This document shows, one piece after another, positions 1-55,707 of a DNA stretch of 55,707 nucleotides (its first letter is position 1; each line of letters starts with the position of its first letter). Below the pieces are notes generated by a model that was given only the letters and a program-made list of their open reading frames with translations, did not search any database and was not told where the DNA came from. Origin of the DNA: Rhodobacter viridis (GTDB taxonomy: Bacteria > Pseudomonadota > Alphaproteobacteria > Rhodobacterales > Rhodobacteraceae); the NCBI RefSeq assembly GCF_003217355.1, contig NZ_QJTK01000018.1, positions 1-55,707 of the forward strand, in the 5' to 3' direction. The translations under genes were made by a program, and so were the position numbers.

Positions 1-173
1 GCCCGGATCGCCGCCGGAACGCCGCCCGTCAGGAAGACCGAGAGCATCGCAAGACCCTCGACCCAGCCCGCGCCAAGACCGGGAAAGATCCAGTGGACGA
101 TGCCCCCGACGCCCATGCCCAGAATGGTCAGCGCCGTCAGGATCAGCCGCTGCATCTCTTCGTCGATCTTCAT
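1..173 (-). CDS. N-terminus of a probable heavy-metal P-type ATPase (partial)
   Basis: The first 57 codons of a minus-strand gene run off the left edge. The start is ATG at 173, with a purine-rich GGAAGA just upstream. The peptide begins MKIDEEMQRLILTALTI and continues with two hydrophobic stretches separated by a short polar turn (about residues 10-30 and 38-52). This resembles the first membrane hairpin of Zn/Cd/Cu-type P1B ATPases that lack a long N-terminal metal domain. The phosphorylation motif DKTGT lies outside the window, so the assignment rests on the hairpin alone. It is the last visible gene of the cytochrome operon, 78 nt after the DHC gene with a strong stem-loop between them. 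Another small membrane protein is possible. Confidence 0.45.
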   Translation of the reverse strand, partial: MKIDEEMQRLILTALTILGMGVGGIVHWIFPGLGAGWVEGLAMLSVFLTGGVPAAIR

Positions 174-199
174 TCTTCCGTTCCTTTTTTCACGTCGAA

Positions 200-226
200 G
201 CCCCGGCGCATCTGCTGCGCCGGGGC
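200..226 (-). terminator. Perfect 11-bp stem-loop between the DHC gene and the next gene
   Basis: Bases 200-210 and 216-226 are perfect inverted repeats (GCCCCGGCGCA / TGCGCCGGGGC) around a 5-nt loop. There is no T-tract directly after the stem in the minus-strand direction. It may therefore be a partial terminator or an mRNA-stabilising 3' hairpin for the cytochrome genes rather than a full intrinsic terminator. Confidence 0.6.
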
Positions 227-251
227 CAATCCTGTTTTCCTGTCCGAAAGC

Positions 252-734
252 TCAGTCGCCCTCGAAAGCCCCCTGCGCGGCGCCCTGATGGCAGGCGGCG
301 CAGTTCGACATCGATTTCGCCTTCGTCTTCATCTGGTTGGAAACCTCGCGACCATGTTCGCGCACGAACCACGACAATTCGCTGATCCGCAGCGGCGTCG
401 CCCCCGGGGCCGGATCGCGCCGCCCCCAGCCCGACTGCACATCGGCGGCGTTCTGGGTCAGGTAGCCTTCGATCTCGGTGCGGGTCTTGTCATCGAGCGT
501 CGCGTTCTCGCCGAAATGGTCGTCGAGCCCGGCCATGATCGCCGTCCACGACCGCGCGGGCAGGAAGCCCGCCGGATAGGCGATGTGGCAGCTGCCGCAT
601 TCGGTCTGGAACGTCGGGTTCGCGGCGACGGCGGTGCGGAACCCGCCTTCGCCCTCTTCCTCCTCCTCGGATTCGGCAAAGACGGGGGTAGCGGCAAGGG
701 CGAGGCAGAGGATCAGGCTAGCAGGACGGATCAT
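252..734 (-). CDS. Diheme cytochrome c (DHC), periplasmic
   Basis: 160 residues: a signal peptide (about 1-20, ending TPVFA), then a very acidic stretch (EEEEEGEGG) and two heme c sites, CGSCH at 46-50 and CAACH at 145-149. This is the layout of the DHC family, the electron donor that accompanies SHP. Its first heme region is strikingly like the C-terminal half of the upstream cytochrome b fusion: both share an AYP motif after the heme, S-W, IMAGL/LMAGL, DHFGE and a T-NAA segment. The cluster thus encodes two DHC modules. It follows the SHP gene by 15 nt, so it is probably co-transcribed. Expected role: shuttling electrons between the membrane cytochrome b and SHP. Confidence 0.87.
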   Translation of the reverse strand: MIRPASLILCLALAATPVFAESEEEEEGEGGFRTAVAANPTFQTECGSCHIAYPAGFLPARSWTAIMAGLDDHFGENATLDDKTRTEIEGYLTQNAADVQSGWGRRDPAPGATPLRISELSWFVREHGREVSNQMKTKAKSMSNCAACHQGAAQGAFEGD

Positions 735-749
735 CAGGATCTCCAGAGG

Positions 750-1145
750 TCAGAGGGACGAAAGCCAGGCGAGCAGGTTGGCTTTCTCGGCATCGGTGCA
801 GGCGCGGCCGAGGACCGAATCGCAATTGCGCCCGAACCATTTCTCGACCTTGGCACTGTCGGTGAAGCGCGCGGGCGTGGCGGAGGGGGCAAGCGGATCG
901 ATCGCCTTGCCGGTGCGGGCCTGACCGGGTTTCGTCGGGTCATTGGTGTGGCAGGTGGTGCAGGACGGCGTGTCGGGTTTGCCGCCAGTGTGATTGGCGA
1001 GGAAGAGATCGCGCCCGGCGGCCGGATCGGCCTTGGCACCGGCGGCGGCTTCGTAGCCCGCGATCAGCGCGGCGGGGGTGGTGTCTTGTGCCACGGCGGG
1101 CAGGGCGAGGGCGCAGAGCGCAAGGGTCAGAGAGAGCGTTTTCAT
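750..1145 (-). CDS. shp: Sphaeroides heme protein (SHP), oxygen-binding monoheme cytochrome c
   Basis: 131 residues from ATG 1145, where the peptide reads MKTLSLTLALCALALPAVAQ, a clear signal peptide; an earlier in-frame start only adds a polar leader. There is one heme site, CTTCH (62-66). Near the C-terminus is the family hallmark GRNC followed by a second Cys (C108/C116, the expected disulfide). Asn107 becomes residue 88 if cleavage is after Ala19, matching the unusual Asn heme ligand known in R. sphaeroides SHP, which swings away so that O2, NO or nitroxyl can bind. The gene starts 4 nt after the cytochrome b fusion ends and precedes the free DHC. The physiological substrate of SHP is not established, so the cluster's net reaction stays open. 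Confidence 0.88.
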   Translation of the reverse strand: MKTLSLTLALCALALPAVAQDTTPAALIAGYEAAAGAKADPAAGRDLFLANHTGGKPDTPSCTTCHTNDPTKPGQARTGKAIDPLAPSATPARFTDSAKVEKWFGRNCDSVLGRACTDAEKANLLAWLSSL

Positions 1146-1149
1146 CAGG

Positions 1150-2262
1150 TCACTCCTTGGGGATGGCAATGGCGAAGGGGCTGAAGCGGCCCGTCGCGGC
1201 GTCGTGGTGGCAGGCGGCGCAATTGGCGCGGCTCGCCACCGGTTTGGCGCGGAAAAGCGCCTCCGGCAGATCGCCGTGAATGCGTTTCCAGGCCGGGGTC
1301 TCGGTCAGGGTGAAGGGGGCTTTCGCATCGGTGCGGGCAAAGATCCGGGCGGGCAGGGTCTGCACGGTCTCGGCGGCATTCGCGGTGAGCCAGCTTTCGA
1401 TCTGCGCCGCGGTCGCGGGCGGCAGCGAGGCATCCTCGCCGAAGTGATCGGACAGGCCCGCCATCAGCGCCTGCCACGAGGCGGCGGGCAGCAGCGAGGG
1501 CGGGTAGGCCATGTGGCAGGCGCCACATTCGGCCGCGGTGGTGGCGTCGATCTGCGTCACCGGCAGGCCCGGCACCGGGCGGTGCGAGAGCGCGGCATTG
1601 GCGGTGAGGAAGCTTGCGCCCAAGGCGGCGATCAGCAGCAGCGCCATCAGCAGCTGCGCCTTGGTCTCGCGCACCGGCACATCGCCCGGACGGCTTTCCT
1701 TGACCCCGGTCAGCATCGCCCGGGCCAGATTTTCGCGCGAGCGGCGGCTTTCGAAAACCACCCCAGCGAGATGCGCCGCGATCAGCGCGACGACGCAAAA
1801 GGCAATCATCTCATGCAGTTCGCGGGCGCCAAAGCCCGCATCGGGGCCGAAACTGGCGGCGAGCGGTCCAAGGCGCAGGACGCCGCCCAGAATGACGAGT
1901 CCGGTTCCGGCAAGCACAAGCACCGCGGCAAGCATGGCGAAGACCATCAGCGCGCCGAGCGGATTATGGCCCAGATGCCGGGCATCGGCGCCGTTCAGAT
2001 GCGCGCGGATCGCGGCCGGATCGGGCAGGAAATCGGCAAAGCGCGCATGGGTCGGGCCGAAGAAGCCCCAGACGATGCGCGCGATCACCAGCGCCGCCGC
2101 GATCAGCCCGGCGGTGATGTGGATCCTGAGCGTGTCGGCCTCGCCCAGAAACCCGGTCAGGGCGGCGAGGCCGACGGTCAGCGCCAGCGCCCAATGAAAG
2201 AGCCGCACGCCAAGATCCCAGACGGGGGTCAGGGTCGGTTGAGTCGTGGTGGCTTCGGTCAT
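1150..2262 (-). CDS. Cytochrome b561 fused to a DHC-type diheme cytochrome c domain
   Basis: 370 residues in two parts. Residues 1-225 are a Ni/Fe-hydrogenase-type cytochrome b561 with about five membrane helices (near 20-40, 50-68, 103-128, 150-172, 203-222) and His residues suited to ligate heme b (H23, H48, H150, H164). Residues 235-370 are periplasmic and carry two heme c sites, CGACH (246-250) and CAACH (348-352), with the same spacing and flanks as the separate DHC. Inference: the membrane domain takes electrons from quinol and passes them through its own DHC domain to the soluble DHC and then SHP. The gene follows the sensor kinase by 82 nt, a gap holding a candidate regulator-binding motif. 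The start ATG 2262 gives a full-length first helix. Confidence 0.87.
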   Translation of the reverse strand: MTEATTTQPTLTPVWDLGVRLFHWALALTVGLAALTGFLGEADTLRIHITAGLIAAALVIARIVWGFFGPTHARFADFLPDPAAIRAHLNGADARHLGHNPLGALMVFAMLAAVLVLAGTGLVILGGVLRLGPLAASFGPDAGFGARELHEMIAFCVVALIAAHLAGVVFESRRSRENLARAMLTGVKESRPGDVPVRETKAQLLMALLLIAALGASFLTANAALSHRPVPGLPVTQIDATTAAECGACHMAYPPSLLPAASWQALMAGLSDHFGEDASLPPATAAQIESWLTANAAETVQTLPARIFARTDAKAPFTLTETPAWKRIHGDLPEALFRAKPVASRANCAACHHDAATGRFSPFAIAIPKE

Positions 2263-2309
2263 GCGATCCTCTCCGATTGGGCAGGTGAGGAGCGTTTCGC
2301 ACAGGGCTG

Positions 2310-2348
2310 CTGACAGGGTTCTGACAGCGCCCGTCAGCGTTTTGTCAG
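2310..2348 (-). promoter_or_regulatory. Candidate response-regulator binding site upstream of the cytochrome b-DHC gene
   Basis: On the minus strand, CTGACAAAACGC starts at 2348 and is followed by further CTGAC/CTGTCAG units at roughly helical-turn spacing; the last unit is at 2310-2316. A near-identical motif lies upstream of the PepSY gene (4693-4724). Phased direct repeats 56-86 nt before a start codon fit an OmpR-family activator, and such a regulator is encoded in the same operon. Binding is inferred; only the repeat and its second copy are seen. Confidence 0.5.
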
Positions 2349-3688
2349 GGAGCCGCGGGCAGCGTCAGCCGCGCTTCAAGGCCGGGATCGGCGGGGTGAA
2401 GGGTCAGTTGGCCGCCCAGAGCCTCGGCGATGTCATGGGCGATCGCAAGGCCAAGGCCGGTGCCCGGCCCGAGCAGATCGGCGCGGGTGCCGCGTTCGAT
2501 CAGCGTGGCGATGCGGTCGGGCGGAATGCCCGGACCATCGTCGATCACCGAAATCCGCGTGCCCTCGGCGCTGGGTTTTGCGCGGACAAGAACCCGGGTG
2601 CGGGCATGGCGGGCGGCGTTTTCCACAAGCGCGCCAAGGGCTTCGGCCAGATCCTCCGGTTCGGCGGCGAGCACGAGGCCGGGCGCAATCTCGGTGACCC
2701 AGTCGCGCGCCGCCCCGGTTTCGGTGCGTCGGATCACCCGGATCAGCCCCGCCACCACCTGCGCCACATCGGCCCGCGCCTGCGGCCCCTTCATCGCGAC
2801 GCGGGTCCGGGCCAGCTCGCGTTCGACATGCGCGCGCATCGCCGAGGCGATTTCCTCGATCGCGGCGGCCTCGGGGCGGCCCGCGGCGCGCAGCCGTCCG
2901 GCCTCGCCCAGCAGTGCTTGCAGCGGCGTCTTCAGACCATGCGCCAGATCGCCCGCGCGGGTGCGGGCGCGGGCCAGCTCGGTTTCGCGGGCATCGAGAA
3001 GGGCATCGACCTCGGCCGCAAGCGGCAGAGGCTCGCGCGGCAATTCCTCGCCCAGCCGCCGCGCGCGCCCGGCCCGCAGCGCCGCGATGCGGGCGCGGAT
3101 GTCGGAGAGCGGGCGCAGCCCGACCGCGATCTGCCCCCAGCCCGCCATCACGAGGACAAAGGCCAGTCCCGCCGACCAGGGCGCCAGATCGCGCAGGAAA
3201 TCGCTCCGCGCCTGCGTGAGTTCGGCGCGATCCATCGCCACCGCCGCCCGCATCGACGCCGCGCCGAGCCGCGCGGGCAGGGTGACCGAGCGCTCGACGA
3301 CCAGAAGCGCGGTGTTCGCGGGACCCGGCAGCGCATGGATATGCTCGGCCCCGTCCTTCAGATCATCGGGGGGCAGCGGAATTTCGACATCCCACAGCGA
3401 GCGCGAGCGCATCAGCCGCCCCTCGGCCGAAATCTGCCAGTAAAGCCCGCCATAGGGGCGCTGAAACCGCGGATCGGCGGGCGTGGTGGAGAGGATCAGC
3501 TTGCCGTCGCCATCGCGTTCGATCCCCGCAAGCACCTGATCGAGCTGCACCGAAAGCTCGGCCACGGCGCGGCGCTCGACATGGGCCGAGAAGAGCGCGG
3601 CCAAGCCGAAGGAGGCGGTGGCGATCGTCAGCGTCACCGCCGCGGCCCCGGCCACGACAAGGCGCAGCCGCAGCGAAAGGCGTCTCAT
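2345..3688 (-). CDS. Sensor histidine kinase, QseC/PhoQ-like
   Basis: 447 residues. A first membrane helix lies near residues 10-32, then a periplasmic segment of about 130 residues, a second helix near 172-190, a short linker, and an H-box DLAHGLKTPLQ with the phosphorylated His250. The ATPase domain shows an N-box (LGALVENAARHA), G1 (IDDGPGIP) and G2 (GTGLGLAIAHDIAEALGG). The kinase start overlaps the regulator stop by 4 nt (ATGA), so the two are translationally coupled. The input signal is unknown; a PepSY protein encoded first in the operon is a plausible periplasmic partner. As a unit it should control the cytochrome b/SHP/DHC genes that follow. Confidence 0.9.
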   Translation of the reverse strand: MRRLSLRLRLVVAGAAAVTLTIATASFGLAALFSAHVERRAVAELSVQLDQVLAGIERDGDGKLILSTTPADPRFQRPYGGLYWQISAEGRLMRSRSLWDVEIPLPPDDLKDGAEHIHALPGPANTALLVVERSVTLPARLGAASMRAAVAMDRAELTQARSDFLRDLAPWSAGLAFVLVMAGWGQIAVGLRPLSDIRARIAALRAGRARRLGEELPREPLPLAAEVDALLDARETELARARTRAGDLAHGLKTPLQALLGEAGRLRAAGRPEAAAIEEIASAMRAHVERELARTRVAMKGPQARADVAQVVAGLIRVIRRTETGAARDWVTEIAPGLVLAAEPEDLAEALGALVENAARHARTRVLVRAKPSAEGTRISVIDDGPGIPPDRIATLIERGTRADLLGPGTGLGLAIAHDIAEALGGQLTLHPADPGLEARLTLPAAP

Positions 3689-4350
3689 GCTGCGGCACCT
3701 TCCAGATAGTAGCCAAAGCCGCGCCTTGTGCCGATGATGCCTGTACCGAGCTTGCGCCGGAGCCGCGCCACCAGCGCCTCGAGGGCATTGGCCTCGCGTG
3801 AATCCTCGTCGCCGTAAAGGTGTTCGAGCAGTTCCGTCGGGGCCACCACCCGGTCGCGATTGAGCACCAGATAGGCGAGCAGCCGATATTCGAGCGCGGT
3901 CACCGCGACCGGCAGGCCCCGCACCGCCACCGTCATCCGGTTCGCATCAAGGCTCAGATCGCCCACCTTCTGTTGCGCGCTGCCCCGCCCGGCCGAGCGG
4001 CGCACCAGCGCGCGGGCGCGGGCCACAAGCTCCTCCATCCGGAAGGGTTTGGGCAGATAATCATCGGCCCCGGCATCGATCCCCTCGACCCGTTCGGACC
4101 AGGTGCCGCGCGCGGTCAGCACCAGAACCGGCATCTCGCGGCCATTCGCCCGCCAGCGCTTCAGCACGGTCAGGCCGTCGAGCCGCGGCAGGCCCAGATC
4201 GAGCACGATCAGGTCATAATCCTCGGTATCGCCCAGAAACCAGGCCTCTTCGCCGTCCGCGCAGCGCTCGACCCGATAGCCCACGGTTTCCAGCGCGATG
4301 GCCAGATCGGCGCCGATGCGGGGATCGTCTTCGACCAGAAGCACCCGCAT
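3685..4350 (-). CDS. OmpR-family response regulator
   Basis: 221 residues: receiver domain (1-118) with acidic pocket E7-D8-D9, phospho-acceptor D51 in the segment LIVLDLGLP, and K in YLPKPF. The winged-helix DNA-binding domain (about 125-218) ends with LRRKLGTGIIGTRRGFGYYL, the usual recognition-helix and wing region. The stop overlaps the kinase start and its ATG abuts the PepSY stop, so PepSY, regulator and kinase form a tight unit. Two copies of a CTGACAAAACGC-containing motif in this operon are candidate binding sites, suggesting autoregulation plus control of the cytochrome genes. Confidence 0.93.
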   Translation of the reverse strand: MRVLLVEDDPRIGADLAIALETVGYRVERCADGEEAWFLGDTEDYDLIVLDLGLPRLDGLTVLKRWRANGREMPVLVLTARGTWSERVEGIDAGADDYLPKPFRMEELVARARALVRRSAGRGSAQQKVGDLSLDANRMTVAVRGLPVAVTALEYRLLAYLVLNRDRVVAPTELLEHLYGDEDSREANALEALVARLRRKLGTGIIGTRRGFGYYLEGAAA

Positions 4351-4658
4351 CAGTCGCCGTCCCCGTCATGGCCGCCGGTCTCCGCCCCGATCACCGCGCC
4401 GGTCGCGGCGTCGACATTCACGTCGACGATCTGGCCGCGCGGGGTGATCAGTTCGAATTCATAGACGAACCGCGGGCCTTCCTCGTCCAGTTCGACGCTG
4501 AGCAGCCTTGCGCCAAATTGCGTCTGCAGCCCCGGAAGAATGGCGGAGAGCGGCAGGATCGCGCCCTGCGCCAAGGCGGAATGCGCGCGGTCGTGATCGT
4601 CCTCGGCCAGCCCCGGGACGGTCAGAAGCAGCAAAAAAAGGGCGCTTCGCAGGATCAT
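4350..4658 (-). CDS. Small periplasmic PepSY-domain protein
   Basis: 102 residues with a signal peptide (MILRSALFLLLLTVPGLAE) and a single PepSY-like fold. The core has the pattern ILPGLQTQFGARLLSVELDE, then VYEFELI and VDVNVDAATGAVIG, which is typical of the family. The C-terminus is acidic and His-rich (GGHDGDGD). PepSY proteins often sit next to periplasm-sensing two-component systems and are thought to modulate the sensor or a protease; the exact role here is unknown. It is first in the operon and overlaps the regulator ATG at its stop. Confidence 0.8.
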   Translation of the reverse strand: MILRSALFLLLLTVPGLAEDDHDRAHSALAQGAILPLSAILPGLQTQFGARLLSVELDEEGPRFVYEFELITPRGQIVDVNVDAATGAVIGAETGGHDGDGD

Positions 4659-4692
4659 GCGCCGGTTCTACCGTCTCGAAACTTGCGCGTCG

Positions 4693-4724
4693 CTGACAAA
4701 ACGCGACGGATCAGCGGTCAGAAC
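4693..4724. promoter_or_regulatory. Candidate operator upstream of the PepSY/two-component operon
   Basis: The plus strand reads CTGACAAAACGC, then 12 nt, then GTCAGAAC. The first 12 and last 8 bases are identical to the motif upstream of the cytochrome b gene, which lies on the opposite strand. The site is 35-66 nt before the PepSY start and overlaps the stop codon of the upstream receptor-like gene. It could be the autoregulatory site of the OmpR-type regulator. Sequence similarity is direct; function is inferred. Confidence 0.5.
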
Positions 4725-6346
4725 AGGATCGAGTCGAGCGTATCTTGCGGCGCGGGCGCCGACAGGGTCCCCACGCCGAACCCGGCCGCGTCCGGCGACA
4801 GGCCCAGCACCTCGGCATGGACCTCGCGTTCGCGGTCCATGGTGTAGATCGGCGCGATCTCGGCCAGGCAAGACATGTCTGGGGCCGCCGTCAGCCCCTC
4901 GCGCAAGAGCGCGCCCAGAGCCTCGATCCGCAGGATCGTCTGCACGAGCCCCGAGGTCATCTGCCGGCCCGAGACCGCCAGCCGCGCCAGCGCCGTGGTT
5001 TCCGTCCGGGTCTCATCTTCGAGCCGCGACAGCAGCGCCTGCCGCGTGCGCGCCTTGTCCAGCCCCGCGGCGATCTGGCCCAGATCGCCTTCAAGCCGGT
5101 TCATCCCGTCTTGCAGCGCGGAAAATTCCCCGGTGTCGAAACTGGTGCGCAGCTTGTCGAGCGTGCGCCCGGTATCGGCAAAGGTCTTCAGCGCCTGTTG
5201 CGCCGTCTCCTTCACCGACATCGCGATATAGGTCAGTTCCTTCTGTCCGACCTCGGCGCGGGCGGCTTCCAGATGCGAGTTCACCCCCGCAAGCCCGATC
5301 GTCTGGCCGATCCCGGCAAGGTTGTCGAGCCGCTCATGCAGCAGGTCGATCTGCCCCTCGAACCCGGCAGAGCGGGCGATGATCCCCTGCAGCGTCGGCA
5401 TCACCGTGCCAAGCGCCTCGTTGAGTTGGCCAAAAGCCCGGTCCTGCGCCGCCAGAAGCGGTTCGACCTCGGCGCGCTGTGCGGCCAGTTCGGCCACGAA
5501 GCCGCCGCCAAGCCCCTCGATCGTCTGGAAGCTCTCGTCGAGCAGGGTCAGGATTTCGCTCATGTCCTGTTCAAGCGCCTGCAACTGCGCCGAGGCCAGC
5601 CGCTCGAACGCCGCCCGCTCCGGCCCGGGCGGGTGGGCGGCGCCGCGCGCCAGAATCGTCTCGACATGTTCCAGCCGCTGCGCGGCCGAATCCGAGAACT
5701 GGAAAGTGCCGACAAGACGGGCGATCACCTCTTCGATCCGGCCCGACAGATCCTGCGCCTGCTGCGTCACCCGACCCCGCCGCGTCCCCATCTGCGCCTG
5801 CCCGGCGACGATCGGGGCCAGGATCTCGGTCAGCCGACGCGCGGCCGGATCGAGATGATCGGCGCCCTCACGCGCGACGGTCAGGATCGACTCGAAGGAC
5901 TGGTCGAACGCGTCGAGCCCGCCTTGCGCCTGTGCCAGTTCGGTCTCGATCTGCGCCGAAACGCCCCGCAGCGCGCCGACGAAAGCGCTCAGCTGACCCG
6001 AGCGGCTGCGCGAGATCTGGATCGAGGTGATCGTCGCAAGGAATTGAAAGAAAATGCGAATGCGCGTCAGGCCGTTCAGCAGCGTCCGGGTTTCGCGCAG
6101 CAGCATCCGGCTGGTGCCATTCGTCATGCTGCCCGACCAGTGCCGCATCGCCCCGGCCAGATCGCTGGCAAGTTCGGGGATGTGGGTGACGCCCTCGATC
6201 GGCTCCTGCTGCGCGCTGACAAGCGCGCAGGTGCGATCGTTCACCGCCATCAGATGCCCCCGCACGTCGACGAGCAGCGAGGACAACGCATCGAGCGATG
6301 CGATCATGTCTCGTCGCACGGACTGTACGGAAGATAGTCTGTCCAT
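4718..6346 (-). CDS. Soluble receptor-like coiled-coil protein with a degenerate chemoreceptor hairpin
   Basis: 542 residues from ATG 6346 (MDRLSS); an upstream in-frame ATG at 6403 would add a Gly/Cys/Pro leader that looks non-coding. No signal peptide or membrane helix is seen. Nearly all of it is predicted helical and Ala/Gln/Glu/Leu-rich. Around residues 340-385 is a segment (IGLAGVNSHLEAARAE, then YIAMSVKETAQQALK) that lines up with the receptor tip of the nearby MCP ([14 protein letters not shown], then [15 protein letters not shown]). The Gly-rich turn and several tip residues differ. It probably belongs to the chemosensory cluster that diverges from it, perhaps as a cytoplasmic receptor or an array-associated scaffold. 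The C-terminus ends LDSILF. No established family name was recognised. Confidence 0.72.
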   Translation of the reverse strand: MDRLSSVQSVRRDMIASLDALSSLLVDVRGHLMAVNDRTCALVSAQQEPIEGVTHIPELASDLAGAMRHWSGSMTNGTSRMLLRETRTLLNGLTRIRIFFQFLATITSIQISRSRSGQLSAFVGALRGVSAQIETELAQAQGGLDAFDQSFESILTVAREGADHLDPAARRLTEILAPIVAGQAQMGTRRGRVTQQAQDLSGRIEEVIARLVGTFQFSDSAAQRLEHVETILARGAAHPPGPERAAFERLASAQLQALEQDMSEILTLLDESFQTIEGLGGGFVAELAAQRAEVEPLLAAQDRAFGQLNEALGTVMPTLQGIIARSAGFEGQIDLLHERLDNLAGIGQTIGLAGVNSHLEAARAEVGQKELTYIAMSVKETAQQALKTFADTGRTLDKLRTSFDTGEFSALQDGMNRLEGDLGQIAAGLDKARTRQALLSRLEDETRTETTALARLAVSGRQMTSGLVQTILRIEALGALLREGLTAAPDMSCLAEIAPIYTMDREREVHAEVLGLSPDAAGFGVGTLSAPAPQDTLDSILF

Positions 6347-6410
6347 TCCTGCCCGATCCTGACTGACCCCGGACGGCGCCAAAGTGCCGCAAGTGCCCCC
6401 CACTCTCGAC

Positions 6411-6431
6411 GAGGGTGATTAAGAAACCCTC
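6411..6431. promoter_or_regulatory. Inverted repeat between the divergent chemosensory genes
   Basis: GAGGGT (6411-6416) and ACCCTC (6426-6431) are perfect inverted repeats separated by 9 nt. They lie in the 218-nt gap between the receptor-like gene and the STAS gene. The site could be an operator shared by both promoters or a weak hairpin. The rest of the gap holds no convincing sigma-70 boxes. Confidence 0.3.
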
Positions 6432-6564
6432 TAGGCCTGCGACAGGATCGCCAGAATTCTCCGAAACCGCTTTTGCCCGCCTGCCGGGCCGCGATTAACC
6501 GGCGCGAAAGACATCGCGCGTATCAAATTGCCTCTGAGACAGTAAGACGCAGGGAGAGGCAGGC

Positions 6565-6828
6565 GTGACCGACGACGAAATGCTGACATTGGCGATCCCG
6601 GCCGATCTGGCCGTGGCCGATGCTGAAGAGTGCCGCCAGCGCCTGCTGGGCCTTCTCGCGGCGGGCGACGCTCCGGTGACGGTGCTGTTCGAGGGCGAGG
6701 AACGTCTGGGCGTGGTGGCGATGCAGCTGGCGCTGGCCGCGACCACTGCCGCCAATGCCGCGGGCCGTGCCGCAAGCTTTGATGCCGACAGCCGCGCCGC
6801 GCTTGCCCACCTTGGATGGGAAGGCTGA
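6565..6828 (+). CDS. Small STAS-domain protein of the chemosensory operon
   Basis: 87 residues starting at GTG 6565 behind the purine-rich GGGAGAGG. The fold pattern fits a single STAS domain: an N-terminal strand (LTLAIPADLAVADAEECRQ), a central strand before a GVVAMQLALAA helix, and a final strand and helix ending LAHLGWEG. The usual phosphorylatable Ser/Thr of SpoIIAA-type proteins is not evident. It opens the che operon, ending 2 nt before cheY. STAS proteins in this position occur in some chemosensory clusters, but their function there is not well defined. Confidence 0.7.
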   Translation: MTDDEMLTLAIPADLAVADAEECRQRLLGLLAAGDAPVTVLFEGEERLGVVAMQLALAATTAANAAGRAASFDADSRAALAHLGWEG

Positions 6829-6830
6829 AC

Positions 6831-7196
6831 ATGGCGAAAACGGTTTTGACGATTGATGACAGCAAGGCGATCCGTGACATGGTGTCTTTCACCCTGTCGG
6901 GGGCGGGTTATCGCGTGGTCGAGGCGGAAAACGGGCTTGAGGGGCTGGCGAAGCTGAAAAGCGAGCCGGTGTCGCTGGTCGTGGTCGACCTCAACATGCC
7001 GGTGATGAACGGCTTCGAATTCATCCGCAAGGCGCGGCAGGAGCCGCGCGGCTCGGGCGTGCCGATCCTGATGCTGACTACCGAAACGAAGCCCGAGGCC
7101 AAGGCTGAGGGCAAGGCGCTCGGCGCCACCGGCTGGCTGAACAAGCCTTTCGATGCCGCCATGCTGGTCGCGGTCGCGCGCAAGCTTGTCGGCTGA
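6831..7196 (+). CDS. cheY: CheY-like single-domain response regulator
   Basis: 121 residues from ATG 6831 (MAKTVLTIDDSKAIRDM). It has acidic pocket D9-D10, phospho-acceptor D53 in VVVDLNMPVMNG, the conserved Thr in LMLTTE and Lys in LNKPFD. There is no output domain, so it acts as the diffusible product of CheA, either on a flagellar switch or as a phosphate sink. An earlier in-frame ATG (6816) lies inside the STAS gene and would add residues before the first strand, so it is not used. It is followed 18 nt later by cheA. Confidence 0.92.
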   Translation: MAKTVLTIDDSKAIRDMVSFTLSGAGYRVVEAENGLEGLAKLKSEPVSLVVVDLNMPVMNGFEFIRKARQEPRGSGVPILMLTTETKPEAKAEGKALGATGWLNKPFDAAMLVAVARKLVG

Positions 7197-7214
7197 CGGA
7201 CAGAAGGGACCCCC

Positions 7215-9191
7215 ATGAACCCCGCCGCCCAGAGTTACATTCATGAAGCCCGGGATCTGCTGACGCAGCTCGAACAGATGCTTCTGGATCTTGAGACCGA
7301 TGCTTCGCCCGAGGCGATCGACTCGGTGTTTCGGGCCTTGCACACGCTGAAGGGCGGGGGGGGCATGTTCGGCTTCCCGGCGCTGTCGGCCTTCGTGCAC
7401 CATTTCGAAGATGCCTTCGACCGCGTGCGCGAGGGCAAGATCGGCATTTCGAAACCGCTGCTTGATGCGGCGCTGGAAGGTCGCGACCACGTCATCGCGC
7501 TGCTCGATGCGGGCGGCGACGAGGCTGCGACGGCGGAGCTGGTGGGGTCGAATCAGGCGCGGAGGATTCTGGCGGCGCTCGAGGGCGCGGTGGCCGGGGC
7601 CCCGCCCGCGGTGGTGCGCCTGCACCGCTGGGAGGTCTCCTTCCGCCCGTCGAAAGGGTCGTTGCGCTGTGGCATGCGCCCGGATCTGCTGCTCGAGGAG
7701 TTGCGCGAACTGGGCGAATGCCGGATCCGCTGCGATGTTTCGGATCTGCCGTCGCTTGAAAGCCTTGATCCGACGCTGTCGCATCTGGGCTGGGTGGTCG
7801 AACTGACGACCGCACAGCCGCGCGCGGCGATCGAGACGGTCTTCGTCTTCGCCGATGACGCCGACCCGCGCATCGTGCAACTGGATCTGGACGAAGAGCC
7901 TCAGATTGTCGCGGCCACGCCGGTGACCGCGGCTTCGGCCGAGGTTGTCACGGCCCCGGCTGTTGCGACCGCCCCGGCGGCGCCTGCGGCCCGCTCCGGC
8001 CAAAGATCGCAAAGCCTTGCGGCGCAAGATACCGTCCGCGTGCCCTCGGCGAAGCTCGATTCGATCCTGGATCAGCTCGGCGAGCTGGTGATTGCCCAGG
8101 CGCGGCTGAACCAGACCGCGGCGCGGCTGGGCGATTCAACGCTCGAAGGTCTGGTCGAAGAGGTGCATCGGCTGGTGACCGGCCTGCGCGACACCACGCT
8201 TTCGGTGCGGATGCTGCCGATCGAGACGGTCTTCGGCAAGTTCCGCCGCGTTGTCCGCGATTTGTCGACCGAACTGGGCAAGGACGTGGTGCTTGTCACC
8301 GATGGCGGCGAGACCGAGATCGACAAGAACGTGCTTGATCGTCTCAGCGAGCCGCTCGTTCACATGATCCGCAATTCGGCCGATCACGGCATCGAAGCCG
8401 CGGCTGACCGGGTGGCTGCAGGCAAACCGGCGCAGGGCCGGGTGCGGCTGGCCGCCTCGCAGGATGCGGGCGAGATCGTCATCGTGATCGAAGACGACGG
8501 CCGCGGGCTCGATCACGAGAAAATCCGCCTGAAGGCGATCGAACGCGGTCTTCTGGCAGCCGACGCCCGCCCGAGCGAGGCCGCGCTGGCGCAGATGATC
8601 TTTGCGCCGGGCTTTTCCACCGCGGACAAGGTCTCCTCCGTCTCCGGCCGCGGGGTCGGCATGGATGCCGTGCTCTCGGCCATCACCGCGCTGCGTGGCA
8701 CGGTCGAAGTCACCTCGCGCAAGGGCGAGGGGACGCGGCTGACGCTGCGCCTGCCGCTCAGCCTTGCGATCATCGACGGGCTTCTGGTGCGGCTTGGCCC
8801 CGATGTCTTCGTGCTGCCGCTGATCGCGGTCGAGGAATGCGTCGAATTCGACGTCACCGAACTGACCCGCAGCAGCGGCCGCCGGATGCTGCGGATCCGC
8901 GAACATCTGGTGCCCTTCGTCGATCTGGCCGATGCGCTGGACGGCACCGTCGAAAACGATGGCCGCCGCCGCGTGGTGATCGTGCGCGCCGAGGGCGAGC
9001 GGATGGGTCTCGTGGTCGATGACATCCTTGGCCAGCACCAGACCGTCATCAAACCGATGAGCGCCTATCACGCCGATCTCGAGGATTTCGCCGGGGCGAC
9101 GATCCTTGCCGATGGCACGGTGGCGCTGATCCTTGATGTGGCGATGCTGCTGCGCCGTCTGGGCGGCACCGGCATCGGCCTTGCCGCCTGA
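7215..9191 (+). CDS. cheA: Chemotaxis histidine kinase CheA
   Basis: 658 residues. The Hpt domain (1-110) has the phosphorylated H43 in the ALHTLKGGGG motif. A P2-like or linker region follows, then an Ala/Pro linker (about 235-270), the dimerisation helices (KLDSILDQLGELVIAQARL), an ATPase domain with the N-box LVHMIRNSADHGIE and the G-boxes (EDDGRGLD, FSTADKVSSVSGRGVGMD), and a C-terminal CheW-like domain. It phosphorylates CheY and CheB and docks to receptors through CheW. The start ATG 7215 is preceded by AGAAGGGA. It is the kinase core of the operon. Confidence 0.95.
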   Translation: MNPAAQSYIHEARDLLTQLEQMLLDLETDASPEAIDSVFRALHTLKGGGGMFGFPALSAFVHHFEDAFDRVREGKIGISKPLLDAALEGRDHVIALLDAGGDEAATAELVGSNQARRILAALEGAVAGAPPAVVRLHRWEVSFRPSKGSLRCGMRPDLLLEELRELGECRIRCDVSDLPSLESLDPTLSHLGWVVELTTAQPRAAIETVFVFADDADPRIVQLDLDEEPQIVAATPVTAASAEVVTAPAVATAPAAPAARSGQRSQSLAAQDTVRVPSAKLDSILDQLGELVIAQARLNQTAARLGDSTLEGLVEEVHRLVTGLRDTTLSVRMLPIETVFGKFRRVVRDLSTELGKDVVLVTDGGETEIDKNVLDRLSEPLVHMIRNSADHGIEAAADRVAAGKPAQGRVRLAASQDAGEIVIVIEDDGRGLDHEKIRLKAIERGLLAADARPSEAALAQMIFAPGFSTADKVSSVSGRGVGMDAVLSAITALRGTVEVTSRKGEGTRLTLRLPLSLAIIDGLLVRLGPDVFVLPLIAVEECVEFDVTELTRSSGRRMLRIREHLVPFVDLADALDGTVENDGRRRVVIVRAEGERMGLVVDDILGQHQTVIKPMSAYHADLEDFAGATILADGTVALILDVAMLLRRLGGTGIGLAA

Positions 9192-9201
9192 GGAGACAGC
9201 C

Positions 9202-9684
9202 ATGACCCAGATGCCCAGTGCCGCTGCCTTTGCCGATGACGAGGCGAATTCCATCGCCTTGATCATCCGCGTCTGCGGCGAGGCGCTTGCGATCCCCGTG
9301 AGCCATGTTCACGAGGTCATCGATCCGATCCCCCGCACCCGCGTGCCCCGGGCCTCGGCCTTTGCGCCCTGGCTGATCAATGTGCGCGGCGCGGTGGTCC
9401 CGCTTGTCGACGTGCGCCAGCGGCTGCGGATGCCGGTGAGCCATGGCAATCAGGGCCGCATCGTCGTGCTCGACATTGCGATGGGGGCGGATTCCTTCCG
9501 CCTCGCGATGCTCGCCGACGAGGTGCAGGAGGTGGTCGACATCGACCCGGCCGCCGTCGAGCCGCTGCCGGAAAACGGCTCTCCCTGGCCTGCGAACTAT
9601 GTCACCGGCGCGCTCAGACGCGGCGACGACCTGATCCTTCTGCTCGATCCCGAAAACCTCTTCCGTCCCGAACAGGCGGCCTGA
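9202..9684 (+). CDS. cheW: CheW adaptor (first copy)
   Basis: 160 residues from ATG 9202 with GAGGAG just upstream, right after cheA. Single CheW domain: ALIIRVCGEALAIPVSHVHEVI, then the loop PWLINVRGAVVPLVDVRQRL, and a second half with VLDIAMGADSFRLAMLADEVQEVVDI. It links CheA to receptors in the signalling array. A longer frame that starts inside cheA is not used because the Shine-Dalgarno fits this ATG. Confidence 0.93.
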   Translation: MTQMPSAAAFADDEANSIALIIRVCGEALAIPVSHVHEVIDPIPRTRVPRASAFAPWLINVRGAVVPLVDVRQRLRMPVSHGNQGRIVVLDIAMGADSFRLAMLADEVQEVVDIDPAAVEPLPENGSPWPANYVTGALRRGDDLILLLDPENLFRPEQAA

Positions 9685-9705
9685 ACCGAACAAAGTGAGA
9701 CAACC

Positions 9706-11898
9706 ATGAAACTGACTATCAAGGCCAAGTTGATGGCCACCTTCGGGCTGGTGCTGATCTTGCTGGCCGCCATATCCTGGATCGGCCTTTCGGCGCTGGG
9801 CGGGGCCAACGCCGATGCGAACAAGATGGCGAATGTGAATGCGCGCATGCAGACCCTTGTGGGCGAGCTGAAGGAAAGCCTCGCGCTGTCCGACATCAAG
9901 ACCTATCGGCACATTGCTGCGAGCAGCGACGCCGAGATGCAGGGCTACGAAGAGGGCATCGCCGCCGATCGTGCGCTGCGCACGAAGCTGATGGACGAGA
10001 TCAAGAGCCTCGACGACGGCACGCTGCGGGACGATTTCGCGCGCTATGACGAGCTTCTCGCCAAAGCGAAGGACCTGCGCGATCAGGCGCTGAAACTGTC
10101 GCGCGAAGGTAGCGTGGCGAAAGCCAAGAAACTGTTCATCTATGGGTCCTATGCCGAGCTCGAAAAGATGGATGTCGAGGTGGCCCGACTAGAAGCTGCG
10201 CTCGAAAAGGCGCCGATGCTGCCCTATCCGGTCGATGCCGCGAAGGTGCGGATCCTCGATCTGGAGCGCGCGCTGATGGAAGTGAGCTCGATGAACGCCC
10301 GCGCCATCATGGAGGAAAGCGACGCTGGCACGGCGGAATTCCTTGGCAAGATCAAGGAGCTGCGCGCTGATGTTGCGGCCCAGATGGACAAGATGCAGGC
10401 AATGCTCGGGCCGCAATTCCCTGAGGAAGTGGCCAGTGTGCAGGCGATCGTGACCGACTACTTCAAGATCAACGACGATCTGGAAGCCAACGCCGCCTCG
10501 AATTCGGAGCCGCGCGCCATGGTCATCATGGCCGGGGATTTCCGGGCTGCGATCGACGCGCTGGGCGCTCAGCTCGACACCATCACCGACAAGGCTGGCG
10601 CGGCCATGGCGGCCTCGCAGAAGGGCCTGAACGACAGCTATGCGGCGAGCAAGTCGCAGATCCTGACCATTGCCGGCGTGGCGATCCTCGGCTCGCTGAT
10701 CGCGTCGACGCTGATCCTGATCGGCATCAGCCGCGGCCTGAGCCGTGCCGTCTCGGTGGCCCGCAAAGTGGCCGAGGGCGATCTCAAGGTCGATGTCCGC
10801 GTGACCTCGAAGGACGAGATCGGCGAACTGATGGAAGCGCTGGGCGAAATGACCGTCGCGCTGGAAGGCATGGCGACTGTCGCCGAGTCGATCTCGCGCG
10901 GGGATCTGACGGTGAACATCAAGCGCCGCTCGGAGGCGGATTCGCTTGGCATCGCGCTGGAAACCATGATCACCAAACTGCAGGAGATCGTGATCGACAT
11001 GCATGTTTCGTCGCAAAGCGTCTCGGCGGGCGCCCATGCGATGAGCGCGACGGCCGAAGATCTGTCCTCGGGCTCGACCGAGCAGGCAGCGGCCGCCGAA
11101 CAGGCCAGCTCGGCGATGGAAGAGATGACGGCGAACATCCGTCAATCGGCCGACAATGCGGCCCAGACCGAGAAGATTGCGACCCAGGCCTCGGCCCGCG
11201 CGATCGACACCGGCAAGGCCGTGGACGAGGCGGTTGGTGCGATGAAGACGATTGCCGACAAGATCACCATCATTCAGGAAATCGCCCGTCAGACCGACCT
11301 TCTGGCGCTGAACGCCGCGGTGGAAGCCGCGCGGGCTGGCCAGCACGGCCGCGGCTTCGCGGTGGTCGCCTCGGAGGTGCGCAAGCTGGCCGAACGCAGC
11401 CAGCAGGCGGCGCGCGAGATCAACGAACTGTCGAGCCGCTCGGTCGAGGTCAGCCGCAATGCGGGCGACATGCTCGGCGAACTGGTCCCGGCCATCCAGC
11501 GCACGGCCGATCTGGTGCAGGAAATCTCCGCCGCGATGCGTGAGCAGAACACCGGCGCCGATCAGATCAACCTTGCGATCCGCCAGCTCGATACGGTGAT
11601 CCAGCGCAATGCCTCGGCCTCGACCGAAGCCGCCTCGGTCTCCGAGGAACTGGCGAGCCAGTCCGAGCAGCTGCATGACGTGATCGGCTTCTTCAAGGTG
11701 CAGGGCGAACCCGGTCGCTCGGATCGGGCCGAGCGCGCCAAGGATGCGGCCTGGGCCCGCACCGCACGGCACGAGGCCCCCGCTGCGGCCCCGGCCAGCC
11801 GTCGCAAGACACGCGCGGCGGCGGGCACCCGCAATGGCGGCTTCGCCCTGGATCTGTCCGAAGACGACATCGACGATTCGGACTTCGAAAAGATCTGA
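9706..11898 (+). CDS. Transmembrane methyl-accepting chemotaxis protein
   Basis: 730 residues: TM1 (about 9-29), a large helical periplasmic domain (about 30-310), TM2 (about 317-340), HAMP (341-395), a second HAMP-like stretch (395-440), and the signalling domain (about 450-665) with the canonical tip ([20 protein letters not shown]). After it comes an Ala/Arg/Pro-rich flexible tail ending in an acidic peptide, [17 protein letters not shown]. This is not the NWETF-type CheR tether but has a similar layout. The receptor lies between the two cheW genes, so it is very likely the dedicated input of this array. The ligand is unknown. Confidence 0.93.
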
Positions 11899-12009
11899 TC
11901 CGCGGGCCATGCCCCAGCGCTCCGCCCGGCCGGCACGGCTTCGGGCGGGGCTTACCCCGACGCGGGTCCCCCCGCCGCGGGAAAGTTCAGCACCGAAAGG
12001 GACCCCCGG

Positions 12010-12546
12010 ATGTCTGCCGCCCCGCTTCTCAAGGAAACGTCGCCGTTCGGCCACCAGGTCGAAGCCGATATCGTCGACACAAGGCGGGCCTATGTGACCT
12101 TCGACATCGGCAGCCAGATTCTGGCGGCGGAGGTCGCGGATGTGCGCGAAATCCTTGATCATCAGGTGATTGCCCCGCTGCCGAACGCCACCGCGGCGCT
12201 TCTGGGCATGATCGACCTGCGCGGCGAGGGGATCGCCGTGATGGATATCGCGCTGTCGCTGGGTCTGTCGCGTCAGGTCGATGATTGCGACGGCCGGATC
12301 ATCGTTCTGGATCTGCAGACCGACCGCGAGGCGGCGATTGCGATCGTCGTCGATCGGGTGCGGACCGTGGTCGAAGTGGACGAGGCCGATGTCGATCCGG
12401 TGCCCTCGGTGCCGGGCGGCTGGAATGCCGGGGCGATGTTCGGTCTGACCCGGGTCGAGGGCGAGCTCGTCTATCTGATCGATTTGCGGGCCGCCCTCGG
12501 CCAACCTGGGTCGGCAGGCTTGCCCGGACCGTTCGATTTCGACTGA
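12010..12546 (+). CDS. cheW: CheW adaptor (second copy)
   Basis: 178 residues from ATG 12010. After a 30-residue N-terminal extension comes a full CheW domain: AYVTFDIGSQILAAEVADVR, then LLGMIDLRGEGIAVMDIALSL, and a second barrel half with IIVLDLQTDREAAIAIVVDR. It differs clearly from the first CheW of the operon, so the array may be built from two non-identical adaptors. It is followed by cheR after 11 nt. Confidence 0.92.
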   Translation: MSAAPLLKETSPFGHQVEADIVDTRRAYVTFDIGSQILAAEVADVREILDHQVIAPLPNATAALLGMIDLRGEGIAVMDIALSLGLSRQVDDCDGRIIVLDLQTDREAAIAIVVDRVRTVVEVDEADVDPVPSVPGGWNAGAMFGLTRVEGELVYLIDLRAALGQPGSAGLPGPFDFD

Positions 12547-12557
12547 CGGAGGCTGCC

Positions 12558-13457
12558 TTGCGTCGATCCGCGCGGGTTTCCGCCGACTATGCTGAAATGC
12601 TGATGCAGCCGTCGGTGCCGATGAGCACGGCCGCCGCGCGCGAGATCGTGACGATCCTGAAGGCGGAGGCCGGGATCCGGATCGATCCGTCGAACACCCA
12701 GTTCATCTCCTACCGGCTCGACCGGCGGGTGACGGCCTTGGGCATGAGTGATTACGACCAATATCTGCTGCATCTGCAAAGCGCCGAAGGCCCGGCCGAG
12801 ATCCAGCGGCTGGTCGAAAGTCTTGCGACCCACACCACCAGTTTCTTCCGCGAAAAGGCGCATTACGACTGGCTGGAGACCGTCGGCCTGCCGAAGCTGG
12901 TCGAGACCGGGGCAGGGCGGACGCATCCGTTGGTGGTCTGGAGCGCGGCCTGTTCCTCGGGCCTTGAACTCTGGTCGGCGGGCATCGTGCTGGATCGCTA
13001 CAGCCACAGGGTGCATGGTGGCCTGCGCTGGGGGCTTGTCGGCACCGACATTTCGGCGGCCATCCTGCGCAAGGCCCGGCTTGGCATCTATTCGTCGTCG
13101 GAACTCTCGGGCCTGTCCTTCGATCTGCGCTCGGAATATCTCTTGCGCTCGAAGCCCGGCGCACGGATCTCGCCCAAGCAGCGCGTCTACCGGATCGCCC
13201 CGGCGCTGCGCAACCGCGCCCATTTCAGCCCCGCCAACCTGCTGACGAAACTCGAGGGGCATGTGCCGCTCGCCGATGTGGTCTTCCTGCGCAACGTGTT
13301 GATTTACTTCACGGGCGAGGATCGGATCCGGGCGATCCGCAATGTCATGCAATGCATCCGGCCGGGGGGCTTTCTGCTTCTGGGCCATTCCGACAATCTG
13401 CGCAGCCTGCCCGAGGGCCTGACCCAGGCGGGCACGGCGATCTTTCGAAAGGACTAG
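12558..13457 (+). CDS. cheR: Chemoreceptor methyltransferase CheR
   Basis: 299 residues from TTG 12558. GGAGG at 12548-12552 with a 5-nt spacer decides this start; the open frame runs further upstream but inside cheW. The N-terminal CheR helical domain carries the conserved FISYRLDRRV segment. In the C-terminal SAM-binding domain, motif I reads WSAACSSGLELWS (usually CSTGEEPYS), and later motifs NVLIYFTGEDR and GGFLLLGHSDNL are canonical. It methylates receptor Glu residues for adaptation. The motif I change (GEEP to GLEL) is unusual but flanked by otherwise intact sequence. Confidence 0.92.
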   Translation: MRRSARVSADYAEMLMQPSVPMSTAAAREIVTILKAEAGIRIDPSNTQFISYRLDRRVTALGMSDYDQYLLHLQSAEGPAEIQRLVESLATHTTSFFREKAHYDWLETVGLPKLVETGAGRTHPLVVWSAACSSGLELWSAGIVLDRYSHRVHGGLRWGLVGTDISAAILRKARLGIYSSSELSGLSFDLRSEYLLRSKPGARISPKQRVYRIAPALRNRAHFSPANLLTKLEGHVPLADVVFLRNVLIYFTGEDRIRAIRNVMQCIRPGGFLLLGHSDNLRSLPEGLTQAGTAIFRKD

Positions 13458-13460
13458 GTG

Positions 13461-14567
13461 ATGACCGCGATGCCCGATCCGAAATCCACCCGCCTGCCGC
13501 CCGACGGCCGCCCGGTCCGGGTCTTCATCGTCGATGACAGCGCGGTGGTGCGTCAGGCCCTGACCGACATCATCGGCTCCGATCCGCGGCTCGAAGTGAT
13601 GGCGACCGCGGGCGATCCTTTCGCCGCGGCGGAGCGGCTGAAATCGATGGTGCCCGACGTGATCATCCTCGATGTCGAGATGCCGCGGATGGACGGGCTG
13701 ACCTTCCTGCGCAAGCTGATGGCGCAGCATCCGCTGCCGGTGGTGATCTGTTCCTCGCTCGTCTCGGACCGGTCGGAAACCTATCTGGCCGCGATGTCGG
13801 CGGGGGCGGTCGATGTGATTGCCAAGCCCGAGATCGGGGTGAAGCAATATCTGTCGGAAAGCGCGCAGCGGATCCGCGATGTGCTGGTCCACGCGGCCTC
13901 GGCCAAGGTGCAGCCGATGCGCGAGCGCCCGGTGCAGCCGAAACTGAGCGCCGATGCGATGCTGGCGCCGCCGCGCGAAAGCGGGGCGATGCTGCGCACG
14001 ACGGAAAAGATCGTGGCGATCGGCGCCTCGACCGGCGGGACCGAGGCCTTGCGCGAATTGCTGCAGGCGATGCCGCCCGATTGCCCGCCGATCGTGATCG
14101 TGCAGCACATGCCGGAGCTGTTCACCGGGGCCTTTGCCAAGCGCCTGGACGGGCTTTGCGCGATCAGCGTGAGCGAGGCGAAACCGGGCGATCGGCTTTT
14201 GCGCGGTCATGCGCTGATCGCGCCGGGCAACAAGCACACGCTTCTGGCCCGCAGCGGCGCGCAATATCACGTCGAGGTCCGCGATGGCCCGCTGGTGTCG
14301 CGCCACCGCCCCTCGGTCGATGTGCTGTTCCGCTCGGTCGCGCGGTTTGCCGGGCGCAATGCGGTCGGCGTGATCATGACCGGCATGGGCGACGATGGCG
14401 CCCGCGGCCTGCGCGAGATGCGCGACACCGGGGCCTCGACGCTTGGTCAGGACGAGGAAAGCTGCGTCGTCTATGGCATGCCGAAAGAGGCGATGGCGCG
14501 CGGGGCGGTCGGGCAGGAACTGGCGCTGGGGCAATTGCCCGGGGCGATCCTGCGCGCGGCGCGCTGA
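13461..14567 (+). CDS. cheB: Receptor methylesterase/deamidase CheB
   Basis: 368 residues from ATG 13461, 3 nt after the cheR stop. Receiver domain with D25-D26 and phospho-acceptor D71 ([13 protein letters not shown]), a linker rich in Arg/Pro, then the esterase domain with the catalytic Ser in [11 protein letters not shown], His in VQHMPE and Asp in [12 protein letters not shown]. It is the adaptation partner of CheR and is activated by CheA. It is the last che gene; no cheD or flagellar gene follows. The next 138 nt before the FecR gene contain only a short direct repeat (TGATCCGGGGCG twice). Confidence 0.94.
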
Positions 14568-14705
14568 TCCGGGGCGCTTGATCCGGGGCGGTTTCGCGTC
14601 ATACTCATCGGGGGCGCTTCGGAACATCCGGAACAGGGGGCGGGATCGCGGGATCGAGCGCGGCACCGGCGGAGGCCCGACAGGGAAATTCCGAACGGGT
14701 GTCAC

Positions 14706-15308
14706 ATGACCATAAGCCGACGTCTTCTGCTCTCTCTGCCTGCGCTGGCCTTGCTGCCGCGCGGCGCCCTTGCGCAAGCCGCGATCGGCACCACCCGGGC
14801 GCTGACCGGGCAGGCCAGCCTGACCCGCGCCGGCACCAGCGCCGATCTGCACCCGCGCGATCCGCTGATGGAGGGCGACGAGGTTGCGACCATGGCCGCC
14901 TCGACCGCGGCGCTGGAGCTTTTCACCGCGACGCAGATCAACCTTGGCCCCGAGACCCGGTTCACCCTGGATCGCTTCACCGCCGATCTGGGCGGGGTGG
15001 TCAGCATCGGCGGCGCGATGGTGTTTGACCGGCCCGAGGATCTGCCGAAACTCGATCTGACGGTGCAAAGCGCCTTTGCCCGCATCGGCGTGCGCGGCAC
15101 GCGGTTCTTCTGCGGCCCGTCGAAAGGGGTTTACGGCATATTCGTCGCGCGCGGCGCGATCGAGGTGGTGGCGGGCGGCGAGACCCGGCGTCTGGGACCG
15201 GGCGACGGCATCGACATCGTCCGCCCCGGGGCCGCACCGAGTGCGGTGGCGCAATGGAAAGCGCCGCGGATCGCCGCCGCCTTCGCCTCGGTCGGGCTCA
15301 CGCCCTGA
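14706..15308 (+). CDS. FecR-domain exported protein
   Basis: 200 residues with an N-terminal export signal containing a twin Arg (SRRLLLSLPALALLP, cleavage near ALAQA). A FecR domain follows: repeated short beta strands with ALTGQASL, PLMEGDEVAT, LGPETRFTLD and GVRGTRFF. In this family such stand-alone FecR proteins are often encoded beside CHASE2-cyclase genes, as here: the cyclase gene converges on it and the 3' ends overlap by 11 nt. Inference: a periplasmic partner of the CHASE2 sensor. It has no adjacent FecI sigma factor, so it is not a classical iron-citrate regulator. Confidence 0.82.
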   Translation: MTISRRLLLSLPALALLPRGALAQAAIGTTRALTGQASLTRAGTSADLHPRDPLMEGDEVATMAASTAALELFTATQINLGPETRFTLDRFTADLGGVVSIGGAMVFDRPEDLPKLDLTVQSAFARIGVRGTRFFCGPSKGVYGIFVARGAIEVVAGGETRRLGPGDGIDIVRPGAAPSAVAQWKAPRIAAAFASVGLTP

Positions 15309-17049
15309 GCGTGTAAAGGGCAAGCCGCCCGAAGCTGCGCAGCTCGGTCTCGCCCAAGGGGACAAGGCCGGGCACCCGCGCAGCGAGCGCCGGGCCGATG
15401 CAGATCCTTGTGCCAAGCGCCTTGTTCGCCTCTTGCAGGCGGGCGGCAAGGTTCACCGCGGGCCCATGCGCGGTGTAATCGATGCGGGTGCCAAAACCGA
15501 CATCGCCCAAGACCGCGGGGCCGCATTCGACGCCGATCCGGGTGATGCCGAAGCCGTTGTTTTCGCGCGCGAAAACCTCTGTCACGGCGAGGATCTCGGC
15601 GGCACAGGCGAGCGCCGCCGCCTCGTGGCCCGGCTGATCCAGCGGGGCGTTGAACAGCGCATGCACGCTGTCGCCCACCAGCTTGTCGATCATCCCGCCA
15701 TGGCGCAGCACGATCGCGCAGGTCAGCGCGAAATAGGCGTCAAGCCGCGCCACCATCTCGACCGCGCCCATCGCCGAGGTGGCGGCGGAAAAGCCCTCGA
15801 TATCGGTGAAAAGCGCGGTGACCTCGCGGGTTTCGCCTTCGAGCCGCATCAGGCGCGGCTGCGCGGCAATGCGGCTGACAAGGGCGGGGGGCAGCAATTG
15901 CCCCATCCGGTCGCGCAGCACCCGCTCGGCCCGCGCGAGCGCTGCGGCGCGGCCCAAAAGCGCGGTCAGCAGGATCAGCGCCAGTGCGAAGACCGGCAGG
16001 ATCGGATCGATGAGCACCCCGCCGCGCGCCAGAAGTGTGGCCGCCCCAGCCCAAAGGGCTGCAAGGGTTCCGGCCGCGGCGGCGGCGCGCGAAGGGGGGA
16101 GGCGCAAGAGCAAGATCAGCGTCAGAAGCCCCGCCAGAGCGGCAAAGCCGCCCTCCACCACCGGCGCCCAGCTGGGGCGCTGCGGCATCTGCCCCGCCCG
16201 CAGCCCCGCCACCGCATCGGCGAGGATCTGCACCGAGGGCATCACCGGGCTCGCGGCGCTTGGCCGGAGCCCGCCGCGCTCGGGCAGGCTCGATCCGATC
16301 AGCACCACCGCGTCTTCGGGCGGCAGCGCCTGCCCCGCCAAAACGGCCGCGGCGGGCAGGGTGCGAAGGGGCCAGTCCGCGGGGCGCGAGGCGGCAAAGC
16401 GCAGACTGCCTGCCTCGAGTGGGAAGGTTTTGGCGCCAAGCCGCAGGCCCGCGGGGCCGATCAGCGGCAAAACCCGCTCGGCCCGGGCGGCGATGGCGAC
16501 GGCGAGACCGGGCAGGGGCTCGCGCCCCACCGCAACGGCGGCCGGAACCCGGCGCACCGTGGCGTCAGGGTCGCCCATCAGCGCCATCACCGCCCAATCC
16601 TGCGCAGCGAATTGCGGGCAGGGCGGCTCGGCCCCGGCTGCGGGCCAAAGCGGCAGCGGCCCGGTCTGGCCGAGCCGCGCGGGCGGCAGGCGCGGGCCGG
16701 GGGTGTCGGCAAGCAAAAGCCCCATCACCGCGGGTTGGTCCTGCAAGGCCCGGGCCAGATCGCGGGCGGCCGGGCCGTCGCAGTCGTCCGCGATCAGCAT
16801 GTCGATCCCGATCACCCGGGGCTTCGCTTGCGCCAGCCGCGCCACAAGCCGCGCCGTCGCGGCTCGGGTCCAGACCTGCCCGGTCTCGTCCTCGGCCCCG
16901 ATGTCGATCACCACGATGCCGCGACTGTCCGCCGGGCGGGGCAGGGGATCGAAAATCCGCTCCTGCAGGCCCCGCAAGGACGCGGGCGGCAGCGCGAGCA
17001 GCAGGCCAAGCGCCGCCGTTGCCGCCAGAACCGCGCCGCGCCAGACCAT
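15298..17049 (-). CDS. CHASE2-domain adenylate cyclase (class III)
   Basis: 583 residues from ATG 17049, which overlaps the crp-like stop (TGATG); longer readings upstream lie in a wrong frame of that gene. Layout: N-terminal membrane helix, extracytoplasmic CHASE2 domain (about 30-300), three membrane helices (about 315-395), then the cyclase domain (about 405-583). Catalytic features: metal-binding Asp in FTDIEGF and KLVGDS, and Asn/Arg in AVNLAARLQ. The Lys of KLVGD and the Asp of RIDYT are the residues that select ATP over GTP, so the product should be cAMP. The downstream target is probably the Crp-type protein made from the same mRNA. Confidence 0.9.
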   Translation of the reverse strand: MVWRGAVLAATAALGLLLALPPASLRGLQERIFDPLPRPADSRGIVVIDIGAEDETGQVWTRAATARLVARLAQAKPRVIGIDMLIADDCDGPAARDLARALQDQPAVMGLLLADTPGPRLPPARLGQTGPLPLWPAAGAEPPCPQFAAQDWAVMALMGDPDATVRRVPAAVAVGREPLPGLAVAIAARAERVLPLIGPAGLRLGAKTFPLEAGSLRFAASRPADWPLRTLPAAAVLAGQALPPEDAVVLIGSSLPERGGLRPSAASPVMPSVQILADAVAGLRAGQMPQRPSWAPVVEGGFAALAGLLTLILLLRLPPSRAAAAAGTLAALWAGAATLLARGGVLIDPILPVFALALILLTALLGRAAALARAERVLRDRMGQLLPPALVSRIAAQPRLMRLEGETREVTALFTDIEGFSAATSAMGAVEMVARLDAYFALTCAIVLRHGGMIDKLVGDSVHALFNAPLDQPGHEAAALACAAEILAVTEVFARENNGFGITRIGVECGPAVLGDVGFGTRIDYTAHGPAVNLAARLQEANKALGTRICIGPALAARVPGLVPLGETELRSFGRLALYTLRA

Positions 17050-17750
17050 CACGCCTCCGGCTCGGCGGCGGCCAACAGCGCCGCCATGTCGAGCGTCCAG
17101 GCACCATCCTTGCGCAAGATCGCCCCGGCGGCTTCCAAAGCCTGCAGGGCGCGGTTCACCTTGGGACGGCTCGCGCCGAGCACCGCGGCCAGCTCGCCTT
17201 GCGAGATTTCGAGCCGCAAGACCGCGCTTGGCGGCAGATCGGGGCCATTCAACTGCCGCAGGCTGAAGAGCAGAAACCGCGCCAGCCGGGCTTCGAGCTG
17301 ATAAAGCGCGATGCCCTCCAGCTGCTCGGTCGTCTCGCGCAGACGGCGGCAGAAATAGCGCGCGACGGACAGGCCAAGCGCCGGATGCGCCTCGGCCAGC
17401 GTGGCAAACCGCGCCCGGTCGAGCACGAAGCCCGTCGTCGCCATGACCGCCGTCGCATCGGCCGAGCGCGGCTCGCCATCGACCAGCGCGAATTCGCCCA
17501 AGGTGTCGCCCGCCTCGGCATGGCGCAGGATCAGCTCGCGCCCGCCGGGGGCCAGCAGCGTCAGCTTCACCCGCCCCGCCGCCAGCGCGACCATCCAGTC
17601 GCCCGGATCGTCGCGCTGAAACAGCATCTCTCCGGGCGCCCACTGCCGCAGCCGCGCCAGACCCGACAGCGCCGAGAGCGCTGCCGCATCCAGCCCCTCG
17701 AAGAGCGCGAAAGAGCGCCAGAAGGCCGGTTTTCCCGCCAGATCCCGCAT
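17049..17750 (-). CDS. Crp/Fnr-family cAMP-responsive regulator
   Basis: 233 residues from ATG 17750 (MRDLAGKPAFWRSF). N-terminal cyclic-nucleotide domain with the phosphate-binding cassette GEFALVDGEPRSADATA, in which the Glu and Arg-Ser needed for cAMP are present. A C-helix follows, then a C-terminal Crp-type helix-turn-helix (ELAAVLGASRPKVNRALQAL). No Cys cluster for an Fe-S centre is present, so Fnr-type oxygen sensing is unlikely. It is co-transcribed with the CHASE2 cyclase by a 1-nt overlap and divergent from the RTX gene. A perfect palindrome between the two is its likely operator. Confidence 0.9.
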   Translation of the reverse strand: MRDLAGKPAFWRSFALFEGLDAAALSALSGLARLRQWAPGEMLFQRDDPGDWMVALAAGRVKLTLLAPGGRELILRHAEAGDTLGEFALVDGEPRSADATAVMATTGFVLDRARFATLAEAHPALGLSVARYFCRRLRETTEQLEGIALYQLEARLARFLLFSLRQLNGPDLPPSAVLRLEISQGELAAVLGASRPKVNRALQALEAAGAILRKDGAWTLDMAALLAAAEPEA

Positions 17751-17804
17751 ATGTGGCCCCTTTCCCTTGCCCCATGCTGGCCGGGCCGGGGCCGTCTTGC
17801 AAGC

Positions 17805-17822
17805 CTGTTCCCTGCGGAACAG
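17805..17822. promoter_or_regulatory. Palindromic Crp/Fnr-type operator in a divergent promoter region
   Basis: CTGTTCCCTGCGGAACAG is a perfect 7-4-7 inverted repeat. Half-sites separated by 4 nt are the geometry of Crp/Fnr-family sites. It lies 55 nt upstream of the regulator gene and 63 nt upstream of the RTX gene, so one bound dimer could control both. The regulator is encoded next door, which makes it the prime candidate ligand. Binding is inferred. Confidence 0.55.
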
Positions 17823-17885
17823 CGCCAGCGCCCGCGACCGGGCAAGGTGACCCCATCGCAACATTCCAACCGAAAGGTCACTTCC

Positions 17886-19763
17886 ATGGCGGACATCATC
17901 GGCACCAACGGCTCCAACACCCTCGACGACGCGTTCTCGCTGGGGATCCCGGGCTTTCGCAACGACCGCGTTGCGGCGCTTGGCGGCAATGACACAATCA
18001 CGATCAACGACGGCAACGACACGGTCTTCGGCGGCAGCGGCAACGACCGCATCGTCGATGCCGCGCTGATCGGCTTCATCTCGGGCGATGACCAGATCTT
18101 CGGCGAGGCGGGCAATGACACGATCGTTGCCGGCGAGGGCCGTGACACGATCGATGGCGGCTCCGACACCGACACCGTCGATTACAGCCGCTCGGGCGCG
18201 GCGATCACCGTCAACCTCGGCTCGAGCTCGGCGCAATCGGGCGGTATGGCCTCGGGCGACCGTCTGTTCAGCATCGAAAACCTGATCGCCAGCAATTTCA
18301 GCGACAACCTGACCGGCTCGTCCGCCGCAAACCGGATTTCGGCCTCGGGCGGCAATGACCGGGTCTCGGGCTCGGGTGGCAATGACGTTCTGGACGGCGG
18401 CAGCGGCAATGACACGCTGTTCGGCGGCACCGAGAATGACAGTCTCATTGGCGGGACCGGCAATGACAGCCTGGCGGGCGAGAGCGGCAATGACACGCTT
18501 TCCGGCGATGACGGCACCGATACGTTGTCGGGCGGCACCGGCGATGACCTGATGTCAGGCGGCACCGGCAACGACCAGCTGGACGGTGGCGACAATGACG
18601 ACCGGCTTTCGGGCGATGCGGGCAATGACGACCTCTTGGGCGGGTCCGGCAACGATGTGCTGACGGGCGGCGCCGATGGTGACACGCTGTCGGGCGGGAC
18701 GGGCAATGACACGGTCGATGGCGGCGATGGCAGCGACTTCGTGCGTTTCGAAAGCCGGACCGACGCCGATCGTCTCGAAGGCGGCGCCGGGATCGACACG
18801 CTCAGCTTCTCGACCCTGCCCACCGTCTTCCTGCCGCCGGGCGTCTTCACCGGCATCGATCTGGTCACCGGCCGCGCCTTTGCCACCACCTTCCACGGCT
18901 TCGAGAATGTCATCGGTTCAGCGCAGGCAGATGCGATCTCGGGCGATGCGCTGGGCAACCGTCTGGATGGCAGCTCGGGTTCGGACCGGATCGATGGCCG
19001 CGACGGCATCGACACGCTGATCGGCGGCAGCGGGGCCGATACGGTTTCGGGCGGCAATGGCACGGACGGGCTGTTCGGCGGCACCGAGGGGGACCTGCTG
19101 TCGGGTGGCAATGAGGGCGACCGGGTCGACGGCGAGGCCGGGGCTGACCGCGTGAACGGCGATGCGGGCAATGACACGGTCTTTGGCGGGCTCGACAATG
19201 ACACCGTCTCGGGTGGCACCGAGAATGACCTGGTCTCGGGCGGCTCCGGCAACGATCTGGCGCATGGCGATGCGGGCAATGACACGGTGACGGGCGACAG
19301 CGGCGCCGACACGATTTTCGGCGACGATGGGGCGGATCAGCTCTTGGGCGGCACCGAGGATGACCGGCTTGACGGCGGTACCGAGAATGACGTGCTGCGC
19401 GGCGACGACGGTGCCGACGTGCTGATCGGCGGCACCGGGGCCGATACGATGGATGGCGGGGCGGGGGCGGATACGTTCGTCTTCGTGACCACTGTCGACT
19501 CGCTGAACTCGGTGGGGGGCAGCGATCACATCACCCGCTTTGAACTCGGTGTGGACAAGATCGACCTCTCGGCGCTCTCGCCTGCCGCCGAGTTCCATCT
19601 GGCGCTGGTCGCCGATGGCGCCGGGGCGGTGGTGACGAACGTGGTCAATGGCGCCACCGTGGTCAGCGTCTTCACCGATGCCGATGGCGCCCCGGATCTG
19701 GTGTTCCAGATCGATGCGCTCTCGGGTGTGGGCACGCTGACCGAGACCGACTTCCTGTTCTGA
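17886..19763 (+). CDS. RTX (hemolysin-type calcium-binding repeat) exported protein
   Basis: 625 residues from ATG 17886 (MADIIGTNGSNTLDDAF). Most of the protein is tandem GGxGxD-type nonapeptides, in blocks near residues 40-85, 140-290 and 355-525, separated by short spacers such as ENLIASNFSDNLTGS and FENVIGSAQADAISG. No enzymatic domain is visible. The C-terminal 95 residues lack repeats and end TLTETDFLF, a hydrophobic-acidic tail compatible with a type I secretion signal. There is no Sec signal and no type I transporter gene in the window. Likely a surface-layer, adhesin or matrix protein. Divergent from the Crp-type regulator. Confidence 0.88.
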   Translation: MADIIGTNGSNTLDDAFSLGIPGFRNDRVAALGGNDTITINDGNDTVFGGSGNDRIVDAALIGFISGDDQIFGEAGNDTIVAGEGRDTIDGGSDTDTVDYSRSGAAITVNLGSSSAQSGGMASGDRLFSIENLIASNFSDNLTGSSAANRISASGGNDRVSGSGGNDVLDGGSGNDTLFGGTENDSLIGGTGNDSLAGESGNDTLSGDDGTDTLSGGTGDDLMSGGTGNDQLDGGDNDDRLSGDAGNDDLLGGSGNDVLTGGADGDTLSGGTGNDTVDGGDGSDFVRFESRTDADRLEGGAGIDTLSFSTLPTVFLPPGVFTGIDLVTGRAFATTFHGFENVIGSAQADAISGDALGNRLDGSSGSDRIDGRDGIDTLIGGSGADTVSGGNGTDGLFGGTEGDLLSGGNEGDRVDGEAGADRVNGDAGNDTVFGGLDNDTVSGGTENDLVSGGSGNDLAHGDAGNDTVTGDSGADTIFGDDGADQLLGGTEDDRLDGGTENDVLRGDDGADVLIGGTGADTMDGGAGADTFVFVTTVDSLNSVGGSDHITRFELGVDKIDLSALSPAAEFHLALVADGAGAVVTNVVNGATVVSVFTDADGAPDLVFQIDALSGVGTLTETDFLF

Positions 19764-19780
19764 GCCGTCGCAAGACGATG

Positions 19781-19808
19781 CCCCCGGTCCGCAAGGCCCG
19801 GGGGTTTT
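19781..19808 (+). terminator. Intrinsic terminator after the RTX gene
   Basis: CCCCCGG (19781-19787) pairs with CCGGGGG (19798-19804), followed directly by TTTT. It sits between the convergent RTX and lactate dehydrogenase genes and fits termination in the plus direction. Confidence 0.75.
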
Positions 19809-19822
19809 CGCGGTTTCAGGGG

Positions 19823-20989
<1,167 letters not shown>

Positions 20990-21047
20990 TCAAGACCCGG
21001 TGACCGGGCGTCTCTCGGCAGATACAGGCAAACGAGCGGTTTTCGCG

Positions 21048-22217
21048 ATGACGGAAATGGTTTTCGGCACCGTCCCCTTGCGGGCGACGGATCCCGTGCT
21101 TCCACGCTGGTGGCGCACGATCGACAAATGGGCGCTGACCGCGGTCTTCGCGCTCTTTGGTGTCGGCATGCTGCTTGGCCTTGCGGCCTCGGTGCCGCTC
21201 GCTGAAAAGAACGGGCTCGAGCCCTTCTATTACGTCAAGCGTCAGGCGCTTTTCGGCGGCATCGGCCTTGCGGTGATGATCGCGCTCTCGATGATGAGCC
21301 CGCAACAGGTGCGCCGCATCGGGGTCGTGGGCTTCGCGCTGGCCTTCCTCACGCTCATGGCGCTACCGGTGATCGGCACCGATTTCGGCAAGGGCGCGGT
21401 GCGCTGGATCTCGCTCGGCTTCGCCTCGTTCCAGCCCTCGGAATTCCTCAAGCCCGGCTTCGTCATCGTCACCGCCTGGTTCATGTCGGCGGCGATGGAG
21501 GTCGCAGGCCCGCCCGGGCGGCTTTATTCCTTCATCCTGACCGCGCTGATCGTGGTTACGCTGGCGCTTCAGCCCGACTTCGGGCAGGCCTCGCTGATCC
21601 TGTTCTCGTGGATGGTGATGTATTTCGTTTCCGGTGCGCCGATCCTGCCGCTGGTCGCGGCGGGCGGTCTGAGCGCCGCGGGCGTCGTCTTCGCCTATAA
21701 CGTCTCCGAGCACGTCGCGCGGCGGATCAACGGGTTCCTCTCGGCCGAGGTCGATCCCCGCACCCAGATCGGCTATGCGACGAACGCGATCCAGGAAGGC
21801 GGCTTCTTCGGCGTCGGCGTCGGCGAGGGCACGGTGAAATGGTCGCTGCCCGACGCGCATACCGACTTCATCGTGGCCGTCGCGGCCGAGGAATATGGCC
21901 TCGTCCTCGTGATCGGCATCATCCTGCTTTATGGCACGGTCGTCCTGCGCTCGCTTTACCGCTCGATGGGCGAACGCGACCCCTTTGCCCGGATCGCGGG
22001 CGCGGGTCTCGCCTTTGCCTTCGGCGTGCAGGCGCTGATCAACATGGGCGTGGCGGTGCGGCTTCTGCCCGCCAAGGGCATGACGCTGCCCTTCGTCAGC
22101 TATGGCGGCTCTTCGGTGATCGCTTCGGGGATCGCGCTTGGCTTCCTGCTCGCGCTGACCCGCACCCGGCCGCAAAACGAGATCGCCCGCATTCTCGGCA
22201 ATCGTCCCGCCGCCTGA
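21048..22217 (+). CDS. ftsW: FtsW, SEDS-family septal peptidoglycan polymerase
   Basis: 389 residues from ATG 21048, about ten membrane helices. SEDS signatures: [32 protein letters not shown], and the C-terminal [20 protein letters not shown]. It polymerises lipid II glycan strands at the division site with its partner FtsI, which is not in this window. It is the first gene here of a cell-wall cluster; murG starts 11 nt after its stop. Upstream lies ldh in reverse, so murD/mraY do not precede it as in the classical dcw order. Confidence 0.95.
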
Positions 22218-22228
22218 TGGAGGGTGAC

Positions 22229-23332
22229 ATGGGCCAGACCAAACCACCGCTGCTTCTGATCGCTGCCGGGGGGACCGGGGGACATATGTTCCCGGCCCAG
22301 GCGCTCGCGGAAGCGATGGTCCGCCGCGGCTGGCGGGTGAAGCTCTCGACCGATGCGCGTGGCGCGCGCTACGCGGGCGCCTTTCCGGCGCAGGTGCCGG
22401 TCGAGCAGGTCGCCTCGGCCACCTTTGCCCGCGGCGGTCTTGCAGCGAAGCTCGCGGTGCCGTTCCGGCTTGCGGGGGGGATGGTCTCGGCGGTTGCGCG
22501 CAATCTGATCGACCGGCCCGCCGTCGTGGTGGGCTTTGGCGGCTATCCGACGATCCCGGCGCTGAGCTCGGCGCTGGTGTTGGGCATTCCGCGCGCGATC
22601 CATGAACAGAACGGGGTGATGGGCAAGGTCAACCGCGTCTTCGCCCGCCGCGTTCAGGCCTTTGCCTGCGGCACCTGGCCCACCGATCTGCCGCCCGGCG
22701 TGCAGGGCGTGCACACCGGCAACCCGGTGCGCGCCGCCGTGGTCGAGCGTGCTGGCGCCGCCTATATCCCGCCCGGCGCCTATCCGATGTCGGTTCTGGT
22801 GATCGGCGGTTCGCAAGGCGCGCGGATCCTGTCGGATATCGTGCCCGCCGCCTTTGCCGCGCTGCCCGAGGGCCTGCGCCGCCATCTGCGCATCGCCCAT
22901 CAGGCCCGCCCCGAAGATGCCGCCCGCGTCACCGAAGCCTATGACGCCGCGGGGATCGAGGCCGAGGTCGAGCCCTTCTTCACCGATGTGCCGCGTCGCC
23001 TGGCGGAATGCCAGCTGGTGATCTCGCGCTCGGGCGCCTCGTCCATTGCCGATATTTCGGTGATCGGGCGGCCCGCCATCCTCATTCCCTTTGCCGCCGC
23101 CACGGGCGACCATCAGACCGCGAATGCCCGCGGCCTGACCCGCGCGGGCGCCGCCGTGATGATCCCCGAAACCGCCGCCACCGCCGCGGCGCTGGCAACA
23201 CAGATCGCGCTCGTGCTGGACAATCCCGAGGGCGCGGTGCAAATGGCGCGGGCAGCGCTGGCCGAAGGCATCCCGGATGCCACGGCGCGGCTCGTGACCA
23301 TCGTCGAAAAGCTTGCAGGACCCCGCCCATGA
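22229..23332 (+). CDS. murG: MurG, lipid II-forming N-acetylglucosaminyltransferase
   Basis: 367 residues from ATG 22229; GGAGGG at 22219-22224 decides this start over an in-frame ATG at 22217 that overlaps the ftsW stop. N-terminal glycine loop [14 protein letters not shown], membrane-facing [12 protein letters not shown], and C-terminal UDP-GlcNAc region [19 protein letters not shown]. It adds GlcNAc to lipid I on the inner membrane face. Its stop overlaps the murC start (ATGA). Confidence 0.96.
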
Positions 23333-24735
23333 ACGCGACCAAACTGCCCGGAGAGCTGGGCCCCATCCATTTTATCGGCATCGGCGGCATCGGCATGTCG
23401 GGCATTGCCGAAGTGCTGATGACGCAGGGCTTCGCGGTGCAGGGATCGGATGCGAAGGCCTCGAAGATCACCGATCGGCTCGTCGAACTTGGGGCAACTT
23501 TCTTCGAGGGCCAACGCGCCTCGAACATCGGCGAAGCCGCCGTGGTGGTGATTTCCTCGGCGATCAAGCCCGGCAACCCCGAGCTTGAAGAAGCCCGCCG
23601 CCGCCATCTGCCCGTCGTGCGCCGCGCCGAGATGCTGGCCGAGCTGATGCGGCTGCGCTCGAACATCGCGATCGCGGGCACGCATGGCAAGACCACCACG
23701 ACGACGATGGTGGCGACGCTTCTGGATAAGGGCGGCTTTGACCCCACCGTGATCAACGGCGGCATCATCCACGCTTACGGCTCGAATGCGCGCGCAGGCG
23801 CGGGCGAATGGATGGTGGTCGAGGCGGATGAAAGCGACGGTTCCTTCAACCGGCTGCCCGCGACGATCGCCATCGTGACGAACATCGACCCCGAGCACAT
23901 GGAGCACTGGGGCACGATCGAGAACCTGCGCAAGGGGTTTTATGACTTCGTCTCCGGCATCCCGTTCTACGGTCTGGCCGTCTGCTGCACCGACCACCCC
24001 GAGGTGCAGGCGCTGGTGGGCAAGATCACCGATCGCCGCGTCGTGACTTTCGGCTTCAACGCCCAGGCCGATGTGCGCGCGACGAACCTGCGCTTTGAAA
24101 ACGGCCGCAACTGCTTTGACATCCAGCTGCAGGGCGAGGGCGCGGTGATCGAGGGCTGCACCCTGCCGATGCCGGGCAATCACAACGTCTCGAACGCCTT
24201 GGCCGCCGTCGCCGTCGCCCGCCATCTGGGCATGAAGAAAGACGAGATCCGCGAGGCGCTGGCGAATTTCGCGGGGGTGAACCGGCGCTTCACCAAGGTC
24301 GGCGAAGTGCTGGGCGGCGTCACCGTGATCGACGATTACGGCCACCATCCGGTCGAAATCGCGGCGGTGCTGAAGGCCGCGCGGCAGGCGGTTTCCGCCA
24401 CGCCGGGCGCGCGCGTGATCGCGGCGCATCAGCCGCACCGCTACACCCGGCTGCACAATCTCTTCGACGACTTCTGCACCTGCTTCAACGAGGCCGATGT
24501 CGTCGCCATCGCCGATGTCTATGCCGCGGGCGAAGAGCCCATTCCGGGCGCCGGGCGCGATGATCTGGTCTCGGGGCTCATTCGCCACGGCCACCGCCAC
24601 GCCCGGGCGCTGCTGAACGAGGAAGACCTCGCGCGGCTGGTCAAGGAACAGGCGCGGCCCGGCGATATCGTCGTTTGCCTTGGGGCGGGGACGATCTCGA
24701 CCTGGGCGAACGGCCTGCCGGCCAAACTTGGATAA
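23329..24735 (+). CDS. murC: MurC, UDP-N-acetylmuramate-L-alanine ligase
   Basis: 468 residues from ATG 23329, overlapping the murG stop by 4 nt. N-terminal Rossmann loop [20 protein letters not shown]-binding [16 protein letters not shown], metal/ATP residues in [11 protein letters not shown] and [10 protein letters not shown], then [11 protein letters not shown] and the C-terminal domain with YGHHPVEI and HQPHRYTR. It adds the first amino acid of the peptidoglycan stem. Usual length for the family. Confidence 0.96.
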
Positions 24736-24747
24736 CGGAGGACAGCC

Positions 24748-24987
24748 ATGACCCTCTCGCTTGCCACCGCTTGTCTCTGGGCGGTGATCGCATCGCTCAT
24801 TGCCCTTGGTCCGCGCCGGTTTCACTGGCCCGCCGCCTGGGGGCTGATCGCGGCGGGCGTGCCGATCCTGGGTTGGGTCACCTATGAGAACGGCCCGGTC
24901 TGGGGGCTGGTGGTGCTGGCGGGGGGGCTCAGCGTGCTGCGCTGGCCGGTGCGGCGGCTCTTTGCCGCGATGCATCCGCGCGACTGA
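24748..24987 (+). CDS. Small membrane protein, DUF2484-like
   Basis: 79 residues, two or three hydrophobic helices (about 5-18, 28-44, 49-63) and a basic C-terminus (RWPVRRLFAAMHPRD). ATG 24748 has GGAGG 12 nt after the murC stop. A small protein of this kind between murC and murB is a recurrent Rhodobacteraceae arrangement. Its role is unknown; position and coupling suggest a link to cell-wall synthesis. A palindromic repeat element follows directly. Confidence 0.78.
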   Translation: MTLSLATACLWAVIASLIALGPRRFHWPAAWGLIAAGVPILGWVTYENGPVWGLVVLAGGLSVLRWPVRRLFAAMHPRD

Positions 24988-24994
24988 CGGGCAG

Positions 24995-25140
24995 GGCAGG
25001 GGGGGCGCCGCCCCCCTCTTTTGGCTGCGCCAAAATTCACCCCCGGGCGTATTTGCACCAAGAAGAAGCCCGCCATTTCTTCTTGGCCGAAATACGCCGG
25101 GGGGAGTCCGCTTGCGGACGGGGGGCAGCGCCCCCCCTTG
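24995..25140. repeat. Intergenic palindromic element, copy 2 (complete, AAGAAGAA subtype)
   Basis: A nested set of palindromes: GGGGGGCGCCGCCCCCC, TTTTGGCTGCGCCAAAA, a large central hairpin whose arms are GTATTTGCACCAAGAAGAA and TTTCTTCTTGGCCGAAATAC, then GTCCGCTTGCGGAC and GGGGGGCAGCGCCCCCC. It sits inside the cell-wall cluster, between the DUF2484 gene and murB, where it could partly terminate transcription or stabilise the upstream mRNA. Confidence 0.85.
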
Positions 25141-25172
25141 CCCCATTGGGGCACTCTCGCTAAGGCAGGGTC

Positions 25173-26093
25173 ATGGAAAAGCTGAGCTACACCCCGCGCG
25201 GCGCGCTGACGCCGAACTACCCTTTGGCCGATCTGACCTGGCTGCGCGTCGGCGGTCCGGCGGATTGGCTGTTTCAGCCCGCCGACGAGGCGGATCTGAG
25301 CGCCTTTCTGGCCGCACTGCCCGCCGATGTGGCGGTCTTTCCGATGGGGGTGGGCTCGAACCTGATCGTGCGCGATGGCGGCATCCGCGCCGTGGTGATC
25401 CGGCTTGGTCGCGGCTTCAATGCGATCACGGTCGAGGGGGATACCGTCACCGCGGGGGCGGCGGCGCTCGATGCCCATGTGGCGCGCAAGGCGGCCGAGG
25501 CCGGGCGCGATCTGACCTTCCTGCGCACCATTCCGGGCGCGATCGGCGGCGCGGTGCGGATGAATGCGGGCTGCTATGGTGCCTATGTCGCCGATCATCT
25601 GATCGCCGCGCGAGTCGTGCTGCGCTCGGGAGAAGTCGTTGAAATCTCGGCGGAAGATCTGCATCTCGCCTATCGCTCCTCGACCCTGCCCGAGCAGGCG
25701 GTGATCATTGCCGCGACCTTCCGGGCCGGGCCGGGCGATCCCGCGGTGCTGGCCGCGCGGATGGCCGAGCAGATCGCCAAACGCGATGCGAGCCAGCCGA
25801 CCAAGGACCGTTCCGCCGGATCGACCTTCCGCAATCCCTCGGGCGCCTCCTCCACAGGCCGCGCCGATGACAGCCAGGAGTTGAAGGCCTGGAAGGTGAT
25901 CGATGACGCGGGGATGCGCGGCGCGACGCTTGGCGGGGCGCAGATCAGCCCGATGCACTCGAATTTCCTGATCAATGCGGGCGGTGCAACGGCCCATGAT
26001 CTGGAAACTTTGGGCGAGCAGGTGCGCAAAAAGGTTTTGCAGACCCAGGGAATTTCGCTAGAATGGGAAATCATGCGCGTGGGCGAATATTGA
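25173..26093 (+). CDS. murB: MurB, UDP-N-acetylenolpyruvoylglucosamine reductase
   Basis: 306 residues. FAD-binding half with [27 protein letters not shown] and [18 protein letters not shown]-terminal substrate domain with the catalytic-Ser region [12 protein letters not shown] and [17 protein letters not shown]. It reduces the enolpyruvyl group to form UDP-MurNAc with NADPH. It starts 33 nt after a palindromic element and is followed by ddl. Confidence 0.95.
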
Positions 26094-26133
26094 GGTCGTC
26101 GCGCAATCCATAACAAGATGCGGCAAGAACAGT

Positions 26134-26150
26134 CCGGGGGAGAACCCCGG
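26134..26150 (+). other. Small stem-loop between murB and ddl
   Basis: CCGGGG (26134-26139) pairs with CCCCGG (26145-26150) around a 5-nt loop just before the ddl ribosome binding site. There is no T-tract, so it may modulate translation or be a weak pause site. Confidence 0.35.
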
Positions 26151-26161
26151 CAGGGACGAAA

Positions 26162-27085
26162 GTGGCGGGCATGTCGAGCAGGACAGTCCCCCTCGTGGCG
26201 GTACTCATGGGCGGACCCTCGGCTGAACGCGAGGTGTCATTGTCTTCCGGGCGCGAATGCGCGGCGGCGTTGCGGGCGGCGGGATACGACGTAGCTGAAA
26301 TCGATGCGGGGGCAGACCTCGCGGAGCGTCTTCGGGCGCTCGCGCCCGATGTTGTCTTCAACGCGCTGCATGGCCGCTGGGGCGAGGATGGCTGCGTACA
26401 GGGCATCCTCGAGTGGCTGCGGCTGCCCTATACCCATTCCGGCCTGCTGGCCTCGGCCCTTGCGATGGACAAGACCCGTGCCAAGGCGGCCTACAAGGCG
26501 GCCGGGCTGCCGGTCGTCGAGAGCCGCTTGGCCTGCAAGGCCGAGGTGATGGCGCATCACGTCCTGCCCGCGCCCTATGTGGTCAAGCCCAACAACGAGG
26601 GCTCCTCGGTCGGCGTTTATCTGGTGCTCGATGGCGCCAATCAGCCGCCGCAGCTTTCCGACGAGATGCCCGACGTGGTGATGGTGGAAACCTATGCCCC
26701 GGGGCGCGAGTTGACTTGCACCGTGATGGGCGAGCGCGCGCTCTGCGTGACCGAGATCATCACCACCGGCTGGTATGATTACGCGGCGAAATACACGGCG
26801 GGTGGCTCGCGGCATGTCTGCCCGGCCGATTTGCCCGCCGAGATCGCGGAAACGATCCGCGACTATGCGCTGCGTGCCCACAAGGCGCTTGGCTGCCGCG
26901 GCGTCAGCCGCACCGATTTTCGCTGGGACGAAAGTCGCGGCGTGGCGGGTCTGATCCTGCTCGAGACCAACACGCAGCCCGGCATGACGCCCACCTCGCT
27001 TGCGCCCGAACAGGCCGCGGCCGAGGGGATGTCCTTCGCCGATCTCTGCCGCTGGATGGTGGAGGACGCTTCATGCGACCGTTGA
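26162..27085 (+). CDS. ddl: D-alanine-D-alanine ligase
   Basis: 307 residues from GTG 26162, supported by AGGGA at 26152-26156 with a 5-nt spacer; ATG 26171 would shorten it by three residues. ATP-grasp fold: [59 protein letters not shown] and [17 protein letters not shown]. It makes the D-Ala-D-Ala dipeptide for MurF. Its 3' end overlaps ftsQ by 13 nt, so the two are coupled. Confidence 0.94.
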
Positions 27086-28023
27086 TCGCCGAGCCGCGCT
27101 ATCCGCAGGCGCCGGGGGCGGCGCCGCAAAAGCCCGCGCAGGCGCTGAAGCCGCAAAAGGCGCCGCGCCGTACCGTCGCGCCGACTCGTCTGGCGTTCCG
27201 GCTCGAGCGGCTCTGGCTGACGCCGGTCGTGCGCATCATCACCCGTGTCGGCGTGCCGGTTTTCTGCGTCACCCTTGGCCTTGGCCTCTGGCTCGGCGAT
27301 GGCGATCGTCGCGCCGATCTGATCGAGCGCTATCAGGATCTGCGCACGCAGATCGAGAACCGGCCGGAGTTCCAGCTGTCGGCGCTGGCGATCGAGGGCG
27401 CCTCGCCCGAGGTCGAAGCCGCCGTGCAGGCGCTCTTGCCGGTGCATCTGCCCGCCTCGCGCTTCGCGCTCGATCTTGATGGCTACCGGGCCGCGATCCT
27501 GCGGCTGGATGCGGTCAAGACGGTGGCGCTGGTGGTGCAGCCGGGCGGCACGCTGAGCGTGCGCGTGACCGAGCGCGAACCGGTGATCCTGTGGCGCACC
27601 GCCCTTGGTCTGCAGATGCTCGATGAAAGCGGCCACCGCACCGCTTCGCTCAAGCGCCGCGATGCCCGGCCCGACCTGCCGCTGATTGCGGGCGAGGGGG
27701 CCGACAAGGCCGTGCCCGAGGCGCTGGCGATCCTCGCTGCCGCGAAGCCGATCCTGCCGCGGGCGCGCGGCCTGATCCGCATCGGCGAGCGGCGCTGGGA
27801 TATCATTCTGGATAACGACCGGCGCATCATGCTGCCGGAAAACGACCCGGTGCAGGCGATCGATCGCGCGCTTGCCCTCAATGCCGCCGAAGATCTTCTG
27901 AGCCGTGACTTCACGCGGCTCGACCTTCGCAACGCAACCCGGCCGACGATCCGTCTCAGCGTACCCGCGCTGGTGGCGTTTCAGCAGGCGGCCGCGCAAA
28001 CCACAGCAGAGGCCTCGCAATGA
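27073..28023 (+). CDS. ftsQ: FtsQ, division protein
   Basis: 316 residues. The cytoplasmic tail is basic and Pro/Lys-rich ([14 protein letters not shown]), followed by one membrane helix (about 61-78), a POTRA-like region ([12 protein letters not shown] onward) and a periplasmic beta domain with [24 protein letters not shown] 27073 has GGAGG upstream inside ddl. It is a bitopic scaffold of the divisome. The stop overlaps the ftsA start (ATGA). Confidence 0.92.
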
Positions 28024-29348
28024 CCGAGTTTCACAAGACTCAGCGTGCCATGCGCACGATGCGGACCACCGCCATGGCGCGGGGTGTGATCGCTTTGCTT
28101 GATATCGGCACCTCGAAAGTGTCCTGTCTGGTGCTGCGCTTCGAAAATCCCGAAGCGGCAAATGATGTTGTCACGCCGCTGTTCCGGCAATCCGCGATGC
28201 GGGTGATCGGGGCGAAGACCATCGCCTCGCAGGGGGTCCGCTACGGCGAGATCGATGCGATGGCCGATACCGAACGCGCGATCCGCACCGCGGTGCAGGC
28301 GGCGCAGAAGATGGCCAACACCCGCGTCGATCACGTCATCGCCTGCTTTGCCGGTGGCGAGCCGCGCAGCTACGGGCTGGCGGGCGAGGTTGATGTGGCG
28401 GGCGGTCATGTCGACGAGCAGGATGTGGCCCGCGTGCTGGCCGCCTGCGATCTGCCCGAGATCGGCTATGGCCGCGAAGTGCTGCATGCCCATCCGGTGA
28501 ACTTCGCGCTTGACCATCGCTCGGGCCTGTCCGATCCGCGCGGCCATGTCGGCTCGAAACTTGCGACCGACATGCACATGCTGACGGTCGATGCGGCTTC
28601 GGTGCAAAACATCATCCACTGCATCCGGCGCTGCGATCTGGAACTGGCGGGGATCGCCTCGTCGGCCTATGTCGCGGGGCTGTCGGCGCTGGTCGAGGAT
28701 GAGCAGGAGCTTGGCGCGGCCTGCATCGACATGGGCGGCGGCGCGACCGGCGTGTCGATCTTCCTGAAGAAACACATGATTTTCGCCGATACGGTGCGGA
28801 TGGGCGGCGATACCGTCACCCGTGACATCGCGGCCGGGCTGCAGATCGGCACGCAGCTGGCCGAGCGCATCAAGACCTTCCACGGCGGCGTGCATGCGAC
28901 CGGCATGGACGACCGCGAGATGATCGAGCTGTCGGGCGATTCGGGCGATTGGGAAAAGGACCGTCGTCAAATCAGCCGCACCGAGCTGATCGGCATCATG
29001 CGACCGCGCGTCGAGGAGATCCTGGAAGAGGTCCGCGCCAGCCTTGATGCGGCCGGGTTCGACCATCTGCCCAGCCAGCAGATCGTGCTGACGGGGGGCG
29101 CGAGCCAGATCCCCGGTCTCGACATGCTGGCGGCGAAGATTCTGGGCCAGAATGTGCGTCTGGGGCGGCCGATGCGCGTGCAGGGCATGCCCGAGGCGAT
29201 GCGCGGCCCGGGATTCGCCGCGATGGTGGGGCTGGCGCTCTTTGCGGCCTGGCCGCAGGACGAATGGTGGGACTTCGAGATTCCTTTGGACCGTATGGGC
29301 GGACGCTCTTTCAAGCGGGCAATCCGCTGGTTCCGCGATAATTGGTGA
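28020..29348 (+). CDS. ftsA: FtsA, actin-like division protein
   Basis: 442 residues. Actin-fold phosphate loops ALLDIGTSKVSCLV and ACIDMGGGATGVSIF, adenosine motif VLTGGASQIPGLD, and a C-terminal amphipathic helix (SFKRAIRWFRDNW) for membrane attachment. It tethers FtsZ to the membrane. The N-terminus is extended by about 20 residues compared with enterobacterial FtsA. Confidence 0.95.
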   Translation: MTEFHKTQRAMRTMRTTAMARGVIALLDIGTSKVSCLVLRFENPEAANDVVTPLFRQSAMRVIGAKTIASQGVRYGEIDAMADTERAIRTAVQAAQKMANTRVDHVIACFAGGEPRSYGLAGEVDVAGGHVDEQDVARVLAACDLPEIGYGREVLHAHPVNFALDHRSGLSDPRGHVGSKLATDMHMLTVDAASVQNIIHCIRRCDLELAGIASSAYVAGLSALVEDEQELGAACIDMGGGATGVSIFLKKHMIFADTVRMGGDTVTRDIAAGLQIGTQLAERIKTFHGGVHATGMDDREMIELSGDSGDWEKDRRQISRTELIGIMRPRVEEILEEVRASLDAAGFDHLPSQQIVLTGGASQIPGLDMLAAKILGQNVRLGRPMRVQGMPEAMRGPGFAAMVGLALFAAWPQDEWWDFEIPLDRMGGRSFKRAIRWFRDNW

Positions 29349-29358
29349 TTCAATCTGA

Positions 29359-29383
29359 AGGGGAAGCACGATTCCTTTCCCCT
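29359..29383 (+). other. Stem-loop after ftsA
   Basis: AGGGGAA (29359-29365) pairs with TTCCCCT (29377-29383), 11 nt after the ftsA stop. There is no following T-run, so it is more likely a processing or attenuation hairpin than a strong terminator. It starts the 202-nt gap before ftsZ. Confidence 0.45.
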
Positions 29384-29462
29384 AGATGATGGTGTTTGCG
29401 CGAAATACCGCTTAATGCGTCAGCATGGCCTCCACATTTTGTGGATTCTTCGTGTTTTTTGG

Positions 29463-29491
29463 GTGACGGAACCCTTAAAGCTGGCTACACT
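29463..29491 (+). promoter_or_regulatory. Possible ftsZ promoter
   Basis: GTGACG (29463-29468) and TACACT (29486-29491) are spaced 17 nt, each matching four of six consensus bases. They lie about 60 nt before the ftsZ ATG in an AT-richer gap. No clear TTAA-N7-TTAA CtrA site was found there. Confidence 0.3.
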
Positions 29492-29550
29492 TGGACACAA
29501 TTTCGGGGACAGTCGGCCGTCGAAGGCCGCGTGAACACAGGCGGACTCCA

Positions 29551-31281
29551 ATGACCTTGAATCTGAGCATGTCAGAGCATGAAGACCTCAAGCCGCGCAT
29601 CACCGTTTTCGGTGTCGGCGGTGCGGGTGGTAACGCGGTCAACAACATGATCGACAAGGCGCTGGAAGGCGTCGAGTTCGTCGTGGCCAATACCGATGCT
29701 CAGGCGCTGCAGCAATCGCGCTCGCGCGACCGCATCCAGATGGGTGTGAAGGTGACTGAGGGTCTCGGTGCGGGCGCGCGTCCGTCTGTCGGCGCCGCGG
29801 CGGCCGAAGAAACCATCGAGGAGATCGTCGATCATCTGGTTGGCGCGCATATGTGCTTCATCACGGCGGGCATGGGCGGTGGTACCGGCACCGGCGCGGC
29901 ACCGATCATCGCGCAAGCGGCCCGTGAGCTTGGCGTTCTGACGGTGGGCGTGGTCACCAAGCCCTTCCAGTTCGAAGGGCCGAAGCGGATGCGTCAGGCC
30001 GAAGCGGGCATCGAAGCCCTGCAAAAGGTCGTCGATACGCTGATCATCATTCCGAACCAGAACCTGTTCCGTCTGGCGAACGAAAAGACCACCTTCACCG
30101 AAGCCTTCGCCCTGGCCGATGACGTGCTTTATCAGGGCGTCAAGGGCGTGACCGATCTGATGGTCCGTCCGGGCCTGATCAACCTCGACTTCGCCGACGT
30201 GCGTGCGGTGATGGACGAGATGGGCAAGGCGATGATGGGCACGGGCGAGGCGGCGGGCGATGACCGCGCCGTTCAGGCCGCCGAAAAGGCGATCTCGAAC
30301 CCGCTCCTGGACGAAATCAGCCTGCGTGGCGCCAAGGGTGTGCTGATCAACATCACCGGCGGCTACGATCTGACGCTGTTCGAACTCGACGAAGCCGCGA
30401 ACCGCATCCGCGAGGAAGTGGACCCGGACGCCAACATCATCGTCGGCTCGACGCTCGACCCGTCGATGGAAGGCATGATGCGCGTTTCGGTCGTCGCGAC
30501 CGGGATCGACGCCGTCGTGGCGCAGGAAATCCCGGTGCCGCGCCGTTCGATGGCCGAGCCGCTGAAGGCCGCGCATGTCGCCGCTCCGGTGGCCGCCGAA
30601 CCCGTGCGTCCGGCGCTCGCCGTGACCTCGGCGCAGCCGGTGGTGATGCAACAACCGGCGCCGCAGCCGGTCGTGCAGCAGCCCGCGCCGCAGCCCGTGC
30701 AGCATCAGCCGATGGCCGCGCCGCAAGCCGCCGCGCAGCCGGTCTATGACCGCAACCTGTTCGAAACCCCGGTCGCTGCCGCTCCGGCGCCGCAGCCGGT
30801 CGCCGCGCCCGCGCCGCAACCGGTGGCGCAGCAGATGTCGGACGAGCTGCCGCCGCCCGCCTACCAGCCGCGTCCCGCGGCCCGCGAGATGATGATGCAG
30901 GACGACGAGGCGAGCTTCGTTGCGCCGCGTCCGCGTGCGCCCGGCCAACCCTCGCCCGAGGCGCTGGCCCGTCTGCAAGCGGCGGTGAGCAAGGTTCCGG
31001 GCGGCACGCAGGCTCCGGCCGCGGGCTATCACCGTCCGGTGGCGCAAGGCGCTGTCAGCGCCGCTCGCGCCGCCATGCCGCAACAAGCCACGGCCGAGAA
31101 GCCGCGCTTCGGCATCAATTCGCTGATCAACCGGATGACCGGTCATGCCGAGGCGGCTGCCGTCGCCCCGACTCAGCGTCAGATGCCCGCTGCGCCGCAG
31201 CATCAGCCCTATGATGACGAACAGGATCCCGAGCAGGATCGTATCGAAATCCCGGCTTTCCTGCGTCGTCAGGCGAATTGA
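29551..31281 (+). CDS. ftsZ: FtsZ, tubulin-like division GTPase
   Basis: 576 residues from ATG 29551 ([17 protein letters not shown]). The GTPase core (about 15-330) has the tubulin signature [13 protein letters not shown], the T3-like [13 protein letters not shown] region and the synergy-loop region [21 protein letters not shown] long Ala/Pro/Gln linker follows (about 340-520) with four APQPV units, then a conserved alpha-proteobacterial block [12 protein letters not shown] and the C-terminal tail [11 protein letters not shown] that binds FtsA. The long linker is typical of alphaproteobacteria. A strong terminator follows. Confidence 0.97.
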
Positions 31282-31301
31282 CGCATCACAACGTGACGCA
31301 C

Positions 31302-31335
31302 AAGGGCCGGTCATGACCGGCCCTTTTCGTTTTTA
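31302..31335 (+). terminator. Strong intrinsic terminator after ftsZ
   Basis: A perfect 24-nt palindrome (31302-31325; arms AAGGGCCGGTCA / TGACCGGCCCTT) followed by TTCGTTTTT. It separates the fts cluster from lpxC, which therefore needs its own promoter in the 161-nt gap that follows. Confidence 0.9.
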
Positions 31336-31496
31336 AATCAACGTTTTAACCCGAAGTCGGCAGGGATTCGCCCAGCTCCCCGCCTTCTGTTTCAGTTTGT
31401 TGCAAAAGGTGAATTGAGTGTTTGGTCAACGGTTCTTAACTGAGGCTCGGAACTCCCCGCCACGATCGGTGGGGAAAAAGAAAGGCAAGCACGACC

Positions 31497-32414
31497 GTGC
31501 AAACCACGCTTGGCGCATCTGTCACCTTCACCGGAATCGGCCTGCATTCGGGCAAGCCGGTGCGGATGCTTGCGCATCCCGCGCCCGCCGATCACGGCAT
31601 CGTCTTCCGCCGCACCGATGTGAGCGGTGTCGACCCGCGCATCCCTGCGGTCTGGGACCATGTCACGCCCTCGAAACTCTGCACGCTGATCGTGAACGCC
31701 GATGGCGTCTCGGTTTCGACCATCGAACATATCATGGCGGCGCTCGCCGGTCTGGGCATCGGCAATGCGCTGATCGAGATCGACGGCCCGGAAGTGCCGA
31801 TTCTCGACGGTTCCTCGGCCCCCTTCGTGAAGGCGATCCGCCGGGTCGGCCTGCGGCGTCTTGACGCCGATCTGCGCGCGATCCGGGTGCTGTCGCCGAT
31901 CGAAGTCCGCGAGGGCGAGGCGGTGGCGCGGCTTGAACCCGCCGCGACGCTCGAGATCGATTTCGCCATCGACTTTGCCGATGAAGCGATCGGCAAGCAG
32001 GCGAAAAGCCTGAAGATGGCCAATGGCGCCTTCGTCCGCGAGCTGATGGACAGCCGCACCTTCTGCCGTCAGGCCGATGTCGATTTCATGCGCGCCAATG
32101 GTCTCGCGCTCGGTGGCACCTATGAAAACGCTGTCGTCGTTGATGGCGCCGAAGTGCTGTCGCCGGGCGGTCTGCGCCATTCCGACGAGGCCGTGCGCCA
32201 CAAGATGCTTGATGCGATGGGCGATCTCGCGCTGGCCGGGGCGCCGTTGATGGCGCGTTATGTCGGCAATCGCGCCGGGCACGCCCTGACGAACAAGCTC
32301 TTGCGTGCGCTTTTTGCCCAACCCGAGGCTTGGGTTTGGGAAACCTGCTCGCCCGAACAGGCGCATCGTCTGCCCGGGGCGGGCGTTCTGCGGGGTTCGC
32401 TGGCGGCGCGCTGA
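31497..32414 (+). CDS. lpxC: LpxC, UDP-3-O-acyl-GlcNAc deacetylase
   Basis: 305 residues from GTG 31497, preceded by AAAGGC. Motifs: FTGIGLHSGKPV, zinc-site His in STIEHIMAALAGLGI and in HKMLDAMGDLALAGAPL, and the Glu-Asp region EIDGPEVPILDGSS. It catalyses the committed, zinc-dependent step of lipid A synthesis. It lies after the ftsZ terminator, as in many proteobacteria. Confidence 0.96.
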   Translation: MQTTLGASVTFTGIGLHSGKPVRMLAHPAPADHGIVFRRTDVSGVDPRIPAVWDHVTPSKLCTLIVNADGVSVSTIEHIMAALAGLGIGNALIEIDGPEVPILDGSSAPFVKAIRRVGLRRLDADLRAIRVLSPIEVREGEAVARLEPAATLEIDFAIDFADEAIGKQAKSLKMANGAFVRELMDSRTFCRQADVDFMRANGLALGGTYENAVVVDGAEVLSPGGLRHSDEAVRHKMLDAMGDLALAGAPLMARYVGNRAGHALTNKLLRALFAQPEAWVWETCSPEQAHRLPGAGVLRGSLAAR

Positions 32415-32460
32415 GCCTTCACGGCTGCGACAGTCTCCCCCCGCAAGAGCGAAAGGCGTT

Positions 32461-32488
32461 TTGCGCCGCCGTTTTTTCTGTGCTAGGA
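32461..32488 (+). promoter_or_regulatory. Probable bamD promoter
   Basis: TTGCGC (32461-32466), a 16-nt spacer containing a T-run, and CTAGGA (32483-32488), in the 152-nt gap between lpxC and bamD. The same spacing and a CTAG-type -10 appear upstream of pepN and gatB. Confidence 0.45.
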
Positions 32489-32566
32489 CGGGCGAAACAG
32501 CGACCCCTCGCGGGGTCTCAGGCGGCAGATCGGACAAAGTTCCGGTGACGAACGGAAGAGGCAGCG

Positions 32567-33412
32567 ATGGCAACGGGCAAAACGGCGGCGCTACGAGTCG
32601 GCAGTCTCGCGCTGCTCGCGGCTTTGGCGGCTTGCGGCTCGTCGCAAAAGGAGCCGCCGCTCGAAAATTTCACCGCCGAGGAAATCTACAAGCGCGGCGA
32701 GTATGAGCTCGAGGTCGGCAACCCGCGTCGCCCGACCGATGCGCTGCGCTACTTCTCGGAAGTGGAACGGCTTTATCCCTATTCCGAATATGCCAAGCGC
32801 GCGCTGATCATGGAGGCCTTCGCCCAGCACAAGGCGAAGAAATACGAAGATGCCCGGTCTTCGGCGCAGCGCTATCTCGACACCTATCCGGGGTCCGAGG
32901 ATGCGGCCTATGCCAAGTATCTGCTTGCGCTCTCTTATTACGACCAGATCGACGAGGTGGGCCGCGATCAGGGCCTGACCTTCCAGGCGCTGCAGGCGCT
33001 GCGGGCCGTGATCGAGGAATATCCCGACAGCGATTACGCCCGTTCGGCGGCGCTGAAATTCGATCTTGCCTTCGACCATCTGGCGTCGAAGGAAATGGAA
33101 ATCGGCCGCTTCTATCTGAAGCAGGGCCATTACACTGCCGCGATCAACCGCTTCCGCGTCGTGGTCGAGCAATACCAGACCACCACCCACACGCCCGAGG
33201 CGCTGGAGCGACTGGTGGAATGCTATCTCTCGCTCGGCCTGACCGACGAGGCGCAGACGGCGGGCGCCATCCTTGGCCACAACTTCCAGTCCTCGCCCTT
33301 CTACGAAGACGCCTACAAGCGCCTGAAGAAGCAAGGTCTCGAACCCGAGGCGAAAGGGTCGAGCTGGCTGTCGGCGGTCTATCGGCAGGTCATCAAGGGC
33401 GAATGGCTCTGA
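32567..33412 (+). CDS. bamD: BamD, outer-membrane assembly lipoprotein
   Basis: 281 residues. Lipoprotein signal with lipobox LAAC and lipid-modified Cys23, then TPR-like helical repeats: ALRYFSEVERLYPYSEYAKRA, YEDARSSAQRYLDTYPGSED and AAINRFRVVVEQYQTTTHTP. It forms part of the BAM complex that folds outer-membrane proteins. It is followed 30 nt later by recN, an arrangement common in alphaproteobacteria. Confidence 0.95.
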   Translation: MATGKTAALRVGSLALLAALAACGSSQKEPPLENFTAEEIYKRGEYELEVGNPRRPTDALRYFSEVERLYPYSEYAKRALIMEAFAQHKAKKYEDARSSAQRYLDTYPGSEDAAYAKYLLALSYYDQIDEVGRDQGLTFQALQALRAVIEEYPDSDYARSAALKFDLAFDHLASKEMEIGRFYLKQGHYTAAINRFRVVVEQYQTTTHTPEALERLVECYLSLGLTDEAQTAGAILGHNFQSSPFYEDAYKRLKKQGLEPEAKGSSWLSAVYRQVIKGEWL

Positions 33413-33442
33413 TCCTTTCGGGGACCGGGGCAGGGGGCTGAG

Positions 33443-35092
33443 ATGCTGCGCACGCTCGACATTCGTGACATGCTGCTGATTGACCGGCTGGAACTCGATT
33501 TCGGCGCCGGTCTGAATGTGCTCACCGGCGAGACCGGGGCGGGCAAGTCGATCCTGCTTGATTGTCTGGGATTCGTGCTGGGTTGGCGCGGCCGGGCGGA
33601 GCTGGTGCGCAAGGGCGCGGCGCAAGGCGAGGTGGTGGCGGTCTTCGATCTGCCCGCGGGCCATCCCGCGCGGATGGTGCTGCAAGAGGCGGGCATTCCG
33701 GCCGAGGACGAGCTGATCCTGCGCCGGGTGAATGCGCTCGATGGCCGCAAGACCGCTTTCATCAATGATCGCCGCGCCAGCGGCGAGGTGCTGCGGGCGG
33801 TCTCTGATACGCTCGTCGAGCTGCACGGGCAGCAGGATGACGGCGGGCTTCTGAATGCGCGCGGTCACCGGGCGGCGCTCGATGCCTTTGCGGGCCACGA
33901 TGATCTGCTGGCGGCGGTGCGCTCGGCCTGGGCGGCGCGCTCGGCGGCGGCGAAGCGGCTGGCCGAGGCGCGCACGGCGCTGGCCGCCGTGAAGGGCGAA
34001 GAAGATTTCCTGCGCCATGCGGTGGCGGAGCTTGAGAAACTGGCCCCCCAGCCGGGCGAGGAAGCCGATCTCGACACCCGTCGGCGGCTGATGCAGGCGG
34101 CCGAGCGGATCCGGGCCGATGTGGTCCGCGCGCATCAGATCCTTGGCCCCGAGGGCGCCGAGGGCGCGATGCGCGATGCCGACCGCTGGCTGTCGGGCGC
34201 GGCTGACAAGGCCGAGGGGGCGCTTGATGGCGCGATGGCCTCGCTCGAACGGGCGCTGATCGAGCTTGGCGAAGCGGTGTCTGGCGTCGAGGCGGCGCTT
34301 GATGCGATGGCCTTCGATCCGCGCGCTTTGGAGGCCTGCGAGGAGCGGTTGTTTGCCCTGCGGGCGGCGGCGCGCAAGCATGGGGTGCAGCCGGACGCGC
34401 TGGCCGATCTGACCGGCAAGCTCTCGACGCGGCTGCAGGCGCTCGATGCGGGCGAAGAGGGGATTGCGCGGCTCGAAGCCGATGTCGCGGCGGCCGAGGC
34501 GGCTTTCGCGGCGGCGGCCGAGAAACTGTCGGTTGCGCGGGCGCAGGCGGCGGGGCAGCTTGATGCGGCGATGGCGGCGGAACTGGCGCCGCTGAAGCTG
34601 GAACGCGCTGTTTTCGCGACGAAACTCAGCAAGGGCGATCCCGGTCCCGAGGGCTGGGATGCCGTCGCCTTCACCGTGGCGACGAACCCGGGCGCGCCTG
34701 CGGGGCCTTTGGACAAGATCGCTTCGGGCGGGGAACTCTCGCGGTTTCTGCTCGCACTGAAAGTGGTGCTGGCGAAGGGCGCCGATGCGCTCGTGCTGAT
34801 CTTCGACGAGATCGACCGCGGTGTCGGCGGGGCCACGGCGGACGCTGTCGGGCGGCGTCTGGCGCAGCTTTCGGAAACCGCGCAGGTTCTGGTCGTCACC
34901 CACAGCCCGCAGGTGGCCGCGCGCGGCTCGCATCATTTCCGCGTAGCGAAATCGGTCAGTGACGGCATGACCACCTCGCGCGTCGAGGCGCTGCCGCCGC
35001 CCGAGCGGGTGGATGAAATCGCCCGGATGATCTCGGGCGCCGAGGTCACCGATGCCGCCCGGGCCGCGGCGCAATCGCTTTTGCACAGCTGA
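33443..35092 (+). CDS. recN: RecN, DNA repair SMC-like ATPase
   Basis: 549 residues. Walker A GETGAGKSIL near the N-terminus, two Ala-rich coiled-coil arms (about 160-230 and 270-390), ABC signature LDKIASGGELSRFLLALK, and Walker B LVLIFDEIDRGVGG with VTHSPQVAARG. It acts in double-strand-break repair, tethering DNA ends. It shares the bamD transcript and is followed by a palindromic element. Confidence 0.95.
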   Translation: MLRTLDIRDMLLIDRLELDFGAGLNVLTGETGAGKSILLDCLGFVLGWRGRAELVRKGAAQGEVVAVFDLPAGHPARMVLQEAGIPAEDELILRRVNALDGRKTAFINDRRASGEVLRAVSDTLVELHGQQDDGGLLNARGHRAALDAFAGHDDLLAAVRSAWAARSAAAKRLAEARTALAAVKGEEDFLRHAVAELEKLAPQPGEEADLDTRRRLMQAAERIRADVVRAHQILGPEGAEGAMRDADRWLSGAADKAEGALDGAMASLERALIELGEAVSGVEAALDAMAFDPRALEACEERLFALRAAARKHGVQPDALADLTGKLSTRLQALDAGEEGIARLEADVAAAEAAFAAAAEKLSVARAQAAGQLDAAMAAELAPLKLERAVFATKLSKGDPGPEGWDAVAFTVATNPGAPAGPLDKIASGGELSRFLLALKVVLAKGADALVLIFDEIDRGVGGATADAVGRRLAQLSETAQVLVVTHSPQVAARGSHHFRVAKSVSDGMTTSRVEALPPPERVDEIARMISGAEVTDAARAAAQSLLHS

Positions 35093-35096
35093 GGCA

Positions 35097-35254
35097 GGGG
35101 GGCTCTGCCCCCCGTCCGCAAGCGGACTCCCCCCGGGATATTTGAAGCAAGATAAAAGGGCGGGGGATTCCTCTCCGCGCCTCGTCTTACCTTGCTGCAA
35201 ATATCTCGGGGGGTGAATTTGCGCTTCAGCGCAAAGAGGGGGGCAGCGCCCCCC
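35097..35254. repeat. Intergenic palindromic element, copy 3 (complete, GCAAGATAAAA subtype)
   Basis: Nested palindromes: GGGGGGCTCTGCCCCCC, GTCCGCAAGCGGAC, a central hairpin with arms GATATTTGAAGCAAGATAA and TTACCTTGCTGCAAATATC, then TTTGCGCTTCAGCGCAAA and GGGGGGCAGCGCCCCCC. It lies between the convergent recN and NTF2-like genes, where it may serve as a bidirectional terminator. Confidence 0.85.
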
Positions 35255-35263
35255 TCGCTTCCG

Positions 35264-35656
35264 TTACGATTCCACCACGAATTGCGCGGTGACGATCTGC
35301 CAGCCCTGCGGGCCCGCGCATTCGAGCGTGGCGCAAAGGACGGCGCCGATCCGGCCCGCATCCTGGCCGTGTTCGTCGACCAGTCCCGAGAGCACGAAGC
35401 GTTGCATCAGCACCGTCACTTCGGTGCCGATCGGGCGCAGCCGGGTGCGGCCGGTCACCAGACGCGCGCGCTGGAAGGCGCCGGCGAATTCGCCTGCAAC
35501 GAGGTCCGCAATCGCCGCGCGCCCTTGTGCTGCGCCGCCGGTCAGGCTCAGGATCTCGCCGTCTTCGGCAAAAAGCTGCGCCATGCCAAGCGCATCGCGT
35601 GCGCCCCAGAGCATCGCAAAGGTCCGCGGCAGGTCCGCCGGTTGGCTCAGGCTCAC
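35264..35656 (-). CDS. NTF2/SnoaL-like protein
   Basis: 130 residues from GTG 35656, whose GTGA overlaps the stop of the dehydrogenase gene upstream, so it is translationally coupled. A cone-shaped NTF2-like fold is suggested by the N-terminal helix (FAMLWGARDALGMAQLFAEDGEI), the GRAAI segment before a basic strand, and the closing strands GRIGAVLCATLE and WQIVTAQFVVES. SgcJ/EcaC-type proteins of this kind have no single defined activity. It may act on, or protect, a product related to the flavin dehydrogenase. Confidence 0.72.
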   Translation of the reverse strand: MSLSQPADLPRTFAMLWGARDALGMAQLFAEDGEILSLTGGAAQGRAAIADLVAGEFAGAFQRARLVTGRTRLRPIGTEVTVLMQRFVLSGLVDEHGQDAGRIGAVLCATLECAGPQGWQIVTAQFVVES

Positions 35657-37038
35657 GGTGTTTCTCCGGCTTGCGGCACGACTTTGCCGGGGTTGAGGAT
35701 GTTCAGCGGATCGAGCGCGGCCTTGATCGCGCCCATCACCGCCCAGGCCTCTCCATGTTCCTCGATCATCATGGCGCGCTTGCCCATGCCGATCCCGTGC
35801 TCGCCGGTGATCGTGCCGCCCATCGTCAGCGCCATCTCGGCCAGATCATGCGCGACGGTCTTTGCTGTCGCCAGTTCCGCGGGGTTCTCGCGGTCGAGAA
35901 GCAGGATGGCGTGGAAATTGCCGTCGCCGACATGGCCGAGGATCGGGCCCAGAAGCCCCGCCGCGTCGATCATCGCCCGCGCCCGCGCCACCGCCTCGGC
36001 CAGCCGCGAGATCGGAACGCAGACATCCGTCACCAGCCCCATGCAGCCCGGCCGCGAGGCGATGCAGGCGGAATAGGCGCCGTGCCGCATCTTCCAGAGC
36101 TTCGTGCGCTCCTCCGTCGTCGTCGCCCATTGGAAATCGGCGCCGCCCATCTCGGTCACCACCTCGCCGAAGCGCTGCGAGGCTTCGGCGACCGAGGCCT
36201 CCGAGCCGTGGAATTCGATCATCAGATGCGGCGTCTCGGGCAGGGAGGTGCCGTTCATCTTGTTGAAGACGCGGGCGATTTCCTCGTCGACGAATTCGAT
36301 CCGCGCGACCTCGATGCCGAGTTGAATGACCTGCTGCACGGTTTCCACCGCCGCCTCGAAGCGATCAAAAGCGCAGACCGCCGAAGAGATCGCCTCGGGC
36401 TGGCCATGCAGCCGCAGCGTCAGTTCCGTGATCAGGCCGAGCGTGCCTTCCGAGCCGAGCATCAGCGCGGTGAGATCATAGCCGGAGGCCGATTTCGCCG
36501 CGCCGGAGCCCGTGCGGATCACCCGCCCGTCGGCCAGAACCACGGTCAGCCCCGCCACATTGTCGCGCATCGAGCCATAGCGCACCGTCGTCGTGCCGCT
36601 GGCCCGCGTCGCGGCCATCCCGCCGAGCGACGCATTCGCCCCCGGATCGACCGGGAAGAACAGCCCCGTCGCGCGCAGTTCGGTGTTGAGCGCCTCGCGG
36701 GTGATGCCCGGCTCGACCCGCACCAGACGATCCTCGGGGCGGATTTCCAGCACCCGGTTCATCGAACTGAAATCGACGACGATTCCGCCCGATACCGCCA
36801 GCGCATGGCCTTCAAGCGAGGTTCCGGCGCCCCAACCGACCAGCGGCACGCGATGGGCGGCGCAAATTTTCGTGAGGGCGGCGACCTCTTCGGTGCTTTC
36901 GGGAAAGACCACCGCCTCGGGCGGGGTCAGGGGGAACCAGGTCTCGGATCGGCCATGGGTTTCGCAATCTGTCCTTTTTTTGCTGATCCGGTTGCCGAAA
37001 ATTACCTGCGCCTCTTGCCAGAATGTCGCGTCCGCCAT
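35653..37038 (-). CDS. dld: FAD-linked D-lactate/2-hydroxyacid dehydrogenase
   Basis: 461 residues. FAD PP-loop VGWGAGTSLEGHALAV, second FAD region DPGANASLGGMAATRASGT and SGYDLTALMLGSEGTLG, and a C-terminal substrate/cytochrome-linked domain with GHVGDGNFHA and GEHGIGMGKR. This is the GlcD/D-LDH (cytochrome) family; the exact substrate (D-lactate, glycolate or other 2-hydroxyacid) cannot be read from sequence. GlcE/GlcF subunit genes are absent, which favours a single-subunit D-lactate dehydrogenase. Divergent from pta. Confidence 0.88.
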   Translation of the reverse strand: MADATFWQEAQVIFGNRISKKRTDCETHGRSETWFPLTPPEAVVFPESTEEVAALTKICAAHRVPLVGWGAGTSLEGHALAVSGGIVVDFSSMNRVLEIRPEDRLVRVEPGITREALNTELRATGLFFPVDPGANASLGGMAATRASGTTTVRYGSMRDNVAGLTVVLADGRVIRTGSGAAKSASGYDLTALMLGSEGTLGLITELTLRLHGQPEAISSAVCAFDRFEAAVETVQQVIQLGIEVARIEFVDEEIARVFNKMNGTSLPETPHLMIEFHGSEASVAEASQRFGEVVTEMGGADFQWATTTEERTKLWKMRHGAYSACIASRPGCMGLVTDVCVPISRLAEAVARARAMIDAAGLLGPILGHVGDGNFHAILLLDRENPAELATAKTVAHDLAEMALTMGGTITGEHGIGMGKRAMMIEEHGEAWAVMGAIKAALDPLNILNPGKVVPQAGETP

Positions 37039-37196
37039 GTGCCCCTCCCGGTATCGCTTCGTCTTAAGCGCATCGGCGTCGGCACGAAAGGGGCGAAAAA
37101 CCGCAGCAACAGGCGTTGAACAATGTCTCTCGCGGATGCACCAATCCGCTCGGACAGGAGAACGCCGCAGAGTCGCGGCGATGGAAGGAGTCCGCG

Positions 37197-38582
37197 ATGA
37201 TTTTCGAAAGCCGCATGTATCACGAGATCGAGCCGGGGATGAGCGCAGAGCTGCGCCGGCTCTGCACTGCAGATGATATTTATGCCTTCGTCGCTGCCTC
37301 GGGAAACCACAACCCGATGCACCTCGAACATGTCGACGAGGATGGACAGAAGGAAAAGCCGCTGGCGCCGGGCCTGTTCGTGGCCTCGCTGATCTCGTCG
37401 CTTCTGGGCTCGATCCTGCCCGGGCCGGGGACGCGCTACCGCGACCAGCATCTGGCCTTCCATGACTATGTCACCGCGGGTGAGGAACTGGTGGCCAAGG
37501 TCACGGTCACCGCCAAGGAAGCCGACGGCGTGATCGTGATGGACACCGAGGTGCGCCGGGTCGAGGGTGGGGCGCTGATCTGTTCGGGCACGGCGCACGT
37601 GCTCGCCCCCAAGACCTACATCCGCTATGAGGAAATCGACGCTCCCGGCCTGATCGTGCAGCGCCACCGCCATTTCGAGGCGCTGCTCGAGCGGGCCGAA
37701 GCGTTGCCGGCGATCGGCACGGCCGTCGTCTGCCCTGAGGAGCCATCGGCGCTGGAAGGCGCGCTGATCGCGGCCGAGCGCGGGCTGATCCGGCCGATCC
37801 TGATCGGCAATCCGGCGAAGATCGAGGCCACCGCCAAGGCGATGGGCAAGTCGCTGGCGGATTACGAGATCGTCGAGATGCTGAGCCACCGCGAGGCCGC
37901 GCGCTCGGCCGTCGATCTGGTGCGCGAGGGCCGCGCGCAGGCGATCATGAAGGGGCATCTGCACACCGATGACCTGCTGCGCCCGATGCTTGACAAGGAA
38001 AAGGGGCTGCGGATCGGACGGCGCTTCACCCATGTCTTCGTGATGGACGTGCCCGGTGTCAGCCATCCGCTGCTGGTGACCGATGCGGCGATCAACATCG
38101 CCCCCGATCTGGCGACCAAGGTCGACATCGTGCAGAACGCCATCGATCTGGCGATCTCGCTTGGCATGGAAACGCCGAAAGTGGGCGTTCTGAGCGCGGT
38201 CGAGACGGTGAACCCGGCGATGCCGTCGTCGATCGATGCGGCGCTTCTGTCGAAGATGGCCGAGCGCGGGCAGATCAAGGGCGGTGTCGTGGATGGCCCG
38301 CTCGCCATGGACAACGCGGTCGACATTGGCGCCGCGCGCACCAAGGGGCTGCGGGGCCCGGTCGCGGGGCAGGCCGATGTGCTGGTCGTGCCGGGGATCG
38401 ACGCGGGCAACATGCTGGCGAAACAGCTGGCCTATATTTCCCACGCCGAAGCGGCGGGCGTGGTCTTGGGCGCCCGGGTGCCGGTGATCCTGAACTCGCG
38501 CTCTGACAGCGCCATGGCGCGGCTTGCCTCGGCCGCCGTCGCTTCGATCCACTGGAACCGCATTCGCGAAGGGAGCCGCTGA
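37197..38582 (+). CDS. pta: Phosphate acetyltransferase with an N-terminal MaoC-like hydratase domain
   Basis: 461 residues from ATG 37197; AAGGAG at 37185-37190 decides the start. Residues about 15-140 are a MaoC/hot-dog hydratase domain (FVAASGNHNPMHLE, LAPGLFVASLISSLLGSILPGPGT). Residues about 150-455 are a PTA/PTB domain (RGLIRPILIGNPAK, GRAQAIMKGHLHTDDLL, DVPGVSHPLLVTDAAINIAPD). It interconverts acetyl-CoA (or a related acyl-CoA) and acyl phosphate; the hydratase half is of unknown use here. Its stop overlaps ackA by one base (TGATG). Confidence 0.9.
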   Translation: MIFESRMYHEIEPGMSAELRRLCTADDIYAFVAASGNHNPMHLEHVDEDGQKEKPLAPGLFVASLISSLLGSILPGPGTRYRDQHLAFHDYVTAGEELVAKVTVTAKEADGVIVMDTEVRRVEGGALICSGTAHVLAPKTYIRYEEIDAPGLIVQRHRHFEALLERAEALPAIGTAVVCPEEPSALEGALIAAERGLIRPILIGNPAKIEATAKAMGKSLADYEIVEMLSHREAARSAVDLVREGRAQAIMKGHLHTDDLLRPMLDKEKGLRIGRRFTHVFVMDVPGVSHPLLVTDAAINIAPDLATKVDIVQNAIDLAISLGMETPKVGVLSAVETVNPAMPSSIDAALLSKMAERGQIKGGVVDGPLAMDNAVDIGAARTKGLRGPVAGQADVLVVPGIDAGNMLAKQLAYISHAEAAGVVLGARVPVILNSRSDSAMARLASAAVASIHWNRIREGSR

Positions 38583-39751
38583 TGACCAGAGCCATTCTGA
38601 CCCTGAACGCGGGCTCGTCGTCGCTGAAACTCGGTCTCTTCGACGAGGCGCTGGCGCCTTTGGCGACCGCCCACGTCGATCGGCTGGGCGCGCCCGAGGG
38701 CTCGCTCAAGCTGAAGGATGCGGACGGCGTTGCGATGCCGGTGCCGCATCTGGGCCCCGATGACTTCGCCACCCACACGCTGGCGCTGCGCTCGGCGCTT
38801 GGCGCGTTCCGCACCGATCTGCCGGGGCTGGAGATCACCGCGATCGGGCACCGGATCGTGCATGGCGGCACCGCCCATGCCGAGCCGGAAAAAGTCACCG
38901 ATGTGCTGATGGACCACCTCGAACGGCTGAACCCGTTCGCGCCGCTGCATCAGCCGCACAACCTTGCGGGCGTGCGCGCCGCGATCGAGGCCTTCCCGGG
39001 TGTGCCGAACGTCGCCTGCTTCGACACCGCCTTCCACCGCGGTCATCCCTTTGTCGATGACACCTATGCGCTGCCGCGGCACTATTACGAGAAAGGCGTG
39101 CGGCGCTACGGCTTCCACGGCCTCAGCTACACCTATATCGACGGGGTGCTGGAAGCCGAGGAGCCGGAACTGCGCGCGGGCCGCGTGGTGATTGCGCACC
39201 TTGGCTCGGGCGCGTCGATCTGTGCGGTGCACAACGGCCAGTCGATCGCCTGCACCATGGGCTTCTCGACGCTGTCGGGTCTGCCGATGGGGACGCGGGC
39301 GGGCGAACTTGACGCCGGGGTGGTGGTCTATCTGATGGACCAGGAAAAGATGAACGCCGAGGATATCACCGATCTGCTGTTCCGCCGCTCGGGGCTGATC
39401 GGCATGTCGGGCGTATCGAACGACATGCGCACGCTCGAAGCCTCGAAAAACCCGCATGCCAAGGAAGCGATCGACTATTTCTGCCACCGGGTGAAGCGCG
39501 AGATCGCTTCGCTCGCGGCGGCGATGGGCGGGATGGATGCGCTCGTCTTCTGCGGTGGCGTCGGCGAGAACTCGTCGCATGTGCGCGCGGCGGTCTGCGA
39601 GGGGCTCGACTGGGCCGGGATCACGCTTGATGAAGCGGCGAACCTGGCGCATGCGCGCGAAATCTCGACCGGCCGCGTCGCGGTGCGGGTGATCCCGACG
39701 AACGAGGAAATCGTCATCGCCCGCGCGGCGAAGGACGCGCTGCATATCTGA
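38582..39751 (+). CDS. ackA: Acetate kinase
   Basis: 389 residues. Acetate/propionate kinase signatures: LTLNAGSSSLKLGLF, GHRIVHGG, RYGFHGLSYTYI, VIAHLGSGASICA and FCGGVGENSSHVR. It converts acetyl phosphate and ADP to acetate and ATP, completing the pathway begun by the overlapping pta gene. A palindromic element follows the stop. Confidence 0.95.
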   Translation: MTRAILTLNAGSSSLKLGLFDEALAPLATAHVDRLGAPEGSLKLKDADGVAMPVPHLGPDDFATHTLALRSALGAFRTDLPGLEITAIGHRIVHGGTAHAEPEKVTDVLMDHLERLNPFAPLHQPHNLAGVRAAIEAFPGVPNVACFDTAFHRGHPFVDDTYALPRHYYEKGVRRYGFHGLSYTYIDGVLEAEEPELRAGRVVIAHLGSGASICAVHNGQSIACTMGFSTLSGLPMGTRAGELDAGVVVYLMDQEKMNAEDITDLLFRRSGLIGMSGVSNDMRTLEASKNPHAKEAIDYFCHRVKREIASLAAAMGGMDALVFCGGVGENSSHVRAAVCEGLDWAGITLDEAANLAHAREISTGRVAVRVIPTNEEIVIARAAKDALHI

Positions 39752-39758
39752 GCGAGGC

Positions 39759-39907
39759 CGGGGGCTCTGCCCCCGGACCCCCGAAGCAGGGGGGCTGCGC
39801 GCCCCCCTCTTGCCTGCGGCAATTCACCCCGCGGCGTATTTTGCAAAGGAAAACCAAGGGGCAGGGCCGGTCGATCCGGTCCTGCTTCTTCTTGGCGCAA
39901 ATACGCC
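39759..39907. repeat. Intergenic palindromic element, copy 4 (AAGAAGAA subtype, diverged left arm)
   Basis: Contains CCGGGGGCTCTGCCCCCGG, GGGGGGCTGCGCGCCCCCC and a central hairpin: left arm GCGTATTTTGCAAAGGAAAA, right arm CTTCTTCTTGGCGCAAATAC, with inner GCAGGGCCGGTCGATCCGGT. The right arm matches copies 2 and 6; the left arm has lost the CCAAGAAG block. It lies between the convergent ackA and aminopeptidase P genes. Confidence 0.8.
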
Positions 39908-39913
39908 CTTTCC

Positions 39914-41713
39914 TTAAAGGGGGGCGCAGGCCGCCGTCAGCCAGTCGCGCGCCGCCGGGCCGACCAGCGGGCCGATCCGCGCCAGAACGCCGGCGTGGTA
40001 GCTGTCGATCCAGCTGTGTTCCGCCTGCGACAGCATGTCGACGACGATCAGGCGGCGATCGATCGGCACCCAGGTCAGGGTTTCGAAACACAGATGGTCG
40101 CGGCCGTCGCCGATCTTCGGCGCCTCGGTGACGAGGATCAGGTTCTCGATCCGGATGCCCCACTGGCCCTCGCGGTAATGGCCGGGTTCGTTCGACAGGA
40201 TCATGCCGGGGGCAAGGGGGACGTCAGAGATGCGCGAGATCCGCGCCGGGCCTTCATGCACGCAGAGCGCCGCGCCGACGCCGTGGCCGGTGCCGTGGTC
40301 GTAATCCATTCCCGCCTGCCAGAGCGCGATGCGGGCGAGCGCATCAAGGTCACGCCCCGCAAGGCCGCGCGGGAAGCGGGCGCGGGAAATCGCGATCATG
40401 CCTTGCAGCACGCGGGTGAAAGCCTCGGCCGCGCCCTCGGGCACCGGGCCGACGGCGACGGTGCGGGTGATGTCGGTGGTGCCGTCGGGGTATTGCGCAC
40501 CGCTGTCGATCAGCAAGAGTTCCCCGGGGGTGACCTTGCGGTTCGTCGCCTCGGTCACGCGGTAATGCACGATGGCGCCATTCGGTCCGGCGCCGCAGAT
40601 CGTGTCGAAGCTGATGTCGAGAAGCTGCCCGGTGGCCCGGCGGTGGTTTTCGAGCCGCTCCACCACGTCGATCTCGGTCAGATTGCCTTTCGGCGCCTCG
40701 GCCTCGAGCCAGCACAGGAACTCGACCAGCGCCGCACCGTCGCGGATATGGGCGGCCTTCATCCCCGCCACTTCGGCCGCGGTCTTGCGGGCCTTCGGCA
40801 GGATGCAGGGATCTTCGGCCCAAAGGACGAGCGTGCCCGCTTCCTCCAACTCGCGGCCGACCTGATGCGGCGCCGAGGCGGGATCGACCAGAACCGGGCC
40901 CTTCAGGCTGCGCAACGCGGCATCAAAGGCCGAGACCGGGCGCAAAGTCACCTCGTTGCCCAGATGCGCGCGCAGCTCGGGCGAAAGCTTCGCCGCCTCG
41001 GTGAAGAGCGTCAGATGGCCATTGCCATGCAGCACGGCGAAGGCCTGCATCACCGGATTGCGCGGAATGTCGGCGCCGCGGATGTTCAGCAGCCATGCGA
41101 TGGAATCGGGCAGGGTCAGCACCGCCGCCTGCGCGCCCTGTTTGACCACTCCGGCCCCCAGACGCTGGCGCTTTTCCGCGCTCGGCTCGCCTGCGAATTG
41201 GGCGGGATGCACCCGCGCGGGCTGCATCGGCGGGGCAGGGCGCTCGGTCCAGACCGCATCGATCAGGTTCGCCGTCTCGACGAGCTCAATGCCCGAGCCA
41301 TCGAGCGCCTTGCGCAGATCGTCCACCTCCTTGCGGGTGTGCAGCCAGGGATCAAAGCCGATCCGGCCGCCCTCGGGCAGGTTTTCCAGAAGCCACGGCC
41401 CGGCTTTCACCTCGGGCCAGGGGACGGGGGTGAAGGCGGTCAGGTCGACCTCGGATTTCACCTGCACCCGGTAGCGGCCGTCGATGAAGACGCCCGCCAG
41501 ATCGGGCAGCACGACGCAGAACCCGGCCGAGCCGGTGAAGCCGGTCAGCCAGCCCAGCCGCGCATCGCATTCGGCGACATATTCGCCCTGATGCACATCG
41601 GCGCGCGGCACCAGATAGCCGGTCAGCCCGGCCTTCGCGATCACCTGCCGCAAAAGCGCAAGCCGGGCCGGTCCGTTCGCGCGGGTCGAGCGGGTGGTGA
41701 ACTCCTGAAACAT
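39914..41713 (-). CDS. pepP: Aminopeptidase P (Xaa-Pro aminopeptidase, M24B)
   Basis: 599 residues, the long two-N-domain form. Creatinase-type N-terminal domains (YVAECDARLGWLTGFTGSAG; INWLLNIRG-like segment) precede the M24 catalytic domain with metal ligands Asp (LLIDSGAQYPDGTTDITRT), His (TGHGVGAALCVHEG) and Glu (SNEPGHYREGQWGIRIEN). It removes N-terminal residues that precede proline. It starts 7 nt after cobT, so it is likely in the cobS-cobT transcript, though no functional link is obvious. Confidence 0.92.
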   Translation of the reverse strand: MFQEFTTRSTRANGPARLALLRQVIAKAGLTGYLVPRADVHQGEYVAECDARLGWLTGFTGSAGFCVVLPDLAGVFIDGRYRVQVKSEVDLTAFTPVPWPEVKAGPWLLENLPEGGRIGFDPWLHTRKEVDDLRKALDGSGIELVETANLIDAVWTERPAPPMQPARVHPAQFAGEPSAEKRQRLGAGVVKQGAQAAVLTLPDSIAWLLNIRGADIPRNPVMQAFAVLHGNGHLTLFTEAAKLSPELRAHLGNEVTLRPVSAFDAALRSLKGPVLVDPASAPHQVGRELEEAGTLVLWAEDPCILPKARKTAAEVAGMKAAHIRDGAALVEFLCWLEAEAPKGNLTEIDVVERLENHRRATGQLLDISFDTICGAGPNGAIVHYRVTEATNRKVTPGELLLIDSGAQYPDGTTDITRTVAVGPVPEGAAEAFTRVLQGMIAISRARFPRGLAGRDLDALARIALWQAGMDYDHGTGHGVGAALCVHEGPARISRISDVPLAPGMILSNEPGHYREGQWGIRIENLILVTEAPKIGDGRDHLCFETLTWVPIDRRLIVVDMLSQAEHSWIDSYHAGVLARIGPLVGPAARDWLTAACAPL

Positions 41714-41720
41714 GGCTCTG

Positions 41721-43595
41721 TTACCCCGTCTTTTTCAGGCCCAGCACCCGGGCCCGGGCACGCGGATCGCTGTCGAACAGTGCCGCCAGCTGCTCGGTCA
41801 TCGCGCCTGCCAGCTGCTCGACATCGGTGATGGTGACGGCGCGCGAATAGTAGCGCGTCACGTCATGGCCGATGCCGATGGCCAGAAGTTCGACCGCCCG
41901 CTTGCGCTCGACCATCGCGATCACGTCGCGCAGGTGTTTTTCCAGATAAATCGCAGGGTTGACCGACAAGGTGGAATCGTCGACCGGGGCGCCGTCGGAA
42001 ATCACCATCAGGATTTTCCGCGCCTCGGGGCGTGCCATCGAGCGCTTCCACGCCCATTCCAGCGCCTCGCCGTCGATGTTTTCCTTCAGCAGGCCTTCCT
42101 TCATCATCAGGCCAAGGTTCGACCGCACCCGCCGCCAAGGCGCATCGGCGGATTTGTAGATGATGTGGCGCAGGTCATTGAGCCGCCCCGGCCCCTGCTT
42201 GCGCCCCTCGGCGAGCCATTTTTCGCGCGATTGGCCGCCCTTCCAGGCGCGGGTGGTGAAGCCGAGGATCTCGACCTTGACCGAGCAGCGTTCGAGCGTG
42301 CGGGCGAGCACGTCGGCGCAGATCGCGGCGATGGAAATCGGGCGGCCCCGCATCGAGCCCGAGTTGTCGAGCAGAAGCGTCACGCAGGTGTCGCGGAATT
42401 CGGTGTCCTTTTCGACCTTGAAGGACAAGGGCGTCGTCGGGTTCGCCACGACGCGGGCGAGCCGCCCGGCATCGAGCGTGCCTTCCTCGCGGTCGAATTC
42501 CCACGACCGGTTCTGCTGCGCCTGCAGCCGCCGTTGCAGCTTGTTCGCGAGCCGCGCCACCGCGCCCTTGAGCGGTTCAAGCTGCGTGTCGAGGTAAGCG
42601 CGCAGCCGTTCGAGTTCGGCCGGTTCCGCCAGATCCTCGGCGCGGATTTCCTCGTCGAACTCGGTGGTGAAGACGGTGTAATTCGGATCGGCCGAGGAAT
42701 GCGGCGCGGGCGGCGGCGGCTCGGGCGGGGCGTCGGCCTGCGGCATGTCGATTTCGTCGCCGGTCTCGTCATCGGCGAGATCGTCTTGCGACACCGTGGT
42801 CTGGCGCTGATCCTGCTGCTGTTCCTGACTTTGCTCGGGCGTTGCTTCTCCGTCGTCGTCCTGCTGGTCCTCTTCCGAGCGGTTGTCCTGATCCGCCTCG
42901 GGATCTTCCTCGCTCTCCTGATCGGCCTCGTCGTTTTGCTGCGCGTCGGGGTCGTCGCCCAGCTGATCGCCATAGCCGAGATCGGCAATCACCTTGCGCG
43001 CCAGCCGCGCAAAGGCCGCCTGATCGGCCAAAGCATCTTCGATGCCTTGAAAATCCTCGCCCGCCTGATCGTCAAGGAAGCCGCGCCAGAGGTCGAGCAC
43101 ATGGTTCGCGGCTTGCGGCAGTTTCCGCCCCGTCGCCATTTCGCGCACCATGTAGCCCGCGGCCACCGCAAGCGGCGCCTCGGCCTGCGTGCGGATCTGG
43201 CCGTAGCCCTTGCGCTCGGCCTCATGGCCGATCTTGAAGTCGATGTTGGTCAGCGTGCCGGGCATGTCGCGCGCGCCCAAAGCCTCGCAACGGGCGGTTT
43301 CCATCGCCTCGTAAAGCGATTTCGCCATGTCGCCCGAGGGCGCATAGCGGGCGGCCACGGCGGTATCGTGGTGGCGCTGACGCAGCGCCAACGCATCGCC
43401 GGTGCCGCGCGCCATCATGATCTCGTCGCGGGTCATCCGGCGAGAGACCTGCGGCAGGCGCATCTGATCGCCCGCCACGCCGGGCGGATCGACCGAGAAA
43501 CTGACGTTCAGCTCGGGTGCATCGGCCAAGGTCCGGGTGGCCTCGGCCAAGGCCTTCTTGAACGGATCGGCGGGGTTGTCGTTGGGCTTGCTCAT
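41721..43595 (-). CDS. cobT: CobT, aerobic cobaltochelatase subunit
   Basis: 624 residues. The N-terminal half binds the chelatase ring; the centre (about 215-290) is a very acidic Asp/Glu/Gln linker. The C-terminal von Willebrand A domain has the MIDAS motif [11 protein letters not shown] and later [14 protein letters not shown]. With CobS and CobN it inserts Co2+ into hydrogenobyrinic acid diamide in aerobic B12 synthesis. It follows cobS by 9 nt; cobN is not in the window. Confidence 0.95.
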
Positions 43596-43604
43596 CGCCC
43601 CCCC

Positions 43605-44579
43605 TTAACGCCCCGCGATGACGGCGGCGCTTTCGGGCAGTTCCTCGTCGAACAGGCGCTGGTAGAACTCGGCCACGGTGGCGCGTTCGAGCTCGTCGCA
43701 TTTGTTCAGGAAGGTCAGCCGGAAGGCATAGCCCACGTTGCGGAAGATGTCGGCGTTCTGCGCCCAGGCAATGACGGTCCGGGGCGACATCACGGTCGAA
43801 AGGTTCCCGGCCATGAAGGCGGTCCGGGTCAGATCGGCCACGGTGACCATCTGCGAGATCACCTTGCGGCCCTTCTCGGTGTTGTAATGCGGCACCTTCG
43901 ACAGAACGATCGCGGCTTCGGCGTCGTGGCTGAGATAGTTCAGCGTCGCGACGAGCGACCAGCGGTCCATCTGGCCCTGGTTGATCTGTTGCGTGCCGTG
44001 GTAAAGCCCGGTGGTGTCGCCCAGACCCACGGTGTTCGCCGTCGCGAACAGACGGAACCAGGGGTTCGGCGTGATCACCTCGTTCTGATCGAGCAGGGTG
44101 AGTTTCCCGTCGGCTTCCAGAACGCGCTGGATCACGAACATCACATCGGCGCGGCCCGCGTCATATTCATCGAAGACGATCGCGGTCGGGTTGCGCAAAG
44201 CCCAAGGCAGGATGCCTTCGTGGAAGACCGTGACCTGCTTGCCGTCAACGAGCTTGATCGCGTCCTTGCCGATCAGGTCGATCCGACTGACGTGGCTGTC
44301 GAGGTTCACCCGCACGCAGGGCCAGTTCAGCCGCGCCGCGACCTGTTCGATATGGGTCGATTTGCCGGTGCCGTGATAGCCCTGGATCATCACGCGGCGA
44401 TTGTAGGCAAAGCCCGCCAGAATCGCCTGCGTGGTGTCGGGGTCGAACTTGTAGGTCGGATCAAGGTCCGGCACGCGGTCGGTGCGCTCGGCGAAGGCTT
44501 TCACCTTCATGTCGCTGTCGATGCCGAAGACCTCGCGCAGGTCGATGTCCTCGGTGGGCTTGGCGGTCAGGTCGAGCAT
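43605..44579 (-). CDS. cobS: CobS, AAA+ cobaltochelatase subunit
   Basis: 324 residues from ATG 44579, with GAGGA upstream on the minus strand; the longer open frame upstream is not used. Walker [14 protein letters not shown], Walker [11 protein letters not shown], and sensor-type segment [19 protein letters not shown]. It forms the ATPase ring that works with CobT. The 183-nt gap to the divergent DUF4177 gene holds a good sigma-70 promoter for the latter. Confidence 0.95.
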
Positions 44580-44712
44580 CTTGGGTCCTCTTTGGCAATC
44601 CGCCAATTTGTGGCCGAAGGGGCAGGGCTGCGCAAGAGGCGGATTGTGCGGGGGACAAGGCCGCGGGCGCTTTGTGGAACCGCGGTGAAGGCCGCGTTCA
44701 CCCCATCGTTGC

Positions 44713-44740
44713 TTGACCCCCGGCACGAGAGGCGTATCTG
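44713..44740 (+). promoter_or_regulatory. Sigma-70-like promoter of the DUF4177 gene
   Basis: TTGACC (44713-44718), 16-nt spacer, TATCTG (44735-44740), 22 nt before the ATG. The -35 matches five of six consensus bases. Confidence 0.55.
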
Positions 44741-44762
44741 TCGCGCCAAAACGAGGAGCGCC

Positions 44763-45131
44763 ATGCAGCTTTACGAATACAAGGTGGTTCCCGCGCCGGT
44801 GCGGGGCGAAAAGGACCGCGGGCTGACCGGGGCCGAGCGCTTTGCCCTTGCGCTGAGCGAGGTGATGAACGAGCTGGCGCGCGACGGCTGGGAATACTGG
44901 CGCGCCGAGACGCTGCCCGCCGAGGAACGCGCCGGGCTTGCCTCGAAGACGACGGTGATTCACCACCTGCTGGTGTTCCGCCGCGCGCTTGAAGACGAAG
45001 AGGTCTCCGACGCGGAGGGCGAGGACGAGGACGGGCTGACATTTTCGTCGGAGCGGCGCGGTCGTCTGACCGCCTTTGCCCCCGAGGGACGCGCGCCGCG
45101 GCTCGGTCCGGCGGCCGACGAGACCTTCTGA
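44763..45131 (+). CDS. Small DUF4177-like protein
   Basis: 122 residues from ATG 44763 ([20 protein letters not shown]), preceded by GAGGAG. The N-terminal 80 residues fit the DUF4177 pattern: a strand with YEYKVVPAP, a helix ([20 protein letters not shown]), then strands ending HHLLVFRRA. The C-terminal tail is acidic ([15 protein letters not shown]) and then basic. Function unknown. It lies between cobS (divergent) and a J-domain gene. Confidence 0.78.
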
Positions 45132-45165
45132 GCAACGGCTCGTTTCTCAATCTGCCAGCTTGCCC

Positions 45166-45193
45166 TTGGCTTGGCGGTGAAAACCTCTATCCT
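45166..45193 (+). promoter_or_regulatory. Sigma-70-like promoter of the J-domain gene
   Basis: TTGGCT (45166-45171), 16-nt spacer, TATCCT (45188-45193), 85 nt before the ATG. The spacing is the same as that of the other promoters called in this window. Confidence 0.45.
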
Positions 45194-45277
45194 CTGGCAC
45201 CCGAGTCGGCAGCGGACGCAGAAACCGTGCCGAGACCCTGACCGCGCCCAACTTGCGGACGTGATTTGCGAGGCCCC

Positions 45278-45901
45278 ATGAGCAAGACCGACCCTTTCGG
45301 CTTCAACATCTCTGCCGCAGCCGACAAGAAAAGTCGGACCAAAGGCAAGCGCGGTATGTCCGGCGCCTTTGAAACGTCGACGCGGCAATGCGATCACCCC
45401 GAGTGCAGTGAGCCGGGTCAGTATCGCGCGCCGAAGAGCCCGAAGGTGCTCGACGACTATTTCTGGTTCTGCAAGGACCATGTGCGCGAATACAACCTGC
45501 GCTGGAACTATTTCCAGGGCCAGTCCGACGAGGAATTCCAGCAGTTTCTGGACAGTGCCAATGTCTGGGAACGGCCGACGAAACCCTTTGGCCGCTCGAA
45601 AGAGGAAAAGGGCTGGGCGCGGCACGGCATCACCGACCCGATGGAGCTGCTCGGGGCGAATGCGACGCAAAACCCCGGGCGGACCGTGGTGGGCCGCAAG
45701 CTGCCGCCGACCGAACGGCGCGCGCTCGAGCTCTTGGATGCCCGGGACACGATGACGAAGACCGAGATCCGCGGCTGCTACAAGGCGCTGATCAAGGTGC
45801 TGCACCCCGACATGAACGGCGGCGACCGGAGCCAGGAAGAGATGCTGCAGCAGGTGGTCTGGGCCTGGGATCAGATCAAGGACAGCCGCAACTTCAAGTG
45901 A
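45278..45901 (+). CDS. J-domain co-chaperone (DnaJ-like)
   Basis: 207 residues from ATG 45278 (MSKTDPFGFNI), with GAGG just upstream. The N-terminal part has paired Cys/His (RQCDHPECSEPG, then FCKDH), suggesting a small metal site. The J domain is at the C-terminus (about 148-207) with helices around KTEIRGCYKALIKVLHPDMN and the essential HPD tripeptide. J domains recruit Hsp70; the client is unknown. In alphaproteobacteria this gene is often found beside cobS/cobT, as here. Confidence 0.88.
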   Translation: MSKTDPFGFNISAAADKKSRTKGKRGMSGAFETSTRQCDHPECSEPGQYRAPKSPKVLDDYFWFCKDHVREYNLRWNYFQGQSDEEFQQFLDSANVWERPTKPFGRSKEEKGWARHGITDPMELLGANATQNPGRTVVGRKLPPTERRALELLDARDTMTKTEIRGCYKALIKVLHPDMNGGDRSQEEMLQQVVWAWDQIKDSRNFK

Positions 45902-45905
45902 AGCA

Positions 45906-46045
45906 GCGGGGGCGCTGCCCCCGCACCCCCGAGATATTTCGAGCAAGATAAAAGGGCGCCCATTGCGGAGCGCCCTTTGTGTTTTATCTTGCCCCAAATA
46001 TCCCGGGGGGAGTCCGCTTGCGGACGGGGGGCAGAGCCCCCCTTT
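45906..46045. repeat. Intergenic palindromic element, copy 5 (complete, GCAAGATAAAA subtype)
   Basis: GCGGGGGCGCTGCCCCCGC, then a central hairpin with arms GATATTTCGAGCAAGATAAA and TTTATCTTGCCCCAAATATC. The loop itself holds AAAGGGCGCCC / GGAGCGCCCTTT. Then come GTCCGCTTGCGGAC and GGGGGGCAGAGCCCCCC plus TTTTT. It lies between the convergent J-domain and malate synthase genes and could terminate both. Confidence 0.85.
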
Positions 46046-46046
46046 T

Positions 46047-48200
46047 TCAGGCCTTGGCGGCCTTCACCTGCGCCCGGCGCTGGTGCAGCACGGGTTCGGT
46101 ATAGCCCGAGGACTGGATCCGGGCGAGGAAGACCAGATCGCAGGCGGCCTGAAACGCCAGCCCGTCGAAATAGGGGCCCATCGGCTGATAGGCCGGATCA
46201 CCCGCATTCTGCCGATCGACCACGGCGGCCATCTTGCGGAACGCCTTCATCACCTGCGGCTCGCCACAGATGCCGTGATGCAGCCAGTTCGCCAGCGCCT
46301 GCGAGCTGATCCGCAGCGTCGCGCGGTCTTCCATCAGGCCGACGTCATGGATGTCGGGCACTTTCGAACAGCCGATGCCCTGATCGACCCAGCGCACCAC
46401 ATAGCCGAGAATGCCCTGCGCGTTGTTCTCGATCTCCGCGGTGATCTCGGCCTCGGAATAGGTGCGCCCGGCAGCGAGCGGGATCGTCAAAAGGTCGAAC
46501 AGCCGCAGCGGCCGTTGCAGCTGCGCGATCTCGCGCTGGCGGGCCTTCACATCGACGCGGTGGTAATGCGTCGCATGCAGCACCGCCGCGGTGGGCGAGG
46601 GCACCCAGGCGCAATTCGCCCCGGCCATCGGATGGGCGATCTTCTGCGCCAGCATCTCGGCCATGGCGTCGGGCGCGGCCCACATGCCCTTGCCGATCTG
46701 CGCCTTGCCGGGCAGGCCGCAGCGCAGGCCGATATCGACGTTGCGATCCTCGTAAGCCGAAATCCACGGCTGCGATTTCATCTCGGCCTTGGTCACCATC
46801 GGCCCGGCTTCCATCGAGGTGAAGATCTCGTCCCCGGTGCGGTCGAGGAAGCCCGAGTTGATGAAGGCCAGCCGATCCTTGGCGGCGCGGATGCATTCCT
46901 TGAGGTTCGCCGAGGTCCGGCGTTCCTCGTCCATGATCCCCAGTTTCACCGTGTTCGCGGGCAGGCCCAGCACCTCTTCGACATGGGCGAAGGTGGCGCA
47001 GGTGAAAGCCACTTCCTCGGGGCCATGCAGCTTCGGCTTCACCACATAGACCGAGCCTGTGGTGGAATTGGCCCCGCGCTTCAGGTCATGCAGTGCGCAA
47101 AGCGTGGTGATCATCGCGTCCATCAGCCCCTCGGGCGCCTCGGCGCCGGAGCGGCAGAGAATCGCGGGGGTGGTCATCAGTGGGCCGACATTGCGCACCA
47201 GCATCAGCGCCCGGCCCTTGAGCGTGACGGAGCCGCCCTCAGGGGCGGTGAAGGTGAGGTCCGGCGCCAGCGCGCGGGTGAAGCTGCGCCCGCCCTTGGT
47301 CACCGTCTCGGTCAGGTCGCCGCGCATCAGGCCCAGCCAGTTCGTATAGGCCAGCACCTTGTCGGTCGCATCGACGGTGGCCACCGAATCCTCGCAATCC
47401 ATGATCGAGGACAACGCGGATTCGAGCACCAGATCGGCGAGGCCGAGCGGATCGCTGGCGCCGATCGGATGGGCGGGGTCGCGCTTCAGGATCAGATGCA
47501 GGCCATTGTTGCGCAACAAGATCTCGGCGGGGGCCTCGGCCGGGCCGCGAGTGCCCGCGAATTGCGCCGGGTCCTTGAGCCCGGTTTCCTCGCCCGCCAC
47601 GTCGGCGAACAAGCCGCCATCCTGCGCCCAAAGCCGCGTCGCCTGCGCCCAGGAGCCCGCCACCAGCGGGCAGGCGGTGTCGAGGAACTCCTTCGCCCAG
47701 GCGATCACCTTCGCGCCGCGGACGGGGTCATAGCCCGGCGCGGCGGGCGGCGTTCCCAAGGCATCGGTGCCGTAAAGCGCATCGTAGAGGCTGCCCCAGC
47801 GCGCATTCGCGGCATTGAGCGCATAGCGCGCATTGGTGATCGGCACCACAAGTTGCGGGCCGCAAACGCTGGCGATCTCGGCATCGGTCGGGCCGGTTTC
47901 GATGACAAAATCGGGGCCTTCGGGCGCGAGATAGCCGATCTCGTCCAGAAAGGCGCGGTAGGCGGTGGCGTCATGGCCCTGACCACGGTTGTGCAGGTGC
48001 CAGGCGTCGATGCGCGCCTGCATCTGGTCGCGCTTCTCCAGCAGGGCGCGGTTTTTGGGCCCGAATTCATGGATCAGCGCCGAAAACCCGGCCCAGAACC
48101 GCGCCGGATCGACACCCGTGCCGGGAAGCGCCTGCGCTTCGATGAACGTCGCCAGTTCGGCCGCAACTTGCAGCCCTTCGCGTTCCACGCGTTCCGTCAT
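46047..48200 (-). CDS. glcB: Malate synthase G
   Basis: 717 residues, the length of the monomeric G isoform. Features: [11 protein letters not shown], the active-site region [20 protein letters not shown]-like segment in [24 protein letters not shown], and [19 protein letters not shown] near the C-terminus. It condenses glyoxylate with acetyl-CoA to malate. ATG 48200 has AGGAG upstream on the minus strand. No isocitrate lyase gene is nearby, so it may serve glycolate/glyoxylate or ethylmalonyl-CoA-pathway carbon. Confidence 0.96.
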
Positions 48201-48288
48201 CGGCTCCTCCCAAGCTTTGGCGGTATCTTGGCCCTGATGCCGCCCCTGTCCAGCAAAAATCGTATCGACTTTGCGTCTCGGCGATGCC

Positions 48289-48316
48289 TTGCCGGGGGCA
48301 CGCGAACCGCCTAGCT
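48289..48316 (+). promoter_or_regulatory. Probable pepN promoter
   Basis: TTGCCG (48289-48294), 16-nt spacer, CTAGCT (48311-48316), 39 nt before the pepN ATG, in the gap with the divergent malate synthase gene. Confidence 0.5.
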
Positions 48317-48355
48317 TGTGAGAAAGCCCAGTCGAAGCCCAGTGCGAGGAAGCTT

Positions 48356-50902
48356 ATGGACGGCGTTACGCTGCTTTCGGACTACAAACCCTATCCCTTT
48401 GAAATTTCCTCTGTTTCGCTGATCTTTCGGCTGGATCCCGCGGCCACGCGGGTGCTTGCGACGCTCGAGGTGACGCCGCGGCAGCCGGGCGCCGAGATGG
48501 TGCTGCAGGGCGAAGATCTGAAGCTGATCTCACTTTCCGTTGACGGGCGCGCGCTTGGCTCTGGCGATTATCGTCTGGACGAGACGGGGCTTGTCCTGCC
48601 CGCGGCGGTGCTGCCCGCAGGCCCGTTCCGGCTGCAAACCGAGGTCGAGATTGCGCCGGCCGCGAATACCGCGCTTGAAGGGCTTTACATGTCGAACGGC
48701 ATGTATTGCACGCAATGCGAGGCCGAGGGCTTTCGCCACATCACCTTCTACCCCGACCGCCCCGATGTGATGAGCCGCTTTCATGTGCGGATCGAGTCGG
48801 ATCTGCCGGTGCTGCTGTCAAACGGCAATCCCGTCGGTCGGGGGCCTGGCTGGGCGGAATGGGACGATCCCTGGCCGAAGCCCGCCTATCTTTTTGCGCT
48901 GGTGGCGGGCGATCTGCGCGCCACTTCGGGGACGTTCACCACCCGCTCCGGGCGCAAGGTCGATCTGAACATCTGGGTGCGTCCGGGCGACGAGGACCGC
49001 TGCGATTTCGCGCTGGGCGCGCTCGCCCGCTCGATGAAATGGGACGAGGAAGCTTACGGGCGCGAATATGACCTCGATCTTTTCAACATCGTCGCGGTTG
49101 ATGATTTCAACATGGGGGCGATGGAAAACAAGGGCCTGAACATCTTCAACTCGAAGCTGGTGCTGGCCTCGCCCGAAACCGCGACCGATACCGATTACGA
49201 GCGGATCGAGGCGGTGATCGCGCATGAATATTTCCACAACTGGACGGGCAACCGCATCACCTGCCGCGACTGGTTTCAGCTTTGCCTGAAGGAAGGCTTG
49301 ACGGTCTATCGCGATCAAGGCTTCACCCGCGACGTGCGGCTGGGCGCGCTCAAGCGGATCGACGACGTGGCCAGCCTGCGCGCGCGCCAGTTCCGCGAGG
49401 ATGCGGGGCCCCTTGCCCATCCGCCGCGGCCCGACCGCTACAAGGAAATCAACAACTTCTACACCGCGACCGTCTATGAAAAGGGCGCCGAGGTGGTCGG
49501 CATGCTGGCGACGCTTCTGGGCCCCGAAGGCTACCGGGCCGCGCTCGATCTGTATTTCGAGCGTCACGACGGGCAGGCCTGCACGATCGAGGACTGGATC
49601 AAGGTGTTCGAGGACACCTCGGGCCGCGATCTGCGCCAGTTCAAGCTCTGGTATACGCAGGCGGGCACGCCGAAACTGACGGTGTCCGAGGCCTATGAAA
49701 ACGGCACCTACACGTTGGAGGTGACACAGGTGACCCCGCCCACCCCGGGCGAGGAGGAGAAACCGCCGCGTCACATTCCGCTGGCGGTCGGGCTGTTGTC
49801 GCCAAACGGCGACGAGGTGCTGCCGACGACGGTGCTGGAACTGACCGAGGCGCGGCAAAGCTTCCGGTTCGAGGGGCTCTCGGCGCGGCCGGTGCCCTCG
49901 ATCCTGCGCGGGTTCTCGGCGCCCGTCGTGCTGGAGCGTGCGACGACGCCCGCCGAACAGGCGTTCCTGCTCGCCCATGACACCGATCCCTTCAACCGCT
50001 GGGAAGCGGGACGGACGCTGGCGCGGCAGACGCTGATGGCGATGGCGCGCGGCGAGGGGGCGCAGCTCGATTACCTCGATGCGGTCGGGCGGCTGATTGC
50101 CGATGACGAGGCTGATCCGGGTTTCCGCGCCGCCTGTCTGCGCCTGCCGGGCGAAGACGAGATCGCGGCGGCGCTTTTTGCGCGGGGCGACACCCCCGAC
50201 CCCGACGCGATCCGCACGGCGCGGCGCAAGCTGATGAAGATGCTCGCCACCCGTCACGGCGCAGCGCTGACGCGGGTCTATGACAGCTGCGCGGTCACGG
50301 GTCCCTACAGCCCCGACGCCGGTCCCGCCGGACGCCGGTCGCTGCGGCTTGCCACGCTGGCGCTGCTCACCACCGAGGATGGTGGCGCCCGGGCGGCGGC
50401 GCTCTTTGCCGAGGCGACGAACATGACCGAGAGCATCGGTGCGCTGAATGCGCTGGTGGGCGAGGGGAAAGGGCAGGGGCAGCTGGCCGCCTTTGCGGCG
50501 CGCTGGGCCGCTGACCCGCTCGTCATGGACAAGTGGCGGATGGCGCAGGGCGCGCTGACCCCGCCCGACGAGGCTGCGGAAACCGTGGCCCGGCTGAGCG
50601 CCGCCGCGGCGTTCGACTGGAAGAATCCGAACCGCTTCCGCAGCCTTCTGGGCGGCTTTGCGGCCAACCACGCGGGCTTTCACCGGGCCGATGGCGCGGG
50701 CTATGCGCTTTACGCCGATTGGCTGCTGCGCCTCGATCCGCTCAATCCGCAGACGGCGGCGCGGATGTCGACGGCCTTCGAAACCTGGCGGCGCTATGAT
50801 GCGACCCGGCAGGCGCATGCGAAGGCCGCGCTTGATCGCATCGCCGCCACGCCGGGCCTCAGCCGCGATCTGGCCGAGATGGTCGGTCGGCTTGCGGGCT
50901 GA
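48356..50902 (+). CDS. pepN: Aminopeptidase N (M1 family)
   Basis: 848 residues from ATG 48356, with GAGGA 5 nt upstream. N-terminal beta domain; substrate motif GAMENKGLNIFNS; zinc site HEYFH followed 18 residues later by Glu (LKEGLTVYRDQGF); C-terminal helical domain. It is a cytosolic broad-specificity aminopeptidase. Length and motifs match the proteobacterial PepN group rather than the smaller M1 enzymes. Confidence 0.96.
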   Translation: MDGVTLLSDYKPYPFEISSVSLIFRLDPAATRVLATLEVTPRQPGAEMVLQGEDLKLISLSVDGRALGSGDYRLDETGLVLPAAVLPAGPFRLQTEVEIAPAANTALEGLYMSNGMYCTQCEAEGFRHITFYPDRPDVMSRFHVRIESDLPVLLSNGNPVGRGPGWAEWDDPWPKPAYLFALVAGDLRATSGTFTTRSGRKVDLNIWVRPGDEDRCDFALGALARSMKWDEEAYGREYDLDLFNIVAVDDFNMGAMENKGLNIFNSKLVLASPETATDTDYERIEAVIAHEYFHNWTGNRITCRDWFQLCLKEGLTVYRDQGFTRDVRLGALKRIDDVASLRARQFREDAGPLAHPPRPDRYKEINNFYTATVYEKGAEVVGMLATLLGPEGYRAALDLYFERHDGQACTIEDWIKVFEDTSGRDLRQFKLWYTQAGTPKLTVSEAYENGTYTLEVTQVTPPTPGEEEKPPRHIPLAVGLLSPNGDEVLPTTVLELTEARQSFRFEGLSARPVPSILRGFSAPVVLERATTPAEQAFLLAHDTDPFNRWEAGRTLARQTLMAMARGEGAQLDYLDAVGRLIADDEADPGFRAACLRLPGEDEIAAALFARGDTPDPDAIRTARRKLMKMLATRHGAALTRVYDSCAVTGPYSPDAGPAGRRSLRLATLALLTTEDGGARAAALFAEATNMTESIGALNALVGEGKGQGQLAAFAARWAADPLVMDKWRMAQGALTPPDEAAETVARLSAAAAFDWKNPNRFRSLLGGFAANHAGFHRADGAGYALYADWLLRLDPLNPQTAARMSTAFETWRRYDATRQAHAKAALDRIAATPGLSRDLAEMVGRLAG

Positions 50903-50907
50903 GAGCG

Positions 50908-50983
50908 CCGGGGCGCTGCCCCGGACCCCGGCGTAGTTGCGCCAAGAAGAAGCTCCTCCATTTCTTCTTGGCAAAAATACGCC
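50908..50983. repeat. Intergenic palindromic element, copy 6 (AAGAAGAA subtype, short form)
   Basis: CCGGGGCGCTGCCCCGG followed by a central hairpin with arms GTAGTTGCGCCAAGAAGAA and TTTCTTCTTGGCAAAAATAC; the outer right-hand palindromes are missing. It lies between pepN and gatB, which are in the same direction, and may terminate pepN. Confidence 0.82.
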
Positions 50984-51019
50984 CTTTCGACCTCAAGGCT
51001 GCCGCGCGGGTGGTTCGTC

Positions 51020-51047
51020 TTGCCCCGCGCGCGCGGCTGTCCTAGAA
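51020..51047 (+). promoter_or_regulatory. Probable gatB promoter
   Basis: TTGCCC (51020-51025), 16-nt GC-rich spacer, CTAGAA (51042-51047), 28 nt before the gatB ATG. Confidence 0.5.
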
Positions 51048-51075
51048 GGGCCGAAGCCGAGAAAGGGAACCCGCA

Positions 51076-52593
51076 ATGCTTGATCACCTTGCCTTCACCG
51101 CCCCCGAACCGAAAGTCATTGCCGGCGCGAAAAGCGACTGGGAGCTTGTGATCGGGATGGAGGTGCACGCGCAGGTGGCCTCGAATGCGAAGCTGTTCTC
51201 GGGCGCCTCGACGACCTTCGGCAACGAGCCGAACGCCAACGTCGCCTTCGTCGATGCGGCCATGCCCGGCATGTTGCCGGTGATCAACGAATTCTGTGTC
51301 GCCCAAGCCGTGCGGACCGGGCTGGCGCTGAAGGCGGGCATCAACCTGCGCTCTGCCTTCGATCGCAAGAACTACTTCTACCCCGACCTGCCGCAGGGCT
51401 ATCAGATTTCGCAGCTTTACCATCCGATCGTGGGCGAGGGCGAGATCATCGTCGACATGGGCCCGGGCGTCGCCCGCAAGGTCCGGATCGAGCGCATCCA
51501 CCTGGAACAGGACGCGGGCAAGTCGATCCATGACATGGACCCGACGATGTCCTTTGTTGATTTCAACCGCACCGGCGTCGCGCTGATGGAAATCGTTTCG
51601 CGCCCCGACATTCGCGGCCCGGAAGAAGCCGCCGCCTATATCGCCAAGCTGCGGCAGATCCTGCGCTACATCGGCACCTGCGATGGTAACATGCAAAACG
51701 GCAACCTGCGCGCCGATGTGAACGTCTCGGTCTGCCGTCCCGGGCAGTATGAGAAATATCAGGAAAGCCAAGATTTCAGCCATCTCGGCACGCGCTGCGA
51801 GATCAAGAACATGAACTCGATGCGCTTCATCCAGCAGGCGATCGATTACGAAGCCCGCCGCCAGATCGCCATTCTGGAGGATGGTGGCAAGATCGTGCAG
51901 GAAACCCGGCTGTACGATCCGGACAAGGGCGAGACCCGCTCGATGCGCTCCAAGGAAGAGGCGCATGACTACCGCTATTTCCCCTGCCCGGATCTGCTGC
52001 CGCTCGAAATCGAACAAGCTTGGGTCGATGACATCGGCGCGACGATGCCGGAACTGCCGGATGAAAAGAAGGCCCGCTTCGTCAAGGATCTGGGGCTCAG
52101 CGAATATGACGCCTCGGTGCTGACGGCGGAAGTGGCCGATGCCGAGTATTTCGAAGCCGTGGTGGCCGTGGCCGAAGATGGCAAGCTGGCCGCGAACTGG
52201 GTGATCAACGAACTGTTCGGCCGTCTGAAGAAGGAAGGCCACGAGATCGGCCAGAGCCCGGTCAGCCCGGCGCAGCTGGGCGGCATCATCCGGCTGATCC
52301 GTTCGGGCGACATTTCGGGCAAGATCGCCAAGGATCTCTTTGAGATCGTCTATACCGAGGGCGGCGATCCGGCCGCGATCGTCGAGGCCCGCGGCATGAA
52401 GCAGGTCACCGACATGGGCGCGATCGAGACGGCGGTGGACGAGATCATCGCCGCGAACCCGGCGCAGGTGGAGAAGGCGAAGGCCAATCCGAAGCTGGCG
52501 GGGTGGTTCGTGGGGCAGGTGATCAAGGCCTCGGGGGGCAAGGCCAACCCCGCCGCGGTGAACGAGATCGTGGCGAAGAAGCTCGGGTTGTAA
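51076..52593 (+). CDS. gatB: GatB, aspartyl/glutamyl-tRNA amidotransferase subunit B
   Basis: 505 residues. Signatures: [72 protein letters not shown] and the C-terminal YqeY-like tRNA-binding domain. It transamidates mis-acylated Asp/Glu-tRNA with GatA and GatC, which are not in the window. A strong terminator follows. Confidence 0.97.
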
Positions 52594-52598
52594 GAGAA

Positions 52599-52626
52599 AA
52601 AAGGCGCTCCTTCGGGAGCGCCTTTT
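52599..52626 (+). terminator. Strong intrinsic terminator after gatB
   Basis: AAAAGGCGCTCC (52599-52610), TTCG tetraloop, GGAGCGCCTTTT (52615-52626): a perfect 12-bp stem. It insulates the accessory gene that follows from gatB transcription. Confidence 0.92.
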
Positions 52627-52631
52627 GGTTT

Positions 52632-52641
52632 GGGGGGGGGG
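52632..52641 (+). repeat. Ten-G homopolymer at the left edge of the AT-rich island
   Basis: An uninterrupted run of ten G lies between the gatB terminator and the Shine-Dalgarno of the accessory gene (ATTATC and TTTGCGG follow). Tracts of this length can slip during replication; here a length change would alter promoter spacing or the leader, not the reading frame. Confidence 0.6.
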
Positions 52642-52673
52642 CATTATCTTCTTTGCGGCAGGAGGTTTATCGT

Positions 52674-54095
52674 TTGTCTGGTCGGCCTTCCAACAAAGAG
52701 ATCCGTGAAGTAATCAGCTTTGTTCGTGGAGAGCTGTCTAGGTACCAAGAATTGTTGCGCGACTATAAGTCTTACGCTGAGGAAGTTAGGAAAGATGAGT
52801 GGCCATTTTTTGATTTGCCTCATCCAAACGGCTCTCGAAGGAAGATAGGTTCGCAAGCTTTTAGGAGACTCCAAAATCTAAGCCGAAAAATTGTTTCCAA
52901 TGATCCGCGCTTGGCGGGGAGGATGGAGAATGAAACATTTTTTAAACTATTTTCCCGAGAGGTTTCGGCTCAAATTTTTAGTGATGTCTGTATCGATGAG
53001 AGGCAGCTTGTCGAGTTCTGTATAACTAGTGCTTTGCAGGAGTGCATAGCTCCTAGAATACATTTTGTTCCTTGTGTGCTGCCAAACTACAGTGGGATTT
53101 CAAAATTTAGTATTGGTCCGGTTCGATTTTTTAAGAAAGACGATTTCTTTTCGGGAAAAATATGTGGCGACTTCATTGATTATTATGGTGATTTAGAGCG
53201 TGCAAAGGAATTCTATCAAAGACAGAATTGGGTTGCTTGCGTTGCTATTGATGGTTTCGATAAGAAGAAAGCGCAGGAACGCGCGTTTCTATTCGTAAGG
53301 CTTGCGATTGCATCCATAAAGGTCAAGCTGGATCAAGGCTTAGCCCAATGGTTGGGCACGGAGAGGCAATCATTCCCAAATTTGCGAAACTACTCGTTCG
53401 TTTCTGAATCAACTAATTTGGAGATGGGGAAGGTCGCATTGGGTTGGGGGCACAAATATGTTTTGAATTCGGGCAACAAAAGTGTCGAGCACTTGCGATC
53501 GGAGAGTTCGAGGGCTTGGTTTTTTCTTGTTGGGGCGTTTCTTGATAGAATTATTGGAATTCCTGATTGGAGTTTCTTGGAGTCAAAAATTGTAACCGCT
53601 TTGATTTGGTCGGATATTGGTGGTAGTCCAGTAAGCAATGCAGAGCGGATTGTTGCATTCTCAAATTGTTTAGAGGCATTGTTCGTCACTCACGAAAACG
53701 GCAAGAAGTCTCAATTGGTGGAGAGGTCGCGTTTGTTTTTGGAGTATGCGGGTTGGCGGCCTGATTATAACTCAAGAGTTTCCAATTTCTATTCTAAGAG
53801 GTGTGATATCGTTCACGGCGAAGAAATGCCGTTGCGTCCGGAGTTGAGAGAATTTGCAGAGGTTGGAAAGTACTTTTCAGATGTATGTGTGGAAGGGTTT
53901 GTGAACTTTGCCTACTGGTTGTTGATGAAGCATCGCGATGAAGGTACGAAGCAACACCTTAGACCCTTTAATGGGCGGAGCAGTTTTGACAAAGCAATGA
54001 GGGAAGAACTTCCCATCTTTTTTGAACGGTTGTCGTCCCCCTTGCACCCCACACCCCCAGCCCCTACTTTCCCGCGACACCCAAGGGAGACATGA
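52674..54095 (+). CDS. Accessory HEPN-domain protein, possible ApeA-like anti-phage RNase
   Basis: 473 residues from TTG 52674, chosen because AGGAGG (52660-52665) sits 8 nt upstream; the open frame extends further into gatB without a better start. The region is AT-rich: hand counts give 20/60 and 21/60 G+C on two sample lines against 44/60 in gatB. The C-terminal half has a helical HEPN-like part with RCDIVHGEE, that is R376-x4-H381, the catalytic signature of HEPN RNases; the flanking FSNCLEALF and NFYSKRCDIVHGEE resemble Apea-like HEPN proteins. The N-terminal 250 residues were not recognised. The last 20 residues (SPLHPTPPAPTFPRHPRET) come from GC-rich DNA. It abuts the DUF808 start. Inferred role: infection-triggered RNA cleavage. 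Confidence 0.7.
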   Translation: MSGRPSNKEIREVISFVRGELSRYQELLRDYKSYAEEVRKDEWPFFDLPHPNGSRRKIGSQAFRRLQNLSRKIVSNDPRLAGRMENETFFKLFSREVSAQIFSDVCIDERQLVEFCITSALQECIAPRIHFVPCVLPNYSGISKFSIGPVRFFKKDDFFSGKICGDFIDYYGDLERAKEFYQRQNWVACVAIDGFDKKKAQERAFLFVRLAIASIKVKLDQGLAQWLGTERQSFPNLRNYSFVSESTNLEMGKVALGWGHKYVLNSGNKSVEHLRSESSRAWFFLVGAFLDRIIGIPDWSFLESKIVTALIWSDIGGSPVSNAERIVAFSNCLEALFVTHENGKKSQLVERSRLFLEYAGWRPDYNSRVSNFYSKRCDIVHGEEMPLRPELREFAEVGKYFSDVCVEGFVNFAYWLLMKHRDEGTKQHLRPFNGRSSFDKAMREELPIFFERLSSPLHPTPPAPTFPRHPRET

Positions 54096-55070
54096 ATGAG
54101 CGGCCTTCTCGCCCTTCTCGATGACGTGGCGGGGATCGCCAAGATTGCGGCTGCCTCGGTGGATGATGTCGCTGCGGGCGCCGCGAAGGCCGGGGCCAAG
54201 GCCGCGGGCGTGGTCATCGATGATGCCGCCGTCACGCCGCGCTATGTGCATGGGTTCGAGGCCAGCCGCGAATTGCCGATCGTCGGCAAGATCGCCATGG
54301 GCTCGATCCGCAACAAGATCGTCTTCCTGCTGCCGATCGCGCTGATCCTGTCGGCCTTCGCGCCCTGGGTGATCACGCCGCTCTTGATGCTTGGCGGTGC
54401 CTATCTCTGTTTCGAGGGCGCCGAGAAAGTCTTTCACGTCCTCTTCCCGCATGCGCCGCATGCCGACAGCCATATCGACCCCGATGATGATCCGGCGGGC
54501 GACCCCGCGCATCTGGAGCGCGAAAAGGTCTCGGGCGCGGTGAAGACCGATTTCATCCTCTCGGCCGAGATCATGACCATCGCGATGGCCTCGCTGCCCG
54601 CGGGCGAGCCGCTCTGGATGCAGGCGCTGGCGCTGGCGGTGGTGGCGGTGGGGATCACCGTGCTGGTCTACGGCGGCGTTGCGCTGATCGTGAAGGCCGA
54701 TGACGTCGGGCTGTGGCTGGCGCGCAAGGGGGCGATCGCGCCGATCCGCTGGCTCGGGCGGGGGCTGGTGCGGGCGATGCCGCCGCTGCTTGCCGCGCTG
54801 TCGATCCTGGGCACGGCGGCGATGATCTGGGTCGGCGGCGCGATCTTGCTGCATGGCGCGGCGGAGCTCGGCTGGCCTGCCGTCTACGACACGATCCACC
54901 ATCTGGCCGAGGGGGCGGGGCATCTGTTGCCGGCAGGCGGGTTCACCGAATGGCTGGTCACCGCCGCCTGCGATGGCGTGCTGGGGCTGATCTTCGGCCT
55001 GATGCTGATCCCGCTCGCGATGTTCATCGTCGATCCGCTGATCCGGCTGGTGGGCCGCCTGCGCGGCTGA
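54096..55070 (+). CDS. DUF808/YedI-family inner-membrane protein
   Basis: 324 residues beginning MSGLLALLDDVAGIAKIAA, the family signature. Hydrophobic helices lie near 73-110, 160-180, 185-205, 230-260 and 285-315. Acidic loop with HPD-type HADSHIDPDDDPAGD. Function unknown; the E. coli homologue YedI is an uncharacterised membrane protein. The ATG directly abuts the stop of the accessory gene and its Shine-Dalgarno (AAGGGAGA) lies within that gene's 3' end. Confidence 0.85.
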   Translation: MSGLLALLDDVAGIAKIAAASVDDVAAGAAKAGAKAAGVVIDDAAVTPRYVHGFEASRELPIVGKIAMGSIRNKIVFLLPIALILSAFAPWVITPLLMLGGAYLCFEGAEKVFHVLFPHAPHADSHIDPDDDPAGDPAHLEREKVSGAVKTDFILSAEIMTIAMASLPAGEPLWMQALALAVVAVGITVLVYGGVALIVKADDVGLWLARKGAIAPIRWLGRGLVRAMPPLLAALSILGTAAMIWVGGAILLHGAAELGWPAVYDTIHHLAEGAGHLLPAGGFTEWLVTAACDGVLGLIFGLMLIPLAMFIVDPLIRLVGRLRG

Positions 55071-55073
55071 GGC

Positions 55074-55577
55074 TCAGACCGCGGTCGTCAGCGGCCGGGC
55101 CCCCGCGGGAACGGCGCTCAGCACCCGGGTCTTGCCCGCGCGCTGCGGGGCGGGGCGGGGGGCTTCCGGGCGGCGCCCCTCGGGGCCGAGCGGCTCGGGA
55201 TGGGCCATCAGAAGCCCGTGCCGCGCCTTCAGCGCCGACAGCGCCGCCGCGGTGCGCAGGTCTTCAAGCGCGGCCAGCGTGTGGGCGAGCTGATCCGACA
55301 GCGCGATCAGCTGCGCCTCGGGCAGTGTTTCATGCCGCGTGCGCTGCGATTGCGCGCGCAGAATGAATTCGGCCTGCATGGTCACCGCCGCGAGCATCCG
55401 CATTTCGCCCACGGCCAGATCGAGGTCTTCTTCCTGCAGCAGCAGCCAGCGCTCGCGGCCTTCGCCCGCATGGGCAACGACCTGCAGCGCCTTGTCGCGC
55501 ACCCGCTCGATCTGCAGGCGCAGCGCGGCCAGACGGGCCTCGCGGCGGGCAGCGCCGGGGCTGAGCCGACGGCGCAA
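55074..55577 (-). CDS. Helical hypothetical protein, start uncertain
   Basis: 167 residues from TTG 55577. Ala/Arg/Leu/Glu-rich, largely helical, with a central amphipathic stretch (LQEEDLDLAVGEMRMLAAV) and a Pro/Arg-rich C-terminus. Protein-like codons (HSHKPPSFWERL) extend upstream of the TTG, following GGAGGT, but no ATG, GTG or TTG is found there in frame. GGGAG lies 3 nt before the TTG. Not recognised as a known family. It converges with the DUF808 gene. Confidence 0.6.
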   Translation of the reverse strand: MRRRLSPGAARREARLAALRLQIERVRDKALQVVAHAGEGRERWLLLQEEDLDLAVGEMRMLAAVTMQAEFILRAQSQRTRHETLPEAQLIALSDQLAHTLAALEDLRTAAALSALKARHGLLMAHPEPLGPEGRRPEAPRPAPQRAGKTRVLSAVPAGARPLTTAV

Positions 55578-55640
55578 GCGCTCCCAGAAGCTGGGGGGCT
55601 TGTGGCTGTGGTGTAAACCTCCGCCGAGGGCCGTCTGGAC

Positions 55641-55707
55641 TTACCGGTTTTTCTCGTCGGCCATGATGCGCTCGATGACGTCGGGGTCGCACTTTTCGGC
55701 GCGCAGG
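55641..55707 (-). CDS. C-terminal end of an unidentified gene (partial)
   Basis: The last 21 codons of a minus-strand gene enter from the right edge and end at TAA 55641; the visible peptide is LRAEKCDPDVIERIMADEKNR. Too short to name. It ends 63 nt before the next start on the same strand, so the two could be co-transcribed. Confidence 0.5.
   Translation of the reverse strand, partial: LRAEKCDPDVIERIMADEKNR

Follow-up and report, generated by a model that had tools for sequence, protein, structure and literature searches.

From bacteria to animals, immunity has drawn repeatedly on HEPN RNases, and each new family of them may bring its own trigger-sensing part. The sections of PMC3710099 on the HEPN active site, a source that also deals with HEPN RNases in immunity, describe an R-x4-6-H motif at the end of helix 3 and an acidic residue in helix 2, together with the roles of the arginine, the histidine and the acidic residue. 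According to the title of a preprint cited in PMC13405049, ApeA is activated by deoxydinucleotides. PMC13092281 reports that a HEPN system consisting of one protein was validated in E. coli and that it no longer protects once its catalytic residues are altered. We envision, with moderate confidence, that a gene of Rhodobacter viridis encodes a one-gene defence RNase of the sensor-HEPN type, belonging to a new family distinct from ApeA and acquired horizontally as a cassette.

The window, that is, the whole stretch of DNA analysed here, comprises 55,707 nucleotides (positions 1-55,707 of the forward strand of contig NZ_QJTK01000018.1, assembly GCF_003217355.1). The candidate gene is present in a single copy in the R. 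viridis genome, and the ORF coordinates bear out its placement between a gene that we take to be gatB, the name also given in the original prediction, and a DUF808 gene (Table 1); the gene preceding gatB is presumably aminopeptidase-like. The interval proposed at the outset, 52640..54095, is right about the end of the frame, and the start sits 34 bases inside it, the likeliest start codon being a TTG with an AGGAGG eight bases upstream. The composition of the gene is foreign to its surroundings. Codons 1-452 have a G+C content of 43.6%, and GC3 is 44.7%, as opposed to 84.2% in gatB, 82.0% in the aminopeptidase-like gene and 88.0% in the DUF808 gene. Consistently, the three 500-base windows over the gene (43-50% G+C) are the sole ones below 59% in the 55.7-kb stretch. 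The gene is thus AT-rich relative to its neighbourhood, as had been proposed, at a level for which the proposed one-third G+C is too extreme; gatB, put near 73%, has an overall value of 62.4%.

Table 1. Features of the candidate locus (positions in the window)
Feature	Position	Strand	Basis or remark
gatB (presumed)	51076-52593		upstream neighbour of the candidate gene
Terminator-like hairpin 3' of gatB; left edge of the hotspot	52599..52626	+	sequence and inverted-repeat scan
Inserted AT-rich cassette in the gatB-DUF808 interval	52639..54037	.	homology ends relative to G395, G396 and G397; G394 and G407 have no cargo here
AGGAGG ribosome-binding site, 8 bases 5' of the TTG start	52660..52665	+	read in the sequence
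HEPN-type candidate gene, 473 aa: unassigned N-terminal domain and C-terminal HEPN-type domain	52674..54095	+	ORF; closest homologue begins at the same position
N-terminal family signature, C134 and FSIGPV145-150	53073..53123	+	alignments A4 and A7; C134, G148 and P149 in 11/11
HEPN-type core, residues 300-420	53571..53933	+	profile match to HEPN-named proteins
E334, conserved acidic residue in CLEALF	53673..53675	+	family alignment (E/D in 11/11); nearly invariant in A9
R376-x4-H381 (RCDIVH), predicted RNase active site	53799..53816	+	11/11 family, 13/13 A9 rows
Host-derived ORF tail, about 18 residues	54038..54092	+	sister-genome homology resumes at 54038; closest homologue without a matching tail
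DUF808 gene	54096-55070		downstream neighbour of the candidate gene; PF05661

The gatB-DUF808 interval is an insertion hotspot, in that the same flanks enclose an empty site or different cargo in relatives. The 3' end of gatB was found in 18 of 18 genomes of the genus, and in seven of these the DUF808 gene is next after it on the same strand. Two of the seven intact sites are empty (G394 and G407, with 115 and 114 bases between the two genes) and five are filled, with three kinds of cargo. The first is the cassette of the window, where the interval measures 1,502 bases at 45.1% G+C. The second, found in G395, G396 and G402, is a different lone gene on the opposite strand, in intervals of 1,407-1,435 bases and 43.5-44.8% G+C; it is frameshifted in G395, and in G396 it gave only a sub-threshold match to DUF7309 in Pfam and no match in PADLOC. 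This AT-rich gene of G396 (L007 1858-3009 (-)) encodes 383 residues and has counterparts in G402 (L018) and G395 (L005). The third kind, in G397, comprises two small frames (L006 522-1491 (-)) in an interval of 1,092 bases at 58.9% G+C; one of these frames has a sub-threshold ribbon-helix-helix match. In the window, G395, G396 and G397, the cargo starts just 3' of the gatB hairpin and stops just before the CTTGCACC stretch ahead of the DUF808 gene; the right cargo edge differs in G402, and inspection by eye revealed no target-site duplication. As to the hairpin, the scan places its inverted repeat on the - strand, and a T run is present on both strands. The DUF808 gene is farther away and inverted in five of the remaining 11 genomes, and was not found within the stretch retrieved in the other six. 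From a practical perspective, this site is a small, clean place to look for further uncharacterised cargo.

The candidate gene itself occurs only in R. viridis among the 18 genus genomes, and its family in two of 394 family-level genomes, R. viridis counted. The original prediction had seen a lone foreign gene here and had proposed a presence/absence check at the gatB locus. That check, giving one genome in 18, strongly supports the claim together with the composition (GC3 of 44.7% compared with 82-88% in the neighbours), the empty site and the other cargo in relatives.

To which family does the protein belong? It matches no Pfam, PADLOC or NCBIfam model at E<=10, and no fitting model was found for the family as a whole (Pfam, 11 of 11 members; NCBIfam, three members scanned; PADLOC 2023, four members scanned). 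Searched on its own as a single protein, it retrieved nothing from plasmids, phages or genome contigs. Whole-genome searches recovered a relative of about 42% identity in Pseudohalocynthiibacter aestuariivivens, one of 34% in G959 and one of 21% in G643, and the taxonomic family to which G959 belongs contains three more (present in 4 of its 199 genomes, counting G959). When relatives served as queries against plasmids, copies were found on two plasmids of Sinorhizobium meliloti and in Rhizobium leguminosarum, Burkholderia pyrrocinia and Gluconobacter sphaericus; the queries L002 and L051 found nothing there. Phages, queried with the window protein and with L026, yielded no family member, nor did viral contigs, and no sequence relative in the PDB was credible. 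Two matches were dropped along the way: one in G967, which covers 50 positions inside another gene on the opposite strand, and one on a Roseovarius plasmid (H4), beneath which there is neither an annotated gene nor a 250-codon frame.

The family alignment (A7) comprises 11 sequences with 14-41% identity to the window protein; the copy from M270 (L054) was left out because it is shorter than, and close to, that of L053. Pairwise BLASTP within the 11-sequence set links the window protein to its two closest members at 1e-130 and 4e-82 and to the distant ones at 2e-4 to 2e-10, except for L053, which is connected through L025 (3e-87, then 2e-6). Ten residues are invariant in all 11 sequences (C134, G148, P149, G287, A309, W312, L336, R376, H381 and G382), and position 334 is always E or D. 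The N-terminal domain found no relative outside the family, and the first 250 or so residues, for which the original prediction recognised no family, indeed match nothing in Pfam, PADLOC or NCBIfam. Searches of the open literature on HEPN and ApeA brought up no description of the family. The window protein is best read, as far as sequence comparison can tell, as belonging to a new family that is not catalogued in Pfam, NCBIfam or PADLOC.

Neighbourhoods were examined at 12 family loci, and PADLOC was run on the neighbours of six. Matches lie near four of the 12 (L053, L054, L056 and L057; a raw count rather than an enrichment). A Gabija system and a retron-type RT are found near the family gene on pRmeGR4b of S. 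meliloti (L053), another Gabija near the copy on accessoryA of M270 (L054), and QatC-like, RmrA-like and PDC-S51 matches near the Rhizobium copy (L056). On pBPJTT of B. pyrrocinia (L057), a CBASS cyclase, E1-E2, JAB and a SAVED effector are nearby, and the annotated start of the family gene is some 300 bases past the JAB gene. In this arrangement (L057 4087-9056 (+)), the cyclase, E1-E2 and JAB genes precede the family gene on one strand and the SAVED effector lies on the other; the family gene is possibly an added effector. Mobile elements are represented as well, by a tyrosine integrase in G959, Mu transposase and MuB genes in G1310 and a serine recombinase in G1154. The G959 neighbourhood (L063) also gave a weak PDC-M54A match. 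It contains, in addition, a protein of 1,582 residues whose AAA match exceeds the cut-off and whose STAND matches fall below it (L063 2407-7152 (+)), and, beside the relative, a 439-residue protein that has no Pfam match and carries an R-x4-H of its own, RNELVH (L063 7424-8740 (-)). In Pseudohalocynthiibacter, a gene with a MauJ domain (PF17419, E 4.6e-22) starts 19 bases past the relative on the same strand; its product (L024 3957-5387 (+)) has an R-x4-H too, RCAIAH. One neighbouring gene of L002 was scanned with PADLOC and gave no match, and at two of the 12 loci, G643 and G1181, no defence or mobile gene was recognised by eye among the ORFs listed. Indirectly, the proximity of relatives to defence genes and mobile elements suggests an anti-phage role for the window gene. 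We take it as support rather than proof, because the plasmid-only collection that supplied five of the 12 loci favours mobile settings, and the counts are raw ones.

Alternatively, the protein might be the toxin of a toxin-antitoxin or addiction module, or the product of a selfish stabilising gene, instead of a phage-defence protein. The same five plasmid loci would fit such a role, and HEPN domains often act as toxins, as discussed in the relevant sections of PMC3710099. However, the window copy stands alone, the ORF list offering no second gene within the 1.4-kb cassette, the listed neighbours of the relatives vary from locus to locus, and the long N-terminal part is conserved, as it is in sensor-effector proteins. 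We consider a toxin or stabilising gene unlikely.

A second alternative is that the cassette is a decaying passenger, functionless in its present host strain. At its end the ORF now runs into host sequence: the part of the protein encoded by host DNA begins at about residue 456, ahead of the DUF808 gene. The scan for promoter-like sites found none on the + strand and two on the - strand, and the sister cassette in G395 is the frameshifted one; conceivably, the host tail or a missing promoter silences the gene. Yet the reading frame is open over its full length, the motif is intact and the ribosome-binding site is strong, and the promoter scan covered the sigma-70 consensus only. Decay of the cassette is accordingly improbable in our view. 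At 54093-54098, the TGA stop of the foreign gene directly abuts the ATG of the DUF808 gene; the inserted gene thus extends across the leader of the DUF808 gene, to which its translation may be coupled.

A third possibility, close to what the original prediction had suggested, is that the protein is a true ApeA (ApeA_NTD1 plus HEPN_Apea) that has diverged past recognition and works exactly as ApeA does. Its length is similar (473 as compared with about 454-480 aa), as is the order of its parts, a long N-terminal part followed by a C-terminal R-x4-H domain, and in both hhalign runs whose alignment reaches the motif, R376/H381 are laid on R397/H402 of ApeA unprompted. For comparison, we used seven plasmid relatives of the HEPN_Apea domain (A6) of 11 records found, three of which (L065, L066 and L070) carry PF18862 (6e-47 or better) and PF18739 (4.3e-31 or better) as controls. 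By contrast, none of the 11 family members matches HEPN_Apea (PF18739), or ApeA_NTD1 (PF18862) at E<=10. Profile comparison is not significant: hhalign of the family with ApeA gives E 0.11-0.42, and hmmsearch in both directions nothing better than E 0.04 (set of seven sequences). When the C-terminal family profile is searched over 2,119 ORFs, no more than two ApeA rows of the seven are listed (E 13 and 19). A 13-row HEPN profile (described below) scores 20.7 against ApeA in an alignment that misses the motif, a score reached by one of 100 shuffles, and the N-terminal parts match over 24 columns only (E 0.36). The surroundings of the motif differ as well, RNYLTHYD in ApeA and RCDIVHGE in the window protein. 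What does this failure mean? In control comparisons, one score of which may be stale, the match of ApeA to RiboL-PSP HEPN domains (10/12 loci) is reached by 7 of 50 shuffles and that to DUF4145 HEPN domains (10/10) by 3 of 50. ApeA thus matches other HEPN families no better than shuffles do, so that its failure to match the window protein speaks against membership, not against a HEPN fold. On the evidence of Pfam, hmmsearch and hhalign against the seven plasmid relatives, we reject ApeA membership, and even a strongly diverged ApeA is very unlikely.

A HEPN-type domain in a protein that is not an ApeA, in turn, finds support of another kind. In a protein of this composition, 0.86 copies of R-x4-H are expected by chance, and the motif alone is therefore little evidence; its invariance in all 11 family members does count. 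The residue directly after the R376 equivalent is S, T or N in nine of the 11, C in the window protein and G in L002. The bridge to proteins named HEPN is provided by a relative on the Dolichospermum plasmid pAfl69, which is split into two separated frames and annotated as two genes (L031 2848-4342 (+)). Its C-terminal piece (WP_168697604.1) bears the NCBI name 'HEPN domain-containing protein', matches the window protein at 1.7e-6 (11-sequence set) and retrieves ten further plasmid records, some of them almost identical; itself included, 11 of 11 features are named HEPN. That name is NCBI's and is not confirmed by Pfam or NCBIfam models. We compared six of the ten records (L072-L077), which were thus picked via Dolichospermum and not via the family profile. 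When the C-terminal family profile is run over 2,119 ORFs (the retrieved loci and the window), the 12 family rows rank first, followed by the Dolichospermum HEPN-named piece (2.4e-14), all six HEPN-named proteins (8e-7 to 0.0046) and the other Dolichospermum half (0.065), after which background begins at 1.1 and upward. Likewise, hhalign aligns this profile with the six proteins at 96.6% (E 4.8e-10, score 65.8), a score that none of 100 column shuffles reaches (maximum 15.2). In the 13-row domain alignment (A9), built from pieces trimmed manually to the region of the motif, the only invariant columns are R and H (13/13), and L, E and G are nearly invariant. The R376/H381 numbering and the RCDIVHG of the original prediction hold with the TTG start, and its HEPN-type C-terminal domain gains support from R-x4-H and the acidic residue being kept throughout the family and from the significant profile match to the HEPN-named proteins. 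The motif and the acidic residue fit the account of HEPN proteins in PMC3710099.

Structure prediction, which had been proposed as a check, is uninformative on this point. AlphaFold2 models (input of two sequences) reach a pLDDT of 51.7 for the whole protein and 44.5 for the C-terminal part. In these low-confidence models (pLDDT 52 and 45), R376 is near a helix end and H381 in the following loop, and a helix 322-339 containing residue 334 is predicted in the model of pLDDT 52; the predicted helices agree with the HEPN description, at confidences too low to count. With the C-terminal model (pLDDT 44.5) as query, Foldseek found nothing in the PDB at E<=0.001 and no HEPN protein by title among the best 50 of 239 matches. 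That the R-x4-H is coincidental and the protein merely an unrelated helical one, for which its chance expectation, the poor fold models and the lack of a structural match might be cited, is the least credible alternative, because R, H and G are three of only ten invariant residues at such low identity, and the homology to HEPN-named proteins is significant and aligns the same columns.

How might a one-gene sensor-HEPN RNase act? We envision that the horizontally acquired cassette encodes a two-part protein in which the N-terminal domain of about 250 residues, with its C134/FSIGPV signature, would sense a sign of phage infection and hold the C-terminal HEPN domain inactive until triggered. Once released, the HEPN domain would cut RNA without a metal ion, probably acting as a dimer whose active site contains R376, H381 and E334. 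RNA cleavage would stop translation, such that infected cells might cease phage production. As a lone gene, such a system would be easy to move. On a broader reading we are evenly poised: the family may constitute undescribed one-gene phage-defence RNases that join a new sensor domain to a HEPN domain and are found on plasmids, in a Mu-like prophage and beside integrases. In this genus, the gene would then be one among several interchangeable single-gene cassettes, which take the one slot available to stray genes behind the gatB terminator.

How does this protein compare with known HEPN families? The HEPN-named plasmid proteins (L072-L077 and WP_168697604.1) share its C-terminal core, with the LE and R(S)xx(V)H columns; the profile hits only their C-terminal part and leaves the N-terminal parts unmatched, and they fall in no Pfam or NCBIfam family either. 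HEPN_RiboL-PSP (PF18735) aligns in register on R-x4-H (E 0.036, reached by 0 of 50 shuffles), and DUF4145 (PF13643) aligns outside the motif (E 0.065, 0 of 50 shuffles), neither being significant by E-value. Four HEPN systems from DefensePredictor (PMC13092281), DS-11 among them, were compared by description only, and one such recently validated system could be a relative. DS-11 differs in having a CBS domain, and, as described there, it resembles our candidate in being one protein that joins a regulatory domain to a HEPN nuclease domain.
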